Shown: piece by piece, positions 1 to 64,000 of the stretch
How the letters are laid out: each line of letters opens with the position of its first letter
Numbering within the stretch: position 1 is the stretch's first letter
Assembly: GCF_907164905.1 (NCBI RefSeq)
Contig: NZ_CAJRAF010000002.1
Span: forward strand, 2,170,001-2,234,000
DNA length: 64,000 nucleotides
Source of the DNA: Dyadobacter sp. CECT 9275
GTDB taxonomy: Bacteria > Bacteroidota > Bacteroidia > Cytophagales > Spirosomataceae
Direction of reading: 5' to 3'
Program-made: the position numbers and the translations under genes
The notes under the pieces: model-generated
The model's input: only the letters and a program-made list of their open reading frames with translations
Databases searched by the model: none
Told to the model about the DNA's origin: nothing

Positions 1-1
1 G

Positions 2-145
2 ATGATGTTTCAGCTTGCCGCAACCATGAGCTGGAAAATAGATCTTCTATTACCCGAAATCAACAAAAAACAACTTGATGAATTTTCAAAATATCGTCCC
101 ACGGATGCGAATATCGATTCGCTTAAAATTGATGACAATCCCTAA
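2..145 (+). CDS. 3' end of an unidentified CDS
   Basis: Only one plus-strand frame is open from the left edge; it ends at TAA 143-145 after 47 codons. The visible tail is hydrophilic with a mixed helix-like pattern (WKIDLLLPEINKKQLDEF) and no motif I can name. Because the gene is cut by the window edge I cannot tell its start or family. The absence of a hairpin right after the stop and the AT-rich gap to the next gene are compatible with a gene end here. Confidence 0.5.
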   Translation: MMFQLAATMSWKIDLLLPEINKKQLDEFSKYRPTDANIDSLKIDDNP

Positions 146-261
146 TATTTAATTATTTTATAATGAAATAACTTTTCTGCTCATCATTTATCTCTTTCTT
201 CGCGTAGATATGTTAAATTACAAAAGTCTTTACTACTTATTCATTCTTAAACTTTAGCGAT

Positions 262-900
262 ATGTTGAAAAAACTATCTTTGATGCTCTTTCTTGGTATG
301 GTATTACTCTTTGCAGGCTGTAAGGGAGATCAGGGCGATGTCGGTCCTCAGGGAGAAAAAGGAGACAAGGGAGATACTGGCGCACAAGGTCCAGCTGGTC
401 CTGCCGGTCAGGACGGAGAGGACGGCACAGGGTCCGGATCACTTCCTTTGCTATTATCCGTTGGAAAAGATACCACCTATGCAGAAACAGGCGGGTATAT
501 AGTGGCACTCGATGAACTTACTGACGAAGCACTTGCTCTTTTAGACAAGTCTGCAATCCTGGTTTATATTAAATCGCAGGGTGTGTATTGGCCGCTGCCC
601 GGTTTGGTCGCTTTTGAAGAAGGTGTAAGCAATTTTACTTTTGTTCATGGTGTAGACGAAACGGACAAATACTTCTTCGTAGAGTTGCTGGCCGTCAACT
701 GGTCAGAAGATCAGGAAACTGCACCTCGCAGGGTTTTTGAAGACCTCCGCATCATTATCATGCCGACCGAAGAACTTACCAGAAAACGCCAGGATATCAA
801 TTACAAAGATTACAACGACGTAGTAAGCAAACTCGGCCTTACCGACAAAGATCTGAAAATTGTAAGCGGTAATAAACAACTCGCTTTTAAGAAAAAATAA
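262..900 (+). CDS. Collagen-like repeat lipoprotein
   Basis: A 212-residue exported protein. Residues 1-20 form a lipoprotein signal with a lipobox ending LLFAGC, so Cys20 should be lipidated. Immediately after it, roughly residues 22-56, runs an uninterrupted Gly-X-Y series (units such as GDQ, GDV, GPQ, GEK, GDK, GDT, GAQ, GPA) typical of bacterial collagen-like stalks. The remaining 150 residues are a globular domain I do not recognise, with aromatic strands that could be a beta-sandwich. By analogy with other bacterial collagen-like proteins the repeat would form a trimeric stalk that lifts the C-terminal domain off the membrane; that is inference. It is followed by a strong hairpin terminator shared with ychF. 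Confidence 0.85.
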   Translation: MLKKLSLMLFLGMVLLFAGCKGDQGDVGPQGEKGDKGDTGAQGPAGPAGQDGEDGTGSGSLPLLLSVGKDTTYAETGGYIVALDELTDEALALLDKSAILVYIKSQGVYWPLPGLVAFEEGVSNFTFVHGVDETDKYFFVELLAVNWSEDQETAPRRVFEDLRIIIMPTEELTRKRQDINYKDYNDVVSKLGLTDKDLKIVSGNKQLAFKKK

Positions 901-916
901 CAAGCCGGATTGATAT

Positions 917-949
917 AAAAAAAGCGGAGCCGAAAACTCCGCTTTTTTT
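917..949. terminator. Bidirectional intrinsic terminator
   Basis: Inverted repeat AAAAAAAGCGGAG (917-929) and CTCCGCTTTTTTT (937-949) around a 7-nt loop. It has a GC-rich core with an A-run on one side and T-run on the other, so it can end both the collagen-like gene (plus) and ychF (minus), which converge here. Confidence 0.9.
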
Positions 950-963
950 ATATGCCTGGATTC

Positions 964-2064
964 TTAAACATTAAATCTAAAGTGCATGATATCTCCGTCG
1001 GCCACAACATATTCCTTTCCTTCGACTGCCATTTTACCGGCTTCCTTTACGCCCGCTTCATTCTTGAACTGCTGAAAATCAGCTATTTTAATTACCTCAG
1101 CACGAATAAACCCTTTCTCAAAATCACTGTGAATGACGCCGGCGGCCTGTGGCGCTTTCCATCCCCTCACAATGGTCCATGCCCTCACCTCCTTCACACC
1201 GGCCGTAAAATACGTAATCAGGTTCAGCAAGGAATACGATGCTTTAATCAGTTTGCTCAGCCCTGATTCTTTCAGTCCGTATTCAGCAAGAAACATTTCA
1301 TGCTCCTCCGGATCTTCAATTTCGGATATCTGTGACTCAATCGCAGCACATAAAACAATTACTTCCGCACCTTCCTGTTTGACAGTTTCACGAAGTTTCT
1401 CGGAATACTCGTTTCCAGCAAGCATGGACTGCTCATCTACATTGGCAACATACAAAACAGGTTTTGCGGTCAGTAGCTGAAGATCTCCGATTGCCGCTTG
1501 CTTTGCTTCCTCGTCAACAATGAGGCTTCGGGCATTTTTGCCAGCTTCCAGCGTGGCTTTATACTGCTTCAGCAATTCAAGTTCAGCCTTGGCTTTGGCG
1601 TCACCGGCTCTTGCAGCTTTTTCGACTTTCTGTATTTTTTTATCTACCGATTCAAGGTCTTTCAGCTGAAGTTCGGCATCTATAATTTCTTTGTCAAAAA
1701 CCGGGTCCACGCGACCCTCCACATGGACAACGTTCTCATCCTGAAAACAACGTACCACATGCACAATAGCATCAACCTCCCGGATGTTGGCCAAAAATTT
1801 ATTTCCCAGACCAGCTCCCTGGCTTGCGCCTTTAACCAATCCTGCAATGTCGACGAACTCAATGATCGTCGGGATAACTTTTTGAGGATTAACCAGGCCC
1901 GTGAGAATATCAAGGCGCTCATCGGGTACCGTTACTACCCCCACATTGGGTTCAATCGTACAAAACGGGTAGTTGGCGGCTTCCGCCTTACCAGTTGAAA
2001 TGGCATTAAAAAGTGTGGACTTCCCTACATTAGGCAATCCTACGATTCCACATTGAAGACTCAT
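964..2064 (-). CDS. ychF: Ribosome-binding ATPase YchF
   Basis: A 366-residue OBG-family P-loop protein of normal length. The G1 motif GLPNVGKST lies at residues 9-17, the switch motif DIAGLV at 72-77, and NVDE replaces the usual NKxD, the hallmark that makes YchF/Ola1 prefer ATP to GTP. A coiled-coil hairpin insert sits near 120-180 and a C-terminal TGS domain at about 282-366, ending in the conserved [11 protein letters not shown]. Family members bind ribosomes and influence translation and oxidative stress responses. It has ATG at 2064 and appears monocistronic, with a terminator at 917-949. Confidence 0.97.
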
Positions 2065-2180
2065 TTATTTCTAAAAATAGGTAATACGATTATATGACAG
2101 CGGCTGGATACCAAACTTGCCGCAAAATTAGGAATTGTAATTATGAAAACCATTCCGTTGAGGAAAGTAAATGTATCCGC

Positions 2181-2214
2181 AAAACGAAAAGCCTTCGGAA
2201 ACGCTTCCAAAGGC
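2181..2214 (-). terminator. Intrinsic terminator of the DUF3276 gene
   Basis: Read on the minus strand, GCCTT-T-GGAA-GCGT-TTCC-G-AAGGC (2214 down to 2191) forms a hairpin with one internal mismatch, followed by TTTTCGTTTT. It lies 29 bases past the stop of the DUF3276 gene. Confidence 0.7.
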
Positions 2215-2242
2215 CGGGGCATTTTCTAAAACGTTCAGTGCA

Positions 2243-2566
2243 CTACTCCCACTTCAGGTCCGACTCTCCTATTACGACGTCCACTTCGTCTGATTTGGAT
2301 TCGAACTGAGAAAAATCAACTTCCGGCATCAATTCCGTTTTCACGTGATCCACGGCATCTTTCAAAGCATCAACAAACTTATCGAAATCCTCTTTGTACA
2401 AAAACATTTTGTGTTTTTCGTACGTAAAACCATCCCCTTGCGGATGACGACGGCTTTCAGTGATCGTTAAATAATAATCGTTAGATCGTGTTGAGCGAAC
2501 ATCGAAGAAGTAAGTCCGTTTTCCTGCCCTAACCCTTTTGGAGTAGATTTGCTCTCTGTCTTCCAC
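2243..2566 (-). CDS. DUF3276 / PUR-alpha-like nucleic-acid-binding protein
   Basis: A 107-residue protein of the small PUR-type family found in Bacteroidota. The conserved N-terminal block EQIYSKRVRAGKRTYFFDVR and the later YLTITESRR and KHKMFLYKEDFDKF blocks fit the PUR repeat, a beta-beta-beta-beta-alpha fold that binds single-stranded DNA or RNA; the acidic C-terminal tail is a typical extension. The start is GTG at 2566: no in-frame ATG exists before an upstream stop, and the homologous N-terminus aligns at this codon. The precise target is unknown. It is flanked by its own terminator and stands alone. Confidence 0.88.
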   Translation of the reverse strand: MEDREQIYSKRVRAGKRTYFFDVRSTRSNDYYLTITESRRHPQGDGFTYEKHKMFLYKEDFDKFVDALKDAVDHVKTELMPEVDFSQFESKSDEVDVVIGESDLKWE

Positions 2567-2835
2567 TATTTTGTGTTTGTTAAATAGGTTTTCGAACGCT
2601 AAAATAGAAAGTTTATTGCTCCGAACAAAAAATCCAAAAGATATTAAGCATAAGGAGTATTCTAAAACTGCAATTTGTTCACATCCGGTTCTAATTTCCG
2701 GGCAGGATATACTTTTTCTCAGCGAATTATGTTACATTTGAAGGATTCATAAACCGGACAATCGTCTGATTATGAATTTATGAAGTAATAATAAGATACT
2801 GGCTTTCTTAGCTATGTCCCACTAAACCCTCAGAT

Positions 2836-3291
2836 ATGACTTATCATCGGATTCTGATTTTCGCACTTCTCCTGATCGTCGGTTCAACTCAAAGTTCTTT
2901 TGCACAGGCAGTTCTGGGCAAGACCGAAAAAGGAAAGGCGTCCTACTATGCCTCCAGATTTCACGGAAAAAAAACTGCCTTCGGTGAAGTCCACAGTGGT
3001 ACCGAATTTTCGGCCGCACACAGGAGCTACCCGCTCAATACGATGCTTGAAGTGACTAATCTGGACAACAACGAGAAGGTCGTCGTCCGGGTTAATGACC
3101 GGGGACCGTATTCGCATCACCGTATTATTGACGTGAGCAAGGAGGCTGCCAAAATCCTGGGCCTTATGGCCATGGGAGTTGCCAATGTATCGGTAAGAGT
3201 GGTGGGTATGGAAGGCATGGTATTATTGGGCGAAGACGAAGAAATGGATGCCAGATCCGGCAAAATCGTTTCGATGCATTCCAAAAAGTAA
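2836..3291 (+). CDS. RlpA-like secreted double-psi beta-barrel protein
   Basis: A 151-residue exported protein. Residues 1-23 are a Sec signal peptide ending FAQ. The DPBB domain (about 30-122) carries the RlpA landmarks GKASYYASRFHGKKTAFGE, FSAAHRSYPLNT, VRVNDRGPY and IIDVSKEAA. RlpA proteins are septal lytic transglycosylases that act on peptide-poor (denuded) glycan; the catalytic Asp of that family would be in VNDRGP. There is no SPOR domain, so septal targeting is not evident. A TACATTTG box at 2733-2740 fits a Bacteroidota -7 element, though the -33 element is weak. The stop is 9 bases before the DUF58 gene, suggesting co-transcription. Confidence 0.85.
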   Translation: MTYHRILIFALLLIVGSTQSSFAQAVLGKTEKGKASYYASRFHGKKTAFGEVHSGTEFSAAHRSYPLNTMLEVTNLDNNEKVVVRVNDRGPYSHHRIIDVSKEAAKILGLMAMGVANVSVRVVGMEGMVLLGEDEEMDARSGKIVSMHSKK

Positions 3292-3300
3292 AACCCCGAA

Positions 3301-4215
3301 ATGAGTATCAGACAGGTAGATTTAGCAAAAGTACGGGAGTTTGGAAATCTTGAATTCCTTGCTAAACAACTTGTTGAAGGATTTATTACCGGGCTCCATA
3401 AGTCCCCCTTCCATGGCTTTTCGGTTGAGTTTGCCGAGCATCAGCTTTACAATACCGGAGAATCCACAAGAAATATTGACTGGAAGGTTTTTGCTAAAAC
3501 AGACCGCCTTTACGTGAAACGTTATGAGGAAGAAACCAATCTCCGCTGCCACATTTTACTGGACACATCTTCGTCCATGTACTATCCGGATATCTCTTAT
3601 GGCAAAATGACATTCAGCGTGATGGCCGCAGCGAGCTTGACCTATCTCCTGCAGCGTCAGAAAGATGCCGTAAGCCTGTGCACGTTTTCGGAAAATATAG
3701 AAATACAGACTGCCGTTAAATCTACGCCGTCACACGTGCACAAAATTATGCTGGACCTGGAAAATCTCCTGAAAACCAGCAGGCCATTGGTTAAAACATC
3801 AGTCGCAAAAGTTTTGCACCAGATTGCTGAAAAAATCCATAAACGGTCTCTGGTGGTCATTTTCAGTGATATGTTTGAGAATCTGGAGGAAGCAGAACTG
3901 ATATTTTCGGCATTACAGCACTTGCGCCACAATCTTCATGAGGTACTGCTCTTTCATGTAACGGATCGGAATACTGAGGAAAATTTCGCCTTCGAAAATA
4001 GGCCGTACGAATTTATTGATCTGGAATCAGGTGAAAAAATAAAAGTACAGCCCGATCAGGTGAGAGAATCGTACCAAAGGTTTGTCGGAGATTTTTACCA
4101 GAAGCTTAAACTAAAATGCGGCCAGTATAAGATCGATTTTATTGAAGCCGACATTGCACAGGGCTTTGATCCCATCCTGATGGCCTACTTGGTAAAGCAT
4201 TCAAAAATGAGGTAA
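3301..4215 (+). CDS. DUF58 domain protein (vWA-like)
   Basis: A 304-residue cytoplasmic protein of the DUF58 family. The N-terminal conserved region FHGFSVEFAEHQLYNTGEST, followed by IDWKVFAKTDRLYVKRYEEE, is the DUF58 signature. A von Willebrand A-like core follows with a MIDAS motif D88-T-S90-S-S92. DUF58 proteins usually sit beside MoxR AAA+ ATPases and are thought to act with them as metal-dependent chaperones; no MoxR gene is visible here, so this copy is separated from its usual partner or the partner is elsewhere. It follows the RlpA-like gene by 9 bases. Confidence 0.88.
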   Translation: MSIRQVDLAKVREFGNLEFLAKQLVEGFITGLHKSPFHGFSVEFAEHQLYNTGESTRNIDWKVFAKTDRLYVKRYEEETNLRCHILLDTSSSMYYPDISYGKMTFSVMAAASLTYLLQRQKDAVSLCTFSENIEIQTAVKSTPSHVHKIMLDLENLLKTSRPLVKTSVAKVLHQIAEKIHKRSLVVIFSDMFENLEEAELIFSALQHLRHNLHEVLLFHVTDRNTEENFAFENRPYEFIDLESGEKIKVQPDQVRESYQRFVGDFYQKLKLKCGQYKIDFIEADIAQGFDPILMAYLVKHSKMR

Positions 4216-4264
4216 TTTTTTCGCACCTTTGCGCACAAAATCCTATCATTATTGTGCTTGTCCC

Positions 4265-5413
4265 GTGAAAAAACGCTCCCTGATCTTCGTTCTGTTAATC
4301 GCTTTTTTGGGCCTGTGCCAAGGCTGCAAGTCTGCCAAGAAGTCCCTAAAGAAAGGAGATTTTGATGACTCTGTACTTCGTGCTGTTTCCAAACTGAAAG
4401 ATAATCCCAACCATGCCAGCTCACTGGAAATTCTAAAAAAGGCCTATCCGGCGGCACTGGACCAACATCTGGAAGATATCAGATACAACAGGACCACATC
4501 GGATATTTTCAGATGGGAAAAAGAACTTGATTCCTATTACAAACTGAATAAACTTTATAACGCTATAATATCCTGCTCTTCATGCAGAAAAGCGGTGGAA
4601 GCCCGTAACTATGAAAATGAAGAAAAAGCGGCACGGAGCAATGCAGCCGCGGTGAGATACAAAGAAGGCGAGCGGTTCCTCACAATCGGTGACAGGGAAA
4701 ACGCCAGACAAGCCTATCTGAACTTTGAAAAAACAGAGGAGATTTTCCCTGACTACCCTGGCAACCGAAAAAAGCTGGAGGTATCTTACGAACTGGCTTC
4801 TTTTAAGGTAGTGATAGAACATGTGCTTGTAACGTCAAAGGTATATCAGCTGAGTAATGAGTACTTTCAGGGCAGGGTGAACGAATTTCTTCAGACAAAT
4901 AAAACCCTGAACAAATTTGTGCGATTTTACACCTCCGAAGAAGCCGAAGAAATACGTCTCCGTCCAGACCAGGTGATTACCTTGCAGTTCGACGATTTTG
5001 TTGTGGGGCAAACCGTTATTGACAGAAACACCGAGACGTTTGTCAGCAAAGATTCTGTCAAGACAGGAGAGCAAACAATAGGCAAAACAAAAGTACCAGT
5101 ATACGACAAAGTAAAAGCAAAACTGACACGGAACAAAAAACTGGTGAGATCCTCAGGCCTGCTGGACATGCAGATAAGGGATTTTAAAACAAAACGGATG
5201 GTGAGCCAGGAAAAATTCAATGGGGAATACAACTGGATATGCGAATGGGCCTTTTTCAACGGCGATGAAAGGGCACTCACCCCGGAACAATTGAGGCTTT
5301 GCAAAAGCCAGGAACTACCTCCGCCACCGCCTCAGCAACTTTTTGTTGAGTTCAGTAAGCCAATTTATGACAGGCTTACCAGCAGGCTTCGTTCCTTTTA
5401 CGCAAATTACTGA
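4265..5413 (+). CDS. Lipoprotein of unknown function
   Basis: I choose GTG 4265 (382 residues) over a TTG at 4229, because GTG gives a clean lipoprotein signal VKKRSLIFVLLIAFLG with the lipobox LCQGC (Cys21), while the TTG start would put a Cys-rich tail in front of it. The mature protein has a helical, TPR-like N-terminal half (Lys/Glu-rich, motifs such as DNPNHASSLEILKKAYP) and a beta-rich C-terminal half with DKVKAKLTRNKKL. It ends in a Pro run (PPPPP) before a final helix. I do not recognise a named family. Likely anchored to the envelope. Confidence 0.75.
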   Translation: MKKRSLIFVLLIAFLGLCQGCKSAKKSLKKGDFDDSVLRAVSKLKDNPNHASSLEILKKAYPAALDQHLEDIRYNRTTSDIFRWEKELDSYYKLNKLYNAIISCSSCRKAVEARNYENEEKAARSNAAAVRYKEGERFLTIGDRENARQAYLNFEKTEEIFPDYPGNRKKLEVSYELASFKVVIEHVLVTSKVYQLSNEYFQGRVNEFLQTNKTLNKFVRFYTSEEAEEIRLRPDQVITLQFDDFVVGQTVIDRNTETFVSKDSVKTGEQTIGKTKVPVYDKVKAKLTRNKKLVRSSGLLDMQIRDFKTKRMVSQEKFNGEYNWICEWAFFNGDERALTPEQLRLCKSQELPPPPPQQLFVEFSKPIYDRLTSRLRSFYANY

Positions 5414-5432
5414 AACAAGGCCTTCCACCGAC

Positions 5433-5467
5433 TAGACTTTCCAAGTCTTGAAGACTTGGAAAGTCTA
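5433..5467. repeat. Perfect 17-bp inverted repeat in an intergenic gap
   Basis: TAGACTTTCCAAGTCTT (5433-5449) is followed after one G by its exact complement (5451-5467). It lies between the convergent lipoprotein gene and radA and could end both transcripts, but it lacks a T-run. Its core AGACTTGGAAAGTCT recurs at 36054-36068, also just after a stop codon. Confidence 0.85.
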
Positions 5468-5477
5468 AAGCCTTCCA

Positions 5478-6845
5478 TCACCTGAAAAGCTCCATAAACA
5501 ACTGGTCAAGGTGTGCCACCGGCGCTACCTCTATCTTTAACCTTCCGGTATCCAGCCCCTTGCTGTTGTATTTGGATATATATATTTTCTTAAAACCTAG
5601 CTTTTCCGCTTCCGACACTCTGCTTTCAATCCTGTTAACAGCACGCACTTCCCCTCCCAGGCCTACTTCCGCCGCAAAGCAAACCGAAGGAGGGATAAAT
5701 CTGTCTTCATAAGAAGAAACCAATGAAGATATTACCGATAAGTCAATCGCAGGATCCTCCACCCGAAGTCCACCAGCAACATTCAGGAAAACATCCTGTA
5801 CACCCAGCCTGAAACCACCCCGTTTTTCCAGTACTGCCAGCAACATCTGGAGCCTTTTGGCGTCAAATCCTGTACTGCTCCGCTGAGGAGTACCGTAGTT
5901 CGCAACACTGACGAGCGACTGTATCTCGATCAGCAACGGCCGGTTTCCTTCCATCATTGAACCGATTGCAATACCACTCACAGGTTCGTCACGCTGCGAG
6001 ATCAGTATCTCCGAAGGATTACTCACCTGCCTGAGGCCGCTGCCATGCATTTCATATATCCCCAGCTCCGACGTGCTTCCGAATCTGTTTTTAATCGTCC
6101 TCAAAATCCTGTAAGTAGTATGCCGGTCTCCTTCAAACTGAAGTACCGTATCCACCATATGTTCCAGCACCTTGGGGCCCGCCAGTGAGCCATCCTTGGT
6201 AATATGACCAATGAGGAAAACCGGCACACCAGTTTCCTTTGCATACTTCATAAACTCGGCAGTACACTCTCTCACCTGCGACACGCTCCCTGCACCGGAT
6301 TCGATATAAGCCGACTGCATGGTCTGGATAGAGTCCACCACCAGTACATCCGGCTTAAAATCCTCGATCTGCCGGAAGATACTCGAAGTCTGCGTTTCTG
6401 TAAGTATGAAACAATTGCTGCTTTTGGAGCTCATGCGCTCTGCCCGCATCTTGATCTGCTGTTCCGACTCTTCTCCCGAAACATACAAAACGCGCTTTTC
6501 GGAAAGGGTAAGCGCAATCTGCAGCATCAGGGTCGACTTCCCTATCCCAGGTTCGCCCCCGATCAGGATCAGTGAGCCCTGAACAATTCCTCCTCCCAAA
6601 ACCCTGTTGAGTTCTTCGTCCAGTGTGAGGATTCTTGGCTCATCTTCGTATTCTATCTCCGCTATTGCTTTGGGCCTGCTTACCAGGCTGACAGATTTCC
6701 AGGATACCGTGGTCTTTTTGTCTTCCTTTTCAATAACTTCCTGAACAAATGTATTCCACTCACCGCAGGAAGGACATCGCCCAACCCACTTTGGAGAGTT
6801 GTATCCGCATTCCTGACAGAAGTAAGCCGTTTTTACTTTGGCCAT
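5478..6845 (-). CDS. radA: DNA repair protein RadA
   Basis: A 455-residue protein from ATG 6845, which is followed by MAKVKTAYFCQECG as in the family; the frame stays open 57 bases further upstream without a plausible start. The zinc finger has C10, C13, C24 and C27. The RecA-like core carries Walker A GGEPGIGKST near residue 100 and the RadA-specific KNRFGS motif. The C-terminal third is the Lon-protease-like domain. RadA is a DnaB-type helicase that drives branch migration in homologous recombination. It sits alone, convergent with the lipoprotein gene. Confidence 0.97.
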   Translation of the reverse strand: MAKVKTAYFCQECGYNSPKWVGRCPSCGEWNTFVQEVIEKEDKKTTVSWKSVSLVSRPKAIAEIEYEDEPRILTLDEELNRVLGGGIVQGSLILIGGEPGIGKSTLMLQIALTLSEKRVLYVSGEESEQQIKMRAERMSSKSSNCFILTETQTSSIFRQIEDFKPDVLVVDSIQTMQSAYIESGAGSVSQVRECTAEFMKYAKETGVPVFLIGHITKDGSLAGPKVLEHMVDTVLQFEGDRHTTYRILRTIKNRFGSTSELGIYEMHGSGLRQVSNPSEILISQRDEPVSGIAIGSMMEGNRPLLIEIQSLVSVANYGTPQRSSTGFDAKRLQMLLAVLEKRGGFRLGVQDVFLNVAGGLRVEDPAIDLSVISSLVSSYEDRFIPPSVCFAAEVGLGGEVRAVNRIESRVSEAEKLGFKKIYISKYNSKGLDTGRLKIEVAPVAHLDQLFMELFR

Positions 6846-7004
6846 AAATTTTAAAATTAAGTGGTTCCCGGAAAGAAACCTGTCTGGACAAATTTCGCCC
6901 AAATATGCAACGCTTTGATACGTTAAATCAAAAATAGATCGCTTTGGGTATAATTTTTTAACATCTGTCGTTATTATCCCGTTTTACTTAACATTTTTAG
7001 CCTG

Positions 7005-7721
7005 ATGAACATCCTGACAAAAGTTATTCTTACATGCCTTCTTGGTGCAATTACTTTGACTTCGGTACGGGCGCAGAAAAAAGGTTTTGCGTTTGGTATA
7101 AAAGGAGGTGTTAACCTGTCTAAGCTTAGTATGGGAGATGTTTTTACCACCCGATATGACGACAGTGGTAACCCTTACCTTGGCTACGATGGGAAGGAAG
7201 TAAAGGATAATCTAAAAAAAAGCTTTGATACACGTACGGGTTTCGCGGGAGGCATTTATGCGCGGTTCGGGAAGGTACTTTTTATTCAGCCGGAAGTGTT
7301 GCTTTCCACCAAAGGCGGATCTTTTGATATCGTGAAAACAGACGGTGATGCTCCCGTTACAGAAACCGTGAAAGTCAAATACAGCAACATCGATGTTCCC
7401 CTCCTGATTGGTATTAAAGGCGGCCCTATCCGTTTTCTGGCAGGACCAGTAACCTCATTCCGAATCGGTGACAACCAAAAACTCGCCGATGCCTTTCGCT
7501 ATTATACCTCTGACCTGAGCAACTCTCTTTCTGAGGCAACCTTTGGCTACCAGCTGGGCGTAGGGCTTGATCTGGGAAGTATCAGCATTGACGTAAGGAA
7601 GGAAGGCTCTTTCACCAATCTGGCCACCTTTGAATTAAACGGGGTACCGGCCAGCGGAAGTTCTACCGTTCGGCAGAAAATCAACTCATGGCAGGTAACG
7701 CTCGGATTAAAATTATTTTAA
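7005..7721 (+). CDS. Outer-membrane beta-barrel protein (PorT-like family)
   Basis: A 238-residue exported protein. The Sec signal ends near residue 24 (VRAQ). Mature sequence FGIKGGVNLSKL begins the usual eight-strand barrel of the Bacteroidota outer-membrane beta-barrel family, with strands such as GFAGGIYARFGKVLFIQPEVLLSTKGGSF written in alternating hydrophobic pattern and a terminal strand WQVTLGLKLF ending in Phe, as BAM substrates do. Its function is unknown. It is followed by a bidirectional hairpin at 7750-7784 that separates it from the LytTR gene. Confidence 0.8.
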   Translation: MNILTKVILTCLLGAITLTSVRAQKKGFAFGIKGGVNLSKLSMGDVFTTRYDDSGNPYLGYDGKEVKDNLKKSFDTRTGFAGGIYARFGKVLFIQPEVLLSTKGGSFDIVKTDGDAPVTETVKVKYSNIDVPLLIGIKGGPIRFLAGPVTSFRIGDNQKLADAFRYYTSDLSNSLSEATFGYQLGVGLDLGSISIDVRKEGSFTNLATFELNGVPASGSSTVRQKINSWQVTLGLKLF

Positions 7722-7749
7722 CAAAAACTTTTGGCTTAAAAAAGAAACA

Positions 7750-7784
7750 AGCAGCCTTCGATCGAAGCGATGGCTGCTGTTTTA
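7750..7784. terminator. Bidirectional terminator
   Basis: AGCAGCC (7750-7756) pairs with GGCTGCT (7772-7778), the loop containing the small palindrome TTCGATCGAA, then GTTTTA. It separates the converging barrel gene and LytTR gene. Confidence 0.75.
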
Positions 7785-7816
7785 TGAATAACCCACTAAT
7801 TTAATTCACCAAAATA

Positions 7817-8215
7817 TCAGGCGCTGATTCTCAATGAATGATGATCGAGAATCCCCGCAATTTCTTTTGTTTTCCTGCGAGAGACCATAACTTCTTTTCC
7901 ACAGGCCATTTTCAGCAAACGATCGTCGTCCATTCTGGCCACCACGTACTCAGAGTTCACCAGGTACGATTTATGTACCCTAATAAAGTTATCGTTCAAG
8001 TGCTCCGACAACGACTTTAAAGTCTTGGAAACAAGATACTTTTTGCCGTTGTTGGTATATATAAATGTATAATTTCCTTCACCTTCCAAAAAGGTAATGA
8101 CATCGGGAGTCAAAAAAATGGTACGGCCCATGGATTGAACCGAAATGAGCGCTGAGGTTTTAGTAACAGGAGTGTCAACCTGACCTGATCTTGTAAAGGA
8201 TTGAAAATTTTTCAT
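7817..8215 (-). CDS. Orphan LytTR DNA-binding regulator
   Basis: A 132-residue protein consisting of a short N-terminal tail and one LytTR domain (about 24-125). The domain shows the family features ITFLEGEGNYTFIY, the KTLKSLSEHL helix, and FIRVHKSYLVN. LytTR domains bind DNA as response-regulator outputs, but there is no receiver domain or histidine kinase nearby, so how it is controlled is unclear. Its upstream gap (8216-8578) contains repeated ACGTAA and an ACGTAA-TT-TTACGT palindrome that might be its own site. Confidence 0.88.
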   Translation of the reverse strand: MKNFQSFTRSGQVDTPVTKTSALISVQSMGRTIFLTPDVITFLEGEGNYTFIYTNNGKKYLVSKTLKSLSEHLNDNFIRVHKSYLVNSEYVVARMDDDRLLKMACGKEVMVSRRKTKEIAGILDHHSLRISA

Positions 8216-8578
8216 AACTAATAATAAGAATTTCGTTGTTCTGATTTATGATTCAAATTTACTACCGAACTTTGAATCTGGAAAGTAAGTAAAACTACGT
8301 ATATGGTAATAACTATTTGATTATAAGTTTATTAAGTTTTTGTAAAAACCAAAATGACGTAACCAAACTTAGTAAAACACGTAATTTTACGTGGTCCTTT
8401 TTTAAGGGTCATGGGGCGCAATTGTGGTTAAAAAATATGAATCGGTTAAAATCACCTGTCCGGGTACTTAACTTTATTATCTTTGCATCCAGTTTTGCAG
8501 CCCATACCCTATGGTTAAAGGCCTGCTTTATTTTTTAAAACTCAAGGAAAGGTTAACTGCCTTCCCAAAACCAAAGTA
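8216..8578. promoter_or_regulatory. Divergent promoter region LytTR / pheS
   Basis: An AT-rich gap of 363 bases. ACGTAATTTTACGT at 8379-8392 is a palindrome (arms ACGTAA/TTACGT), with another ACGTAA at 8357-8362 and TACGTA at 8296-8301. TATCTTTG at 8478-8485 fits the Bacteroidota -7 element TAnnTTTG and would start the pheS transcript near 8492. The -33 element is not well matched. No gene is seen. Confidence 0.5.
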
Positions 8579-9622
8579 ATGATGATTACCGAGCGGGTTA
8601 AAGAGCTGATAGCTGAAATAGAACAAAGCCAGGTTGCGAACAAAGAGCAACTGGAAGCATTCAGGATGCGATATATCAGTAAAAAAGGAGTTGTGACCGA
8701 GTTGTTCGACGGGCTTAAAAACATACCTCAGGAAGAGAGGCGTGCGGTCGGCCAGGAATTGAACACCCTCAAGAACTTTGCTCAGAACCGCTTTCAGGCC
8801 TTTAACGACATACTTGAGAATGCCTCAGATGCTCACCCTGAACTGGTATTTGATCTGACACTGCCTGCCGTCCCTCATGAACAAGGCAGCCTGCACCCGC
8901 TTACCATTGTAAGAAAGAGAATCATTGAAATATTCGAAAGGATGGGTTTCAACGTTTCCTACGGGCCCGAAATTGAAAAGGACTGGTATAATTTCAGTGC
9001 GCTCAACTTTGCAGACAATCACCCGGCCCGCGAAATGCAGGATACTTTTTTTATTTCCAAAAGTGATGGGGAAGTAAAAGACGATGTACTGCTGCGTACG
9101 CATACCTCTAACGTGCAGGTGCGGCTGATGGAACGACAGAAACCGCCGATCAGGTCAATTATGCCTGGACGGGTTTTCAGGAATGAAGCCATTTCTGCCA
9201 GAGCTCATTGCGTTTTTCATCAGGTGGAAGGCCTTTATGTTGACAAAAACGTATCCTTCAAAGATCTGAAAGATACCCTCTATCACTTTGCCAAGGAAAT
9301 GTTCGGCAAGGATTCCAAGATTCGCCTCCGCCCGTCGTATTTCCCGTTTACGGAGCCGAGTGCTGAGATTGACGTGACCTGCTTTATATGCAAAGGCAAA
9401 GGCTGCAACGTGTGTAAGCATACAGGGTGGGTGGAAATTGCCGGCTCAGGAATGGTTGACCCCAATGTCCTTGAAAACTGCGGAATTGACAGCAACGAAT
9501 TCACAGGCTTTGCCTTTGGCATGGGTATAGAACGGATTACCATGCTCCGGTACGGGATCAATGACCTGAGGTTATTTACTGAAAATGATGTGCGGTTCCT
9601 GCGTCAGTTTGAAGGCGCTTAG
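8579..9622 (+). CDS. pheS: Phenylalanine--tRNA ligase alpha subunit
   Basis: A 347-residue class II aminoacyl-tRNA synthetase subunit (either ATG 8579 or the adjacent 8582). The N-terminal 90 residues are the coiled-coil tRNA-binding arm. Motif 2 appears as PGRVFRNEAISARAHCVFHQ and motif 3 as GFAFGMGIERITMLRYGINDLR; the Cys-rich CFICKGKGCNVCKHTGW segment before it is usual for bacterial PheS. It charges tRNA-Phe as an alpha2-beta2 enzyme; pheT is not in this window, so the two subunits are unlinked here, as is common in Bacteroidota. Confidence 0.97.
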   Translation: MMITERVKELIAEIEQSQVANKEQLEAFRMRYISKKGVVTELFDGLKNIPQEERRAVGQELNTLKNFAQNRFQAFNDILENASDAHPELVFDLTLPAVPHEQGSLHPLTIVRKRIIEIFERMGFNVSYGPEIEKDWYNFSALNFADNHPAREMQDTFFISKSDGEVKDDVLLRTHTSNVQVRLMERQKPPIRSIMPGRVFRNEAISARAHCVFHQVEGLYVDKNVSFKDLKDTLYHFAKEMFGKDSKIRLRPSYFPFTEPSAEIDVTCFICKGKGCNVCKHTGWVEIAGSGMVDPNVLENCGIDSNEFTGFAFGMGIERITMLRYGINDLRLFTENDVRFLRQFEGA

Positions 9623-9662
9623 GTGATATCCCGGGTACACCAGCACAAATGGTTTTCCCTCT

Positions 9663-10394
9663 TCAGAATCTTGTTTCCAGGTAATAGGGAAGCATACGGT
9701 GCCATGCCCACCAGTCATGGTCGATATCAGCGCCCCAGATATCCAGTTCATGGGGTACGTCCTTAGAAGAGAGAATGGCAGAAATATGTCTGGAATAATC
9801 AGGTACTTCATAGGCTCCTGAGCCAGTTACAAAATGGATATGCCTGCTATTTCTGTAAAGGGAAAGATGCCACTCTGCCTTAAGCTGAGGAAGGTAGTGC
9901 ACCGGAGAGTTGAAATATACATTCTCGTCATAATATCCATCAGTATACACGCTCAGGTCATAGCAACCGCTCATGGCTATAATTCCATTGATGACGTCCG
10001 GATATTTGAAAAACAAATTAGCAGCGTGCAAAGCTCCGAATGCAGCTCCGCACGCAATAATTTCATTTTTGGGACTGCTTGTATCCTTGATAAACGGGAT
10101 AACCTCCTTTAAGACATATTCATTATAGGCCTGATGCCTTACAGCCTTGTCGTACCCATGCATATATGGATTAAGCCAGCTTTCCGAGTTAATGGTATTA
10201 ATACAGTATACCTTTACTTTCCCCGAATCAATATAAGGCCTGATACTGTTTAACAGGCCCTTTTCTTCGTATTCCAGGAATCCGGAAGCAGCCGTGGGAA
10301 TCATGAGTAATGCAAAACCGTAATGACCATACACAGCCACTTCCATTTGTTTATTCAATGACGGACTAAACCATTCCCTTATCTCCCGTTGCAT
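9663..10394 (-). CDS. Esterase-like alpha/beta hydrolase lacking the nucleophile Ser
   Basis: A 243-residue protein from ATG 10394; a GTG 66 bases upstream would overlap the preceding gene. It has the overall layout of the esterase D/PF00756-like fold, and the nucleophile elbow reads CGAAFGALHA, i.e. G-A-A-F-G where active relatives have G-x-S-x-G; Ala118 sits at the Ser position. The acid/base end is kept (GADIDHDWWAWHRMLPYYL). It follows a circularly permuted ATP-grasp gene by 31 bases and is probably co-transcribed. Likely a non-hydrolytic or repurposed member. Its role is unknown. Confidence 0.8.
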   Translation of the reverse strand: MQREIREWFSPSLNKQMEVAVYGHYGFALLMIPTAASGFLEYEEKGLLNSIRPYIDSGKVKVYCINTINSESWLNPYMHGYDKAVRHQAYNEYVLKEVIPFIKDTSSPKNEIIACGAAFGALHAANLFFKYPDVINGIIAMSGCYDLSVYTDGYYDENVYFNSPVHYLPQLKAEWHLSLYRNSRHIHFVTGSGAYEVPDYSRHISAILSSKDVPHELDIWGADIDHDWWAWHRMLPYYLETRF

Positions 10395-10425
10395 AATTCT
10401 GACACGCTTTATCTTTCTGTTTTCA

Positions 10426-11856
10426 TCAATATAATACCCAGGTGTCCTTTCCACCACCACCTTGTGAGGAATTCACCACCAGGGATCCTTTACGGAGCGC
10501 AACACGTGTGAGCCCTCCCGGAATTACGCTTATTTCATCCCCGTATAAAATATACGGACGCAAATCTACATGCCTTCCCTCCGCGTGCCCGTCCACCATA
10601 CACGGTACCCTTGACAAAGATATCGTAGGCTGGGCTACATAGTTACGCGGGTTATCACGTATCTTCTGCCTGAATAGTTCATGCTCTTCTTTGGTTGCCT
10701 TTGGCCCGATCAGCATCCCATACCCCCCCGCTTCGTTCGCTTCTTTCACCACCAGTTGCTCGATGTTTTCAAGTACATAGTTAAAATCATCTTCCTCCCG
10801 GCAGATGTAGGTCTTCACATTAGGGATGATCGCCTCTTCGCCCAGGTAATACTTTATAATTCTGGGGACATAGGCGTACACCACCTTATCATCAGCAACT
10901 CCCGTGCCAGGTGCATTTGCCAGTGCCACTCTACCCTTCTTATATACTTCAAAAATTCCGGGTATGCCTATCAGCGAATCGGGATTAAAGGCTTCTGCAT
11001 CCAGAAAAGTATCATCAATCCGGCGGTAAATTACATCTACAATCTGAAGCCCGGTGGTTGTGCGCATTTTTACATACCCATCAGACACCACAAGGTCACG
11101 GGCATCAACCAACTCCACACCCATCTGCTGGGCCAGGTAAGAGTGTTCGAAATAGGCCGAATTATAAATACCTGGGGTAAGTACCGCGATGGTCGGGTTG
11201 GGCCTGTCGGCCAAATGCTGAAGCATCTGCAACAGCCTGGTGGGATAGTCAGACACCGGCCGCACGCCGGTCCGCGCCAGCACATCAGGAAATATCTGCT
11301 TAGACAACTCCCTGTTTTCCAGCATATAAGATACTCCTGACGGACAGCGAAGGTTGTCTTCCAGTACCATAAAGGTACCATCATCTCCTTTGATAAGGTC
11401 CGTTCCAGTAATATGGCACCAAATCCCCTTGGGAGGTTTCAGGCCCAGGCAAGGTTTTAAAAAACACTTACTGGACTCGATCAGATCCCGGGGGACAACG
11501 CCATCGTTGAGTATGTTCTGATCATTGTAAACATCATCGATAAACATGTTGAGGGCTTTGATCCGTTGTTTAAGCCCCTTTTCCAACCATTCCCATTCCG
11601 AATTCGCCAAAACTCTCGGAATGATATCAATCGGCATAATTCTTTCGGTCCCCTCCCCTTCGGAATAGACGTTAAAAGTAATCCCCATAGACAGCAACGC
11701 TCGCTCCGTCGCTAACTGCCTGTTGGTCAGATCGTCGTTCGTCAGATTTTCGAATTTATTTTTTAAATGCTCATAACCCGGACGGATCTCTCCCGTTGGA
11801 GTAAACATTTCATCAAAGAAATTTTCGGTGTTGTAGTCAGAGAATGAGAAATTCAT
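10426..11856 (-). CDS. Circularly permuted type 2 ATP-grasp protein
   Basis: A 476-residue protein from ATG 11856 (a TTG nine bases earlier is less likely). It matches the DUF404/DUF407 circularly permuted ATP-grasp family: N-terminal NFFDEMFTPTGEIRPGYEHL, the WCHITGTDLIKGDDGTFMVL segment, EDNLRCPSGVSYMLENR, and a C-terminal basic stretch ending in SSQGGGGKDTWVL. Members are predicted to form amide or peptide bonds with ATP and are usually encoded with alpha-E and transglutaminase proteins. Those partners are missing here; the only neighbour is the esterase-like protein downstream. The product is unknown. Confidence 0.9.
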   Translation of the reverse strand: MNFSFSDYNTENFFDEMFTPTGEIRPGYEHLKNKFENLTNDDLTNRQLATERALLSMGITFNVYSEGEGTERIMPIDIIPRVLANSEWEWLEKGLKQRIKALNMFIDDVYNDQNILNDGVVPRDLIESSKCFLKPCLGLKPPKGIWCHITGTDLIKGDDGTFMVLEDNLRCPSGVSYMLENRELSKQIFPDVLARTGVRPVSDYPTRLLQMLQHLADRPNPTIAVLTPGIYNSAYFEHSYLAQQMGVELVDARDLVVSDGYVKMRTTTGLQIVDVIYRRIDDTFLDAEAFNPDSLIGIPGIFEVYKKGRVALANAPGTGVADDKVVYAYVPRIIKYYLGEEAIIPNVKTYICREEDDFNYVLENIEQLVVKEANEAGGYGMLIGPKATKEEHELFRQKIRDNPRNYVAQPTISLSRVPCMVDGHAEGRHVDLRPYILYGDEISVIPGGLTRVALRKGSLVVNSSQGGGGKDTWVLY

Positions 11857-12292
11857 ACAATACAAAATTTGAATAAGTATATTTCAAAAATTTACAGAAC
11901 AATATATGGGCATTGTTTTAATTAACAAAATATTTTAGAGCATTGCATATAACCAATACCCACCCCGATCCTGATTTAAGCTTATATTTAAGCAAGATAT
12001 GTTTATTTGAAATAACTTAGTGATCCTTACAAGTGATAATTTCCTGAAAACTGGAAGCAGCCAGACTGCCCGTAATAAACATACAGGGAGTACCTGCATT
12101 TACATTAGTAATCCTATCCTGCCTTTCGCTCATTTCATGCCCGGTTTAATTCGGTTTTCTTTATATTTAACCCGCTTGCAATAGTTATCCGTAATTATTT
12201 CGTTGTTAGTTTTACAATTGCAAGTACGTTGGCTTCCCCCTTTATTTGTAATGTAAAACAATTGCCACTGGACCCCGGTTATCTTTCGCATA
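11857..12292. other. Divergent intergenic region, no gene seen
   Basis: A 436-base AT-rich gap between the ATP-grasp gene (minus) and the DUF5723 gene (plus). It should hold both promoters. A TATCTTTC at 12280-12287 is one base off a -7 element but lies too close to the ATG to be convincing. I see no RNA gene or repeat. Confidence 0.5.
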
Positions 12293-13843
12293 ATGGATAG
12301 ATCTTTCTACATTTTGTTGATACTTTATGTGAGCGTGCCCTTGATCAGCCAGTCCCAGCACTTACCCGGTGTAGCCATGGGTAACTATGCCGGCACCAAT
12401 GCCCTTTACCACAACCCTGCTTTTGTGGCCGATAACCGCTACGGCGTTTCCATCAACCTGGTGGGTACGCAATTTTATACAGCCAACAACCACGTGAAAT
12501 GGGATGCTCCTTTTTCATTTCTTAGCCTCATTACCAATACCGTTTCTGATGAGTACCGTACCGACCGGGGAGCGCTGATTTTCCCCCGCAGGTACCTGGA
12601 CGAAAAACTGAACGGCAAGAGCAATAAATATCTCAATGCCGGGGGAGATACGCGGCTGCCATCCTTTATGTTTAATTTATTCAAGGGAAGGGTCGGTGTA
12701 GGGTTTTCCACCAGAGCACGGTATATACTTAATACCACAGGCCTCACCGAACCGTTGGCAAGGCTGATCAGCAAAACCACCAAACTGGAAGAATTGCAGG
12801 GGCGCGTATTTTCTGGTCAGGCAGGCCAGCTTCATCTGAATGGTCTGGGAGAATTTGCGCTGACGCTGGGAGGCGTTGTGATGGATAACGAAACCGACTT
12901 TGTGAAAGTGGGTTTTACCATTAAAAGACTTCTGGGGTTGTATAACGTACATGCTATTATCGAAAATTCAGCTTTTACCGTTCTGCCAGATGCTTCCTGG
13001 TCCTATCGGAGAGAGCTGATCGGTGTAGACGAAATAAATGTACGTTACGCCATCACCCGCGACGAGGGTTATTCAAATATCAAACCGACAATTCCATGGC
13101 TATTTGGGAACGCACCTCCGGGAAGCGGCTGGGGATTTGACCTTGGCGCAGTTTATGAATACCGCCCAGACATCAACAAATTCGGTTATACCGCCAAAGG
13201 CATCCGGCAGTATGATGCAACAAAGAATAAATACCTGTACCGGATCTCTGCCTCTCTGACGGATATCGGGAGAGTCCATTTTAAAAACCCAGCCTACATT
13301 CTTCAGCAGGAAACCCATACGGCTAATAAAGAATTCAGGTATGATGATTTTCATAATCTCAAGGGCTCCGAGGCCTTTTACACAGCTATTAACGAATCGC
13401 TGGAAGGCGGGGAGCCATTGGCTCCTAATTTCCGCTCCGTTTTACCCATGGCTTTTCAGGCCAGTATCGATTACCATCTGAAACCTGACATATATGTAAA
13501 TACTCTTTGGGTGCAGAATCTGATTCCGCAAAGTGCATTCGGAATGAAAGCCGAATCAATAATCGCGGTTACGCCACGTTATGAACACAAATGGTACGAA
13601 GTGTCGGTACCCCTTGTTTTAATGAACAGATACCGTTCCCCTGCGATTGGCCTTGCAGGAAGAATAGGGCCGTTATGGCTGGGAACCGACCATCTTACAG
13701 GTTTATTAAATATCGGAAAACCCAAGGCTTTTAACCTTTATTTCGGAATATCGGGCGGCTTGTTCCGAAAACCACCGGAAGAACAAAACCAGTGCTGGCC
13801 CCCGCGAAAATCGTTCTTTAAACGGGTGTTTTCCAAACGATAG
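12293..13843 (+). CDS. DUF5723-type outer-membrane protein
   Basis: A 516-residue exported protein. The Sec signal ends around residue 22 (ISQSQ). The mature start HLPGVAMGNYAGTNALYHNPAF resembles the opening of FadL-like and PorP/DUF5723 barrels of Bacteroidota, where the NPA motif precedes the barrel. Many alternating strands follow, including VGFSTRARYI and HEKWYEVSVPL-like segments, and it ends with a basic tail KRVFSKR rather than an aromatic residue. Its function is unknown; it may be a porin or a gliding/secretion-related barrel. Family assignment is from overall resemblance. Confidence 0.7.
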   Translation: MDRSFYILLILYVSVPLISQSQHLPGVAMGNYAGTNALYHNPAFVADNRYGVSINLVGTQFYTANNHVKWDAPFSFLSLITNTVSDEYRTDRGALIFPRRYLDEKLNGKSNKYLNAGGDTRLPSFMFNLFKGRVGVGFSTRARYILNTTGLTEPLARLISKTTKLEELQGRVFSGQAGQLHLNGLGEFALTLGGVVMDNETDFVKVGFTIKRLLGLYNVHAIIENSAFTVLPDASWSYRRELIGVDEINVRYAITRDEGYSNIKPTIPWLFGNAPPGSGWGFDLGAVYEYRPDINKFGYTAKGIRQYDATKNKYLYRISASLTDIGRVHFKNPAYILQQETHTANKEFRYDDFHNLKGSEAFYTAINESLEGGEPLAPNFRSVLPMAFQASIDYHLKPDIYVNTLWVQNLIPQSAFGMKAESIIAVTPRYEHKWYEVSVPLVLMNRYRSPAIGLAGRIGPLWLGTDHLTGLLNIGKPKAFNLYFGISGGLFRKPPEEQNQCWPPRKSFFKRVFSKR

Positions 13844-13900
13844 TTTGCACAGAATTGTTGAATAGATAACTGGCATTATTTTTAGAACATAATACCGGTG

Positions 13901-13922
13901 ACCGGCAACTTTCGCTGCCGGT
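13901..13922 (+). other. Hairpin between DUF5723 gene and msrB
   Basis: ACCGGCA (13901-13907) and TGCCGGT (13916-13922) make a 7-bp stem with an 8-nt loop. It has only a weak T-run after it. It could be an inefficient terminator or an mRNA leader element 26 bases before msrB. Confidence 0.5.
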
Positions 13923-13948
13923 GATTTAATAGCTAATCATTGATACAC

Positions 13949-14344
13949 ATGAGAGAGGTAGAAAAAACCAAAGAAGAATGGCAACAGGAGCTTTCAAGCC
14001 AGCAATGTTTTGTATTGTTCGAAAAAGGTACCGAACGGCCCTTCTCACACCCCTACAACGACAATAAGGAAGAAGGTGTGTATGCCTGCGCTGCATGCGG
14101 CACACCACTCTTCAGTTCCGACCATAAGTTTGATTCGGGAACAGGATGGCCCAGCTTTTTCAAACCAGTGAATGATCAGAACGTTGAAGAAATAGTAGAC
14201 CGCAGCCATGGCATGGTCCGGACCGAAGTGGTTTGCAAAACCTGCGGTGGACATCTTGGCCACGTTTTCAGTGACGGTCCACGCCCTACGGGCCTCAGGT
14301 ACTGTATGAATGGAGCTGCCTTAAAATTTGTTAAATCAGTTTAG
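13949..14344 (+). CDS. msrB: Peptide-methionine (R)-S-oxide reductase MsrB
   Basis: A 131-residue enzyme from ATG 13949 (a TTG three codons earlier is unlikely). Two CxxC pairs, CAAC and CKTC, form the structural zinc site. The catalytic motif RYCMNGAALKF places the nucleophilic Cys at residue 119, and GTGWPSF is the substrate pocket. It reduces the R-epimer of methionine sulfoxide in proteins with thioredoxin. No signal peptide, so cytoplasmic; no msrA next to it. A strong terminator follows. Confidence 0.97.
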   Translation: MREVEKTKEEWQQELSSQQCFVLFEKGTERPFSHPYNDNKEEGVYACAACGTPLFSSDHKFDSGTGWPSFFKPVNDQNVEEIVDRSHGMVRTEVVCKTCGGHLGHVFSDGPRPTGLRYCMNGAALKFVKSV

Positions 14345-14356
14345 CATAAGTTTTAC

Positions 14357-14390
14357 AAAAGCCGGATATACCCATTAATATCCGGCTTTT
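14357..14390 (+). terminator. msrB terminator
   Basis: AAAAGCCGGATAT (14357-14369) pairs perfectly with ATATCCGGCTTTT (14378-14390) around an 8-nt loop, right after the msrB stop. Confidence 0.9.
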
Positions 14391-14425
14391 CTTATCTTTG
14401 ACATCCTTACGAATCTTAACGTTTG

Positions 14426-16984
14426 ATGGAAGTTATTAGGACGTGGTACAATAAAGTCAGAGTTATTTTCCAACATGCTGGAAATCAACTCAAATCGTTC
14501 GTCAATATTATATTTTACAAACTGGCCGTACTGGTAGCCGGAAAAGCCCGGACCGACAGCCTCATACTTTCTTTTGATAAAAACAAAAAAGCCTTCTACG
14601 AATGGTGGGAAGAGAAATTTGACAGAGAATCAGTTTATTACAAACCTATTCTGACCATCTGGAAAGTTTTTGTGTATGGCTTTGTCGGAAGCGCCGTATA
14701 CATATTCTGCGTGGAAACAAATTTTCTCTGGCTTATGGGCAGTATGCCAAGCGTGGAAGACCTTCAGAATCCTAAATTTGCCCAATCCTCAGAGATATAT
14801 ACATCCGACAGCGTAATGATCGGTAAATTCTACACCGAAAACAGAACGCCCGTAACCGCCGATAGGATTTCCCCTTATCTCACAAAGGCACTCGTTGCTA
14901 CGGAAGACATCCGGTTTTACAAGCATTCCGGGATTGACTATAAAGCCATGATGAGTGTGGCTTTGGGGATAGCGACAGGTGCCACAGACCGCGGAGGAGG
15001 AAGCACCATAACCCAGCAGCTTGCTAAAAAACTTTTTAAGACAAGAAAAAGAGAGGCGCGCGGCCTGTTGGGATACATTCCAGGTTTCAGTACGCTTATT
15101 TACAAAACCAAAGAATGGCTCACCGCCATCAAGCTCGAAAGGAATTTCACCAAGGAGGAAATCCTGACAATGTATTTCAACACGGTTGATTACGGCAACA
15201 ATACCTACGGAATCAATACCGCGGCAAAATCCTATTTCAGTAAATCACCGGATAGCCTCAATGTACAGGAAGCCGCCGTACTGGTGGGCTTACAAAAAGC
15301 CACGACAACCTACAACCCTATCCGCAATATGAAGCGTTCACTGGAACGCAGGAATGTGGTGATCGGGCAGATGGAGAAATACGGATACCTGAGCAAACAT
15401 GATGCTGACTCTATCAGTGCCTTGCCGATTGTCCTCAAAACCAAATTTGAAACCCCCTACGACGGCAATGCCAATTATTTTAAGAATGCCGTCGTTGATT
15501 TTGTAAAAAAATGGGGTGACAAAAACGGATATGACCTCTACACCGATGGTTTGAAGATCTATACTACCATTGACTCACGCATGCAGGCGGATGCGGAAGA
15601 GGCCATGACCCAGAAAATGAAGCAGCTTCAGCGGGTATTTGAAGATCACTGGAGCAAAAAGAACCCATGGGTGGATGAACACGGTAATGAAATTCCCGAC
15701 TTTCTGATAAACGTAGTGAAGAGGACGAGCAGGTATAGGTCGCTCGCTGCCAAGTTTCCCAGCAATCCGGACAGCGTGCTTTTTTATCTCAATAAAAAGG
15801 ATACGATGAGTGTTTACGACTGGAAAACAAGCGGGGAAATAAAGAAATACTGGAGTTCGATGGATTCGCTTGATTACTACAAGCGTATCCTGCGTGCAGG
15901 TATGATGGCGATGAACCCCTACACAGGACAAATAAAAGCATGGGTAGGCGGGCTGGACTACAATTATTTCAAATACGATGCCGTTAAACAGGGAAAAAGG
16001 CAGCCGGGTTCTACCTTTAAACCTTTTGTATATACCACGGCCATTGACGATTCTTCATTTAATATGTCGCCATGTGATGAAATTGAAGACAAACCTTTTT
16101 CAAAACTCTACATGGAAGACGGTGAAGAAAAAGAATGGAAACCCAGAAATGCCACAGGTACCTGGTCCTATGCAAACATGACACTGCGGAGGGCGTTGGG
16201 GCAATCCATCAACTCCGTCACAGCAGAACTTACAGACCGCGTGGGCCCGGCTAACGTAGCGCGCTATGCCAAAAAAATGGGCATCACCACCCCACTGAAG
16301 CCCCTGCCTTCCATAGGCCTGGGTCCGTTTGATGTTTCGCTTTATGATATGGTAGCTGCTTACTGTGTTTTTGTAAATAATGGTACCTACACGGAGCCCA
16401 TCCTGGTCACCAAGATTGAGGACAGCAACGGCAAAGTAATTGAGGAATTTCAGCCGGAACACCGCCAGGCAATCAGCCCCGAATCGGCATTCCTGATGGT
16501 TAGTATGCTGCGTGGAGGTGTAGAAGACCCGGGAGGTACCTCAGGAAGTATCAGGTGGCGGTTTGATGTCACCAAAAATAACAATGAAATTGGCGGCAAA
16601 ACCGGAACCACTTCTAATAACTCCGACGGATGGTTCATGTGTATCACCCGCGACCTGGTAGTAGGAGCCTGGGTAGGCGGCGACGACCGAAGTATTCACT
16701 TCCGTTCAACGGACCTTGGCGAGGGCGCAAAAACCGCCTTACCTATTGTGGGTAGCTTTCTGGAGAAGATTTACCGCCGTAAATCCATAGGTATTGAACC
16801 GGGTCCTTTTCCGAAACCAAGTTTTAAAGTTTCCAAAACATACCAATGCCCCACCTCCTGGCAGCCCGCTCAAAGCGACTCCCTCGAAACGGAATCGGAC
16901 AGTACACCCGTGCGGAAAAATGAAGAGGATGACCTGCTCATAGGGCCGCCCCCTATTCCGTTGGATACTGGAAGAAGAAATTAA
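14426..16984 (+). CDS. Class A penicillin-binding protein 1A (transglycosylase/transpeptidase)
   Basis: An 852-residue bifunctional peptidoglycan synthase. A transmembrane helix lies near residues 78-100. The GT51 domain follows with ATEDIRFYKHSGID and RGGGSTITQQLAKKLF. The transpeptidase domain has the catalytic STFK (Ser529, Lys532), SIN, and KTGT motifs, in that order. It polymerises and cross-links glycan at the outer face of the inner membrane. The C-terminal tail is short and Pro-rich. ATG 14426 is chosen over TTG 14423. A TATCTTTG box at 14393-14400 could be its -7 element, giving a short leader. Confidence 0.95.
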   Translation: MEVIRTWYNKVRVIFQHAGNQLKSFVNIIFYKLAVLVAGKARTDSLILSFDKNKKAFYEWWEEKFDRESVYYKPILTIWKVFVYGFVGSAVYIFCVETNFLWLMGSMPSVEDLQNPKFAQSSEIYTSDSVMIGKFYTENRTPVTADRISPYLTKALVATEDIRFYKHSGIDYKAMMSVALGIATGATDRGGGSTITQQLAKKLFKTRKREARGLLGYIPGFSTLIYKTKEWLTAIKLERNFTKEEILTMYFNTVDYGNNTYGINTAAKSYFSKSPDSLNVQEAAVLVGLQKATTTYNPIRNMKRSLERRNVVIGQMEKYGYLSKHDADSISALPIVLKTKFETPYDGNANYFKNAVVDFVKKWGDKNGYDLYTDGLKIYTTIDSRMQADAEEAMTQKMKQLQRVFEDHWSKKNPWVDEHGNEIPDFLINVVKRTSRYRSLAAKFPSNPDSVLFYLNKKDTMSVYDWKTSGEIKKYWSSMDSLDYYKRILRAGMMAMNPYTGQIKAWVGGLDYNYFKYDAVKQGKRQPGSTFKPFVYTTAIDDSSFNMSPCDEIEDKPFSKLYMEDGEEKEWKPRNATGTWSYANMTLRRALGQSINSVTAELTDRVGPANVARYAKKMGITTPLKPLPSIGLGPFDVSLYDMVAAYCVFVNNGTYTEPILVTKIEDSNGKVIEEFQPEHRQAISPESAFLMVSMLRGGVEDPGGTSGSIRWRFDVTKNNNEIGGKTGTTSNNSDGWFMCITRDLVVGAWVGGDDRSIHFRSTDLGEGAKTALPIVGSFLEKIYRRKSIGIEPGPFPKPSFKVSKTYQCPTSWQPAQSDSLETESDSTPVRKNEEDDLLIGPPPIPLDTGRRN

Positions 16985-16999
16985 AGATGTATGGTTCAG

Positions 17000-17033
17000 G
17001 GAGGCGTAAGCAGAAACTTGCGCCTCCTTTTTT
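17000..17033 (+). terminator. PBP1A terminator
   Basis: GGAGGCGTAAG (17000-17010) pairs with CTTGCGCCTCC (17017-17027; one G-T wobble) around a 6-nt loop, followed by TTTTTT. Confidence 0.92.
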
Positions 17034-17036
17034 GCG

Positions 17037-17300
17037 CTAAGTTCCAGTTGTTTTTTCTGTCATCGCAAACACATTGTTGGCCCGGATGAAGCTAACGAGC
17101 GCGCCGTAACCTTTCAATCCCAATTTCTTGCCAATCCGATTTTTATAATTGTCAACGCTTTTGGGACGCACATCCAGCCGGACAGCAATGGCCTTAGAAT
17201 TAAGTCCCATAGCGATCAGCCATAAAACCTGTTTTTCTTTCTCGGTAAGCCAGTTCAGATTAGCCTGTAATGATGAAGGATTGTGTAAAGTAGTTTCCAC
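17037..17300 (-). CDS. Orphan LuxR-type HTH protein
   Basis: An 87-residue protein made almost only of a LuxR C-terminal helix-turn-helix (LTEKEKQVLWLIAMGLNSKA then IAVRLDVRPKSVDNYKNRIG). There is no receiver or ligand-binding domain. The start is GTG 17300, since the only internal ATG is inside the HTH. Such free-standing output domains may act as small repressors or bind under cell-density-independent control. Its stop lies only a few bases past the PBP1A terminator on the other strand, so the two genes share it. Confidence 0.75.
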   Translation of the reverse strand: METTLHNPSSLQANLNWLTEKEKQVLWLIAMGLNSKAIAVRLDVRPKSVDNYKNRIGKKLGLKGYGALVSFIRANNVFAMTEKTTGT

Positions 17301-17634
17301 CTTTTGTAAAATAAGTTATGATACGAGAATTGTACATAAGCATTTCACAAGTTGAGAAAAATGAAGTATTAACAAGATTACACCATAAATCCGACTTAAT
17401 CAAGTTTAGGCATGCTCAATGGAAAATATCTGTTATAGAAATACTTAAACCCCGGAATGTAAATACACATCTCCGACCTGCATCGAAACAATTAAATGAC
17501 ATCCCGGTACTGATTCAGAAAATAGTTCGATTTTTTGAACGGTTCAATAGCACAATGGGCCAAACAAAGCAGGTTTTGTTTGGCCCATCATGGGTACTAT
17601 GTAAAGAGGTTCATATCTGCTTCCCGTCCTGCTG
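17301..17634. other. Intergenic region with a 14-bp hairpin
   Basis: ATGGGCCAAACAAA (17555-17568) and its exact complement (17575-17588) form a stem with a 6-nt loop, 47 bases past the efflux operon stop; it probably ends or protects the 3' end of that transcript. The rest should hold the promoter of the LuxR-type gene. A plus-strand reading frame across this gap runs into the TolC gene antisense and looks spurious. Confidence 0.7.
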
Positions 17635-19086
17635 CTATTCCCAGCCCCCTCCAAGCGACCGATACAGCTCAATTAACGCAAAGTATTGCTGTTTCTGCAC
17701 GTTTGTCAGGGTGAGCTCAGCTTCCAGTACGCTTTTTTGAGCCATTACAATTTCGAGATAGGAAGCATATCCGCCCAGAAAAAGGTCCTGTGAGGTAGCA
17801 ACTGCCTGCTGTAAAACCTCCACTTCCTGCTTTTTAAGGTCACTCAGCTTTTTAGTGTTCTCAATTTTTTTCAAACTGGTACTGACTTCCTGAAAGCCCG
17901 TTAGCACTGTTTTATTATAGGCGTAAAGAGATTCAAGGCTCGCCGCCTCGCTCCGCCTGCTTGCTGCTTTTAAAGGTTTTCTGTTAAAAACAGGTGCCGT
18001 CAGCCCCCCCAGCGCGTTATACGCAAGCGATCCTGTGGAGAACAACAAATTACCTTTAAAGGCATTAAAACCTAACAGCGCGGTGATGTTCAGAGAGGGC
18101 AGAAAAGCCAGCTGTGCCGACTGTTGCTCGGCATAATTGGCTGCCAGTTCCTGCTGCGCCTGCTGCACATCCGGACGGCGGCGTAACATTTGCGAGGGAA
18201 TTCCTGCTTCTGTCTCTTGAGGAAGAATTTGTTCAAGACTCGTACCCCTGTTGATTGGCTGTGGAAAACGGCCAAGCAGAACATTCAGCGCATTTTCAGT
18301 CTCAACAATACTTTGGAGAATTTCTATTTCCAGGCTTTTGGTATTTAACAGCTGTGCCGTAAATTGCCTCACACCCAATTCATTGGCTCTCCCGCCTTCT
18401 TTTTGAATGGTGATGGTACTTACCGCAGTTTCCTGCAGAGCGATATTCTTTCTGATAATGTCCAGCTCTGTATCCAGATACACCAGGGCGTAATACAAAT
18501 TGGCAACCTGAGCAACCAAACCGGTGACGATCGCCTGTCTGGCTTTTTCGCTGGCCAGAAAACGATGATACGCCGCTTTTCGCTGGTTTTTCAGCTTTCC
18601 CCAGATATCAATTTCCCAGCTGCTCCTGAACCCTGCAAAGTAATCAGGCAGAAAGGGTGAAGGCAACTTTCGGTCCGCATCCAGATTATCCGAAAAATTA
18701 GTATCGTAATTACCGACCCCGTCCATCGTATAATCTCCAAATTTCCTGCCACCGCCTGATATCTCCGCATCCACTCTGGGCAACATCAGCCCGCGACTCA
18801 GCATAATATTGGTTCTTGACATCTCAATCCGCTGAACTGCCATTTTCAGGTCAAGATTATTCTGCAAAGCGGTGTCAATAAGCGCGGTCAGATGCTTGTC
18901 AGAAAAAAATACTTTCCAGGAAACCGATCCGATACCAGTGGAATCCGGCTGGCCTTCAAATTTGTCCGGTGTGTTGACCACCGCAGTCTGAGAAACGGGC
19001 TTCAGGAGCTTGCAGCCACCCAAGGTTAACATCAATGCGGCAGTCAGCAGAGGCAGGTATATATTTTTATTGGTTTTCATTAACAT
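17635..19086 (-). CDS. Outer-membrane efflux lipoprotein, TolC/NodT family
   Basis: A 483-residue outer-membrane factor. The signal ends in the lipobox LTLGGC, so it is an OprM-like lipoprotein. Two repeated OEP domains follow, each with the long helices of the periplasmic tunnel; the hallmark MLRRRPDVQQAQQELAAN and the paired FAGFRSSWEIDIWGKLKNQRKAA segment identify the NodT branch. It forms the outer-membrane exit duct for the RND pump encoded just upstream (68-base gap). ATG 19086 or 19080 could be the start. Confidence 0.95.
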   Translation of the reverse strand: MLMKTNKNIYLPLLTAALMLTLGGCKLLKPVSQTAVVNTPDKFEGQPDSTGIGSVSWKVFFSDKHLTALIDTALQNNLDLKMAVQRIEMSRTNIMLSRGLMLPRVDAEISGGGRKFGDYTMDGVGNYDTNFSDNLDADRKLPSPFLPDYFAGFRSSWEIDIWGKLKNQRKAAYHRFLASEKARQAIVTGLVAQVANLYYALVYLDTELDIIRKNIALQETAVSTITIQKEGGRANELGVRQFTAQLLNTKSLEIEILQSIVETENALNVLLGRFPQPINRGTSLEQILPQETEAGIPSQMLRRRPDVQQAQQELAANYAEQQSAQLAFLPSLNITALLGFNAFKGNLLFSTGSLAYNALGGLTAPVFNRKPLKAASRRSEAASLESLYAYNKTVLTGFQEVSTSLKKIENTKKLSDLKKQEVEVLQQAVATSQDLFLGGYASYLEIVMAQKSVLEAELTLTNVQKQQYFALIELYRSLGGGWE

Positions 19087-19153
19087 TCAATATCTGTTTA
19101 GAGGAATTCCCGGCGATTTTTCCGGGCATCCGTTATGGGTACGGCACTGCCGG

Positions 19154-22100
19154 TCAGTGATCAAGCAGCATCTCTTTGTTCTCTTCGACGGACTTATCAT
19201 TCTTTTTTGACTTGGAGGACCCTGCAAAAAGAACGTACAAGCCAGGAATGAGAATGACGCCGAAAAGTGTCCCGATTAACATACCTCCCGCAGCTGAGGT
19301 ACCGATGGACCGGTTACCGATGGCTCCGGCGCCCGACGCGACACATAAAGGGATCAGCCCGGCAATGAAGGCAAAGGAGGTCATCAGAATGGGCCTTAAA
19401 CGTTCAGTGGCTCCTTCCAGCGCCGCCTGAAAAACAGTTCGTCCTTCTTTCTGGCGGATAATTGCATATTCTACAATCAGGATCGCATTTTTCCCTAATA
19501 ACCCTATGAGCATGACAAGTGAAACCTGTGCATAGATGTTATTCTCCAACCCTAATAGCTTTAGTGCCAGAAATGCTCCAAAAATCCCCGTCGGCAGCGA
19601 AAGTATTACCGGCAACGGCAACAAAAAACTTTCGTATTGTGCCGAAAGTAGAAGATATACGAATACCAGACAGATGATAAAAATATAGATTGCCTGATTT
19701 CCAGAAAGAATTTCTTCCCGCGTCATACCCGACCAGTCGTAACTGAAACCTCTGGGCAGCTTCTCTTTGGCAACGCGTTCCACCGCTTTGATGGCGTCTC
19801 CACTACTGTATCCCGGTGCGGCGTCTCCATTGATCATGGCCGACGTGAACATATTGTAGCGTGTCAGCAACTCGGGGCCATATACCCTTTCTAACCGGAT
19901 AAAGGTTGAGAACGGTACCATTTCGTCCCGATTATTCTTTACGTACAATTTCAGGATATCCTCCGGGTTCCTTCTGAAGCTTGGATCAGCCTGAACCATT
20001 ACCTTGTAGAGCTGTCCAAATCTGATAAAGTTGGAAGCATAAAAGCTACCGATCAATGTCTGCAAGGTACTCATCGCCAGGTCCACAGATACTCCTTTTT
20101 TAGCTGCAATATCAGCATCCACATGAATCATATATTGCGGAAAACTTGCATCGAAACTACTGAAGGCACTGGCAATTTCGGGTGCATCCTGAAGGTCCTT
20201 AATAAACTGATTGGTGATTGCTGCCGTTTTCTGCAGATCGTCACTGCCGGTGCGGTCCTGCACCCTTAGCTCAAAGCCGCTTGAATTACCAAAACCGGGA
20301 ACCGTTGGGGGAGGAAAAAACTGGATATCGGCATCCGTTATATGTTTCGTTTTCCGCTCCATTTCAGCAATGATATCTTTCACGGATGCTTTTCTCTGAT
20401 CCCAGGGTTTCAGGTTGATCATGGCCATACCGTAGGAAGATCCCGCAGATTCTGTAAGCAAACTATATCCCGACATACTCGAAACCGACTCCACTGTTTC
20501 CAACGCCTGAGCCACCTTCTGTACTTCGTCTAGCACAGCCTCCGTCCTTTCAACCGTAGCACCTGCTGGTGTTGTAACGTTTACATTGATTACACCCTGA
20601 TCTTCCGTTGGTATAAATCCAGTCGGCAGGATAGTGTTAATCCCGTAAGTACCCATGCAGAATGCCAGTAACAACCCCACTGTAATGGCCCGTCTGTTGA
20701 TGATCAACGACAACAATTTTCTGTATCTGGCCGAAATACCATCATATCCATTATTGAATGCTCTGAAAAACCGGTTAAGTGGCGTATTCTTGACGGGTTG
20801 CCCATGCGTATTCTTCAGCATCAGAGCACACAGCGCCGGTGTTAGGGTGAGTGCGTTAATTCCCGAAATCACAATGGAAATAGCAAGGGTTATAGAGAAC
20901 TGGCGATAGAAAATACCCACCGGCCCCGACATAAAAGCCACCGGAACAAACACCGCCGACATTACCAGCGTAATCGCTACAATAGCTCCACTCATTTCCT
21001 TCATGGCTTCAACTGTTGCTTCTTTGGCTCCGAGGTGTTTTTCGGCCATTTTTGCATGGACGGCCTCCACCACTACAATGGCGTTGTCAACCACAATCCC
21101 GATGGCAAGCACCAGGGCAAACAAAGTGAGCAGGTTAATAGAGAATCCAAACAGTTGCATAAAGGCGAACGTACCTACTAACGCCACAGGAACCGCCAGT
21201 GCCGGAATCAGCGTGGAACGGAAATCCTGGAGAAATAAAAAGACGATGATAATCACCAATACAAAGGCCTCGATCAGCGTACGTACTACTTCATGGATGG
21301 AGGCATCAAGGAAGCGGGAAACATCGTACGACACAAAATATTCCATTCCGGGCGGGAAAGTGGCCTCCTTCAATTCAGCTACTTTGGCCTTCACATTGGC
21401 AATTACCTCCTGTGCATTGGACCCCGGCCGCTGCTTAAGCATAATAGAGGCGGAAGGTTTACCGTTAGACTTGGAAGCCATATCATACTCCAGTGTCCCG
21501 AATTCAACATCAGCAACATCTTTTAATTTCAACATCGAACCATCCGGATTGGCTCTCAACACGATATTTTCATATTGTGCCGGTTCAAACAATTTCCCGG
21601 TGTATTTCAATACATATTGTAATACCTGTGTTTCCCTTCCTGAACTGATACCTGTTTTTCCGGGAGCAGCCACCACGTTCTGGTCACGGATGGCTTTAAT
21701 CACTTCATCGGCAGACACACTGTAGCTGTTCATCCGGTCGGGTTTAAGCCAGACCCGCATCGAATAATCCCGGCTGCCCATGATCACAGCCCTACCCACA
21801 CCGTCAATTCTCTTCAATTCCTTCAGGATATTGATATCGGCAAAGTTGTAGACAAAATCTTCCGCAACAGATGTATCCGAACTCATGATGTCGAGGTACA
21901 TCAACATACTGTTCACCTCCTTTTCTGTCGTCACCCCCGCCTTGATTACCTCCTCGGGGAGTTCGTCTATCACCGTTTGTACACGGTTCTGTACGTTAAC
22001 GGCGGCCAGGTCGGGGTCTACCCCCACATTAAATGAAATGGTAATGGAAGTTACGCCATCATTACCCGACACGCTTGACATGTAGGTCATTCCGGGTACA

Positions 22101-22312
22101 CCGTTAATGGCTTTTTCCAGCGGAACGGCTACCGCATCCACACAAACCTCGGCATTGGCACCGGTATAGGTAGCCGTAACCACCACCGACGGCGGAACAA
22201 TATCCGGAAATTGGGAAACTGGCAATCCTACAAAAGCAAGAATACCAAGCAACGTTATAAATAGTGATATAACCAGTGACAGCACCGGCCTCTCAATGAA
22301 AGTCTGAAACAT
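19154..22312 (-). CDS. RND efflux pump, HAE1 (AcrB/MexB-like) family
   Basis: A 1052-residue inner-membrane proton/drug antiporter of normal length. The N-terminus MFQTFIERPVLSLVISLFI is typical. It has twelve predicted membrane helices and two large periplasmic loops. The proton relay in helix 4 is intact (GIVVDNAIVVVEAVH), and the motif GATVERTEAVLDEV in the porter domain is conserved. It would export hydrophobic compounds through the adaptor and the NodT-type duct of the same operon. The substrate cannot be told from sequence; the HAE1-type helix 4 argues against a heavy-metal pump. Confidence 0.96.
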   Translation of the reverse strand: MFQTFIERPVLSLVISLFITLLGILAFVGLPVSQFPDIVPPSVVVTATYTGANAEVCVDAVAVPLEKAINGVPGMTYMSSVSGNDGVTSITISFNVGVDPDLAAVNVQNRVQTVIDELPEEVIKAGVTTEKEVNSMLMYLDIMSSDTSVAEDFVYNFADINILKELKRIDGVGRAVIMGSRDYSMRVWLKPDRMNSYSVSADEVIKAIRDQNVVAAPGKTGISSGRETQVLQYVLKYTGKLFEPAQYENIVLRANPDGSMLKLKDVADVEFGTLEYDMASKSNGKPSASIMLKQRPGSNAQEVIANVKAKVAELKEATFPPGMEYFVSYDVSRFLDASIHEVVRTLIEAFVLVIIIVFLFLQDFRSTLIPALAVPVALVGTFAFMQLFGFSINLLTLFALVLAIGIVVDNAIVVVEAVHAKMAEKHLGAKEATVEAMKEMSGAIVAITLVMSAVFVPVAFMSGPVGIFYRQFSITLAISIVISGINALTLTPALCALMLKNTHGQPVKNTPLNRFFRAFNNGYDGISARYRKLLSLIINRRAITVGLLLAFCMGTYGINTILPTGFIPTEDQGVINVNVTTPAGATVERTEAVLDEVQKVAQALETVESVSSMSGYSLLTESAGSSYGMAMINLKPWDQRKASVKDIIAEMERKTKHITDADIQFFPPPTVPGFGNSSGFELRVQDRTGSDDLQKTAAITNQFIKDLQDAPEIASAFSSFDASFPQYMIHVDADIAAKKGVSVDLAMSTLQTLIGSFYASNFIRFGQLYKVMVQADPSFRRNPEDILKLYVKNNRDEMVPFSTFIRLERVYGPELLTRYNMFTSAMINGDAAPGYSSGDAIKAVERVAKEKLPRGFSYDWSGMTREEILSGNQAIYIFIICLVFVYLLLSAQYESFLLPLPVILSLPTGIFGAFLALKLLGLENNIYAQVSLVMLIGLLGKNAILIVEYAIIRQKEGRTVFQAALEGATERLRPILMTSFAFIAGLIPLCVASGAGAIGNRSIGTSAAGGMLIGTLFGVILIPGLYVLFAGSSKSKKNDKSVEENKEMLLDH

Positions 22313-22348
22313 AAAATGGGGTTAAAATTGAAAAGCTAGATACAAAAC

Positions 22349-23503
22349 CTACCGGGCCGTTAGTGCCATGTCGCCAGGTATCAGCTTGGTACCATCCAAC
22401 GCAATAGGTTTAGGTATAATGGACGCACCATCCTTTAACCCCTGAATACCTTCACAGGCAATTGTTTCCCCAGCCTCTAATCCCGAGCGTACAATGTAGT
22501 AATTCGCGATGCGGGAATGCGGGACAAAACTTCTGGTTTTAACCTGATTGTTTGCACCAACTACATATACAAAGCTCTTGTCCTGAATCTCAAAGGTGGC
22601 TTTCTGAGGAATCAGAATAGCATTTTCAACTGTATTGGTTAAGCGAATGGTACCCGTAGAACCATGTTTCAGCAGCTTCTGCGGATTAACGAACCTGGCC
22701 CTGAAAGCAATTGACCCGGTACTCTCATCGAATTCGCCTTCCATGGTTTCTATTTTCCCCTTTTGTGGAAAAAAGGTACCGTCGGCCAGCTCCAGCTCTA
22801 CTACGTCTTCACTCTGCTTGGATTGTTTCCTTGACTTTACAAATTCCAGATATTCATTCTCAGATACGTTAAAATACACGAATACATTACTGTTGTCGGA
22901 GATAGCGGTCAGCAGGGTACCTTCGTTGATAAGGCTACCGATTTTGTAAGGAATCCGGTTGATAACCCCATTAAACGGCGCTTTGATTTGTGTATGTGCA
23001 AGCTGTATGGAGGCGTTGGAAACAGCCGAACTGGCTTCTTCAATCTTTGCTTTCACAGCCGCGTAATTGGCCTTGGCTACTTCCAGTTCAGTTTTGGAAA
23101 TAATGTTCTTTTCTACCAGAATTTTCACCCTGTTCACTTCCAGTTCTGCTGCCTTGGCCTGCGCAATAGCACTTTGCAGGTTGGCCTTTTCTTTTGCCAG
23201 TGCGGCTGAGTATTCCTCGTTATTGATCCTGAAAAGTACCTGCCCTTTTTTCACTTCCTTTCCTTCGTCCACATAAACTTCTTCCAGATATCCCTTTACA
23301 CGGGCATAAATTTCCACATTACGCATGGCGTGTATATCACCCACATACTCACGGTGTAATTCGGTTTTCTGCGGTTTCAATTCGGTTACCGGGATGGTCA
23401 GCAGCGAATCTCTCTGATCCGAAACTGTTTCACTTTTCGTGGCACAGGCTGAAACAAATACAGTGAGGGCCATTACGAAAACGGGCCCGAGATAATTTTT
23501 CAT
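22349..23503 (-). CDS. RND efflux periplasmic adaptor (AcrA/MexA-like)
   Basis: A 384-residue membrane fusion protein. The lipoprotein signal ends VSACA. The order is barrel-sandwich half (VKGYLEEVYVDEGKEVKKGQ), a coiled-coil hairpin (about 95-160), the second half-motif IKAPFNGVINRIPYKIGSLI, then the beta-barrel and membrane-proximal domains. It bridges the inner-membrane pump and the outer-membrane duct. It is the first gene of the three-gene operon, 36 bases before the pump gene. No repressor gene lies immediately upstream. Confidence 0.95.
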   Translation of the reverse strand: MKNYLGPVFVMALTVFVSACATKSETVSDQRDSLLTIPVTELKPQKTELHREYVGDIHAMRNVEIYARVKGYLEEVYVDEGKEVKKGQVLFRINNEEYSAALAKEKANLQSAIAQAKAAELEVNRVKILVEKNIISKTELEVAKANYAAVKAKIEEASSAVSNASIQLAHTQIKAPFNGVINRIPYKIGSLINEGTLLTAISDNSNVFVYFNVSENEYLEFVKSRKQSKQSEDVVELELADGTFFPQKGKIETMEGEFDESTGSIAFRARFVNPQKLLKHGSTGTIRLTNTVENAILIPQKATFEIQDKSFVYVVGANNQVKTRSFVPHSRIANYYIVRSGLEAGETIACEGIQGLKDGASIIPKPIALDGTKLIPGDMALTAR

Positions 23504-23658
23504 GATGAGTTATATTTAAAAAATGACCATCATGTGCAGGCTGAGAACGTTTCCCACCCGACACACTAAGTATATATTGAGTTACAATCGTAAAAAAGAA
23601 AGGCCATGGAAGATTACAAAACCTTCCCCGACACGGTATTATTGATCAGAACGGGCAA

Positions 23659-24072
23659 TCAGAATGGGCAAAGCCTGTGAAGGAAACAGTAGTAATCGGG
23701 CAGGGTCAGTACTTGTTTACTGATCCTGTTAAGATTTTTGGTAAGCTGTACACTGACGAATTTGAGGGGAAAATGAAAATAACTAGATACACCGCATTCC
23801 AGAAAGAGAAAGCGGTAGGAGGAATGGCGCAGCCTGAGCAGGTCCGAAAGGTTTTCCTCCCATTCCGTTTCATGCGCCTGAATAGTGGGGCCGCTGGATT
23901 CATAAACATCTGTACACAAACCGGAACTTTGCTGCAACTCTCCCACCTCCCAGGCAGATGCCTGGCCTGCTGAACTCCCTCCATACAACATCTCCCCTCC
24001 TCCGCGCGGAAGCAGGGAAAATACCGTGGTGAAGGCCAGGCAGAAAAACAATACAAAAGTTCTTTTTATCAT
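23659..24072 (-). CDS. Short secreted protein, unknown
   Basis: A possible 137-residue protein with a convincing signal peptide (MIKRTFVLFFCLAFTTVFSL) from ATG 24072, followed by a Gly/Ser/Glu-rich stretch and a hydrophobic C-terminal part ending YYCFLHRLCPF with several Cys. I recognise no domain. It lies 155 bases before the efflux adaptor in the same direction and may be co-transcribed. A plus-strand frame overlaps it, so coding is not certain. Confidence 0.45.
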   Translation of the reverse strand: MIKRTFVLFFCLAFTTVFSLLPRGGGEMLYGGSSAGQASAWEVGELQQSSGLCTDVYESSGPTIQAHETEWEENLSDLLRLRHSSYRFLFLECGVSSYFHFPLKFVSVQLTKNLNRISKQVLTLPDYYCFLHRLCPF

Positions 24073-24500
24073 AATGCTGATTTGATCAATGCATTAAAAA
24101 ACTCCTACTTTTATAATGAATTCAAGAATGATTTGAAATTATAGCAACGGAATAAGTACAATCCATGGCAATACTTCAAATATAATAATTCATATCCTGA
24201 AACCAAATTTTATTGAGTATTAACGATTATTAACAAAATAATTCAACTGTTATTTCTGTTAATGTCAGCCAGGAACTGAACTACCGGTTGATCCAGAATT
24301 CCATCGCCAGGTTTTGCAACAAACCATAAAAAAGGGGCTGATTACAATGGCATACGTAACCCTTGATTAAATACCTCACAAGTTACATAATAGACTATCA
24401 GACAACACCTTAATACTCATTTCTGTAATCAAGTGAGGTAGTAAAATAAATGTGCCTAAGCCTGAACAGTTTTTCTTAAAGAGCATGTATCTTTCGAAAG
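24073..24500. other. AT-rich intergenic region, no gene seen
   Basis: A 428-base gap between the divergent short secreted protein gene and the GNAT-SRPBCC gene. It must contain their promoters. I see no strong -7/-33 pair, RNA or repeat. Confidence 0.45.
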
Positions 24501-25544
24501 ATGACAGCATATAAAATTTATACCCGGCACTATGTGCTCACCAAAATGAAGGCTGAGGACGGTGAGAAATATTTCCGGCTATGTGGCAATGAAAATGTAA
24601 TGAAGTTTGTAACCGGCCATGCTTTGACACGTACCGAATCGGACAAAATGCTGGCGGAATTCGTCAAGGATGATGACGGAAAATCCTATTTCGGCAGGTA
24701 TTTCATTGAAGACAGGGGGAACGGGGATTTAATCGGAGCGGCCAAGCTGGACAAGGAAGGCCGTGCTGCCGAAATCGGATATCGCATTCAGGAAGAGTAC
24801 TGGGGAAAAGGAGTTGCCACCGAAATTGCAAAAGAGCTGATACAGTTTTCCCTGGAAAAGCTGAAAATGGCTCAGGTAACGGCCTTTGTAAATGTGGAGA
24901 ATTATTCCTCCATCAGAGTACTTGAAAAGGCCGGAATGAAGCGGATTGAAACCATTGAAGATATCGACGAGATCAAACACAAATTTATCTATTCAACTCA
25001 AAATCAATATCCTATGAAGAAAGTGTTTTACGCTATTTTTGCCTTAATTGCTATCATCCTGATCGCGGCGTTTCTGATGCCCAAGGAGTATGGAGTAGAA
25101 AAGGAAATTGTAATTAACAAAGCCAGGCCGGAGGTTTTTAATTTTTTAAAATCGCTGGAGAATCAGGAAAAATGGAGCGTTTGGGCAAAGCTGGACCCGG
25201 CAATGAAAAAGGAATACAAAGGAAATCCAGGCACTGTCGGCTCCGTTTACCGATGGGAAGGGAATGACCAGGTCGGAGTTGGGGAACAAGAAATTAAAAA
25301 GATCATTGAGGGAGAAAGAATTGATACAGAACTTCGGTTTATCAAACCCATTGAATCGACTTCGGATGCTTACCTGATTACCGAAAGCCGGGATTCTACC
25401 CAAACATTGGTGAAGTGGGGTTTCAAAGGAAGTATGCCCATTCCGATGAACATTATGATTCCGTTTCTGGGGATAGAGAAGTCGGTAGGCGAAGATTTTG
25501 AAAACGGGCTCAAGAATCTCAAAACACTGCTGGAATCAAATTAA
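24501..25544 (+). CDS. GNAT acetyltransferase fused to a membrane-anchored SRPBCC domain
   Basis: A 347-residue protein with two unrelated parts. Residues 1-168 are a RimJ/RimL-type GNAT domain: the acetyl-CoA loop region is GYRIQEEYWGKGVATEIAKE and the last core strand is FVNVENYSSIRVLEKAGMKR. From Met172 (base 25014) a second unit begins like an independent protein: MKKVFYAIFALIAIILIAAF is a membrane helix, followed by an SRPBCC/polyketide-cyclase-like domain (INKARPEVFNFLKSLENQEKWSVWAK onward). No stop codon separates them. Either a true fusion, with internal initiation at 25014 also possible, or a lost stop codon. The start ATG at 24501 looks normal. Confidence 0.85.
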   Translation: MTAYKIYTRHYVLTKMKAEDGEKYFRLCGNENVMKFVTGHALTRTESDKMLAEFVKDDDGKSYFGRYFIEDRGNGDLIGAAKLDKEGRAAEIGYRIQEEYWGKGVATEIAKELIQFSLEKLKMAQVTAFVNVENYSSIRVLEKAGMKRIETIEDIDEIKHKFIYSTQNQYPMKKVFYAIFALIAIILIAAFLMPKEYGVEKEIVINKARPEVFNFLKSLENQEKWSVWAKLDPAMKKEYKGNPGTVGSVYRWEGNDQVGVGEQEIKKIIEGERIDTELRFIKPIESTSDAYLITESRDSTQTLVKWGFKGSMPIPMNIMIPFLGIEKSVGEDFENGLKNLKTLLESN

Positions 25545-25560
25545 GGATACGGACCGGCTT

Positions 25561-25601
25561 ATAAAGTAAAAACCACTTCGGAAGAGTGGTTTTTACTTTA
25601 T
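25561..25601. terminator. Bidirectional terminator
   Basis: ATAAAGTAAAAACCACT (25561-25577) and AGTGGTTTTTACTTTAT (25585-25601) are exact complements around a 7-nt loop, between the converging GNAT-SRPBCC and HmuY genes. Confidence 0.9.
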
Positions 25602-25615
25602 AAAAGATACCGTGA

Positions 25616-26212
25616 TCAGAATTTCCCGTTTGCATCGGCGATGGAGTATCTGAAGGTAAAATAGCTGGACTCCTCCGTGGGGACTTCGTCCGGCGCTCCC
25701 TTGTAATAACTGATGATTTCCAGTTTGGCAAACTTACCGTCGGCCATTTTAATCAAAAGGGTCCGGCCGGGAATGGGCAGGATAGCATGTACCTTCATGT
25801 CATAATTATACCACGAATTACCACTTCCGCCCGGAATAGCATAACCAGCAGCACCGTCCGCCATGTACCCTGCTGCTGGTGCTTCGCTTACCTTGTCAAA
25901 AGGCTGCTCAAGTACCTGCGCACCGCCTTGCCCGGGCCCGCTTGTTCCGCCATTTACGGCAATGGTAGTCCTGCTGAAAGCTATGTCCCAATTTACAGTT
26001 TTGGCTTCCCCGGCACCCACTTCTTTGCCCGACTGAAGACTGAAATAAGCGAAAGGCTTGGCATTGCCATTCAAATCTTTAAAAACTTTAATGTCCGATA
26101 CCACAGACCGCTGCTGAAATTGATCCCCATCCTTAAATGTTTCCTTCATAACAGAAAAGCCGGTTTCACACAGCGAAGCAAGGGATAGCGCTAGGGCGAT
26201 TGTTTTAATCAT
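25616..26212 (-). CDS. HmuY-like heme-binding protein
   Basis: A 198-residue protein from ATG 26212; the longer frame upstream has a less likely start. The HmuY core is visible: VNWDIAFSRTTIAVNGGTSG, a Gly-rich stretch with PGQGGAQ, SWYNYDMKVHAILPIPGRTLL, and KFAKLEIISYYKGAP ending with YFTFRYSI. The N-terminus is a hydrophobic signal, but the lipobox around Cys17 is poor. HmuY proteins take heme from host or environmental carriers and pass it to the TonB receptor. It is the last gene of the receptor operon, 80 bases after the larger HmuY-like gene. Confidence 0.88.
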   Translation of the reverse strand: MIKTIALALSLASLCETGFSVMKETFKDGDQFQQRSVVSDIKVFKDLNGNAKPFAYFSLQSGKEVGAGEAKTVNWDIAFSRTTIAVNGGTSGPGQGGAQVLEQPFDKVSEAPAAGYMADGAAGYAIPGGSGNSWYNYDMKVHAILPIPGRTLLIKMADGKFAKLEIISYYKGAPDEVPTEESSYFTFRYSIADANGKF

Positions 26213-26292
26213 TATTAGATCTGATAAAATAAATGAGTCGGAGAGATACGCACCATATCTCTCCGGCATGTCACACAGTTTTCAAATTACCT

Positions 26293-27690
26293 TTAAGCCG
26301 CTTTTTTAACCAGAGCGTATTCCAGTTTTGGCTTACCGCGCTCACCACCATCGTTGGGAAGGAAGCTAATAAATCTGAGTTTATAAATATTCCCCGCGGA
26401 ATCTTTCACCAGATAAAAACGATCTGTTTTAACACCAGCACTTGCCGGAGGTGTTGTAAGCCTCCATTTTGAACCAATGGCGTCTCTGTCCTTACTGAAA
26501 GTGATACCCGTAAGATTTGCTTCTTTGAACGCCTCATAGGTAACCGTGCTGGTAAGTACTTCTGCGGCTTCTACTTTATTAAAGGAATTGATTACTACCA
26601 AATCAGAGAAGGTGTACGGAACCAACCCTGTTCCGAAGCTGGTAAAGTAGGTGTTATACCCCCACTGGATATCCCAGCGGTCTTTCAAAGGCTCAGCATC
26701 AACCGTAGCGCCTTTTTCTAGTGACAGGTATTTAAAGTTATAAGTCTCGTCTTTTGCAACATCCACTGTTTTAAAAGTAGTTTCATTCAACTTGGCATAT
26801 TGAACGGTATAACCCGTTCCTTTACGGAGTACACGCAGTTTATAGAGCTGGTCAACCGGCAGCACCGAAGCTGTACCGCCCTTACGATTAAACACATAAA
26901 CCTTATTGTCTGCATCTGTAGCCGATATTTCCTTAATAACCGTTTTGGTAAGATCGCCCTTGTAGTCGTCAATCAAAGCCAATGTTCCCAGGCCCTGTCC
27001 AAACGCCAGCGTATCAATATCCAGATCTTTGTCCGACACCGCGTTAATGTCCGACTGATTGATCATAAAAGCAGTGGCTCCGTTGGTACCATTGAGTATC
27101 ACCCGAAAATCCGTACCGCCATTAAAACCCAGGTCCCAGCTGTCGCGCAGAACAGGCGTAGCGATGTTGGTACTAAAATCCACAAATACTGAATTGGCCG
27201 CACTCGTACCTGGCTCATTGGCCGCAATACCATTGAGCTGCATGGTGGTACCTTCCGAAACGATCGCCTTGAAACTCAGCTTCAGCTCAGTGGCAGCTCC
27301 CATCAGTACGGGGGTACCCACGGAAGAAATCTTGAACTGAATACTTTCGTCACCATCCAACAAAACACCCGCTTTTTTGGTTACTTTAAAAGAAACTGAG
27401 GAGGCACCTGCCGGAACCGACAATGTGATTACATTATTGGCCGCTGCCGGGGTGGTCGTGAATTCGGTACCGTAGGTCAGCATGGCTGGCGTTAATGTAA
27501 CCGAGACAGGCACAGCAGCAGAAACTGCTCTTGAAAGCGTAATTTTTAATTCCACTTCTTCCCCGTCAAATCCCTGCGCATTGCTTTCAAAAGCGGCGAG
27601 GTTATCCGGCAGTGGTGGTTCATCGTCCTTACAGGCATTGAAACTTCCCAAAAATGCAATGACAAGTAGAGATGTGATTATTTTCTTCAT
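26293..27690 (-). CDS. Large HmuY-family surface lipoprotein
   Basis: A 465-residue lipoprotein; the signal ends GSFNACKDDE (Cys20). Residues about 30-145 look like a beta-sandwich (Calx-beta-like, ending FKISSVGTPVLMGAATEL). Two later segments have the HmuY pattern of a Trp-Asp strand and a Gly-rich loop: DSWDLGFNGGTDFRVILNGT and DRWDIQWGYNTYFTSFGTG; it ends with FYLVKDSAGNIYKLRFISF, matching the last strands of HmuY. So it is an enlarged HmuY-type protein, probably on the cell surface beside the receptor. It is 33 bases after the receptor gene. Confidence 0.82.
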   Translation of the reverse strand: MKKIITSLLVIAFLGSFNACKDDEPPLPDNLAAFESNAQGFDGEEVELKITLSRAVSAAVPVSVTLTPAMLTYGTEFTTTPAAANNVITLSVPAGASSVSFKVTKKAGVLLDGDESIQFKISSVGTPVLMGAATELKLSFKAIVSEGTTMQLNGIAANEPGTSAANSVFVDFSTNIATPVLRDSWDLGFNGGTDFRVILNGTNGATAFMINQSDINAVSDKDLDIDTLAFGQGLGTLALIDDYKGDLTKTVIKEISATDADNKVYVFNRKGGTASVLPVDQLYKLRVLRKGTGYTVQYAKLNETTFKTVDVAKDETYNFKYLSLEKGATVDAEPLKDRWDIQWGYNTYFTSFGTGLVPYTFSDLVVINSFNKVEAAEVLTSTVTYEAFKEANLTGITFSKDRDAIGSKWRLTTPPASAGVKTDRFYLVKDSAGNIYKLRFISFLPNDGGERGKPKLEYALVKKAA

Positions 27691-27723
27691 AATTATTAAT
27701 TGATTGATTTAAACTGGTAATGA

Positions 27724-29991
27724 TTATCTTTTTGACCATTTTACATGGAGCCCCAGGAAATAGGAACGGCCGTACGACATAGGCACGGCACCTCCGGAAC
27801 CATGCGCCCCTGTGTCGGTGGAGGAATTGGCCAGCGTTGTTACATCGAAAAGATTTTTGATACCGCCTATCACATTGACATACCTGCTGATGGTTTTGCT
27901 AAGCGTCAGATCAGCCATGTGAAAACCCGCAGTTTCGGCAAGATGGACCGTCACAAGGTCCGCAGACTCGTATACCGGGCGCTTGCCGGAGAATTTATAG
28001 AACAGGTTGGCCGTTGCCCCTATCTTCTTAAAAGTGTAAAGAATATTGGTATTGATCTCGGCAGACCAGACAAACTGCGGGAACTGTCCTGATTCCTTGG
28101 GCAATTCGGAATACTGGTTATACCGACCGATATAGGACCCGCCAACGTTGGCCTGCATATTTTTCCAGAATAGCTTGTTATCCAGCGTAAAACCCATCGT
28201 TTTGAAAAGACTCACATTCAGATACGTAGTCTGGGTCTTATCATTCGGGTCAATTGCAGTATCAATCAGGTCGTGAAAAACATTGTAAAAGCCTCCTAGT
28301 GTCGAGTTCACCCGGATATCCTTTTTTCTGACAGACTGCCAGGTCAGGAAGGAATTGAAGCTATTGGAATATTCGGCTTTCAGGTTGGTGTTTCCGTTTA
28401 TAGAATGGGACGCGTCATGAAAATCGAAGTACAGTTCACGGAGCGCGGGCGACCGGAAACCTCTTGCATACCCAAACCTGAAATCCAGCGTTTTGCCCAG
28501 CGCAATTTTCCCATTGATGGAAGGAATCACCGGCGGTGCATCATAAACGGAGTTTTTCAGGAAACGTAAACCTGGGCTTAACTTGATACCAGGTACCAGG
28601 GTAATTTCAGGTGCCAGAAAAAGTGCGTATTCATTGATGGTTGGCGAACCAAGGATACGCGCACCGGAGCTGTTGTTATTGGAAATATCTACACCCGCAA
28701 GCAGTGAAAACGCGGAGGAGAATTTGTAAAAAGCCGTTCCTCTGAAGAAAGTAGCTGTGAATATCGACTGATCCTGAGCCCCCGCATCCAGTGACAATGT
28801 TCGCCGCCCCAGAGAGTCCAAATTAGTACTTAAAGTTTTACGTGAATAATCTGTATAGGATAAAACACCGGTAAAATTCAGCTTTTCGCTTGCCCGGTAT
28901 TCCGACTGCACCTGATGAAACCAGCGGTAGGTAGTGTAATCTTTATCTGCAGCTATTTTCGTGATAAGGTTTCTGTTCCCCAGATACTGTATGGTTTCAT
29001 CCGTCCCGTTGAAACCATACCCTATATGCCACTTATTTGCCTGGTATCGTACAGATACGGTATATAACATCTGGTCTTTCGGCATCCAGTCCTTTGCACG
29101 CCCGGTTGATGCTCCCTGCCAGCCTCCAAAATGATTACGGGTAATATTGCCACCCAGCTGAAGGCGCTTGCGTTGCCAGTTGATTCCCAGGTTCTGGTTA
29201 TGTGTACCATTTTTGGTAAAGGCATTGTACTCCTTCCCCGCTGTCTCCTCCTGTAGCCTGGCCGAAAGCGTCAGATGACTGCCCCCCTGCCCTTTTTTTG
29301 TAATCACGTTGATCACTCCCGCAAGTGCATCTGTACCATATATGACGGACATAGGCCCTTCGACGATCTCTATACGCTCAATGGTGTTGATGTCAATCTG
29401 TCCCAGACTTTCACGGGTACTGCCCCGGTCAACCATCGGAATGCCATCCAGCAAAATCTTTACATTTTGCCCGGACATCCCCATCAGCTGTATATCGCTG
29501 GTACCCAGGGTGAGGTCATTGGAAAACCGAATGCCTAACTCGGTATTCAGTACATTCTGAAGGCTGGTAGCGCCCCGTAACCTGATACGTTCACTATCAA
29601 TGGTCCGTACCTGATACACAGATTTCTTTAAGGATTGTGCTTCGGATTGCCCGGTAATCACCACATCGCTGAGGTCAATCGTCTGATGATCCATTTTAAT
29701 ATCTTCCAGAGAAAGCGTATCACCTCCAACAAGTTTCACCTTTATTTCCTTTGAAGCATTCAGTATACTGATCCTCAGCGTCTGATCACCATCAGTACCT
29801 TTCAACAAAAAGTAACCATCCTGATCGGTAATTGCAGCATAATTGGTATGGGGAATAAGAATATGTGCTCCTGAAGCAGCAACGGACTGACTGTCTGTAA
29901 TACGCCCTTTAACCCACCCCGATTTTTCCTGTCCGTAAACCATACAAACGGGTACCCAGAGACAAAACAACAAGATTGAAAGGAATTGCAT
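27724..29991 (-). CDS. TonB-dependent outer-membrane heme receptor
   Basis: A 755-residue receptor. Signal peptide to about residue 20, then a carboxypeptidase-regulatory-like domain (WVKGRITDSQSVAASGAHIL, about 25-105), the plug (from VVITGQSEAQ; contains LLDGIPMVDRGSTRESLGQI and IEIVEGPMSVIYGTDALAGV) and a 22-strand barrel. In the barrel, FRSP followed by a His-containing stretch and NTNLKAE resembles the FRAP/NPNL box of HmuR/HemR heme receptors, which fits the two HmuY-like genes downstream. It uses TonB energy for import. Its promoter holds two TTTAGACTAA boxes (see 29999-30049), so metal- or heme-dependent repression is likely. Confidence 0.93.
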   Translation of the reverse strand: MQFLSILLFCLWVPVCMVYGQEKSGWVKGRITDSQSVAASGAHILIPHTNYAAITDQDGYFLLKGTDGDQTLRISILNASKEIKVKLVGGDTLSLEDIKMDHQTIDLSDVVITGQSEAQSLKKSVYQVRTIDSERIRLRGATSLQNVLNTELGIRFSNDLTLGTSDIQLMGMSGQNVKILLDGIPMVDRGSTRESLGQIDINTIERIEIVEGPMSVIYGTDALAGVINVITKKGQGGSHLTLSARLQEETAGKEYNAFTKNGTHNQNLGINWQRKRLQLGGNITRNHFGGWQGASTGRAKDWMPKDQMLYTVSVRYQANKWHIGYGFNGTDETIQYLGNRNLITKIAADKDYTTYRWFHQVQSEYRASEKLNFTGVLSYTDYSRKTLSTNLDSLGRRTLSLDAGAQDQSIFTATFFRGTAFYKFSSAFSLLAGVDISNNNSSGARILGSPTINEYALFLAPEITLVPGIKLSPGLRFLKNSVYDAPPVIPSINGKIALGKTLDFRFGYARGFRSPALRELYFDFHDASHSINGNTNLKAEYSNSFNSFLTWQSVRKKDIRVNSTLGGFYNVFHDLIDTAIDPNDKTQTTYLNVSLFKTMGFTLDNKLFWKNMQANVGGSYIGRYNQYSELPKESGQFPQFVWSAEINTNILYTFKKIGATANLFYKFSGKRPVYESADLVTVHLAETAGFHMADLTLSKTISRYVNVIGGIKNLFDVTTLANSSTDTGAHGSGGAVPMSYGRSYFLGLHVKWSKR

Positions 29992-29998
29992 AAATTCT

Positions 29999-30049
29999 TA
30001 TTTAGACTAATTTCACACAAATAAATAGCTTATTTAGACTAAATACAAA
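29999..30049 (-). promoter_or_regulatory. Promoter with double operator of the heme receptor operon
   Basis: On the minus strand TTTG (30049-30046), a 20-base spacer and TTTATTTG (30025-30018; one base off TAnnTTTG) form a Bacteroidota promoter pointing into the receptor gene. TATTTAGACTAAATA at 30031-30045, a palindrome with 7-bp arms around one central base, fills the spacer. A second copy, TATTTAGACTAATTT at 29999-30013, lies over the expected transcript start. Their centres are 32 bases apart, about three helical turns. Confidence 0.75.
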
Positions 30050-30197
30050 TCAATGATTAGTTTTTTCTCTCAGCAAATGAGATCATAATACTAAAAATGG
30101 ATGGATGGCTTTTTTAATGAAGTTGCGTTTTATGCCAGGAAGTTTTCTTTATCCTGCCCGGGGACCTCATTTTGCAAAAACCTGCTAATTAGTACCG

Positions 30198-30539
30198 TCA
30201 TACTTCCTCCAGTACCGACTCCCCTGCTGACAGATCACCACTGGTCCATTGCCATTTTTCATGAAGGCGAATTTTCCCGCTCACAAGGATTTCGGGTTTT
30301 GACCGGCAGATACCTGTTGTAATTTCACCGGCATTGTTCACTTGGTGATAGCGCATATCTAACTCGCCGTGGGGGCTTACGGTGGCAATCAGATGTCCGT
30401 AAAGGATGCGGTTACCAGCGTAGGTACAAGTAAGTATATTACCCTCCTGCTGGTAATGAAACAAGGTTTCAGAATCTACCTCTCCGTTGTCCGAATTGGA
30501 AATGGCCCTGAAAACTTTATTGTTATAACTGATCATCAT
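30198..30539 (-). CDS. Small protein of the family often labelled N-acetylglutamate synthase
   Basis: A 113-residue cytoplasmic protein. Similar short proteins (ISYNNKVFRAISNSDNGEVD then TLFHYQQEGNILTCTYAGNRI) are annotated as n-acetylglutamate synthase in databases from memory, but it has no GNAT fold and the label is probably wrong; the strand pattern suggests a small beta-barrel of lipocalin type. It follows the DUF1003 gene by 9 bases and is likely in the same operon. Its function is unknown. Confidence 0.7.
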   Translation of the reverse strand: MMISYNNKVFRAISNSDNGEVDSETLFHYQQEGNILTCTYAGNRILYGHLIATVSPHGELDMRYHQVNNAGEITTGICRSKPEILVSGKIRLHEKWQWTSGDLSAGESVLEEV

Positions 30540-30548
30540 CCAGATAAA

Positions 30549-31118
30549 TTATTGACCACAGATCTGCGACTCAATCCGTTCCATTTTATGGTTCAGATTT
30601 TTCAGTATTTCCATTTGTTTTGCCTGAATTTCGAACAGGGTTTTGATTTGCTCTTCCAGCAAAAGGTCCACTTTCTGATGCAGACTGCGTACCTCCATCT
30701 CCGCCTTAAGGTTCACCATGTAATCGTTTTCCGCTCTTTCACGGTCCTTCTCTTCCTGGCGGTTCTGACTCATCATGATCACCGGCGCCTGCAGGGCTGC
30801 CACGCAGGAAAGTACCAGGTTCATCAAAATAAAGGGATAGGGATCAAATTGCTGCGATTTTGATATCAAAGAATTGTAAGCAATCCAGACGATAAGTACC
30901 GCCATAAAAGTGATAATAAACGTCCAGCTCCCGCCGAAACGAGCCACTTTATCAGATATCCTCTGCCCTGGCGATAAGGTTTCCATCACCGGATTTGTGC
31001 GATTCTTCACAAGTGAATCCTGCTCCTTGATCGACTGCATAACAATATCGTGCAGCTTCTGAATCTGGGCGTTCTGTTCGCTGAGTATCTCATCAACGTC
31101 ATTGTAGTTGGTAGCCAT
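30549..31118 (-). CDS. DUF1003 membrane protein
   Basis: A 189-residue inner-membrane protein. It has two close helices: WTFIITFMAVLIVWIAYNSL and YPFILMNLVLSCVAALQAPV, followed by the DUF1003 hallmark IMMSQNRQEEKDRERAENDY and a long coiled-coil tail to the C-terminus with LLLEEQIKTLFEIQAKQMEI. The function of the family is unknown; some members are linked with membrane stress. It leads a two-gene operon. Confidence 0.9.
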   Translation of the reverse strand: MATNYNDVDEILSEQNAQIQKLHDIVMQSIKEQDSLVKNRTNPVMETLSPGQRISDKVARFGGSWTFIITFMAVLIVWIAYNSLISKSQQFDPYPFILMNLVLSCVAALQAPVIMMSQNRQEEKDRERAENDYMVNLKAEMEVRSLHQKVDLLLEEQIKTLFEIQAKQMEILKNLNHKMERIESQICGQ

Positions 31119-31557
31119 TTTTGCTTAATGTTTTCATAAAATTAGGAATAAAGATCACTTAAGAGCTATGAAACAAAAGTCAACTCTAATTTGATAACAC
31201 CATCTTCCGCACGTCCTAAATCGCAGAACCATGACTCCCATCATTTTTTTCCAGTTATCCCGTTTGTAATTATGTATAATTATTTTTAGAATATTAAGTC
31301 TATATATATACAAGAGAAAAAGATACAATATCAGAAAAAGTTATATAATTTTACAATTCTCTTTAATACATTTACTGCCCGAACGGCACTTGAAACATTG
31401 AGGGAGAACTATTTTCAGTTATAATTGCGTTACTGATGGCAGGGTGAAAAGTAGCTATGGTGTTAGGAACTGCATATTTTTTAATTGAAAAACCCAGGAA
31501 TCTAAGACGTTACAAAGGTCTTATTCAGCTAATTACAAATTTTTTATTGTTTCTATC
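31119..31557. other. AT-rich divergent intergenic region
   Basis: A 439-base gap between the DUF1003 gene (minus) and the cupin-like gene (plus). Very AT-rich in 31260-31370, with TATATATATA at about 31302. It should contain both promoters. I see no gene or RNA. Confidence 0.45.
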
Positions 31558-32412
31558 ATGGAATTGATACCCATAGAAAAGCGTACAGGCCTTACCCGTG
31601 AAGAATTCATTGAAAACTATTTAAAACCAAGTCGCCCGGTTGTATTTACGGATTTAATGAAGGATTGGCCGGCCATTAACAAATGGACTTTTGACTGGCT
31701 TAGGGAAAATCATGGACAGATCGATGTGCCCCTGGTGGACAATCATGTTCACGATGCCGATAAATATTTTCAGACTGCCAAAACAATGAAATTCGGGGAT
31801 TATCTTTCCCTCATAGAAGCAGGCCCTACTGATCTCAGGTTGTTCCTGTTTGATATTTTCAAGAAGGCCCCTTCCCTTGCGGACGATATTATTTTCCCTA
31901 ATATCATGGACGGTTTTCTGAAACACTACAAGTTTGTGTTTTTTGGAGGCCAGGGAGCCATCACCAATCTACATTACGACATGGATTGTTCCAATGTGTT
32001 CCTGACCCAGTTTCATACCCGCAAGCAGGTGATCCTTTTCTCTCCCGAGGAAAGCGCACGATTATATCATCACCCTTTTACGGTAATGAGCAAGGTGGAT
32101 CCACTAAATCCTGACTATGAGCGTTTCCCGGCCATGAAAGGTGCTGTCGGATACGAAACCACATTGCTGCACGGCGAAACCATTTTCATTCCTTCCCTCT
32201 GGTGGCATTATATCAGATACGTGGATGGAGGTTTCAGCCTGGCTCTTAGGGCCAATAATTCTATTTTCACTGCAGTGCGGGGAGGTATGAACCTGGTGAG
32301 GCATACCTTTGTGGACAAAAGCCTGACCAAACTCCTGGGTGTGGACTGGCAGCACTGGAAAGAACAAAAGGCAGTGGAGAACGCGCAGCATTACATGAAA
32401 GAACAAGCCTGA
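31558..32412 (+). CDS. Cupin-like (JmjC, cupin_8) Fe(II)/2-oxoglutarate oxygenase
   Basis: A 284-residue cytoplasmic protein of the cupin_8/JmjC type. The opening FIENYLKPSRPVVFTDLMKD with WPAINKWTFDWL is the family start; the iron-binding HxD is LHYDMD and the distal His is in LWWHYIRY, with the intervening RKQVILFSPEESARLYHHPF strand. Members hydroxylate proteins or small molecules; the substrate is unknown. It is alone and followed by a terminator. Confidence 0.88.
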   Translation: MELIPIEKRTGLTREEFIENYLKPSRPVVFTDLMKDWPAINKWTFDWLRENHGQIDVPLVDNHVHDADKYFQTAKTMKFGDYLSLIEAGPTDLRLFLFDIFKKAPSLADDIIFPNIMDGFLKHYKFVFFGGQGAITNLHYDMDCSNVFLTQFHTRKQVILFSPEESARLYHHPFTVMSKVDPLNPDYERFPAMKGAVGYETTLLHGETIFIPSLWWHYIRYVDGGFSLALRANNSIFTAVRGGMNLVRHTFVDKSLTKLLGVDWQHWKEQKAVENAQHYMKEQA

Positions 32413-32443
32413 AAGCTTATAACATAGATTACGGAAATAGCAG

Positions 32444-32481
32444 AAAGCTACTTTGACACGAAAGTTCAGGGTAGCTTTTTT
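32444..32481 (+). terminator. Terminator of the cupin-like gene
   Basis: AAAGCTAC (32444-32451) pairs with GTAGCTTT (32471-32478) followed by a T-run; the 19-nt loop can form a small inner hairpin. Confidence 0.75.
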
Positions 32482-32530
32482 AGTGATAACACTTACCCAA
32501 AAGTTGTGATCAAGTAAGAGGAAACCTTTC

Positions 32531-32538
32531 TATATTTG
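32531..32538 (+). promoter_or_regulatory. -7 element of the uvrB promoter
   Basis: TATATTTG matches TAnnTTTG exactly, 38 bases before the uvrB ATG. A -33 TTG at 32504-32506 is spaced a little wider than usual. Confidence 0.5.
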
Positions 32539-32576
32539 AAAAGCGTTGTGCTGAGTACGGTCCTTTTTAATTTGTT

Positions 32577-34595
32577 ATGAATTTCGAACTAACTTCTGAA
32601 TACAAGCCCACTGGTGATCAGCCTCAGGCTATTAAACAACTTTTAGAAGGAATTGCGGCAGGCGAGCGTGCACAAACTTTACTGGGTGTGACCGGTTCGG
32701 GAAAAACCTTTACGGTGGCAAATGTAGTTGCGGAAATTAACCGGCCCACTTTGGTACTCAGCCATAACAAGACACTTGCTGCACAGCTTTATGGGGAATT
32801 TAAACAATTTTTCCCTCACAATGCTATTGAATATTTTATCAGCTACTACGACTACTACCAGCCGGAGGCATTTATCTCAAGTACCAATACCTATATAGAA
32901 AAGGACCTGATGATCAATCAGGAAATTGATAAGCTTCGTTTGCATACGGTATCCTCACTGATGAGCGGCAGGCGGGACGTGCTTGTCGTGGCTTCTGTTT
33001 CCTGTATTTATGGCGCAGGCAATCCCAACGAATACAAAAAGAGTATTGTGAGTGTAAAATTGGGAGATATTGTAAGCCGTAATCAATTCCTTTTCAGGCT
33101 GGTAGAAATATTATACAGCCGTACAGAGCTGGAATTTTCCCGTGGTACCTTCCGGGTAAAAGGAGATACGGTTGATATCTTTCCTGGCTATGCGGATTTT
33201 GCTTACCGTATTATCTTTTTTGGAGATGAGATTGAGGAAATCCAGCGGATTGAGCCGGAATCTGGAAAGAAAATATCATCGGACAAGGCCATTGCTATTT
33301 TTCCGGCAAACCTTTTCGTTACGGGGCGCGATGTGCTGATGCAGTCTATCAGAGAAATTCAGGATGACCTTGTACAGCAAATAAAGTACTTTACTGCCGA
33401 AGGAAGGCTGGCAGAGGCAGAGCGTGTGAAGGAACGTACCGAATTCGATATTGAAATGATGCGCGAACTGGGATATTGTTCCGGAATTGAAAATTATTCG
33501 AGGTATTTTGACCGGCGTTATCCGGGACAGCGCCCGTTTTGTCTGCTCGATTATTTTCCTGAAGATTTCCTGATGGTAGTAGATGAAAGCCACGTGACCA
33601 TGCCGCAGATCCGTGCGATGTGGGGTGGCGACCGCTCCCGAAAGGAAGCACTGGTGGAATATGGTTTCAGACTACCCTCTGCGATGGATAACCGTCCGCT
33701 GACTTTTCAGGAATTTGAAGACCTTACATATCAGACCATCTTCGTAAGCGCCACGCCGGCCGATTACGAATTAAGAAAATCCGACGGCGTGGTAGTGGAG
33801 CAGATTATCCGACCAACCGGATTGCTGGATCCAGAAATTGAGGTACGCCCGAGCCTGAACCAGATCGACGATTTACTGGAAGAAATTCAGGAAAGGATCA
33901 AACAGGAAGACCGGGTTCTGATTACGACCCTCACCAAACGGATGGCCGAAGAGCTTAGTAAGTATCTGGACAGAGTGGGTATCAAATGCCGTTACATACA
34001 TTCGGAGGTGAAAGCACTGGACCGGGTTGAAATTCTCCGGGAGTTACGCCTCGGTATCTTTGATGTGCTGGTTGGTGTTAACCTGTTGCGGGAAGGGCTG
34101 GATTTGCCCGAAGTTTCACTGGTGGCCATTATGGACGCAGATAAGGAGGGGTTTCTGCGGGATGTACGTTCGATGATACAGACCATTGGCCGGGCCGCCC
34201 GGAATGACAGAGGCAAGGTACTTATGTACGCCGACGTCATGACAGGCTCCATGCGCCAGGCCATAGACGAAACAAACCGCCGCAGAAGTATCCAGATGCA
34301 ATACAATCTTGAAAACGGAATTACCCCGCGGACTATCCTGAAATCCAAGGAAGCTATTATGGAGCAAACTTCTGTGGCTGATTCCAAAGTCCGCAAAATA
34401 TATGTGGAGCCACAGGAAGTACGTATTGCTGCCGATCCGGTGGTCCAGTATATGGGTAAAACTGAACTTCAGAAACTTATTGCAGAAACACAGCGGAAGA
34501 TGGAATCAGCTGCAAAAGACCTTGATTTTCTCGAAGCCGCACGTCTCCGCGACGAGCTGCTGCAACTCAAAGAGCGCTTGAAAGAAAAGGCTTAA
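32577..34595 (+). CDS. uvrB: Excinuclease ABC subunit B
   Basis: A 672-residue protein of normal length. Walker A is GVTGSGKTFT near residue 38. The beta-hairpin region contains YYDYYQPEAFISST, and the helicase motifs include VVDESHVTMPQIRAMWGGDR, VSATPADYEL and QTIGRAARNDRGKV. A UvrC-binding UVR motif ends the protein (LEAARLRDELLQLKERLKEK). It verifies DNA damage and hands it to UvrC in nucleotide excision repair. A single transcription unit; convergent with the nucleotidase gene. Confidence 0.98.
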   Translation: MNFELTSEYKPTGDQPQAIKQLLEGIAAGERAQTLLGVTGSGKTFTVANVVAEINRPTLVLSHNKTLAAQLYGEFKQFFPHNAIEYFISYYDYYQPEAFISSTNTYIEKDLMINQEIDKLRLHTVSSLMSGRRDVLVVASVSCIYGAGNPNEYKKSIVSVKLGDIVSRNQFLFRLVEILYSRTELEFSRGTFRVKGDTVDIFPGYADFAYRIIFFGDEIEEIQRIEPESGKKISSDKAIAIFPANLFVTGRDVLMQSIREIQDDLVQQIKYFTAEGRLAEAERVKERTEFDIEMMRELGYCSGIENYSRYFDRRYPGQRPFCLLDYFPEDFLMVVDESHVTMPQIRAMWGGDRSRKEALVEYGFRLPSAMDNRPLTFQEFEDLTYQTIFVSATPADYELRKSDGVVVEQIIRPTGLLDPEIEVRPSLNQIDDLLEEIQERIKQEDRVLITTLTKRMAEELSKYLDRVGIKCRYIHSEVKALDRVEILRELRLGIFDVLVGVNLLREGLDLPEVSLVAIMDADKEGFLRDVRSMIQTIGRAARNDRGKVLMYADVMTGSMRQAIDETNRRRSIQMQYNLENGITPRTILKSKEAIMEQTSVADSKVRKIYVEPQEVRIAADPVVQYMGKTELQKLIAETQRKMESAAKDLDFLEAARLRDELLQLKERLKEKA

Positions 34596-34619
34596 AACTC
34601 AGTTTACGAGCATGGATTA

Positions 34620-35162
34620 CTAGGCTACCAGATAGCGTTTAAAAAGGGCCGTTGCCTCTTTCCAGTTATTCACCCGGGTATATTTGGTGACATGAATATT
34701 GTGCCCTGCTGTAAACAGGACAGGTATTCCTTTGCAAAAATCCAGGTTTTTCAGGTGGTCGTCAATCATATAATCCGTTGCGATCACACTTTTATCTCCA
34801 CATAACACGATATTCCTCCAGCTGATAAAAGGAAAATGCTCTGCAATCCAGTCGTGCTTTTCCAACAACGAGTTGGGAAACTCCATGGCTGCCGAAACGA
34901 TATAAATCTCATATTCACGGTTGAGTTCTTCCAGCGCTTCCAAAGCACCCTCCATAAGCGGGGCACCCCGGAAGAAACCCGGTTGATATAATAACTTTCT
35001 GGCCGCTTCGGGATCCGGAAAAGCCTGATCCTCCGGAATACCTCTCATAGCCTCTCTTGTAACCCGCACTCCAAGTTCCCTTTCATACCAATTGATCCAG
35101 TTGGTTTCGATATCCACCAGAACATTGTCCATGTCAATCGCTATTGTTTTCTTACGGCTCAT
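34620..35162 (-). CDS. 5'(3')-deoxyribonucleotidase, NT5C-like HAD
   Basis: A 180-residue HAD phosphatase from ATG 35162. The catalytic motif is AIDMDNVLVD (Asp10 and Asp12). The conserved YIVSAAMEFPNSLLEKHDWI and DYMIDDHLKNLDF blocks are those of the 5'-nucleotidase, NT5C/deoxyribonucleotidase type. It would dephosphorylate deoxynucleoside or nucleoside monophosphates. It is divergent from a DeoR-type regulator, with a large palindrome between them, so it may be a target of that regulator. Confidence 0.9.
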   Translation of the reverse strand: MSRKKTIAIDMDNVLVDIETNWINWYERELGVRVTREAMRGIPEDQAFPDPEAARKLLYQPGFFRGAPLMEGALEALEELNREYEIYIVSAAMEFPNSLLEKHDWIAEHFPFISWRNIVLCGDKSVIATDYMIDDHLKNLDFCKGIPVLFTAGHNIHVTKYTRVNNWKEATALFKRYLVA

Positions 35163-35234
35163 ATTTAAACGCTTAGGCAAGCTTATATTTATTTTATTTT
35201 GCAATATTTTGCTACAAAAATAGATATAAAAGGC

Positions 35235-35284
35235 AATTTTTTGCAATTTTAGTGTTTAAATAAACATTAAAATTGCAAAAAATT
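35235..35284. promoter_or_regulatory. 50-bp near-perfect palindrome, candidate DeoR operator
   Basis: Arms 35235-35258 and 35261-35284, 24 bases each, are complementary except one position and are separated by AA. Each arm contains TTTTTTGCAATTTTA. The palindrome ends 9 bases before the DeoR-type ATG and lies 73 bases before the nucleotidase ATG, covering both likely promoters. Confidence 0.8.
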
Positions 35285-35293
35285 AAATGATTA

Positions 35294-36043
35294 ATGTTAA
35301 AACAGGAGCGTTTTCAGATCATACTGGGTCAGTTGGCGCAGGAGCAAAAGGTACTCCTGTCTCAACTGAGCAACATTTTAAATGTTTCGGAGGATACCGT
35401 CCGTCGCGACATCCGCGAACTCTCTGAACAAGGTTTGCTAAAGGCGGTAAGAGGCGGAGCCGTACCCCATTCCCCAAGTCCCCATCATTTTCGCGACCGC
35501 GTGCAATACGGCAACGAAAAAAAGCAAATTATCGCAAAGAAGGCACTTGACTTCTTAAAGGATGGACAGGTCGTGATTTTTGATGGCGGAACCTCTGCCT
35601 TGCTGATAGCCCAGTCTTTACCAAAAGATATCAGATTAACAGTCGTCACGAACAGTTTCCCGATTGTTTCCATTCTGGAAGAGCATGAGCATATCGAAGT
35701 ACTGTTTGGAGGAGGCCGCCTCTTGAAAACATCTTTTGTAACAATTGGAAATGAGACCATCGGGTTTTTCAGGAAATTCCGCGCCGATATCTGCCTCCTG
35801 GGTATCTGCAGCATTCATTCCGAGTGGGGTGTAACCGGGCCGCATTATGAGGAAAGTGAAGTAAAAAAAGCCATGATAGAGTCATCCAGTGAAGTTATAG
35901 CGCTTTCTACGGTTGAAAAGCTGGGTACTGCAGAAGCTTATTATATTTGCCCGGCCGACCATCTGACAGCCATTGTCACCGATCAGCCGGACGATTTACC
36001 TGAATTCAACGTCTACAGAAATGCCGGGATAAGAATGATCTGA
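35294..36043 (+). CDS. DeoR/GlpR-family transcriptional repressor
   Basis: A 249-residue regulator. The N-terminal winged helix is typical (ERFQIILGQLAQEQKVLLSQ, then NVSEDTVRRDIRELSEQGLL and AVRGGAV). The C-terminal DeoRC sugar-phosphate sensing domain includes IFDGGTSALLIAQSLP and GGGRLLKTSFVTIGNETIGF. These proteins respond to phosphorylated sugars or nucleoside breakdown products. It is divergent from a nucleotidase gene across a 50-bp palindrome, implying autoregulation and control of the neighbour. Confidence 0.93.
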   Translation: MLKQERFQIILGQLAQEQKVLLSQLSNILNVSEDTVRRDIRELSEQGLLKAVRGGAVPHSPSPHHFRDRVQYGNEKKQIIAKKALDFLKDGQVVIFDGGTSALLIAQSLPKDIRLTVVTNSFPIVSILEEHEHIEVLFGGGRLLKTSFVTIGNETIGFFRKFRADICLLGICSIHSEWGVTGPHYEESEVKKAMIESSSEVIALSTVEKLGTAEAYYICPADHLTAIVTDQPDDLPEFNVYRNAGIRMI

Positions 36044-36052
36044 GCTGTTGTT

Positions 36053-36068
36053 TAGACTTGGAAAGTCT
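36053..36068. repeat. Second copy of the AGACTTGGAAAGTCT motif
   Basis: TAGACTTGGAAAGTCT sits 10 bases after the DeoR-type stop. It shares 15 identical bases with the right arm of the inverted repeat at 5433-5467 and can fold on itself (AGACT/AGTCT). Confidence 0.6.
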
Positions 36069-36075
36069 GTGGCTC

Positions 36076-36228
36076 TCAGTTTTCGTTATTGTCGGTGGTT
36101 TGTTCAACTTTGACGAAAGTATCATCTATCATTTTTGTTTCCTGATTCAGTACGTTTGAGAACCCGAGCATGAATGCCATCACAAATCTCCGCAGCCACT
36201 TCCACAGATGTAAGTGTATATTTTTCAT
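36076..36228 (-). CDS. Putative 50-residue amphipathic/membrane peptide
   Basis: A short frame from ATG 36228 to TGA 36076: MKNIHLHLWKWLRRFVMAFM then a tail with DDTFVKVEQTTDNN. The N-terminal half is basic and aromatic followed by a hydrophobic segment, the second half acidic, a pattern seen in small membrane-associated proteins. The ribosome-binding site is weak, and I know no family. It fills most of the gap between the DeoR-type gene and the gene at 36329. Confidence 0.4.
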   Translation of the reverse strand: MKNIHLHLWKWLRRFVMAFMLGFSNVLNQETKMIDDTFVKVEQTTDNNEN

Positions 36229-36328
36229 TGATCCGAATTTATATGGAATAGAACATGAGGGCCTTTACCAATCCGGAGGTTTGGTAAAATGCCCATTTTA
36301 AGGAAGACCCATTACGGTCTGCCGGAAT

Positions 36329-36733
36329 TTAGCAGTGTTCTGATCGGTAAATGAAAGCAGGAGTATGCTGCGGAAGAACGAAACTCAGATAGCAGTTGCG
36401 GAAATGCAACAACGTATGATGTGCCAGCCTGCTGATGATCAATAACTGAGCTTTAAGAATGATTTTTACACAGATGCTTAGGACAGCCGCTAACTGCCTG
36501 AGGATTTGCGCAAGTGTAAATTTGTTGCGGGAATGGAAATGAAAATTGTAAAAACCGGTGTACCGAACCGGTTGGGTTGGCTGTTCAAGTCCCCGGGCAC
36601 CCTGGCTGACCGATTCGATCCGGAAAACCTGTTTTGCAGTTTTCTGAAAATCAGAAATACCCGATGCCAGAAATAGCAGGAACAACCAATGAAATATTGG
36701 CAACTGAAATCTGACGGGCGGGCTGCTTTTCAT
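36329..36733 (-). CDS. Short exported protein of unknown function
   Basis: From ATG 36733 the frame encodes 134 residues beginning with a basic n-region and hydrophobic stretch (RFQLPIFHWLFLLFLASGIS). The rest is basic and His-rich with a second hydrophobic segment near residues 85-105 (LAQILRQLAAVLSICVKIIL). No domain is recognised. It follows the SDR gene by 7 bases and is probably in the same transcript. The longer frame starting inside the SDR gene is unlikely. Confidence 0.45.
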   Translation of the reverse strand: MKSSPPVRFQLPIFHWLFLLFLASGISDFQKTAKQVFRIESVSQGARGLEQPTQPVRYTGFYNFHFHSRNKFTLAQILRQLAAVLSICVKIILKAQLLIISRLAHHTLLHFRNCYLSFVLPQHTPAFIYRSEHC

Positions 36734-36740
36734 GATACTG

Positions 36741-37520
36741 TTATTTAGGACCCATTCGGATAGCACCATCCAGACGAATGACCTCGCCATTCAGCATCGG
36801 GTTTTCGACGATCGACTTTGCAAGTAAGGCATATTCATCCGGACGTCCTAATCGCGAGGGAAAAGGTACCTGCTGTCCCAGAGATAGCCTGGCTTCTTCA
36901 GGCAAACCGAGCATCAGCGGCGTTTCAAACAACCCGGGGGCTATAGCCATCACCCGTATGCCGTTGCGGGCAAGATCACGCGCAATGGGCAGGGTCATCG
37001 CCACGATCCCCCCTTTGCTTGCAGCATAAGCCACCTGGCCTATCTGCCCATCATAAGCGGCAACCGAAGCAGTATTGATAATAACACCACGCTCTCCTTC
37101 CTCGTTGGGAGTATTTTTCTCCATGGCAAAAGCCGCCAGTCGAATTACATTAAAAGTACCGATCAGATTTACCTGAATTGTTTTGGAGAACATCTCCAAA
37201 GAATGCGGCCCATAAACTCCAGCCGTTTTGCCCACCGTCTTCCCGACAGGGGCAATTCCGGCACAATTAACTACAATCTGCAACGAACCATACATTTCCA
37301 GAGCATGGGTAATGGCATACTGTACATCAGCTTCATTGGAAACGTCGGTTTTGATGAATCTGACTTTCGCAGAAAATTCCTTCCCCAGCATTTCACCTGC
37401 TGAATCGTTCAGATCCAGGATTACCACGTTTGCACCTGAAGCAGCAAACAACCGGGCGGTGGCAGCACCCAATCCCGAAGCTCCTCCCGTAATAAGCGCG
37501 GTGGCGTTTTGTAGTTGCAT
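36741..37520 (-). CDS. Short-chain dehydrogenase (3-hydroxyacyl-CoA dehydrogenase type II-like)
   Basis: A 259-residue classical SDR. The NAD-binding motif is TGGASGLG (residues 11-18), acidic D36 after the second strand favours NAD(H), NCAG is intact, and the catalytic set is Ser in [12 protein letters not shown] with YAASK. The closing pattern [15 protein letters not shown] and the long loop [16 protein letters not shown] resemble 3-hydroxyacyl-CoA or 2-methyl-3-hydroxybutyryl-CoA dehydrogenase (HSD17B10-like). Likely in fatty acid or isoleucine breakdown. Substrate is not proven. Confidence 0.9.
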
Positions 37521-37567
37521 GAGTTATCTCACCAAAATTGACTTAACAAAGCACTTAAAGACTTGTC

Positions 37568-37615
37568 AACACCAACGTCTCCCGATACTTTAAACAGGAA
37601 GCGTTGGTGTTTTTG
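37568..37615. terminator. Hairpin between ileS and the SDR gene
   Basis: AACACCAACG (37568-37577) and CGTTGGTGTT (37602-37611) form a 10-bp stem with a 24-nt loop. The T-run is on the plus side only, so on the minus strand, where both genes lie, it may be a weak terminator or processing site. Confidence 0.5.
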
Positions 37616-37650
37616 TATTCCGAAAATTCATTTACCGGCTTATATCTCAT

Positions 37651-40600
37651 TCACGAAACTACCTCTATACTCACCTTTAATAAAAATTCATCCATTTCAA
37701 TCTCGCTGGCAGAGCCATTTAAATCACTGACCAGGGTAAGGTCGAACGCCTGTACCTCCTGGCAGATATACTCTTTGTTGGCTAAAACAGCGCTGGCCAG
37801 CAACTCATTGTTATTTTCAAGCGTTATCGAAATTTTATCCGTCACATCAAAACCGCTGTCCTTACGCAGGTTCTGAACACGATTGACGAAATCCCGGGCT
37901 ATTCCTTCCAGCCTGAGCTCCTCGGTCACAGTAATATCGAGGGCCACGGTTAAGCCTCCTTCACTGGCCACCAGCCAACCAGGTACGTCCTCAGTGTATA
38001 TCTCCACTTCTTCGGGAAGTATCTCCGCACGCAATGACTCTATTAAAAATAGGCCATCTCTTTCAAGTTGCTCAATTTCATTATTAGCCCACCCTTTTAT
38101 GTTTTCGGCCACAGCCTGCATATCCCTTCCGAACTTCTTGCCCAATAATTTAAAGTTGGGTTTCGCGCGTTTGTGAAATACCCCGCTGTCATCCGTTTCG
38201 GCCTCCGCATGTTTAACATTCACTTCCGACTTGATGATAAACTCTACCTGCTGAATCTGACGTTTCGTTTTATCATTCAGCGCAGGAATCAACAATCTGT
38301 TTAAGGGCTGGCGTACCTTAATTTTATGTTTCTTTCTGATACTATGCACCAGCGAACTGACAGACTGAGCTAGCTGCATGGCTTCCTCAAGATCGGTATC
38401 AATGAAATCGTTTTCAATCTCGTCCAAAAGTGTCAGGTGCACAGAATCAAAACGGAACAGCGTACCGTTTTTCTTTGCATCCTCCCGCAGGCCATCGGTC
38501 AGATTCTTGTATAACCATTCCCCAAAGAAAGGCGCAATGGGTGACATCAGCTGAGATACCGTAACCAGACAGTGCTGTAAAGTTTCATAAGCAGCCTGTT
38601 TATCCTCTGTCAATCCGGCATCCGTTCCTTGCGACGGATTCCAGAAACGGCGACGGTTCAGGCGGATATACCAGTTGGAAAGCTGATCGGTCACAAAATC
38701 CTGAACCAGACGCCCGGCCTTGGTAGGGTTATAGTCATCGAGCTGCTCTTTCACTTCCCTGATCAGCGTGTTCAGCTTGGACAATATCCAGCGATCCAGT
38801 TCAGTACGTTTTTCAATCGCTACCGATTTGGACTCATCAAAAGTGTATCCATCCAGATTGGCATACAATGCAAAGAAATTATAAGTATTCACCAGCGTTC
38901 CGAAAAATTTACGCTGCACTTCAATAATTCCATCAACATTAAATTTCAGGTTGTCCCAGGGCTCGGCGTTGGTGATCATATACCAGCGGGTGGCGTCAGG
39001 ACCATATTTCCCCAAAGTTTCAAAAGGGTCTACAGCGTTACCCAATCGCTTGGACATCTTGTTGCCGTTTTTATCCAGTACCAAACCCGTTGATACTACA
39101 TTTTTAAACGCTACGGAATCAAAAAGCATCGCAGCAATGGCGTGCAATGTAAAAAACCAGCCACGCGTCTGATCCACCCCTTCAGAAATGAAATCTGCGG
39201 GATAACTTTCATGATAGATATCCTCGTTTTCAAACGGGTAATGCCATTGTGCATAGGGCATGGCGCCGGAGTCAAACCATACGTCTACCAGATCCGGCTC
39301 ACGGTGCATCACATGTCCCGACTTGGAAATGAGTACGATGGTATCCACATAGGGCCGGTGCAGATCGAAATCACCATGCTGAAGTTTCAGCAGATATTCG
39401 GAGTTATGTGCAGACTGCTCTCTTGTCAGGTGACCGGAAATGATGGCCTCCTCCAGCAAGTCTTTCAGTTGCTCAATAGAACCTATGCAAACTTCCTCGC
39501 CGTATTCACTCCTCCAGATGGGCAACGGCGTACCCCAGTACCTGGAGCGCGACAAATTCCAGTCCACCAGATTTTCAAGCCAGTTCCCGAACCGGCCGGT
39601 ACCGGTACTTTCCGGTTTCCAGTTGATGGTTTTGTTCAGTTCCACCATCCTTTCTTTCAGCGCAGTGGTTTTAATGAACCAGCTATCCAGCGGATAGTAC
39701 AACACAGGTTTGTCCGTGCGCCAGCAATGAGGGTAAGGGTGTTCGTATTTTTCAACCTTAAAGGCCTTACCTTCTTCTTTCAGCCTGATCGCAATCAGCA
39801 CATCCGTTGCACGAAATTCCGGATCGTTCTGCTCAGCCTCGGTATAGTATTCCGGTTTTACATAACGACCGGCATAATCCGTTATTTCTTTCACAAAACG
39901 GCCCTGACGATCCACGATGGGGACTTCCTTACCTGTTTCATCTTTCACCATAATGGACGGGATACCATTGGCCTGAGCCACCCGGAAGTCGTCCGCCCCA
40001 AACGTAGGCGAGGTGTGTACCACTCCTGTACCATCCTCAGTGGTTACAAAATCGCCCAGGATCACCCTGAAGGCAGGTTTGTCCGGCTGAATGTAAGGTA
40101 ATAACTGTTCGTACTCCACGCCCTCAATATCTCTGCCCTTAAATTCGGAAACAATACTCCATGGCAACAGTTTCTTATCGCTTGCCGCATAGGCCTCAAA
40201 ATCCGCATCCTTTCCCTTTTCCGAAAAATATTTACCGATCAGATCCTTCGCCAGCACAACGGAAACCGGCTCATGGGTATACGGATTAAAAGTTTTCACC
40301 AGCACATAACTGATGCTGGCACCCACCGTCAGCGCGGAGTTAGCAGGTAGCGTCCAGGGAGTAGTTGTCCAGGCAAGTATCCGGATATCCTGGTCAGCTG
40401 CTTCTTTAAAAACCTCACTGTTTTCTGAAGCCTTCACCTTAAACATCGCCACGATGGTGGTATCCTTCACATCCTTGTAGGTGCCGGGCATGTTCAGCTC
40501 GTGAGAGGAAAGCCCCGTACCCGCCGCCGGCGAATAAGGCTGGATTGTATATCCTTTATAAAGTAATCCTTTGTCATACAGCTTCTTGAGCAAGTACCAA

Positions 40601-41076
40601 AGGCTCTCAATGTATTCATTTTTATAGGTAATATACGGATCGTCCAGATCTACCCAATATCCCATTTTCTCGGTAAGGTCGTTCCACTGGTCCGTAAATT
40701 TCATGACCGTCTCCCGGCACTTCAGGTTATACTCCGCAACCGAAATAGTTTTGCCTATATCCTCCTTTGTAATGCCCAGTTCCTTTTCAACCTGTAATTC
40801 CACCGGCAGACCGTGGGTATCCCACCCCCCCTTTCGTTTTACCTGAAACCCCTTAAGTGTTTTATAACGGCAGAAAATATCTTTGATCGTCCGCGCCATA
40901 ACGTGGTGAATACCAGGCGTTCCATTCGCAGAAGGAGGACCTTCAAAAAACGTAAAACCAGGTGCGCCCTCCCGAACATCCACGGACGCCTCGAAAATCT
41001 TATTGTCTTTCCAGAATTTCAGTACCTCATCTCCGATCTGCGGATAACTTAGGTTTTTATACTCGTTGTATTTCAT
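37651..41076 (-). CDS. ileS: Isoleucine--tRNA ligase with an altered (GIHH) signature motif
   Basis: A 1141-residue class I synthetase, the long eukaryote-like type 2 form. The first signature reads PPSANGTPGIHHVMAR: residues 55-58 are G-I-H-H instead of H-I-G-H. The second signature is normal (GNKMSKRLGN). Editing domain CP1 is present with WTTTPWTLPANSALTVG, and DLVDVWFDSGAMPYAQ precedes the KMSKS loop. A long anticodon-binding and C-terminal region follows. It charges tRNA-Ile and edits Val-tRNA. The only ileS visible here. The altered motif suggests strong natural mupirocin resistance (see findings). Confidence 0.97.
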   Translation of the reverse strand: MKYNEYKNLSYPQIGDEVLKFWKDNKIFEASVDVREGAPGFTFFEGPPSANGTPGIHHVMARTIKDIFCRYKTLKGFQVKRKGGWDTHGLPVELQVEKELGITKEDIGKTISVAEYNLKCRETVMKFTDQWNDLTEKMGYWVDLDDPYITYKNEYIESLWYLLKKLYDKGLLYKGYTIQPYSPAAGTGLSSHELNMPGTYKDVKDTTIVAMFKVKASENSEVFKEAADQDIRILAWTTTPWTLPANSALTVGASISYVLVKTFNPYTHEPVSVVLAKDLIGKYFSEKGKDADFEAYAASDKKLLPWSIVSEFKGRDIEGVEYEQLLPYIQPDKPAFRVILGDFVTTEDGTGVVHTSPTFGADDFRVAQANGIPSIMVKDETGKEVPIVDRQGRFVKEITDYAGRYVKPEYYTEAEQNDPEFRATDVLIAIRLKEEGKAFKVEKYEHPYPHCWRTDKPVLYYPLDSWFIKTTALKERMVELNKTINWKPESTGTGRFGNWLENLVDWNLSRSRYWGTPLPIWRSEYGEEVCIGSIEQLKDLLEEAIISGHLTREQSAHNSEYLLKLQHGDFDLHRPYVDTIVLISKSGHVMHREPDLVDVWFDSGAMPYAQWHYPFENEDIYHESYPADFISEGVDQTRGWFFTLHAIAAMLFDSVAFKNVVSTGLVLDKNGNKMSKRLGNAVDPFETLGKYGPDATRWYMITNAEPWDNLKFNVDGIIEVQRKFFGTLVNTYNFFALYANLDGYTFDESKSVAIEKRTELDRWILSKLNTLIREVKEQLDDYNPTKAGRLVQDFVTDQLSNWYIRLNRRRFWNPSQGTDAGLTEDKQAAYETLQHCLVTVSQLMSPIAPFFGEWLYKNLTDGLREDAKKNGTLFRFDSVHLTLLDEIENDFIDTDLEEAMQLAQSVSSLVHSIRKKHKIKVRQPLNRLLIPALNDKTKRQIQQVEFIIKSEVNVKHAEAETDDSGVFHKRAKPNFKLLGKKFGRDMQAVAENIKGWANNEIEQLERDGLFLIESLRAEILPEEVEIYTEDVPGWLVASEGGLTVALDITVTEELRLEGIARDFVNRVQNLRKDSGFDVTDKISITLENNNELLASAVLANKEYICQEVQAFDLTLVSDLNGSASEIEMDEFLLKVSIEVVS

Positions 41077-41257
41077 TTTTAACTGTTAGCCCAAAGCTGG
41101 CTCCGGCATCGGGTCAGCTTTTAGTTTCTTTTATGTAACAAAGATTTAGCACTTGGCGTTTCGGAGTGCAAAATTACAGATTTTTCGGTGAAAGGGAGAC
41201 CGCGCGGGTATCGTTTCCGTGCCGGATTTTGTAATATTGTGAAAATAGAAAATAAAA

Positions 41258-42289
41258 ATGGCAGATAAACTGATCGTGAGGGACTTCGGTCCAATCAAAA
41301 ATGCGGAACTGGATATCAGGAAAACAACCTTGCTGATCGGGCCGCAAGGGAGCGGGAAGAGTACGCTGGCGAAGTTGGTGGCCATGATTTATAATAAACC
41401 ATTTCACAGTACAGAGCCACCTACTTATAATACTGATTTTTATTTGGAGGATTATGACATTCAAGATTATAAGAAGGAAAGTACATTCCTAACGTATAAT
41501 GCCGGCTCCCTTAATGTAAAAATAGATAAGAACGAGTTCAGTTACACGGGTAGCTCATCGCTGATAAAGCCGGTATTGATCCCTACCGAGCGGAATTTAA
41601 TATCTATAATTTCTAGCGCAATTTTTGGACTTACAGCAGGAAATATTGCTTTACCTAAGCATATTCTGACATTTGGAGCAGAATACGAATTGTTCAGGAG
41701 AAACACTAAGGATGTAATGATACCCCATCTTGGAATTACCTATAGAAATATCAGAGGCCTGGATTTTGTATTTCATGATGAAAATAACTATTTGCCGTTA
41801 TCGTCGTCTGCCTCGGGTTACCAATCCATTATACCCATTCAACTTGTTTTGGAAAATGCTCCCTTATACTACGATGACATTTGTTATATTATCGAAGAGC
41901 CAGAATTAAATTTATACCCAATAACACAAAAGCGCTTGGTTAATTATATTATTTCAAAAAGTAATAATCTTAAAAAGCAGGCACTCCTTACTACCCACAG
42001 TCCCTACGTGCTGTCTTCCCTGAACAACCTTCTTTTTGCCTATAAAGTAGCCCAAAGACATCCGGAACAAACAGCAGAGATTTCCAGGATCATACCCCGA
42101 GAGTCGTGGTTAAACCCTGACGAGTTTGCGGCTTACTTTGTGGCAGACGGAACGGTTCGCTCGATCGTAAATCCTAAAACTGGCCTGATTTCTGAAAATG
42201 AACTGGATGGTGTTTCAGAAGATATCGGTGATGAATTTGATACTCTGATGGAAATTTACTCGGAAAAGGCGAATGAAGGAAGCTATTGA
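41258..42289 (+). CDS. ABC/OLD-type AAA ATPase, first gene of a two-gene module
   Basis: A 343-residue cytoplasmic P-loop protein. Walker A is IGPQGSGKST (about 27-36), an ABC-like signature LSSSASGYQS lies near residue 180, Walker B is IIEEPELNLYP and the H-loop is LTTHSPYVLSSLNNL. It therefore resembles AAA_15/AAA_21 ATPases of overcoming-lysogenisation and RecF/SMC type, but it has no nuclease domain. Its stop overlaps the next gene by 17 bases. The pair is AT-rich compared with neighbouring housekeeping genes. This layout recalls ATPase-plus-effector defence systems. Confidence 0.88.
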   Translation: MADKLIVRDFGPIKNAELDIRKTTLLIGPQGSGKSTLAKLVAMIYNKPFHSTEPPTYNTDFYLEDYDIQDYKKESTFLTYNAGSLNVKIDKNEFSYTGSSSLIKPVLIPTERNLISIISSAIFGLTAGNIALPKHILTFGAEYELFRRNTKDVMIPHLGITYRNIRGLDFVFHDENNYLPLSSSASGYQSIIPIQLVLENAPLYYDDICYIIEEPELNLYPITQKRLVNYIISKSNNLKKQALLTTHSPYVLSSLNNLLFAYKVAQRHPEQTAEISRIIPRESWLNPDEFAAYFVADGTVRSIVNPKTGLISENELDGVSEDIGDEFDTLMEIYSEKANEGSY

Positions 42290-42791
42290 AACTGCCTTTC
42301 CGCAAGTAATCACCGGGAGTTGTCTTGAAACAGAAAAGGCATCCTCGTTTAATATTTTCGACAGTGAAACCGAGCCTAAACGTTGCTTTATCAGGAAAAG
42401 TGAGGAGGAACCACGACATTTCGAAGTTGTTAATCCGTCTCTGAAAGAAATTCATTTTCTGGCGATTGATAAGTGTATTCTAACAGATTCCGATTCAGCC
42501 CACTGTGATTGTGCCATTTTTGATGATAAGCAATTTTCTTTTCTGGAAATAAGTGAATCAAAAAAGCTCCAAAGAAATGAAAAGAGGAAACGAGCCAGAA
42601 TTCAGCTCGGCCAAACAATTCAACATTTCCGTTCGAAAGGGATATCCTTCATGGAGAGTCCGAATGCCATCATCTGCTTTGTAGGTAAAAATGTGTATCC
42701 GGCAAGAACTTCGTCCAATAATGAGGCTCGACTCGATTTTTTTGAGGACTGGACCGCCATTTTAATGGAAGGCAACCAGATTGAATTTTAG
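42273..42791 (+). CDS. Small nuclease-like partner of the AAA ATPase
   Basis: A 172-residue protein translated from an ATG inside the ATPase gene end. The middle has a possible PD-(D/E)xK core: Asp79 in HCDCAIFDDKQ, then a strand and Glu92 in FSFLEISESKK, followed by a basic helix with QLGQTIQHFR that resembles the Q-containing motif of such nucleases. The usual E-x-K Lys is replaced by Ser94, though Lys97/98 is close. So a degenerate or variant nuclease fold is an inference, not a finding. No other domain is recognised. Confidence 0.75.
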   Translation: MKEAIETAFPQVITGSCLETEKASSFNIFDSETEPKRCFIRKSEEEPRHFEVVNPSLKEIHFLAIDKCILTDSDSAHCDCAIFDDKQFSFLEISESKKLQRNEKRKRARIQLGQTIQHFRSKGISFMESPNAIICFVGKNVYPARTSSNNEARLDFFEDWTAILMEGNQIEF

Positions 42792-42938
42792 CACAATTCA
42801 GGAACTGCCGCATTAAACAAGATTAAAATCACCTTCACTTTAATACATTTAAGTTCCGAACCAGCATTAATCATTCCAGTTTTACCGATATAATTGATTA
42901 CAAGGCGCTGCTATAGCAGCATTTGGCAAATTGCTGTC

Positions 42939-42970
42939 TTTGTTATTTAGAACTGGTATAGTTACATTTG
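42939..42970 (+). promoter_or_regulatory. Promoter of the PepSY gene
   Basis: TTTG (42939-42942), a 20-base spacer and TACATTTG (42963-42970), an exact TAnnTTTG. Transcription would start near 42977, leaving a leader of about 29 bases, which supports the ATG at 43006 rather than an upstream start. Confidence 0.8.
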
Positions 42971-43005
42971 CCCTCCTGCGTTGTGACACTTGTAATGCTG
43001 CTTTA

Positions 43006-44205
43006 ATGACGTTTAAAAAACTAGTCGGACCGCTTCATCTTTATCTCGGACTTATCTCCGGAATCATCGTCTTTGTTATCTCTGTGACGGGATGTATCCT
43101 GGCTTTCGAACAGGAAATAAAAAGCATCGTCCAAACATATCGATACAACACCCCGCCCGAAGCGCTGGCAGGCAAGATTTTGCCGCCTTCCATACTTGCG
43201 GCCAAAGCGCAGGAAGTACTACCGGGCAAAAAAGCCAATGGCGTGTTATATCCTGGTAGAGGAAGGAATGCCGAAGTGGGCTTTTACAATTTAAATCCTG
43301 AGTATTATTACGTTGTTTATATTAATCCATACAGCGGTGAAATAGCCAAAATATGGAACGAAGACGAGGACTTTTTCCATTTTATCTTACACGGGCATTA
43401 TTACCTGTGGCTGCCCGAGAAGATTGGGCAGGCCGTTGTAGCCTCTGCCACGCTTATATTCCTGGTGATGGTCGTGAGCGGGCTGATATTATGGTGGCCC
43501 AAAAACAAAGCCGCTTCCCGGCAACGTTTTTCTATCAAATGGAAGGCCTCGTGGCGCCGAAAAAACTATGACCTTCATAACGTAATGGGTTTTTATGTAC
43601 TTTCCGTTGGCCTGGTATTTGCGGTTACCGGCCTTGTGTGGGGTTTTGAATGGTTCGGGCAGTCGTTCTACACGGTCACCGGCGGAAAAGGATCGGATGA
43701 TTACTACAATCCAGCCTCGGATACCACCGCGGTTTCGCTGGTGAATTCCCCCGCCACGGCCGCCGACAAAGCCTGGTTTCAGTTAAGACAGGAATATCCT
43801 GCGGCCGAGGAGATCAATATTTCAATTCCTACGTTACCCGGAGAATCTATATTTTCATACGTCAATTTCAGAGCAGGTACTTATTACAAAGTTGATTACA
43901 ATTACTTCGATCAGTATACTTTGAAAAGGATAAAAGCAGAAGGCCCCTATACGGGCAAGTATTCCGAGGCGAATGTTGCCCAAACCCTGCGACGGATGAA
44001 CTACGATATCCATACGGGTGCCATACTGGGTTTGCCAGGTAAAATCCTGGCATTTTTTGCCAGCCTAATCTGCGCAAGCCTGCCCGTGACAGGATTTTTG
44101 ATCTGGTGGGGAAGAAGAAAAAAAGAGAGCCGAAACAAAAGGAAATCTGCCAGGAATATGAAGCCAAAACATACTGCACCCAAGGTAGCCTTACAAGCTA
44201 AATGA
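43006..44205 (+). CDS. PepSY-domain membrane protein
   Basis: A 399-residue inner-membrane protein (start ATG 43006, supported by the promoter just upstream). Helix 1 is LHLYLGLISGIIVFVISVTG; a periplasmic PepSY-type loop follows (NPYSGEIAKIWNEDEDFFHF, with ILHGHYYLWLPEKIG), then helices near 150, 205 and 370 and a basic C-terminal tail. The His residues in the FILHGHY and NYDIHTGAILG segments are typical of PepSY-TM proteins, which accompany siderophore and iron uptake and may be reductases. No receptor gene is adjacent. Confidence 0.88.
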   Translation: MTFKKLVGPLHLYLGLISGIIVFVISVTGCILAFEQEIKSIVQTYRYNTPPEALAGKILPPSILAAKAQEVLPGKKANGVLYPGRGRNAEVGFYNLNPEYYYVVYINPYSGEIAKIWNEDEDFFHFILHGHYYLWLPEKIGQAVVASATLIFLVMVVSGLILWWPKNKAASRQRFSIKWKASWRRKNYDLHNVMGFYVLSVGLVFAVTGLVWGFEWFGQSFYTVTGGKGSDDYYNPASDTTAVSLVNSPATAADKAWFQLRQEYPAAEEINISIPTLPGESIFSYVNFRAGTYYKVDYNYFDQYTLKRIKAEGPYTGKYSEANVAQTLRRMNYDIHTGAILGLPGKILAFFASLICASLPVTGFLIWWGRRKKESRNKRKSARNMKPKHTAPKVALQAK

Positions 44206-44470
44206 ATCGTGCGTTATTGCGTCAGTTGCGTGCTTTTCAAAAAACCTCGCATTAAACCAACCCGTCAGAGACTGGAAGCCTGATAATTTCTCAATCAGGT
44301 TAGGGATACTTTATTGGAGGCATTTTATGGCTTTTGCCCACTATTTTCCCCACTCTCGGTCAACAGACCGCAGGAAACTTTAATACAATCCATTATTTAT
44401 CAGACGATTGGGTATTTACTTTCCCTTAGCACCATAATTGCATTGCCGTTGAAAAGTAATTCTGGTCGGC

Positions 44471-45667
44471 ATGAAATATTTAAAAAAAAGAAGGGAACTG
44501 AGGTATATACCACTGTTGATACTGTTTTCATTGGCAATTGTTCAGTCCTGTAAAAAAGATCCCAAAACCATGACCAATGAGCAAATTGCTCAAGAATTGG
44601 GTTCTGAAAGCAAATACAAACATTTGCTTGATTATGTGAAAAGTATCGGAATAAATGAAGCGCGGTTTGAGAAAAAAGAAGGCAGCGCACCCGTTTTTGA
44701 ATTACTTCAGGAAGTAGCCTACGGCCGCAAGTCCAACATACGCTTCGTTGAAAAAACACTGAATCCCGATTCCATCCGGATACGGGAAGCAGCAGAAGAA
44801 TTGATAAAAGGCCAGAATGTCCCCAAGGTAATGGAAAAACTGGAACCTTCGTACCCTGCCTACATCACGCTAAAAGCGCATTATGCCCGCTTGATAAGAG
44901 AAAGCAAGAAAGACAGTGCCCGGTACGTTGCGAATGCTTTAAATGCTTACCGCTGGATGCAAAGACAGGTACAAGGAGCTCCACGATTTGTGATGGTCAA
45001 TATTCAGGGAGCTTACTTAAGAGGTATGGATTCTCTTGGAAACGTTGCCATCAGCATGCGCACCGTGGTGGGAAAAAGAGATACCCCCACGCCCACAATG
45101 GATACCTACGCCACGAGTATCGTGACACATCCCTATTGGAACGTTCCCAAAAGCATAGCGATGAGGGAAATTCTGCCCAAAGCAAAAAGCAATCCTGATT
45201 ATTTGACAAATAATAAAATAGAGGTAATTGATAAAAAGGGGCAGGCCGTTGACCCTTCGGAAATAGACTGGGAGGCAGCCGCACCCGAGAATTTTCCCTA
45301 CCGGTTCAGACAGGAAACGGGGGAAGACAACTCTCTGGGGTTGCTGAAAGTGGAAATCAAAAATCCGCTTGCCATTTACCTGCATGACACCAACGCTCGA
45401 TATCTCTTCGGCAAAGACCAACGATGGAGAAGCCATGGCTGCGTACGCGTGCAGCATCCCACCGAACTGGCTAATTTCATGGCAGGGGACCAGTTACTTG
45501 AAAATGATTTTCTGACAGAACAGGATACCACCGCAACACCTCCCAAATGGCATAAACTGCAAAGGCGTATCCCCGTGTTTTTGTTTTACCTGGGTGCCGA
45601 TTGTAACGAAAAAGGCCAGCTTCTTTATTTCGAAGATGTATACAAACGCGGCGCTCCCAAGGTATGA
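44471..45667 (+). CDS. L,D-transpeptidase lipoprotein (YkuD/YcbB type)
   Basis: A 398-residue lipoprotein (lipobox SLAIVQSC, Cys27). A helical region resembling the scaffold of YcbB-type enzymes runs from about 60 to 165, then the YkuD fold: RFVMVNIQGAYLRGMDSLG, VVGKRDTPTPTM and a His in TSIVTHPYWNVPKSI, closing with LHDTNARYLFGKDQRWRSHG then CVRVQHP; the catalytic Cys is residue 324 in SHGCVRV. It would form 3-3 cross-links in peptidoglycan. Its 3' end overlaps the convergent gene by 43 bases. Confidence 0.92.
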   Translation: MKYLKKRRELRYIPLLILFSLAIVQSCKKDPKTMTNEQIAQELGSESKYKHLLDYVKSIGINEARFEKKEGSAPVFELLQEVAYGRKSNIRFVEKTLNPDSIRIREAAEELIKGQNVPKVMEKLEPSYPAYITLKAHYARLIRESKKDSARYVANALNAYRWMQRQVQGAPRFVMVNIQGAYLRGMDSLGNVAISMRTVVGKRDTPTPTMDTYATSIVTHPYWNVPKSIAMREILPKAKSNPDYLTNNKIEVIDKKGQAVDPSEIDWEAAAPENFPYRFRQETGEDNSLGLLKVEIKNPLAIYLHDTNARYLFGKDQRWRSHGCVRVQHPTELANFMAGDQLLENDFLTEQDTTATPPKWHKLQRRIPVFLFYLGADCNEKGQLLYFEDVYKRGAPKV

Positions 45668-46404
45668 TCTTCCGTCAGCCCGGAAAGGAGGGTCGAAGAC
45701 TTTACGTAATTTTTATCGAGCGAATAAATAAACAATCCAGCTCCGTTGTACAACATCTCGATCAGCTTTTTGCTATCAGGAACAGATACAGCCGGACAAC
45801 CCAGGCTCCGCCCCAGCCTGCCAGTAGCTCTAATAAAAGCTTCGCTGACATAGTCGGCACCATGCATGACAATAGCCCGTTCAAAGGCGTTATCGTTGAT
45901 CCCCTTTTCCAGGCCTTCCAGCCTTAACGACAGGCCATGCTTTCCCTGGTAAGTACCCAGGGTTCTGTAAAAGCCAAGGCTGGACTGGTAAGAGGCGTTG
46001 TTATTGGAAAATTTTTCAGCAAACTCATTCCCTGAATTCCGGCCATGGGCCACGTAGGTATGGTAAAGCAGCTTTTTACGCATCAGGTCAATGACATACA
46101 ATCTCTTTTTGCAGGACGACTGGCTGAAATCCGCAATGGCCAGTACCGGATTACCCAATTTCATTTTCTGAAACCCAAACCAGGCATACTGGAATGCTTT
46201 CTGTGACAACCCTTGTTTTTCAAGATGTAAGGAATCGTATAATATTTCCCAATCCTGCTTTCCAGGAACCGAATCAGCGGGAGTAGATTTTGCTGAAAAA
46301 TTTTGAGGAGCCGAAAACCCTGAAAAGGAATGAACTGTTTTGAAACCGAATGAAACACTGAGGGCAAGAAACACCGCCGCATACACCACCTGAGCCTTTG
46401 TCAT
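45625..46404 (-). CDS. Murein L,D-transpeptidase catalytic domain protein (YkuD_2 type)
   Basis: A 259-residue exported protein with a hydrophobic N-terminal signal (AQVVYAAVFLALSVSFGF). The catalytic region includes LYVIDLMRKKLLYHTYVAHG, the strand MHGADYVSEAF and the active-site stretch GRSLGCPAVSV. It belongs to the second YkuD-like family (PF13645), which is separate from the classical SHGCVR type encoded by the convergent neighbour. Its role is probably peptidoglycan remodelling. The last 14 codons overlap the end of the neighbouring gene. Confidence 0.88.
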   Translation of the reverse strand: MTKAQVVYAAVFLALSVSFGFKTVHSFSGFSAPQNFSAKSTPADSVPGKQDWEILYDSLHLEKQGLSQKAFQYAWFGFQKMKLGNPVLAIADFSQSSCKKRLYVIDLMRKKLLYHTYVAHGRNSGNEFAEKFSNNNASYQSSLGFYRTLGTYQGKHGLSLRLEGLEKGINDNAFERAIVMHGADYVSEAFIRATGRLGRSLGCPAVSVPDSKKLIEMLYNGAGLFIYSLDKNYVKSSTLLSGLTEDHTLGAPRLYTSSK

Positions 46405-46612
46405 TTCGAATAGCTTATTTTCAACAATACTTTAAGCAACGCGCCTCCTTTGCCAAAAGTTGTACTGACACAGAAGAAATTACACGTTATAAGGTGCAAG
46501 GCTAACAGCAACTTTTTGCAAAATGGTTCCGGCGCAGATTTTGCTCTCCTATTAAAACGAGGGTATAACCAGCTGGAAGCCCGTTTTTAGTGATAAATTT
46601 AACACTATCATT

Positions 46613-46620
46613 TATTTTTG
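46613..46620 (+). promoter_or_regulatory. -7 element of the DinB/YfiT gene
   Basis: TATTTTTG matches TAnnTTTG, 28 bases before the ATG at 46648. A -33 candidate upstream (TTAG at 46587-46590) is weak. Confidence 0.45.
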
Positions 46621-46647
46621 CAGTCAACCTCATTGACCATCTCCAGC

Positions 46648-47169
46648 ATGACAGATCTTAAATTTCCCATCGGCCCATTTACGTTTCAGGACTCGTATAC
46701 TGACGAGGATATTGAAAATATGATTACTTCCATTACAGCCATTCCGGCAATGTACCGCGAACTGACGGAAAATCTTTCTGATGAAACACTTCAGAAGACC
46801 TACCGGGAAGGCAGCTGGAACATCCGTCAGTTGGTTCACCATGTGGCAGATACGCATATACTTCATTACATGAGACTCAAAAAAGCAGTCACCGAACCTT
46901 CTTACGACGAGGCAACGCTCATTGATATAAATAGCTGGGCTGTACTACCAGATGCTATGGTATCATCCGTTGAGGATTCGTTAGTAATACTGGAAGGGGT
47001 CCATAAACGATACACGACTTTAGCCCGCACCCTATCCGACGATCAGCTCCTGATCAGTTACCTACATCCTGTCCGAAAGCTCCGGTTCAATCAGAAGCAG
47101 GCAATTGCAATATTGGAATGGCATGGCAGGCATCATCTGGCGCACATCGCCTTAGCGTTAAAAAATTGA
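46648..47169 (+). CDS. DinB-fold metal protein, YfiT/bacillithiol S-transferase type
   Basis: A 173-residue protein from ATG 46648 (TTG 46618 is less likely). The four-helix DinB fold has the metal-binding histidines in REGSWNIRQLVHHVADTHI and in ILEWHGRHHLAHIAL, and the N-terminal FPIGPFTFQDSYTDEDIENM is that of YfiT-like proteins. Members transfer thiols such as bacillithiol to electrophiles. Whether this organism makes bacillithiol cannot be told from the window. Confidence 0.88.
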   Translation: MTDLKFPIGPFTFQDSYTDEDIENMITSITAIPAMYRELTENLSDETLQKTYREGSWNIRQLVHHVADTHILHYMRLKKAVTEPSYDEATLIDINSWAVLPDAMVSSVEDSLVILEGVHKRYTTLARTLSDDQLLISYLHPVRKLRFNQKQAIAILEWHGRHHLAHIALALKN

Positions 47170-47222
47170 GGAATTTAGGAAAGCGAAAATCTACCCCCCT
47201 GCCATTTACCGCAACGTGTCGG

Positions 47223-47444
47223 TCAGGCCTGGTTCATCAGCTTAACCTCGGACTCAAAGGCGATCCACATCTGCCTGACAAACCATAAGAGCAACACGGT
47301 AACCACCAGGAAAATAAGCCAAAGCGGGATTAATACGTCCCCAAACCCATTTTCGGACAGGGTTTGCCGCACAGGTGTGTACTGTGCTGTGGATGAAAAA
47401 TTCACCAGTAAAAGCAACAAAGAACAAATAACAGACTTAATCAT
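47223..47444 (-). CDS. Small membrane protein, unknown
   Basis: A 73-residue protein with a signal-like N-terminal hydrophobic stretch (VICSLLLLLVNFSSTAQ), a short loop and a second hydrophobic helix LWLIFLVVTVLLLWFVRQMW. Both ends look coding; the frame has a normal ATG. No family is recognised. Confidence 0.55.
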   Translation of the reverse strand: MIKSVICSLLLLLVNFSSTAQYTPVRQTLSENGFGDVLIPLWLIFLVVTVLLLWFVRQMWIAFESEVKLMNQA

Positions 47445-47753
47445 CAGAGGAGTGTAAGTGCTAGTTTACCACTAATTACGCACAAACAAAGATTGCTGCC
47501 GCAGTGGTCCAGACTTTTTTGGGGATATACTTATTTATCGGCAAGTACCTTTTAGCTGGCGGAAACAAAGAGTCATGGCTATTTTCAAATACCGTCCAGG
47601 AATAAACCGAATAACAGCAGGAACAAATCATTATATTATTTTTACATAAAGTAAATCCTGACCATGGCCGGGATGACAAGTAATTTACATAAATTGACCT
47701 CGGTCTTACGATTTTATATTTACCATCGCCTTTCAGGCCATACGAATTCGATT

Positions 47754-48332
47754 ATGCAGGACGACATTCTTTTCCAGATCAGCAATAAGCTTAAGGAGGT
47801 CAGAAAAAACAAGGGGGTAACTCTCCAGGAGATAGCCGATGAGGCAGGAGTAACCAAAAGCCTGGTTTCTCAGATCGAAAACAGCCGAACCATACCCTCG
47901 CTGCCCGTCATGCTCGGCCTGATTCAGGCCCTGGATATTGACCTGAACTTCTTTTTCAAAGATATCATTTCCGGCACCTCACGTGAGAATGTTCTGATCC
48001 GCAAAAAGGAAAGTTACCAGCCTTTTACCAAAGAAAATGCCAAAGGATTCTTCTATCAACGGATATTCAGCAAGCAGTTTAAAGATAACCATATTGATGT
48101 GGTACTTCTCCGTCTCGAAAAGGGTGCGCGCAGGCCAATGGTTCGCACAAATGCCTATGAGTTCAAATACGTACTTCAGGGTTCAGTTGAATACACCGTT
48201 GGAAAAAACAAGTATGTGCTCAATCAGGGCGACTCCATGTTTTTTGACGCCAACGAGCTGCATAACCCAAAATGTATCGACGGAGACGAAGCCCTGCTGC
48301 TGGTCATTTATTTTTTTAATGAAACGGCCTGA
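47754..48332 (+). CDS. XRE-family regulator with C-terminal cupin
   Basis: A 192-residue regulator from ATG 47754. The N-terminal HTH is VTLQEIADEAGVTKSLVSQI followed by ENSRTIPSLPVML. The C-terminal cupin_2 domain has FKYVLQGSVEYTVGKNKYVL and GDSMFFDANELHNPKCIDGD, the His being a possible metal or ligand site. This type of one-component regulator usually controls an adjacent catabolic operon. It precedes, in the same direction, the phosphonate genes after a 272-base AT-rich gap, so it is the likely local regulator. Confidence 0.9.
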   Translation: MQDDILFQISNKLKEVRKNKGVTLQEIADEAGVTKSLVSQIENSRTIPSLPVMLGLIQALDIDLNFFFKDIISGTSRENVLIRKKESYQPFTKENAKGFFYQRIFSKQFKDNHIDVVLLRLEKGARRPMVRTNAYEFKYVLQGSVEYTVGKNKYVLNQGDSMFFDANELHNPKCIDGDEALLLVIYFFNETA

Positions 48333-48604
48333 CCGAGAATTTCCAGCACTCCGGGCATGAATGACCGGCAGGTTAATTTTTCATTAAAAGTTAAATATTA
48401 ATTAACATTAGCTTCATCTCTTTATAGCCAACAATCTGTTAATTTGACATTAGAAAATATAATAAACTTGATTTTTTTAAGTATTACTAAACTATTTCTT
48501 GATTTTTAAGTCTCTTTCACCTAATTTTAAGATGCTCTTCGGGAGATTTCGACAAGGGACAGAATATAAAAGTGTAGTAATACTAAATATTAAGGTTAAC
48601 AGGA

Positions 48605-49306
48605 ATGGCAATAGAACTAGTAGTATTCGATATGGCCGGCACAACGGTCAGAGACAAAAATTATGTCGGCATTGCTTTTCAGCAAGCCATGGAGTCGTTT
48701 GGATACTCCATCGGAATTGAGCAGATAAATCCGATCATGGGTTATGAAAAACCTCTCGCAATAAAAATGATGCTGGAAGAGCGGGAACCAGACAGGGACA
48801 AAATCACCGACAGCCTTGTTGGAGACATCCACGCAGAATTTGTGAGCAGTATGATCCGCTTTTATGAAACTACAGCAGAAATTGGTCCTTTGCCCCACGT
48901 GGAGGAAACTTTTGAAACGCTGAAACAAGAAGGCATCAAAATTGCCCTGAATACTGGTTTTTCAAGAGACATAGCAGATGTAATTGTGAAACGGCTTGCC
49001 TGGAAGGACAAAATTGACCTGCTGGTGGCCAGTGATGAAGTACCAAAGGGCCGCCCATACCCCTTCATGATAGAGAAGATCATGAAGGAACTAAGCATAA
49101 CAACTGCCGACAAAGTTGCCAAAGTAGGAGATACCGAAGTGGATATCAATGAAGGCATTAACGCAGGATGCGCCTATGTCATAGGCGTAACTACGGGAGC
49201 TTTTACCAGAGCTGAATTACTCCCCTACAAACCAACCCACGTGGTGGATGACATTTCGGAAATACTGGATATCATTAAAGTTAAATCTCATAAAGCGATT
49301 ATATGA
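48605..49306 (+). CDS. Phosphonatase-like HAD hydrolase (PhnX-like, TIGR03351 type)
   Basis: A 233-residue HAD enzyme. The nucleophile motif is VVFDMAGTTV with Asp9 and Ala11, as in PhnX (DxAGT). The cap region has NPIMGYEKPLAIKMML, where Lys49 falls near the Schiff-base Lys of PhnX (there in MGxxK), and KVGDTEVDINEG is motif III. The family would split the C-P bond of phosphonoacetaldehyde-like compounds. Its last bases overlap the next gene's ATG (ATGA), so both are translated together. The best-supported marker of the phosphonate cluster. Confidence 0.9.
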   Translation: MAIELVVFDMAGTTVRDKNYVGIAFQQAMESFGYSIGIEQINPIMGYEKPLAIKMMLEEREPDRDKITDSLVGDIHAEFVSSMIRFYETTAEIGPLPHVEETFETLKQEGIKIALNTGFSRDIADVIVKRLAWKDKIDLLVASDEVPKGRPYPFMIEKIMKELSITTADKVAKVGDTEVDINEGINAGCAYVIGVTTGAFTRAELLPYKPTHVVDDISEILDIIKVKSHKAII

Positions 49307-50433
49307 GCAAGTCGGCGATAGTAATCGGGGCTGGTATAGTGGGGCTTGCTACCGCAAGAGCTTTATCTGTAAGAGGATATCAGGTTACCGTAATAGAACG
49401 TTCCTCTCAGGCGGTAGGAGCATCCATCCGGAATTTCGGGATGCAATGGCCCATCGGCCAGCCCGAAGGCAAACTGTACCAGCGTGCGCTCAATGCACAG
49501 AGAATATGGAAAGAAGTACTGACAGGTGCCAATTGCTGGTTTCACAAGGCGGGAAGTTTACACATGGCCTACCAGCAGGACGAGCTTGAAGTCATGGAAC
49601 AGTTTGTAGCCGGCAGCAGCAGCGAGCGACCGGTGAGAATTTTATCACCCCAGGAAACACTTACCAAGTCGCCTGCAGTGAATCCGAAGGGCTTGCTAGG
49701 CTCGCTGTTTTCGGAGGATGAGATGATTGTGGACCCCCGTGAAGCGATCGCCGGGATACCTGGATACCTCGCGGAGGTATTCGGCGTCAACTTTATCTGG
49801 GATACTGCAGCAACGGAGATAACCTACCCGCAGGTTCTGGCGGGAAACAAAAGCTGGACAGCAGACGAAATATATGTCTGCAGCGGTGCGGATTTTGAAA
49901 CCCTTTACCCCGAACAGTTCAGAAATGCGCCCTTAGTCAAATGTAAATTGCAAATGCTGCGCCTGGAAGCTCAGCCAGACAACTGGAAAATAGGGCCGTC
50001 CTTGTGTGGTGGCCTCTCCCTGATCCATTACGAGGGATTTAAGGTGGCAGCATCACTTCCGGCCCTTAAAGAGCGCTATAAAACGGAATATCCAGAATAC
50101 CTCAAATGGGGCATTCATGTGATGGCTTCGCAAAATGGCCTGGGAGAAATTACCGTCGGCGATTCGCATGAATACGCGCTGACGTTCGATCCTTTCGACA
50201 GGGAGTTTATCAACACGCTGATACTGAACTACCTGGGGACATTTGCACAATTCAAATCGCCCAAAGTATTTCAAACCTGGCATGGTATCTATGCTAAAAT
50301 GACAAATGGCGCAACCGAAATTGTACTAAAACCGGAAGACGGCGTGACCATCATTAACGGGCTGGGAGGTGCAGGTATGACGTTGTCATTCGGATTATGC
50401 GAAGAAGTTGTGGCAGGCACCTATGCACCATAG
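49303..50433 (+). CDS. FAD-dependent amine/amino-phosphonate oxidoreductase (TIGR03364 type)
   Basis: A 376-residue flavoenzyme of the DAAO/GlyOX-like fold. The dinucleotide motif is VIGAGIVGLATARALSVRGY, and ERSSQAVGASIRNFGMQWPI is characteristic of the clade that is syntenic with the HAD phosphonatase-like family. The C-terminal GLGGAGMTLSFGLCEEVV closes the FAD site. Members are thought to oxidatively deaminate aminophosphonates such as 2-aminoethylphosphonate or its derivatives, giving phosphonoacetaldehyde. It is coupled by overlap to the HAD gene. Confidence 0.9.
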   Translation: MSKSAIVIGAGIVGLATARALSVRGYQVTVIERSSQAVGASIRNFGMQWPIGQPEGKLYQRALNAQRIWKEVLTGANCWFHKAGSLHMAYQQDELEVMEQFVAGSSSERPVRILSPQETLTKSPAVNPKGLLGSLFSEDEMIVDPREAIAGIPGYLAEVFGVNFIWDTAATEITYPQVLAGNKSWTADEIYVCSGADFETLYPEQFRNAPLVKCKLQMLRLEAQPDNWKIGPSLCGGLSLIHYEGFKVAASLPALKERYKTEYPEYLKWGIHVMASQNGLGEITVGDSHEYALTFDPFDREFINTLILNYLGTFAQFKSPKVFQTWHGIYAKMTNGATEIVLKPEDGVTIINGLGGAGMTLSFGLCEEVVAGTYAP

Positions 50434-50602
50434 CCGAAAAATGGCGCAGACTGGTAAATACATTTCATGAACGTATATTAACTACCGGCAAACCAGGCTC
50501 GGTCTGTGCTCGCCGGCATGAATAAAACAAGGAATTCCAATGGACGGAAAGTGAAAGACTGGATCCGATAATTATTTTGATGTTTAACAAAAAACGCAGA
50601 TA

Positions 50603-51955
50603 ATGGAAGTTTCTAAAGAACAAGGAGACAACAATGCGGGAGAACTCCGGGCGGCTTACATTGATGGGCTGGACGAGCAGACCCGCAACTGGATCAACGA
50701 AGATGCCAGGTATTTCTTTCACCAGGCGCTGTCTACACCCGTAATGAACGTACTCTCCCGTACCGAAGGCGCCTATATTGTGGACCTGCACGGGAATCGC
50801 TATCTTGATTTGCACGGCAATGGAGTACATAACGCAGGATTTTCTAACCCGGAGATCATCGCGGCGGTGATAAGCCAGTTACAGGACAACCTTGCCTTTA
50901 CGCCCAGACGGTATACCAACATTCCTGCAATTAAACTCGCTAAAAAGCTGACGGAAATTACGCCGGAAGGTTTGAACCGTGTGCTGTTTTGCCCGGGAGG
51001 TTCCGAAGCTATTGAAATGGCGGTATCGCTGGCCAAACAAATAACCGGGCGCTGGAAAACCATATCTTACTGGGATTCTTACCATGGCAACGGCTTTCAG
51101 TCGTCGACCCTGGGTGGAGAAGAGCATTTCACAACCGGACAAGGACCCATGGTACCAGGCGGCTTCCATATTGAATTTCCAAATTATTACAGGAACCCCT
51201 GGGGCTGGACCGACCGTGATGCCATTGATGCTGAGTACCTCCGGCAGTTAAGGCTGATCATCAAGCGAAATCCGGATATAGCTGCATTGGTAGCCGAGCC
51301 GATATCCGCCACGCCGGTGGTACCTTCCACCACATACTGGCAACAGGTCAGAGAAATATGCGACGCGAACGGAATCTTCCTGATTTTTGACGAAATCATT
51401 GAGGGCTTCGGAAGGACAGGTAAGTGGTTTGCCTCCGAGCATTATGTCACGCCCGATGTACTGGTCCTTGGCAAAACGCTGGGTGGCGGCCTGATGCCCT
51501 TCGCAGGAATTGTAACCAAAGAGGAATACAACGTTCTCCAGCACAGATCTATCGGGCACTTTACGCATGAAAAAAATCCGCTGTGCTCCGCAGCCGGGCT
51601 TGCAACTATATCCTACATAGAGAAACACAACCTGGTGGAAAATTCAGCCACGCTGGGTGACTACCTGATCAGCCAGCTCAATGAATTAAAACAACAGTTC
51701 CCCGTTATCGGCAATGTTGCAGGTAAGGGGTTGCACATCGGAGTTGACCTGGTGACCGACCCGGCCACCAAAGAACCGGCGGTTCAGTATGCCGAAACCA
51801 TTATGTATGATTGCTTCAAACAAGGCATAGCATTTAAGGTAATTGAAGGCAATATCCTGACCATGAGGCCATCTCTGATCATTGGCAAAGACCAGTGCGA
51901 CCAGATAGTGGATGCGCTGAAAGTTGCATTCATAAGAAATAAGCTGCATTCATAA
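50603..51955 (+). CDS. Class III PLP enzyme, PbfA paralogue
   Basis: A 450-residue fold-type I enzyme. The PLP Lys is residue 291 in LVLGKTLGGGLMPFAG; FDEIIEGFGRTG holds the PLP-binding Asp. Its N-terminal YFFHQALSTPVMNVLSRTEG and FTPRRYTNIPAIKLAKKL match the (R)-1-hydroxy-2-aminoethylphosphonate ammonia-lyase family. It is clearly related to the enzyme at 53764 but differs in active-site-near residues (CPGGSEAIEMAV versus APGGTSSISMAL), so a related substrate or a transaminase reaction is possible. It lies in the phosphonate cluster, 169 bases after the FAD gene. Confidence 0.88.
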   Translation: MEVSKEQGDNNAGELRAAYIDGLDEQTRNWINEDARYFFHQALSTPVMNVLSRTEGAYIVDLHGNRYLDLHGNGVHNAGFSNPEIIAAVISQLQDNLAFTPRRYTNIPAIKLAKKLTEITPEGLNRVLFCPGGSEAIEMAVSLAKQITGRWKTISYWDSYHGNGFQSSTLGGEEHFTTGQGPMVPGGFHIEFPNYYRNPWGWTDRDAIDAEYLRQLRLIIKRNPDIAALVAEPISATPVVPSTTYWQQVREICDANGIFLIFDEIIEGFGRTGKWFASEHYVTPDVLVLGKTLGGGLMPFAGIVTKEEYNVLQHRSIGHFTHEKNPLCSAAGLATISYIEKHNLVENSATLGDYLISQLNELKQQFPVIGNVAGKGLHIGVDLVTDPATKEPAVQYAETIMYDCFKQGIAFKVIEGNILTMRPSLIIGKDQCDQIVDALKVAFIRNKLHS

Positions 51956-51973
51956 AAAAATCCTTAACCCAAT

Positions 51974-53647
51974 ATGAAACCAATAAAATTAAGACCTTTT
52001 GCAGTGCTTGCTCTGGCGGGTATCTCCATTTTTGCATGTAAAAAAAGTGATCAGAGATTTCCCGAAGGAATTGAACATGTGGTTGTAATCGGCGTAGACG
52101 GGCTGAGCCCGGACGGTATAAAAAAAGCCAGCACTCCGGTACTTGACAGTATGGTGGCCAACGGGGTTGTAAAATGGAATGTGCGCACGGTTCTTACTTC
52201 CTCCAGCAGCCAGAACTGGGCTTCCATGATCATGGGAGCGGGTCCTGAGCAACACGGCATTATCAACAACGACTGGGAAATGGATGACCACACCTTACCG
52301 CCAGTAGTGCAGGAGCCCGACGGTAGATTTCCAACGATTTTCAGCCTGATACGAAAAAACAAACCTGATGCGGAAATTGGAACTTCCTACCATTGGGGTG
52401 GATTCGGTAGGTTATTTCAGAAAAATGCGGTTAATCATGATAAGCATTTTTCAACCGAAGATTCAACGGCCAGTGATTTTATCTCCTACATCAAAACAAA
52501 AAAACCAACCTTTGCTTTTATGCACCTGGACCATGTGGACCATGCAGGACATCACGACGGCCACGGAACCCCGGCATATTACAAATCGGTTTCCAAGGCC
52601 GACTCACTGATCGGGAAGGTACTGGAAGGAATAAAAGAAGCCGGAATAGAAGAGAGTACACTGGTGATTATTACGGCAGATCATGGCGGGATCGGCTACG
52701 GTCACGGTGGAGCTACTCCTCAGGAGGCCGAAATAGCAATGATACTTTATGGAAAAGATGTAAAAAAGGGATATGAACTGAAACAACAGGTATATACCTA
52801 TGACCTGGCAGCCACCATTGCCTTTGCATTTAACCTCACCCCTCCGTATGCCTGGATTGGAAGGGCCATCAAACCTGCTTTTGAAGGATTTGATGAACCC
52901 GAAAATCTTTACCTTGGCCAGGAAACCATTGCACAGCCTGTTATCTATCCCGACAAAAAATTATATGCGCAGGCCGGGGGCCTATATATCAACGAAAAAC
53001 CTTCCGTAAAAATGTCGACACCTGTCTCGGGAGGACAGATCCGTTATACCACCGATGGCTCCGAACCCGACAGTTCCTCAGCTATTTACAGCAATCCTTT
53101 CTCGCTTGACCGGACAACGGTTATCAAGGCCAGGAGTTTTGATGGTTCAGGAAATGAGAGCCTGGTAACTACGGCCTATTTCAGGGTTTTAAAAGAAACC
53201 AATGGCCACGGACTTACTACTACCTTTTACGAAGGAAATGAATTAAAAGAGATTCCCGATTATGGCAAGCTAAAAAAAGGGCAGTCGTGGGTAAGTCAGG
53301 AGGTGGGTACCAATACGGAACAGATCAGCAGCCTTTTTAAAAACGGAAATTCCAGTTTTGCGTTAAAATTTGAAGGTTTTATTCAGATCGACAAGGAAGG
53401 AGAGTACCTGTTTTCCACCAGTTCGGATGACGGCAGCATGCTTTATATAGACGGGCAGAAAGTTGTGGACAACAACGGAAATCACGGCGTGATGGAAGAA
53501 ACCGGAACGATAAAACTGACTGCTGGGAAACATGCGATCAGGGTTGAGTTTTACAACAACGGCGGCGGTTTCTGGCTGGACGCGTTTTACAAAGGCCCCG
53601 GTATTGCGAAGCAGCTGATCCCGGCCGACAAACTCTTTCTAAAATAA
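51974..53647 (+). CDS. Surface lipoprotein phosphodiesterase with PA14-like C-terminus
   Basis: A 557-residue lipoprotein (lipobox GISIFAC). Residues 30-320 are an alkaline-phosphatase-superfamily type I phosphodiesterase: metal/nucleophile region VIGVDGLSPDG with the SSQNWASM segment, and metal ligands in LDHVDHAGHHDGHG and ITADHGGIGYGHGG. A beta-sandwich like the chitobiase C-terminal domain follows (GGQIRYTTDGSEPDSSSAIY), then a PA14-like sugar-binding domain to the end (SSDDGSMLYIDGQKVVDNNG). Only 18 bases after the PLP gene. It may release phosphonate head groups from glycans or lipids outside the cell; that role is inferred from context. Confidence 0.88.
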   Translation: MKPIKLRPFAVLALAGISIFACKKSDQRFPEGIEHVVVIGVDGLSPDGIKKASTPVLDSMVANGVVKWNVRTVLTSSSSQNWASMIMGAGPEQHGIINNDWEMDDHTLPPVVQEPDGRFPTIFSLIRKNKPDAEIGTSYHWGGFGRLFQKNAVNHDKHFSTEDSTASDFISYIKTKKPTFAFMHLDHVDHAGHHDGHGTPAYYKSVSKADSLIGKVLEGIKEAGIEESTLVIITADHGGIGYGHGGATPQEAEIAMILYGKDVKKGYELKQQVYTYDLAATIAFAFNLTPPYAWIGRAIKPAFEGFDEPENLYLGQETIAQPVIYPDKKLYAQAGGLYINEKPSVKMSTPVSGGQIRYTTDGSEPDSSSAIYSNPFSLDRTTVIKARSFDGSGNESLVTTAYFRVLKETNGHGLTTTFYEGNELKEIPDYGKLKKGQSWVSQEVGTNTEQISSLFKNGNSSFALKFEGFIQIDKEGEYLFSTSSDDGSMLYIDGQKVVDNNGNHGVMEETGTIKLTAGKHAIRVEFYNNGGGFWLDAFYKGPGIAKQLIPADKLFLK

Positions 53648-53763
53648 AAGCACGGTACCTTCTTGTATTTTCAGTAACCGACGACAATTTAAGGTGGATT
53701 GAAATTGGCGTTACACCACCGATTAGCTATTTTACAGTACAACAATTCTTTCAAGAAAAAACA

Positions 53764-55122
53764 ATGAGTGAGACACACAACCGGACAGAGGGAGATATTA
53801 ATTTATCGTCGGCCAGGAACCAGTGGTATGCTGTGATGAACGACCCTGAAACGCTTGCCTATCTGGAGGAAGACGCCGAATATTTTTTACACCAATCCCT
53901 TTCCACACCCTGCCTCGATGTGCTCGCCTCCTGCGAAGGCATTTATCTGACTGATGTCCAAGGGAAAAGATACATGGATTTCCATGGCAACAATGTCCAT
54001 CAATTGGGCTATGGACATCCTTATATCATCGAAAAAGTGAAGGAGCAAATGGATATCCTTCCTTTTTCACCGAGAAGATATACCAACTTACCGGCTATCA
54101 AACTGGCAAAAAAATTATCAGATTTGCTCCCTGGCGACCTTAAAAGAGTACTTTTCGCTCCGGGAGGTACCTCCTCTATCAGTATGGCCCTTAAGCTGGC
54201 CAGGATCGTGACCGGAAAACATAAAATCGTTTCCTTATGGGATTCATTTCACGGCGCTTCCCTGGATGCCATTTCTGCCGGAGGTGAGCTGGACTTCCGA
54301 AAAGATATAGGACCCTTAATGCCGGGAGTAGAGCGTATACCACCGCCTATGACCTACCGCGGTCCTTTTACAGCCTCAGGAAACGGAGATCTGGCCTATG
54401 CGGATTACCTTGAATATGTGATTGAAAAAGAAGGTGATATAGGCGCGTTTGTGATCGAAACCATTCGGAACACCGACGTGCAGATACCTTCACAAGCCTA
54501 TTGGACGCGTGTCAGAGAGATCTGTAACCAACATAAAGTGCTGCTGATACTGGATGAAATCCCGATAGCCTTTGGCAGAACAGGAAAGATGTTCGCATTT
54601 GAGCATTATGGTATTGAACCGGATATTATTTGTCTGGGCAAAGGACTGGGCGGAGGTGTCATGCCCATGGCGGCAATAGTGGCCCGCGAAAGTTATAATG
54701 TGACAGGGAGTGTATCGCTGGGGCATTTCACACACGAAAAAAGTCCGCTGGGCAGTGTAGCCGCGCTGGCTATGCTGGAATATATTGAAGAGCAGGATAT
54801 TCTTGCCAAAGTGGTTGACGACGGAAAATTCATGCAGCAGGAACTTGAGGGTTTAAAGGCAAGATTTCCGATCATCGGAGACATCCGGGGCCTTGGGTTA
54901 CTCTGGGGAATTGAGCTGGTGAAGGATCCTTTTACCAAGGAAAAGGCCATCAGGGAAGCGGAAATTGTGATGTATGAATGCCTGAAAAACGGCATGAGTT
55001 TTAAAGTATCGCAGGGAAATGTGCTGCAGCTTTCTCCCCCATTGATCATCACGAGGGAAGAATTAAAACAGGCTCTTCAAATTGTTGAGCAAGCACTGAC
55101 AGTCGCCATTGCGGCCCATTAA
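53764..55122 (+). CDS. pbfA: (R)-1-hydroxy-2-aminoethylphosphonate ammonia-lyase-like PLP enzyme
   Basis: A 452-residue class III PLP enzyme. The N-terminal signature FLHQSLSTPCLDVLASCEGI and KRYMDFHGNNVHQLGYGHPY matches the PbfA family as I remember it, as do FSPRRYTNLPAIKLAKKL and LWDSFHGASLDAISAGGE. The PLP Lys is residue 293 in LGKGLGGG; the PLP Asp is in LDEIPIAFGRTG. PbfA enzymes convert (R)-1-hydroxy-2-aminoethylphosphonate to phosphonoacetaldehyde plus ammonia, which the HAD gene product could split. Function is assigned by family resemblance and context. Confidence 0.82.
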   Translation: MSETHNRTEGDINLSSARNQWYAVMNDPETLAYLEEDAEYFLHQSLSTPCLDVLASCEGIYLTDVQGKRYMDFHGNNVHQLGYGHPYIIEKVKEQMDILPFSPRRYTNLPAIKLAKKLSDLLPGDLKRVLFAPGGTSSISMALKLARIVTGKHKIVSLWDSFHGASLDAISAGGELDFRKDIGPLMPGVERIPPPMTYRGPFTASGNGDLAYADYLEYVIEKEGDIGAFVIETIRNTDVQIPSQAYWTRVREICNQHKVLLILDEIPIAFGRTGKMFAFEHYGIEPDIICLGKGLGGGVMPMAAIVARESYNVTGSVSLGHFTHEKSPLGSVAALAMLEYIEEQDILAKVVDDGKFMQQELEGLKARFPIIGDIRGLGLLWGIELVKDPFTKEKAIREAEIVMYECLKNGMSFKVSQGNVLQLSPPLIITREELKQALQIVEQALTVAIAAH

Positions 55123-55200
55123 TTTGTTATCAGGAAGAAGTTTCTGAATGCTCAGCCCATAAGCAGCCCTTCCATTCAACTGCGAAAACAGACTTAAAAT

Positions 55201-56508
55201 ATGATACTGCGTATCCGAGAAGCATTGTCCCGCTCCAATTCACTATTCATTCTATGGGCTGTTGTGGCATCTTTTGGTTCCTATTTTTGTATGTATGCAT
55301 TTCGGAAGCCATTTAGTGCGGGGCTGTATCAGGGCTTGGAAATATGGGGTGTAAGCTACAAGGCCGTTCTGATCATTTCCCAGGTTGCCGGTTACACCAT
55401 TTCCAAATTCACCGGCATAAAGGTTATTTCGGAGCTTAATCCGAAGGACAGGATCAAACTGATCATCGGCCTCATACTGATTGCCGAGGCTGCCCTTTTC
55501 CTTTTTGGTATCGTACCGCATCCTTACAACTTCGTTTTCTTATTTGTGAATGGCCTGCCTTTGGGAATGGTGTACGGCGTGGTGTTCAGCTTTCTTGAGG
55601 GAAGGCGGCTCACCGAGATGATCGCCATGGGACTGAGCATAAGTGTAGTAGTTGCCTCCGGCATTTTAAAAACAACTTATATCGAGCTTCATCTTTTGCT
55701 GCCAGGCATTTCGGAATTCTGGATGCCCTTTTTTATGGGCGCTTTGTTCCTGCCGCTTTTCCTGTTTTTTGTATGGATGCTCGCGCTCATTCCTGCGCCG
55801 AGCCAGGACGATATAGCGCATCGTACCGAACGCCTGCCCATGACCGCACAAGACAAAAGAAATGTAATGTTTCAGTTTGGCTTCCCCATCCTTTGCTTAG
55901 TAGTATGCTATGCGATCCTGGTGGTGATCCGGGATTTCAGGGATAATTTTATGATTGAGATTTGGAATGAGATTGATGCCAACTGGTCGAGCAGCGTGTT
56001 GTCACAGACAGAGATGATATCCGGAATTGTTGTTTTGGTAGTAATCGGGAGTATTGCTTTTGTCAAAAGCAATCTCATCGGATTCAGGCTCACCAACCTG
56101 ATCCTGCTGGGCGGGATGCTACTAAGCGGACTGGCGACCTACTTATTTCAGCAGGAAATCATTACCGGATTTTACTGGATGCTGCTCATCGGCGTGGGCT
56201 TTTTCCTTTCCTACACGGCCATCCAAACAGTGATATTTGAACGGATGATCGCACTTTTCCGCATGAAAGCTAACGCAGGCTTTTTTGTTTATATCTGCGA
56301 GAGTATAGGGTACATGGGAAGTGCAGGCCTTTTACTTTACAAGGAATTTTTCATGAAAGATCTGAGCTGGTCTAACGTGCTGATGCAGTTCTCATATCTT
56401 CAGGCCATAACAGGCCTTGTACTGCTGGTTCTTGCCAATTTATACCTGGAGTTCTATCACAATTCCGCTGCCCGGCAGAAAAAGAAATGGCCGCTCCCCA
56501 GTTTATAA
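55201..56508 (+). CDS. DUF5690 major-facilitator transporter, candidate phosphonate importer
   Basis: A 435-residue polytopic membrane protein with about 11-12 helices. The N-terminus WAVVASFGSYFCMYAFRKPF has the YxxRKPF feature seen in organophosphate/phosphate antiporters (GlpT/UhpT type); later helices include AVLIISQVAGYTISKFTGIK and GLPLGMVYGVVFSFLEGRR. It closes the phosphonate cluster, 78 bases after pbfA, and is followed by a terminator. Family and transporter role are supported; the substrate is inferred from context. Confidence 0.85.
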   Translation: MILRIREALSRSNSLFILWAVVASFGSYFCMYAFRKPFSAGLYQGLEIWGVSYKAVLIISQVAGYTISKFTGIKVISELNPKDRIKLIIGLILIAEAALFLFGIVPHPYNFVFLFVNGLPLGMVYGVVFSFLEGRRLTEMIAMGLSISVVVASGILKTTYIELHLLLPGISEFWMPFFMGALFLPLFLFFVWMLALIPAPSQDDIAHRTERLPMTAQDKRNVMFQFGFPILCLVVCYAILVVIRDFRDNFMIEIWNEIDANWSSSVLSQTEMISGIVVLVVIGSIAFVKSNLIGFRLTNLILLGGMLLSGLATYLFQQEIITGFYWMLLIGVGFFLSYTAIQTVIFERMIALFRMKANAGFFVYICESIGYMGSAGLLLYKEFFMKDLSWSNVLMQFSYLQAITGLVLLVLANLYLEFYHNSAARQKKKWPLPSL

Positions 56509-56540
56509 AAAGAGGAGAAGCAAGCCGCCTCTCCTCTTTA
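56509..56540 (+). terminator. Terminator after the phosphonate cluster
   Basis: AAAGAGGAGA (56509-56518) pairs with TCTCCTCTTT (56530-56539), 11-nt loop, right after the DUF5690 gene stop. It may also serve the convergent small gene. Confidence 0.8.
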
Positions 56541-56565
56541 TCCCTAACTTAACCTTCCTAATTCA

Positions 56566-56802
56566 TTATTTTGAGTTTTTCTCAAACTTCAATTCTACAA
56601 TCGCAGCTTTCTGAGCGGGTGAATAAGTTTTAAGTTCTGTAGCCTGTTTCGTTTTTTCAGGAGCAGGGCTCTCTACAACGGGTATCGAAACCGGAAGCAG
56701 ATTTTTTGCATCAGTCACTTTATTTCCCTCTGCAAATGATGTAAAGACGATAGTTGTACTTAGTGCAGCTACTGCTATAATGGATTTAATTGAATTTTTC
56801 AT
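56566..56802 (-). CDS. Small secreted protein of Bacteroidota type
   Basis: A 78-residue protein from ATG 56802 (or 56808). It has a Sec signal (MKNSIKSIIAVAALSTTIVF then TSFAEG) and a short charged mature part. The pattern of a short signal-bearing protein with a Lys-rich tail recurs in this phylum, but the function is unknown. A TACTTTTG box on the minus strand at 56854-56847 fits a -7 element about 45 bases upstream. Confidence 0.65.
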   Translation of the reverse strand: MKNSIKSIIAVAALSTTIVFTSFAEGNKVTDAKNLLPVSIPVVESPAPEKTKQATELKTYSPAQKAAIVELKFEKNSK

Positions 56803-56862
56803 AGTCATTTCATTTTTTGTGTCTTGTCTTTGTCTTAATGACAATACAAAAGTAACCTCCAT

Positions 56863-57198
56863 TCTCGCTTTATTTATAGAATATGTTTCAAACGGATTCT
56901 AAATATGTCGAATGGCAAATAGAGTTGATGAATTTATTTGATCTCATTTTCAACCACTTAATCAAAACTAATACTCCAAAACGCCCTTAAATAGTCCAAA
57001 TTTCAAGTATTTTAAAAGTACAATAAACATGTTTTGTCAAACCCCATTTTCACCTAATATCAGCAATGAAAAACCAAGAAAAACGAATTTTTCCAATCCG
57101 AGACCAAATGACTGATTCCATGTGTGTTATATATAAATTTAACAACTTTTTATTGTAGCTTTTAATAAAAGGGCAACACAGAATGTTCTTGACTAAAA
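56863..57198. other. AT-rich intergenic region, no gene seen
   Basis: A gap of 336 bases between two minus-strand genes. Apart from the upstream part of the small secreted protein's promoter I see no gene, RNA or repeat. Confidence 0.45.
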
Positions 57199-57825
57199 TT
57201 ACCCGTCTGACAGAATTTTATTCACAAAATCAATCTCATCTTCATTCACCTGATGACCGAAATTCGGATACAGCCGCACCTTCACATCGGCTCCCATCTT
57301 CCTGAACACCTCTCCGCTTTCAACTACCCTTTCCTTGGGAATATGAAAATCGGTATCACTGCAACCCAGGAAAACCGGAGTCTCGCCGAAAGAGCCCTGA
57401 TAATCCCTGGCGGTTCCATCCGGACCGATCAGCCCGCCGCTCAATCCAAAAATACCCCCGAAAACATCAGCATTCCGCGCTGCGAATTCCAATGACAAAC
57501 AAGCTCCCTGCGAAAAGCCCAGCAGGTATATATCCTTTTTATTAAACCCGTATTCGGTTTGCAGCTGAGCAACCAGCTCTCCAATTACGCCAAGTGCCGA
57601 TGAAAGTCCGGGCTCATTCTGCTCCATCGGCGCAAGGAAGGAATAGGGATACCACGACCCTCCCGTTGCCTGTGGAGCAACATAAGCCATTTTCTCCGCT
57701 TTGAAATGATCCGAAAGAGACAAAATGCTCTGCGCACTCGCTCCTCTTCCGTGGATCATGATCATCACTTTATCCGCTTCATCCAGCGGAAACCCTTTGG
57801 TTACAACATTATTTGCGTTATGCAT
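57199..57825 (-). CDS. Carboxylesterase/phospholipase-type hydrolase (MhqD-like)
   Basis: A 208-residue alpha/beta hydrolase from ATG 57825. The nucleophile elbow is GFSQGACLSL, the acid is in CSDTDFHIP, and the His in PNFGHQV; the oxyanion segment is IHGRGASA. It pairs with the dioxygenase upstream as in the mhq genes of Bacillus, which deal with quinones. An ATG at 57882 overlaps the dioxygenase stop by one base (TAATG) and would add 19 residues; the 57825 start fits homologous N-termini better. Confidence 0.88.
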   Translation of the reverse strand: MHNANNVVTKGFPLDEADKVMIMIHGRGASAQSILSLSDHFKAEKMAYVAPQATGGSWYPYSFLAPMEQNEPGLSSALGVIGELVAQLQTEYGFNKKDIYLLGFSQGACLSLEFAARNADVFGGIFGLSGGLIGPDGTARDYQGSFGETPVFLGCSDTDFHIPKERVVESGEVFRKMGADVKVRLYPNFGHQVNEDEIDFVNKILSDG

Positions 57826-57849
57826 ATCATCCTGATCTAAGATTAAACC

Positions 57850-57874
57850 GGGGAGTGAACCACTGCCACTCCCC
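57850..57874 (-). other. Intercistronic hairpin between dioxygenase and hydrolase
   Basis: GGGGAGTG (57850-57857) and CACTCCCC (57867-57874) are exact complements with a 9-nt loop, lying between the dioxygenase stop and the hydrolase ATG at 57825. It could tune the expression of the second gene or stabilise the mRNA end. Confidence 0.65.
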
Positions 57875-57881
57875 ACTTCCA

Positions 57882-58826
57882 TTATTTTGCTATTGCGACA
57901 ATCGGTGGCAGGCCTGCTTCAATTTTTTCTCTTCTTGGCTCGTACCATTCAGGCAATTTCAGGGCACTTCCCAGTTCCGTCACTTTTTCATCCACTGCAA
58001 AGCCAGGAGGATTCGTCGCGATCTCAAATAATATTCCGCCTGGTTCGCGGTAATAAATACTGTGAAAATAATTCCGGTCCAAAACTTCCGTCGGATTAAA
58101 CCCTGCACCGAAGAGATTCTCCCTTATTTCAAGTTGTGTTTCATCCGTTTCAGTGGCAAATGCTATATGGTGTACCGAACCCGCTCCCTGCAAAGCCCTG
58201 ACATCTTTGGGAGATCTTAAAACATCTACATACGAACCGGGTCCGCCATTGGGTGCTTCAAATCTGAACAGATCAGTCTCCTCCGCGATCAGTTTATGCT
58301 GCATGACGTCTGTAAGCAGAGAAACAGTCCTGTCTACATTAAATTCATTCAGGGTTGCTGTGTAAAAGCCACGAACGGAATACTCTGCCGGAATTTTTCC
58401 GTTATCCCAGCCCGGCCTTTTATCAATACCGTTAGCAACGAGCTCTACACCCATACCGTCAAAATCCTCAAACCGCAGATAACTTTCATTAAATCGCTGA
58501 TAAGGACCTGCAAAGGGTACTCCAAAGTGAGTCAGCCTGTCCATCCAGTAACTCAAAGAAGCAGTAGGGATAGAAAACGCGGTATAGGTTAGCTGCCCGC
58601 CACCCTTACGTCCACGCTGAAGACCTGCATAAGGAAAAAAGGTAAGGATAGAACCAGGAGAACCTGTTTCATCGCCATAATATAAATGGTATACATCAGG
58701 AGCATCAAAATTGATCGTCTTTTTAACCATCCTCAGCCCTAAAACTCCTACGTAAAAATCTACATTGCGCTGTGCGTCACTTGCCAGTGCGGTGATATGG
58801 TGCAAGCCATTTATGAGCGTTTTCAT
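57882..58826 (-). CDS. VOC-superfamily ring-cleaving dioxygenase (MhqA/MhqO-like)
   Basis: A 314-residue protein with two glyoxalase/vicinal-oxygen-chelate repeats. Metal ligands are probably His in NGLHHITAL and in GSVHHIAF plus Glu in GGILFEIAT; repeat 1 includes FYVGVLGLRMVKKTINFD and YHLYYGDETGSPGSILTFFP. Such proteins open hydroquinone-type rings and protect from electrophiles. It is cotranscribed with the esterase-like gene. A palindrome at 58859-58872 upstream is a candidate MarR-type operator. Confidence 0.9.
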   Translation of the reverse strand: MKTLINGLHHITALASDAQRNVDFYVGVLGLRMVKKTINFDAPDVYHLYYGDETGSPGSILTFFPYAGLQRGRKGGGQLTYTAFSIPTASLSYWMDRLTHFGVPFAGPYQRFNESYLRFEDFDGMGVELVANGIDKRPGWDNGKIPAEYSVRGFYTATLNEFNVDRTVSLLTDVMQHKLIAEETDLFRFEAPNGGPGSYVDVLRSPKDVRALQGAGSVHHIAFATETDETQLEIRENLFGAGFNPTEVLDRNYFHSIYYREPGGILFEIATNPPGFAVDEKVTELGSALKLPEWYEPRREKIEAGLPPIVAIAK

Positions 58827-58858
58827 GTTATTTGAATTTATATGTTGTTACATTTAAT

Positions 58859-58872
58859 GTATATACATGTAT
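58859..58872. promoter_or_regulatory. Palindromic candidate operator of the mhq-like operon
   Basis: TGTATATACA (58859-58868) overlaps ATACATGTAT (58863-58872), two 10-bp palindromes 33 bases upstream of the dioxygenase ATG. MarR-type regulators of quinone genes bind such AT-rich palindromes; no regulator gene is adjacent. Confidence 0.45.
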
Positions 58873-59076
58873 TTATTACAATAAGTTCACAGAACGGAAT
58901 TTTATTTAAAAATTTTGACCGAACCGGAAAATCGGGTAACTGCGAATCAGAATAAATGTAGCCGATCCCGTTTAATTAACCGACTTACAGGAAATGAATA
59001 TCAAGGTAATAAGGAGAATTGGCCGCCGTGTACCTTTAGCCATCAAATCATGTACACTACATCAAAATCGTATCCT

Positions 59077-60186
59077 ATGAGCTCCCGTCGCGATTTTATT
59101 CAAAAATTATCATTTGGTTTTGGACTGACAGCAATTTCTGATCTGACGTTCCGCCCGGACAATCCACCTGCCTTCCGTCCGGCAGACAAGCAGCTACGCG
59201 TCGCCCTGATGGGCCTGGGAGGGTACGCCAACATTGTAGCCAAGGCTATGCAGGATTGTAAAATGGCAACCATTGCCGGCATCGTATCGGGAACGCCCTC
59301 GAAAATAGAAACCTGGAAGCAGAAATATAATATTCCGGATAAGAATATCTACAATTATGAAACGGTAGGTGAACTCAAGAACAATCCCGACATTGACCTC
59401 GTTTATATTACCACACCCAATTCGTTGCATCACAAGCACGTGCTACAGATTGCAGCAGCGGGCAAAAATGTGCTATGTGAAAAACCCGTGGCCGACAACG
59501 CCAAACAGGCAAGAGAAATGATTGCCGCCTGCAAAAAAGCGAATGTCAGGTTTTACATTGGCTACCGTTTACATTTTGAACCCCATACCAAAGAAGTGAT
59601 CCGGATGCGGGAGGCCGGGGAATTCGGTAAAATTATGCACGTCAACAATTATATGGGCTTCAAAATTGGCGACCCTACACAATGGCGGTTAAAAAAAGCG
59701 CTTGCCGGAGGTGGTGCGCTTATGGACGTTGGCGTTTATTCTCTTAACGGTGCGCGCTACGCTACCGGCGAAGAGCCTGTTTGGGTAACCGCTCAGGAAA
59801 CAAAAACAGATCCTGTGAAATTTGCTGAAGTAGACGAAACCATTCTTTTTCAGCTTGGCTTTCCAAGCGGCGCCATTGCCAACTGCGGATGTACCTATAA
59901 TTTCAACAATACGGAGCGCCTTTATATCAATGGCGACAAGGGTTTTGCCGAGCTGAGCCCTGCGTTTGGTTATGGCCCCATTAAAGGGCGCACACATCTT
60001 GGACCGCTGAACCAGCCTGTTGTTATGCATCAGACACTTCAGATGGACGGCATTGCTGATATTATCCTCAACAACAAGCCCGATCCACACGTCACAGGCG
60101 AAGAAGGATTAAAGGATATGATTGTAATTGATGCGATTTATGAGTCGATCAGGAAGGGAGGAGCAAAAATATTTATCAATAAATAA
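59077..60186 (+). CDS. Tat-exported Gfo/Idh/MocA oxidoreductase
   Basis: A 369-residue protein from ATG 59077, which starts MSSRRDFIQKLSFGFGL, a twin-arginine signal (SRRDF). The Rossmann motif is VALMGLGGYANIV, the family hallmark EKP is in LCEKPVA, and the C-terminal half is the GFO_IDH_MocA_C fold (YIGYRLHFEPHTKEV, GGGALMDVGVYSLNG). It resembles periplasmic glucose-fructose oxidoreductase-type enzymes with tightly bound NADP. A further start at 59050 is possible. Substrate unknown. Confidence 0.92.
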   Translation: MSSRRDFIQKLSFGFGLTAISDLTFRPDNPPAFRPADKQLRVALMGLGGYANIVAKAMQDCKMATIAGIVSGTPSKIETWKQKYNIPDKNIYNYETVGELKNNPDIDLVYITTPNSLHHKHVLQIAAAGKNVLCEKPVADNAKQAREMIAACKKANVRFYIGYRLHFEPHTKEVIRMREAGEFGKIMHVNNYMGFKIGDPTQWRLKKALAGGGALMDVGVYSLNGARYATGEEPVWVTAQETKTDPVKFAEVDETILFQLGFPSGAIANCGCTYNFNNTERLYINGDKGFAELSPAFGYGPIKGRTHLGPLNQPVVMHQTLQMDGIADIILNNKPDPHVTGEEGLKDMIVIDAIYESIRKGGAKIFINK

Positions 60187-60278
60187 CTAATGTTTTTGAC
60201 GCCATTGTAGTACTTCTTTGATATTTATTTTTTTTATCCGAACTTAACAGCTACTTTTCATCAAACTTCAAACAGGAC

Positions 60279-61256
60279 ATGAAAAAGCTTTTATCCGCTA
60301 TCATAGTAGTACTTATTTTTGGTACCGGGTGTACTCAAAAAGAAACAGAACCCGAAAAAACATCGCCGGTGGATAATACCTTCCGTGTAATCGGCTATAT
60401 TCACACCACCGACAATGTTGCAACCGCCCTGAATGCTATTGATCTCTCCAAACTTACCCACATTAACATTGCCTTCATTAACCCCGACGCACAGGGTACC
60501 CTCACGGGGACGGCAAATCTGAAAGCAGCTGCTGACCTGCTGCACAGCAAGGGCATAAAGGTAATGGCATCCATAGGCGGAGGAAACGCTCCTTCTTACT
60601 ATTCCTCCTTTCTGACGGGGGAAAAACAACAAAAATTCATTGATGAACTGGTCAAGCTGGCCGTAGACAATAACCTGGATGGTATTGATGTTGACCTGGA
60701 GGGAAATCTTATCGATGCCAACTACGAAAGCTTTGTTACCGCTCTGGCAACTGCACTCAGAGCACAAAACAAACTTGTTACAGCCGCCATTGCTACGGTT
60801 TATGCGCAAAACCTGACGGATAAAGCACTTTCCCAGTTTGACTTTGTAAATTTAATGTCCTACGACAAAACCGGCCCCTGGAAACCCTCTGAGCCAGGAC
60901 AGCATGCGCCATTTGAAATGGCACAAACAGATCTGGAATACTGGACCGGTACACGCGGCCTGGCAAAGGAAAAAATTACCCTGGGTGTACCATTTTATGG
61001 ATACGGCTTTGGAGCAGGCGCACCTGAAAGTATGAGTTTTAAGGATCTTGTTGCGTTTTACCCAGGAGCGGCCAATATAGATATGGTCAATATTGCTGGC
61101 GGAAGCTTTTATTACAACGGTATCCCAACCATTAAAAAGAAAACGGCATTGGCAGTGGAGAAAGCGGGCGGGATTATGATCTGGCAGATCCTTCAGGATG
61201 CCCCTGTACCCTATTCTCTTTTGAATACCATTGATGCTGAGATCAAAGCGCAGTGA
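60279..61256 (+). CDS. GH18 family lipoprotein (chitinase-like)
   Basis: A 325-residue lipoprotein (lipobox IFGTGC). The GH18 barrel is intact: beta-3 motif KVMASIGGG and the catalytic DxxDxDxE as DGIDVDLEG, with the Tyr region VNLMSYDKTGPW. It ends at a normal length. Members hydrolyse chitin or N-acetylglucosamine-containing glycans. It stands alone and ends with a strong terminator at 61333-61366. Confidence 0.92.
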   Translation: MKKLLSAIIVVLIFGTGCTQKETEPEKTSPVDNTFRVIGYIHTTDNVATALNAIDLSKLTHINIAFINPDAQGTLTGTANLKAAADLLHSKGIKVMASIGGGNAPSYYSSFLTGEKQQKFIDELVKLAVDNNLDGIDVDLEGNLIDANYESFVTALATALRAQNKLVTAAIATVYAQNLTDKALSQFDFVNLMSYDKTGPWKPSEPGQHAPFEMAQTDLEYWTGTRGLAKEKITLGVPFYGYGFGAGAPESMSFKDLVAFYPGAANIDMVNIAGGSFYYNGIPTIKKKTALAVEKAGGIMIWQILQDAPVPYSLLNTIDAEIKAQ

Positions 61257-61332
61257 AATAAGCTGTAGTTACACCTGAATTCGCTTCTGATAATCCCGAA
61301 ATTTAACTGGGGAATCCCTCATTATGCAACAT

Positions 61333-61366
61333 GGCAACCGGAGAGATCAATCCGGTTGCCGTTTTT
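61333..61366 (+). terminator. Terminator of the GH18 gene
   Basis: GGCAACCGG (61333-61341) pairs with CCGGTTGCC (61352-61360), followed by GTTTTT. Confidence 0.9.
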
Positions 61367-61468
61367 AATTTTTAAGTATGTTTTTCACAATCGCCACTTT
61401 GTACTGAAAACCGGAATAACTATCCGCCCTGCTTATCAATGACATTCATGCATTTCAAAACCCGGATT

Positions 61469-62368
61469 ATGAAAATGATTGCGCTACCGGCGCTGTCTCT
61501 TCTGCCCACCTTAGCTTTATCTCAGATAATGGATACCCGATCAATTGTTGCCCCAGGTGCCCAGGTTGAAAAACTTGGGGATGGTTTTAGCTTTACCGAA
61601 GGCCCCGTCGCTGATCAGACAGGCAATGTATTTTTTACAGATCAACCCAATAACAAAATCATTCGATGGGATGCCGTTACGGGGAAATTCTCTGTTTTCT
61701 CTGATGCCGCCGGACGGTCTAACGGCATGTATTTTGACAAAAAAGGGAACCTGATAACCTGTGCTGACGAAAATAACCAGATATGGTCCTTTGATAAAAA
61801 CGGAAAAGCGACGGTACTTGTGAAAGATTATGACGGGAAACTTCTCAACGGTCCTAACGACCTCTGGATTGCACCCAATGGTGGCATGTACCTGACCGAC
61901 CCACTCTACAAAAGAGATTACTGGAAGCGAGATCCGGCTATGCAACAGGATGGTGAACATGTTTATTACCTGAGCCCCGACCATCAAAAACTTACCCGGG
62001 TGGATGACCAGCTGAAAAAACCCAATGGCATTATTGGTACTGCTGACGGCAAAAAGTTGTTCGTAGCAGACATTGGCGCTGGCAAAACCTATGTTTACGA
62101 TATTAACAAAGACGGCACGCTGGCCAATAAAAAACTCTTTGTTGAAAAAGGCTCAGACGGAATGACGCTAGACGCGCAGGGGAACCTCTACATCACCGGA
62201 GACGGCGTTACGGTTTTTGACAAAACTGGTGAAAAAATCGCTCATTTTCCTGTACACAAGGGCTGGACAGCCAATCTCTGTTTTGCAGGTAAAAACCGGG
62301 ATATACTTTTCATCACTGCCGAAAAAGCGGTATATGGTCTCAAAATGAAAGTAAAGGGTTTAAAATAA
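61469..62368 (+). CDS. SMP-30/gluconolactonase-family protein, exported
   Basis: A 299-residue protein from ATG 61469, which starts directly with the signal MKMIALPALSLLPTLALSQ; an ATG 30 bases upstream is also possible. The six-bladed propeller repeats show EGPVADQTGNVFFTDQPNNK, NGPNDLWIAPNGGMYLTDPL and KPNGIIGTADGKKLFVADIG, which carry the metal-binding Glu, Asn and Asp of the SMP-30 family. It likely hydrolyses sugar lactones in the periplasm. It stands alone. Confidence 0.9.
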   Translation: MKMIALPALSLLPTLALSQIMDTRSIVAPGAQVEKLGDGFSFTEGPVADQTGNVFFTDQPNNKIIRWDAVTGKFSVFSDAAGRSNGMYFDKKGNLITCADENNQIWSFDKNGKATVLVKDYDGKLLNGPNDLWIAPNGGMYLTDPLYKRDYWKRDPAMQQDGEHVYYLSPDHQKLTRVDDQLKKPNGIIGTADGKKLFVADIGAGKTYVYDINKDGTLANKKLFVEKGSDGMTLDAQGNLYITGDGVTVFDKTGEKIAHFPVHKGWTANLCFAGKNRDILFITAEKAVYGLKMKVKGLK

Positions 62369-62701
62369 TCCGGTGCAGATGGATTTAACAAAACGATCTG
62401 TCCTTAACCATATCAGACAATACACCTTCTGGTTCCGTTCTGTTCCTCAAACGAATAGGATGGAGATAGCTGCTTTATAATCTTATCATACCGCTTAAGG
62501 CAGATTGGACGAATTCCCGGTCTTATCCTGTTTATGAAGCAGGATAAGGCTTTTTATGACTTCATAAATTATTTACCGGCCTTGTTTACTATTGCTGCTG
62601 TATGTATGTTTACCATCATACTATTATAACCGTTTCCGGGAAACGCCGTTTCAGGTTTTCTTTGGAATATTTGACCCTCGTTACCATATTTTAAGCCTTT
62701 C
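62369..62701. other. Intergenic region with a terminator hairpin
   Basis: CTTATCCTG (62522-62530) and CAGGATAAG (62540-62548) form a 9-bp stem with a 9-nt loop, then GC and TTTTT, ending the SMP-30 transcript about 150 bases after the stop. The rest should contain the promoter for the membrane protein; no gene is seen. Confidence 0.7.
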
Positions 62702-64000
62702 ATGAAATCTGTCAGCCTAATCAGTAAAATCCGCTCAACTTCGTTTTACCTATTTCTCAAGCAGCGGCTTACCTTTGATCGATTAGTTCTGATAGGATGC
62801 GTACTTCTGTTTTTACCCAAAATTTTTAGTGAACCTACAGGAGCGGGAATGGATGGTTCCTGGACCATGAGCATCAATATGGCGCTGCATAAAGGCCTTA
62901 CTTTTGGGCGGGAGTGGGTTTTCACTTTTGGGCCATTGGGTTTTCTGAGTACCCGACAGGACCTGTATGTTGGCCGGTTACCCTTCCTGATATTCGATAT
63001 CTTCTGTGTCTGTATCCTGATCTATGTACTGAGTTATGCTTTAAAGAAAATCAAAGATCCCGTCAAGTGCCTGGTCATACCCTATCTGCTGGTTATGACT
63101 GCCCATAATTCCGAAATCAACTTTTCTTTATTCACGCTTCTGATTTTCCTCATATTCCATTCCCATACCGAAAAAAGCAACGTATCTCTGCTACTTGCCA
63201 CTTTCATGTCAGTTTTATCCTTTTTTGTCAAGTTCAATCTGGGACTGATTTCCAGTATTGTTTTGTATGGCTATATGTTATACGAGACGGTTTTGGACCG
63301 GGGCAAAGCTAAAAAAAACCTGCTCTTCTTTACGGTACACGTCGTACTTATAGCCATACTTTGCCGGTTTTTGCATGTTGATTTAATCGGCTATATCAAG
63401 GGCGGCCTTCATGTCATCAACAACTACAATGATGCCATGTTTACCTCTCCCTACGATTTCCGACGGTATTTTTATTTCAATGCGGGGCTTGCCATCGTGA
63501 TTATCTTGGCAACGGCGGTGACGGTTATCGGAAGCCTTCCGCTGCTATGGAAAACACGTTTCGACCGATTCATTATTCTTGTTACAATGCTGGCTCTGTA
63601 CCTTGGCTTCAAACAGGGTTTTACACGTTACTCCTCCTCAGGGATGCCTTACTTCTTTTTTTACGGCGCTTTTTTCGTTGGTATTGCCTATCTCTTCATC
63701 GGCCACCAACAATTAAAAAACCGCTTTGGGACCTTGTTCGGCGTTTTCATTTTCATCTCTCCTTTTGTGAGTACCGGACTGGGACTGTCGTTTAATAAAA
63801 TTACATTTCCTTACCAGAATCTCATTTTTCAGAATCCTTCTCAACGCATTACTTCTGAAATAAAAATAAAGGCCCAATACCAAATCGATCCTGCTATAAC
63901 AAACAGAATGAAGGGCAAAACGGTGGATGCATTCCCTTTTGAAATTGCCTATGTACTTTACAACGGACTGGACTATAATCCCAGACCGGCGATACAGTCG
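62702..64000 (+). CDS. Polytopic membrane protein, 3' end cut off
   Basis: An open frame of 433 codons from ATG 62702 to the window edge without a stop. It is very hydrophobic with at least nine probable helices (for example FDRLVLIGCVLLFLPKIFS and RFIILVTMLALYLGFKQGF). Near the edge the conserved-looking YNPRPAIQS after a KTVDAFPFEIAY segment resembles membrane proteins of cell-surface polysaccharide or glycosyltransferase type, but I cannot name the family with certainty. The C-terminal part is missing. Confidence 0.75.
   Translation, partial: MKSVSLISKIRSTSFYLFLKQRLTFDRLVLIGCVLLFLPKIFSEPTGAGMDGSWTMSINMALHKGLTFGREWVFTFGPLGFLSTRQDLYVGRLPFLIFDIFCVCILIYVLSYALKKIKDPVKCLVIPYLLVMTAHNSEINFSLFTLLIFLIFHSHTEKSNVSLLLATFMSVLSFFVKFNLGLISSIVLYGYMLYETVLDRGKAKKNLLFFTVHVVLIAILCRFLHVDLIGYIKGGLHVINNYNDAMFTSPYDFRRYFYFNAGLAIVIILATAVTVIGSLPLLWKTRFDRFIILVTMLALYLGFKQGFTRYSSSGMPYFFFYGAFFVGIAYLFIGHQQLKNRFGTLFGVFIFISPFVSTGLGLSFNKITFPYQNLIFQNPSQRITSEIKIKAQYQIDPAITNRMKGKTVDAFPFEIAYVLYNGLDYNPRPAIQS

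Follow-up and report, generated by a model that had tools for sequence, protein, structure and literature searches.

The window analysed here, a stretch of 64,000 nucleotides from Dyadobacter sp. CECT 9275, carries a run of seven open reading frames on the + strand, at the positions at which a sequence-only reading of this DNA had placed them. The first codes for an XRE-cupin regulator of 192 residues (47754..48332), with matches to HTH_3 and Cupin_2; the longest open reading frame starts at 47664, and the 192-residue form is the commonest in relatives (9/12). It is followed by a phosphonatase-like HAD hydrolase with a DxAGT motif (48605..49306), a FAD-dependent oxidoreductase of family TIGR03364 (49303..50433), a PbfA-like class III PLP enzyme, hereafter PLP-1 (50603..51955), a phosphodiesterase of the alkaline phosphatase superfamily (51974..53647), a second PLP enzyme, PLP-2 (53764..55122), and a DUF5690 membrane protein (55201..56508). 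The HAD and FAD frames share four bases, as expected from the ATGA overlap that had been claimed for them, and the family assignments of the regulator, the FAD enzyme and the DUF5690 protein are borne out, the latter two above the cut-offs of their families. Upstream of the HAD gene, about 200 bp from its start and likewise on the + strand, lies an operator-like palindrome, GTTAA-N7-TTAAC (48390..48406), which is conserved across the genus; a degenerate second copy is found 86 bp further downstream (48476..48492, + strand). The terminator said to close the operon is matched by a + strand hairpin with a short T-run (56509..56539) and a favourable folding energy (-17.1 kcal/mol, z -4.8), but this hairpin is not among the 13 terminators (11.0 expected) returned by a simple scan. 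A scan for sigma-70 promoters was uninformative (15 found, 18.4 expected).

The order HAD–FAD–phosphodiesterase–PbfA–DUF5690 is kept in all 13 mapped relatives that have PbfA, and the regulator is recognised in 12 of them, with 83-92% identity. Conserved gene order in relatives, the point on which the proposal had been staked beforehand, is thus what we find, and the array is not a chance one. Among 17 sampled genomes of the same genus, the presence of the four families tested is all-or-none (all four in 14 genomes, none in three). Across 150 genomes of the family the FAD enzyme occurs in 123, DUF5690 in 136 and PbfA in 25, so that most genomes have HAD/FAD without PbfA. Phosphodiesterase, PbfA and DUF5690 also stand together in Arenibacter, Chitinophaga and further families; their combination, which had looked new, is not unique to this locus. 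The open reading frames were called mechanically, and in 23 named Dyadobacter loci the HAD gene went uncalled in three, the phosphodiesterase in two and PbfA in one, while the regulator was not seen in seven, four of which begin downstream of it; the named loci overlap with the mapped relatives, and the two sets of counts are not additive.

The HAD protein is closest to the PhnX-like family TIGR03351, at 191.9 bits (cut-off 218.9), a cut-off that is exceeded in only 9 of the 150 family genomes; against PhnX itself (TIGR01422) it scores 128.4 bits, also below the cut-off (220). In 77 homologues (72 distinct), chosen regardless of motif, D9, A11-G12-T13 and K49 are kept without exception, and K49 aligns with PhnX Lys53, the cap lysine that forms the Schiff base. 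On this sequence evidence the protein is a predicted phosphonoacetaldehyde hydrolase. The FAD enzyme (423.9 bits against a TIGR03364 cut-off of 285.1) is in turn predicted to oxidise 2-aminoethylphosphonate (AEP) or its N-alkyl derivatives to phosphonoacetaldehyde. BLAST places homologues of this enzyme beside PhnY and PhnA in five loci (L118, L167, L179, L182 and L185), and in L118 both neighbours score above their NCBIfam cut-offs. PhnY acts on phosphonoacetaldehyde and PhnA on phosphonoacetate; the product of the FAD enzyme in these loci is, therefore, most simply phosphonoacetaldehyde. This arrangement argues against a route in which the FAD enzyme would act on 1-hydroxy-AEP and the HAD protein would cleave hydroxy-phosphonoacetaldehyde into glycolaldehyde and phosphate, PbfA forming a parallel branch. 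Such a route, presumably the one to which the family name HpnW alludes, draws some support from that name (the FAD family is called HpnW_proposed), from the HAD scores below both cut-offs, from the presence of Ala or Val in 77/77 homologues at the position of PhnX His56 and from the prevalence of HAD/FAD without PbfA; on balance we regard it as unlikely.

Searches for other phosphonate pathways covered the whole genome and 20 relatives from the genus. PhnW is found in none of the 21 genomes at E values up to 1e-20; the PhnW cut-off is passed by the PhnW proteins of L096 and L108 and by no named control genome. PhnJ of the C-P lyase is likewise found in none of the 21, the E. coli control being positive. 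The claim that the organism has no C-P lyase and no phnW is borne out as far as PhnJ and PhnW go, and for phnCDE it narrows to PhnE, which is not found above its cut-off in any of the 21 genomes, although all 21 have weak matches below it.

The last gene of the operon codes for a protein that Pfam labels 'Family of unknown function' and that plasmid records list as 'DUF5690 family protein' (PF18943; 479.9 against a gathering cut-off of 25). Its predicted fold is that of the major facilitator superfamily (MFS), nearest to glucose-6-phosphate transporters; SLC37A4 tops both fold lists, with other MFS carriers within 2 Z behind, and there are invariant arginines in both MFS halves. A link in sequence to GlpT-like carriers was sought and not found: the DUF5690 profile has no match to PDB chains up to E 1, and hhalign against the carrier of L118 gives a probability of 0.7 (percent) and an E value of 0.077, with no kinship at the sequence level. 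The organophosphate:phosphate antiporters (GlpT, SLC37A4) belong to another Pfam family; any kinship to them is confined to the predicted fold, and an MFS fold in common is no evidence of function. It is the genomic context that points to aminophosphonates. In a sample of 247 genomes of the phylum, 18 have the FAD enzyme, 23 have DUF5690 and 17 have both (Fisher p 2e-20, a guide only, because the genomes are related). Phosphonate genes adjoin DUF5690 in 18 of these 23 loci, the window included (in L108 DUF5690 was missed by ORF calling and is placed by the search of the phylum sample), and in 75 of 80 named loci, which were gathered by similarity to the DUF5690 protein of the window; no phosphonate gene is recognised in the stretch of sequence around DUF5690 in L097, L102, L112, L113 and L120 of the phylum sample, or in L175 and four short loci (L157, L165, L187 and L188) of the named set. 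All four plasmid records with DUF5690 also have phosphonate genes next to it: phnX and phnW accompany it in Bacteroides, Parabacteroides and Phocaeicola, TIGR03364 and a phosphonoacetaldehyde hydrolase in Novosphingobium. DUF5690 thus adjoins aminophosphonate genes of several chemistries. Its presence in more of the family genomes than the FAD enzyme also indicates that it is not confined to the aminophosphonate pathway.

DUF5690 might instead export, or carry, a product of the pathway such as phosphate or acetate, AEP entering otherwise. Excess phosphate would have to leave the cell if the compound served as a source of nitrogen or carbon, the protein has no sequence link to known importers, and the records from Bacteroides and Parabacteroides show further carriers close to, but outside, the same-strand run of three genes, namely fucP, an opposite-strand MFS gene and an inorganic phosphate transporter. 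Neither that run nor the operon of the window, however, is seen to contain any inner-membrane carrier gene other than DUF5690, and organophosphate carriers head its fold lists. Moreover, in L118, the sole genome of the phylum sample that has the FAD enzyme and lacks DUF5690, its place is taken by a GlpT/PgtP-like MFS carrier (below the GlpT and PgtP family cut-offs), which adjoins the genes for the FAD enzyme, PhnY, PhnA, PbfA and a phosphodiesterase. We consider a role in the export or carriage of a product improbable. A hydrolytic aminophosphonate pathway with its own carrier, as first read from the sequence, thus gains support from conserved synteny, the role of DUF5690 as that carrier being a prediction.

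The phosphodiesterase matches PF01663 (107.7 bits) and has CHB_HEX and PA14 domains in addition. D42, D189, H193, D236, H237 and H244 are kept in 21/21 sequences, and position 78 is Ser, replaced by Thr in L168 and L175; by analogy with NPP, we take these residues to be the metal ligands and the nucleophile. As judged by these features, the protein is an NPP-type member of the alkaline phosphatase superfamily. By eye, it looks like a lipoprotein. Among its nearest folds are those of ENPP6, which is choline-specific, and of the sphingomyelinase ENPP7, and the assignment of ester-linked aminophosphonates as substrate is a prediction from gene linkage alone.

Both PLP enzymes score above the PbfA cut-off of NF049939 (525), PLP-1 with 636.4 and PLP-2 with 735.3, in keeping with their description as two PbfA-like proteins; they are not, however, equivalent. 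Compared with the PLP enzyme from a phnW-PLP-phnX operon of Vibrio (L226), PLP-2 shows 61% identity and agrees at 25 of the 30 clade-separating positions used (32 were listed, and two without change in the window were omitted), whereas PLP-1 shows 42% identity and agrees at none of the 30. By these measures only PLP-2 is the PbfA orthologue, with a predicted activity as (R)-1-hydroxy-2-aminoethylphosphonate ammonia-lyase, and PLP-1 falls in a separate clade. A recent duplication of PbfA was considered and rejected: the two proteins are 46% identical, and in the tree PLP-1 clusters with proteins resembling PbfA from a different genus (g32), its deeper placement being unsure because of long branches. 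PLP-1 was not seen in the operon among the mapped relatives, and the neighbours of a g32 gene in L089 (AMP-binding, GDSL lipase and ABC genes) give no function from context. The sequence of PLP-1 suggests a paralogue with a probably altered substrate, and the enzyme may act as an additional lyase on some other aminophosphonate. That the locus mainly scavenges phosphate esters, the phosphodiesterase freeing phosphoethanolamine and a PLP phospho-lyase splitting it, would be in line with the membership of ethanolamine-phosphate phospho-lyase (6tor, a structure that was matched) in the class III PLP enzymes and with the ENPP6 and ENPP7 folds, but appears very improbable in view of the PbfA scores of both PLP proteins, of phosphonate-specific partner genes (PhnW, PhnY, PhnA, HD oxygenase-like) and of the phosphonatase cap lysine kept in every HAD homologue.

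The system had been described as a seven-gene island; a SusC/SusD pair located elsewhere in the genome also appears to belong to it. The exact palindrome has two copies in the 7.2 Mb genome (0.003 expected by a first-order model), one upstream of the HAD gene and the other upstream of SusC, 0.89 Mb from the operon. The SusC promoter also has two operator-like copies, spaced 85 bp; a spacing of 85-86 bp recurs in several relatives, and the copy at 48476..48492 is the next-best site in the window after both strands of the first palindrome. In three of the 13 mapped relatives SusC/SusD lies inside the operon (confirmed by Pfam for L083). With up to two mismatches the genome has six sites, as many as for a control pattern; because loose matches are no commoner than the control, we relied on exact copies and conservation only, and a wider regulon drawn from loose matches was dropped. 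From these sequences we infer that the SusC/SusD pair is under common control with the operon and that the XRE-cupin protein is the binder of the palindrome.

Taken together, these observations make it likely that the genes form a complete system for aminophosphonate utilization in which DUF5690 is the inner-membrane carrier. The SusC/SusD pair, encoded outside the window, would take up the ligand across the outer membrane, and the phosphodiesterase, surface-exposed or periplasmic, would release aminophosphonate head groups from ester linkage. DUF5690 would then bring free AEP, N-methyl-AEP or 1-hydroxy-AEP across the inner membrane. In the cytoplasm, the FAD enzyme would oxidise AEP or N-methyl-AEP, and PLP-2 would strip ammonia from (R)-1-hydroxy-AEP, both yielding phosphonoacetaldehyde, the C-P bond of which the HAD protein would split via a Schiff base on K49 to give acetaldehyde and phosphate. 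The XRE-cupin protein would govern both promoters through the palindrome.

The enzymes of the system belong to a known kind; what may be new is the layer of transport and control. The Vibrio phnW-PLP-phnX clusters (L226 and L227) share, besides the PLP enzyme, phosphonoacetaldehyde as the meeting point and C-P cleavage by a phosphonatase-type HAD, but have PhnW where the Dyadobacter system has a FAD oxidase, and are annotated with an AEP ABC transporter and PhnR in place of an MFS-type carrier and SusCD. FAD-dependent oxidases of the PbfC/PbfD type reportedly make phosphonoacetaldehyde from AEP or N-methyl-AEP, and TIGR03364 is presumably among these; such systems likewise pair a TIGR03364 enzyme with a PhnX-like HAD and lack PhnW, and to these Dyadobacter adds PbfA, the phosphodiesterase, DUF5690, SusCD and the XRE-cupin regulator. 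The PhnY-PhnA branch (L096, L118, L154 and others) shares the link to DUF5690 and, at some loci, to SusCD, with a dehydrogenase and phosphonoacetate hydrolase where the Dyadobacter operon has the HAD. Polysaccharide utilization loci (PULs) similarly combine a TonB-dependent pair, a surface or periplasmic hydrolase, an inner carrier and one regulator; in Dyadobacter, however, the enzymes are for aminophosphonates, SusCD is unlinked and no glycosidase catalytic domain is among the Pfam matches of the seven operon proteins.

We think it probable that DUF5690 is a dedicated aminophosphonate carrier in many Bacteroidota and some Alphaproteobacteria, working with SusC/SusD, the phosphodiesterase and the XRE-cupin protein in PUL-like loci that serve at least three chemistries, PLP-1 perhaps adding a further lyase. 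The annotations examined assign no uptake route for AEP-type phosphonates in Bacteroidota, and the recurrence of this gene set across many relatives points to a possible function of DUF5690 and of an outer-membrane SusC/SusD pair. A substrate for DUF5690 would close the transport gap in many genomes, and its reading as a carrier, if true, spans soil Dyadobacter to gut Bacteroides. Involvement of SusCD, if true, extends the idea of the PUL from sugars to organophosphorus compounds.

An ORF map confirms that the seven genes lie on one strand at the positions proposed in the sequence-only reading (window, 2,170,001-2,234,000 of contig 2, forward strand; genome, 7.2 Mb), and profile searches match the domains named there. 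Gene order, whose conservation that reading had set as a check, is retained as HAD, FAD, PDE (phosphodiesterase), PbfA and DUF5690 in 13/13 other PbfA-positive genomes mapped in the genus, the XRE-cupin regulator being recognised at 12 of these 13 loci. At 23 Dyadobacter loci, a set that overlaps with, and is not independent of, the 13 mapped relatives, genes were called for FAD in 23, PbfA in 22, PDE in 21, HAD in 20 and the regulator in 16; DUF5690 is 66-75% identical to that of the closest Dyadobacter species, one second copy showing 54%, which places the genome in Dyadobacter or right next to it. When 150 family genomes were sampled, DUF5690 was present in 136 and TIGR03364 (the FAD enzyme) in 123; the PhnX-like HAD, counted at E ≤1e-38, occurred in 123 and PbfA, counted only over its cut-off, in 25, distributed between the genus of the window (14/17) and a second genus, g32 (11). 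The PbfA-negative genomes of the former (G051, G064 and G135) also lack DUF5690, TIGR03364 and the HAD at the limits used; in this genus the four are present all or none. Elsewhere in the window, two convergent, overlapping ORFs (44471-45667 and 45625-46404) are L,D-transpeptidase-like by eye.

Two PbfA-like PLP enzymes had been proposed, and the assignment stands for the second. PLP-2 (53764-55122) is 61% identical to a Vibrio PLP enzyme (L226), encoded between phnW and phnX, agrees with it at 25/30 clade-separating positions and, in a tree of 35 rows, falls among the PbfA proteins entered from Dyadobacter, Arenibacter and Chitinophaga; it very likely performs the PbfA step. PLP-1 (50603-51955), although over the family cut-off, does not hold as an equivalent PbfA. 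It is 46% identical to PLP-2 and, in the same tree, clusters on long branches with the six g32 proteins entered there. Because it is only 42% identical to the Vibrio enzyme and agrees with it at 0/30 clade-separating positions, its substrate probably differs from that of PbfA. PLP-1 was not seen in the operon of any of the 13 mapped relatives; it occupies the slot between FAD and PDE, where a SusC/SusD pair sits in some relatives, namely in 3/13 mapped genomes (L083, L084 and L087), the pair being called in 4/23 Dyadobacter loci (L149, L152, L153 and L204).

Alignment of Dyadobacter spacers revealed a palindrome, GTTAAATATTAATTAAC (GTTAA-N7-TTAAC), between the regulator and HAD genes at 48390-48406, the sole match in the window at ≤2 mismatches (0.02 expected). 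At this limit it is found in 13/13 mapped relatives and in 19/23 Dyadobacter loci, the remaining four stretches beginning downstream of the site. Genome-wide, six sites occur at ≤2 mismatches, as many as for a control pattern, so the weaker sites are uninformative. Exact copies number two (0.003 expected under a first-order model). The second precedes a SusC/SusD pair, 351 bp ahead of its first start codon, and is followed 85 bp later by another site. These proteins are 85% and 87% identical to the in-operon pair of L083, so SusC/SusD is kept in this genome 0.89 Mb from the operon behind a shared palindrome. A role for the pair in uptake is likely, as is binding of the palindrome by the XRE-cupin protein.

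The best family for the HAD is TIGR03351, but it scores under that cut-off and far under the PhnX cut-off. The protein retains DxAGT and a cap lysine, K49, aligned to PhnX Lys53; both are kept in 77/77 homologues chosen irrespective of motif, and the position of PhnX His56 is Ala or Val in all 77. We assign C-P cleavage to this enzyme with considerable confidence, and it is fairly likely that the FAD enzyme acts on 2-aminoethylphosphonate (AEP) or N-methyl-AEP. The absence of PhnW and PhnJ was borne out, neither being found in the genome and 20 relatives searched, and PhnE gave no match over its cut-off in the same set. A second PhnX-like HAD is encoded in the same genome, with a TIGR03351 score of 216.6 bits, above that of the operon HAD; a PDE-like gene precedes it and an apparent EamA/DMT permease, named by eye, follows. 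These genes (locus L225, 6417-8922; contig 2, ~3.054-3.057 Mb) form another small cluster of this kind.

The predicted PDE model (pLDDT 84, pTM 0.65) is closest to the structures of Xac NPP and ENPP enzymes, and its ligand positions are invariant (21/21); several relatives have forms of 299-330 residues without the PA14 part. PDE and PbfA are linked: among 42 non-Dyadobacter loci of at least 20 kb, PDE accompanies PbfA in 9/9 and occurs without it in six. Action of the PDE on bound aminophosphonates is slightly favoured. Seven Arenibacter loci (L199, L202, L205, L207, L208, L211 and L212) carry DUF5690, SusCD (5/7), then PDE and PbfA, with neither HAD nor FAD seen in the stretch examined; in L207, PDE and PbfA are separated by a 427-residue protein without a Pfam match, and downstream is a purple-acid-phosphatase-like gene.

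DUF5690 is modelled with an MFS fold (pLDDT 91.7). Glucose-6-phosphate transporters (SLC37A4) fill Foldseek rows 1-5 and the first two places of the VIA list, and GlpT appears at Foldseek rank 50, but other MFS carriers score only slightly lower and sequence-level searches gave no match. Three arginines, R35, R244 and R247, are invariant in 36/36 sequences and would fit binding of a doubly charged phosphonate. Across a phylum sample of 247 genomes, TIGR03364 occurs in 18, DUF5690 in 23 and both in 17; in 14 of these 17, no more than 10 kb of a single contig separates the two genes. A phosphonate gene, recognised by BLAST match to reference proteins, is near DUF5690 in 18/23 loci, the window included, and none was recognised in the stretch examined at L097, L102, L112, L113 and L120. 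In a further set of 80 loci, collected by DUF5690 similarity and thus biased to close relatives, 75 have such a gene (65/66 of those of at least 20 kb). The neighbouring chemistries vary: HAD plus FAD, PhnW together with PhnY and PhnA (e.g., Chitinophaga and Flavihumibacter), or PbfA together with PDE (Arenibacter). NCBIfam cut-offs are exceeded in L096 (PhnW and PhnY), L118 (PhnY and PhnA) and L108 (PhnW). Four plasmid records contain DUF5690: DUF5690-phnX-phnW is annotated in Bacteroides finegoldii and Parabacteroides distasonis, the same genes are detected by BLAST in an unannotated Phocaeicola record, and Novosphingobium has DUF5690-TIGR03364-phosphonoacetaldehyde hydrolase with TonB receptors close by. 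The sole FAD-positive phylum genome without DUF5690 (G363, locus L118) has a GlpT/PgtP-like carrier (TIGR00881, 170 bits, under cut-off) with FAD, PhnY, PhnA, PbfA, a PhnW-like gene and PDE (821-residue ORF), a pattern in which one carrier is substituted for another. We consider it probable that DUF5690 imports aminophosphonates.

Other neighbours were observed at these cassettes. L114 (9419-9985) encodes a phosphonate-degradation HD oxygenase-like protein (194.1 bits; cut-off, 214.6), and similar proteins, by BLAST, occur at L096, L103-L105, L109, L123, L125, L126, L128, L129, L132 and L133, possibly a further, oxidative branch. PHP-like proteins, by eye, adjoin HAD/FAD/DUF5690 in L103 (9430-10275) and L109 (9874-10731). 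A protein of 952-958 residues, whose start resembles by eye a carboxypeptidase-regulatory TonB-type domain, adjoins DUF5690 in L098, L099 and L106, loci at which no SusC/SusD was recognised.

PbfA, the FAD oxidase and phosphonatase are known kinds of enzyme; no entry in the libraries and records searched names the carrier function, the tie to an outer-membrane pair, the palindrome or the divergent PLP-1. In the proposed pathway, SusCD would take up the ligand, the PDE would free head groups and DUF5690 would import the freed compound, the FAD enzyme and PbfA would converge on phosphonoacetaldehyde, and the HAD would cleave the C-P bond. With good confidence, we propose that SusCD, PDE, DUF5690, FAD/PbfA and HAD serve together as an aminophosphonate utilization system.
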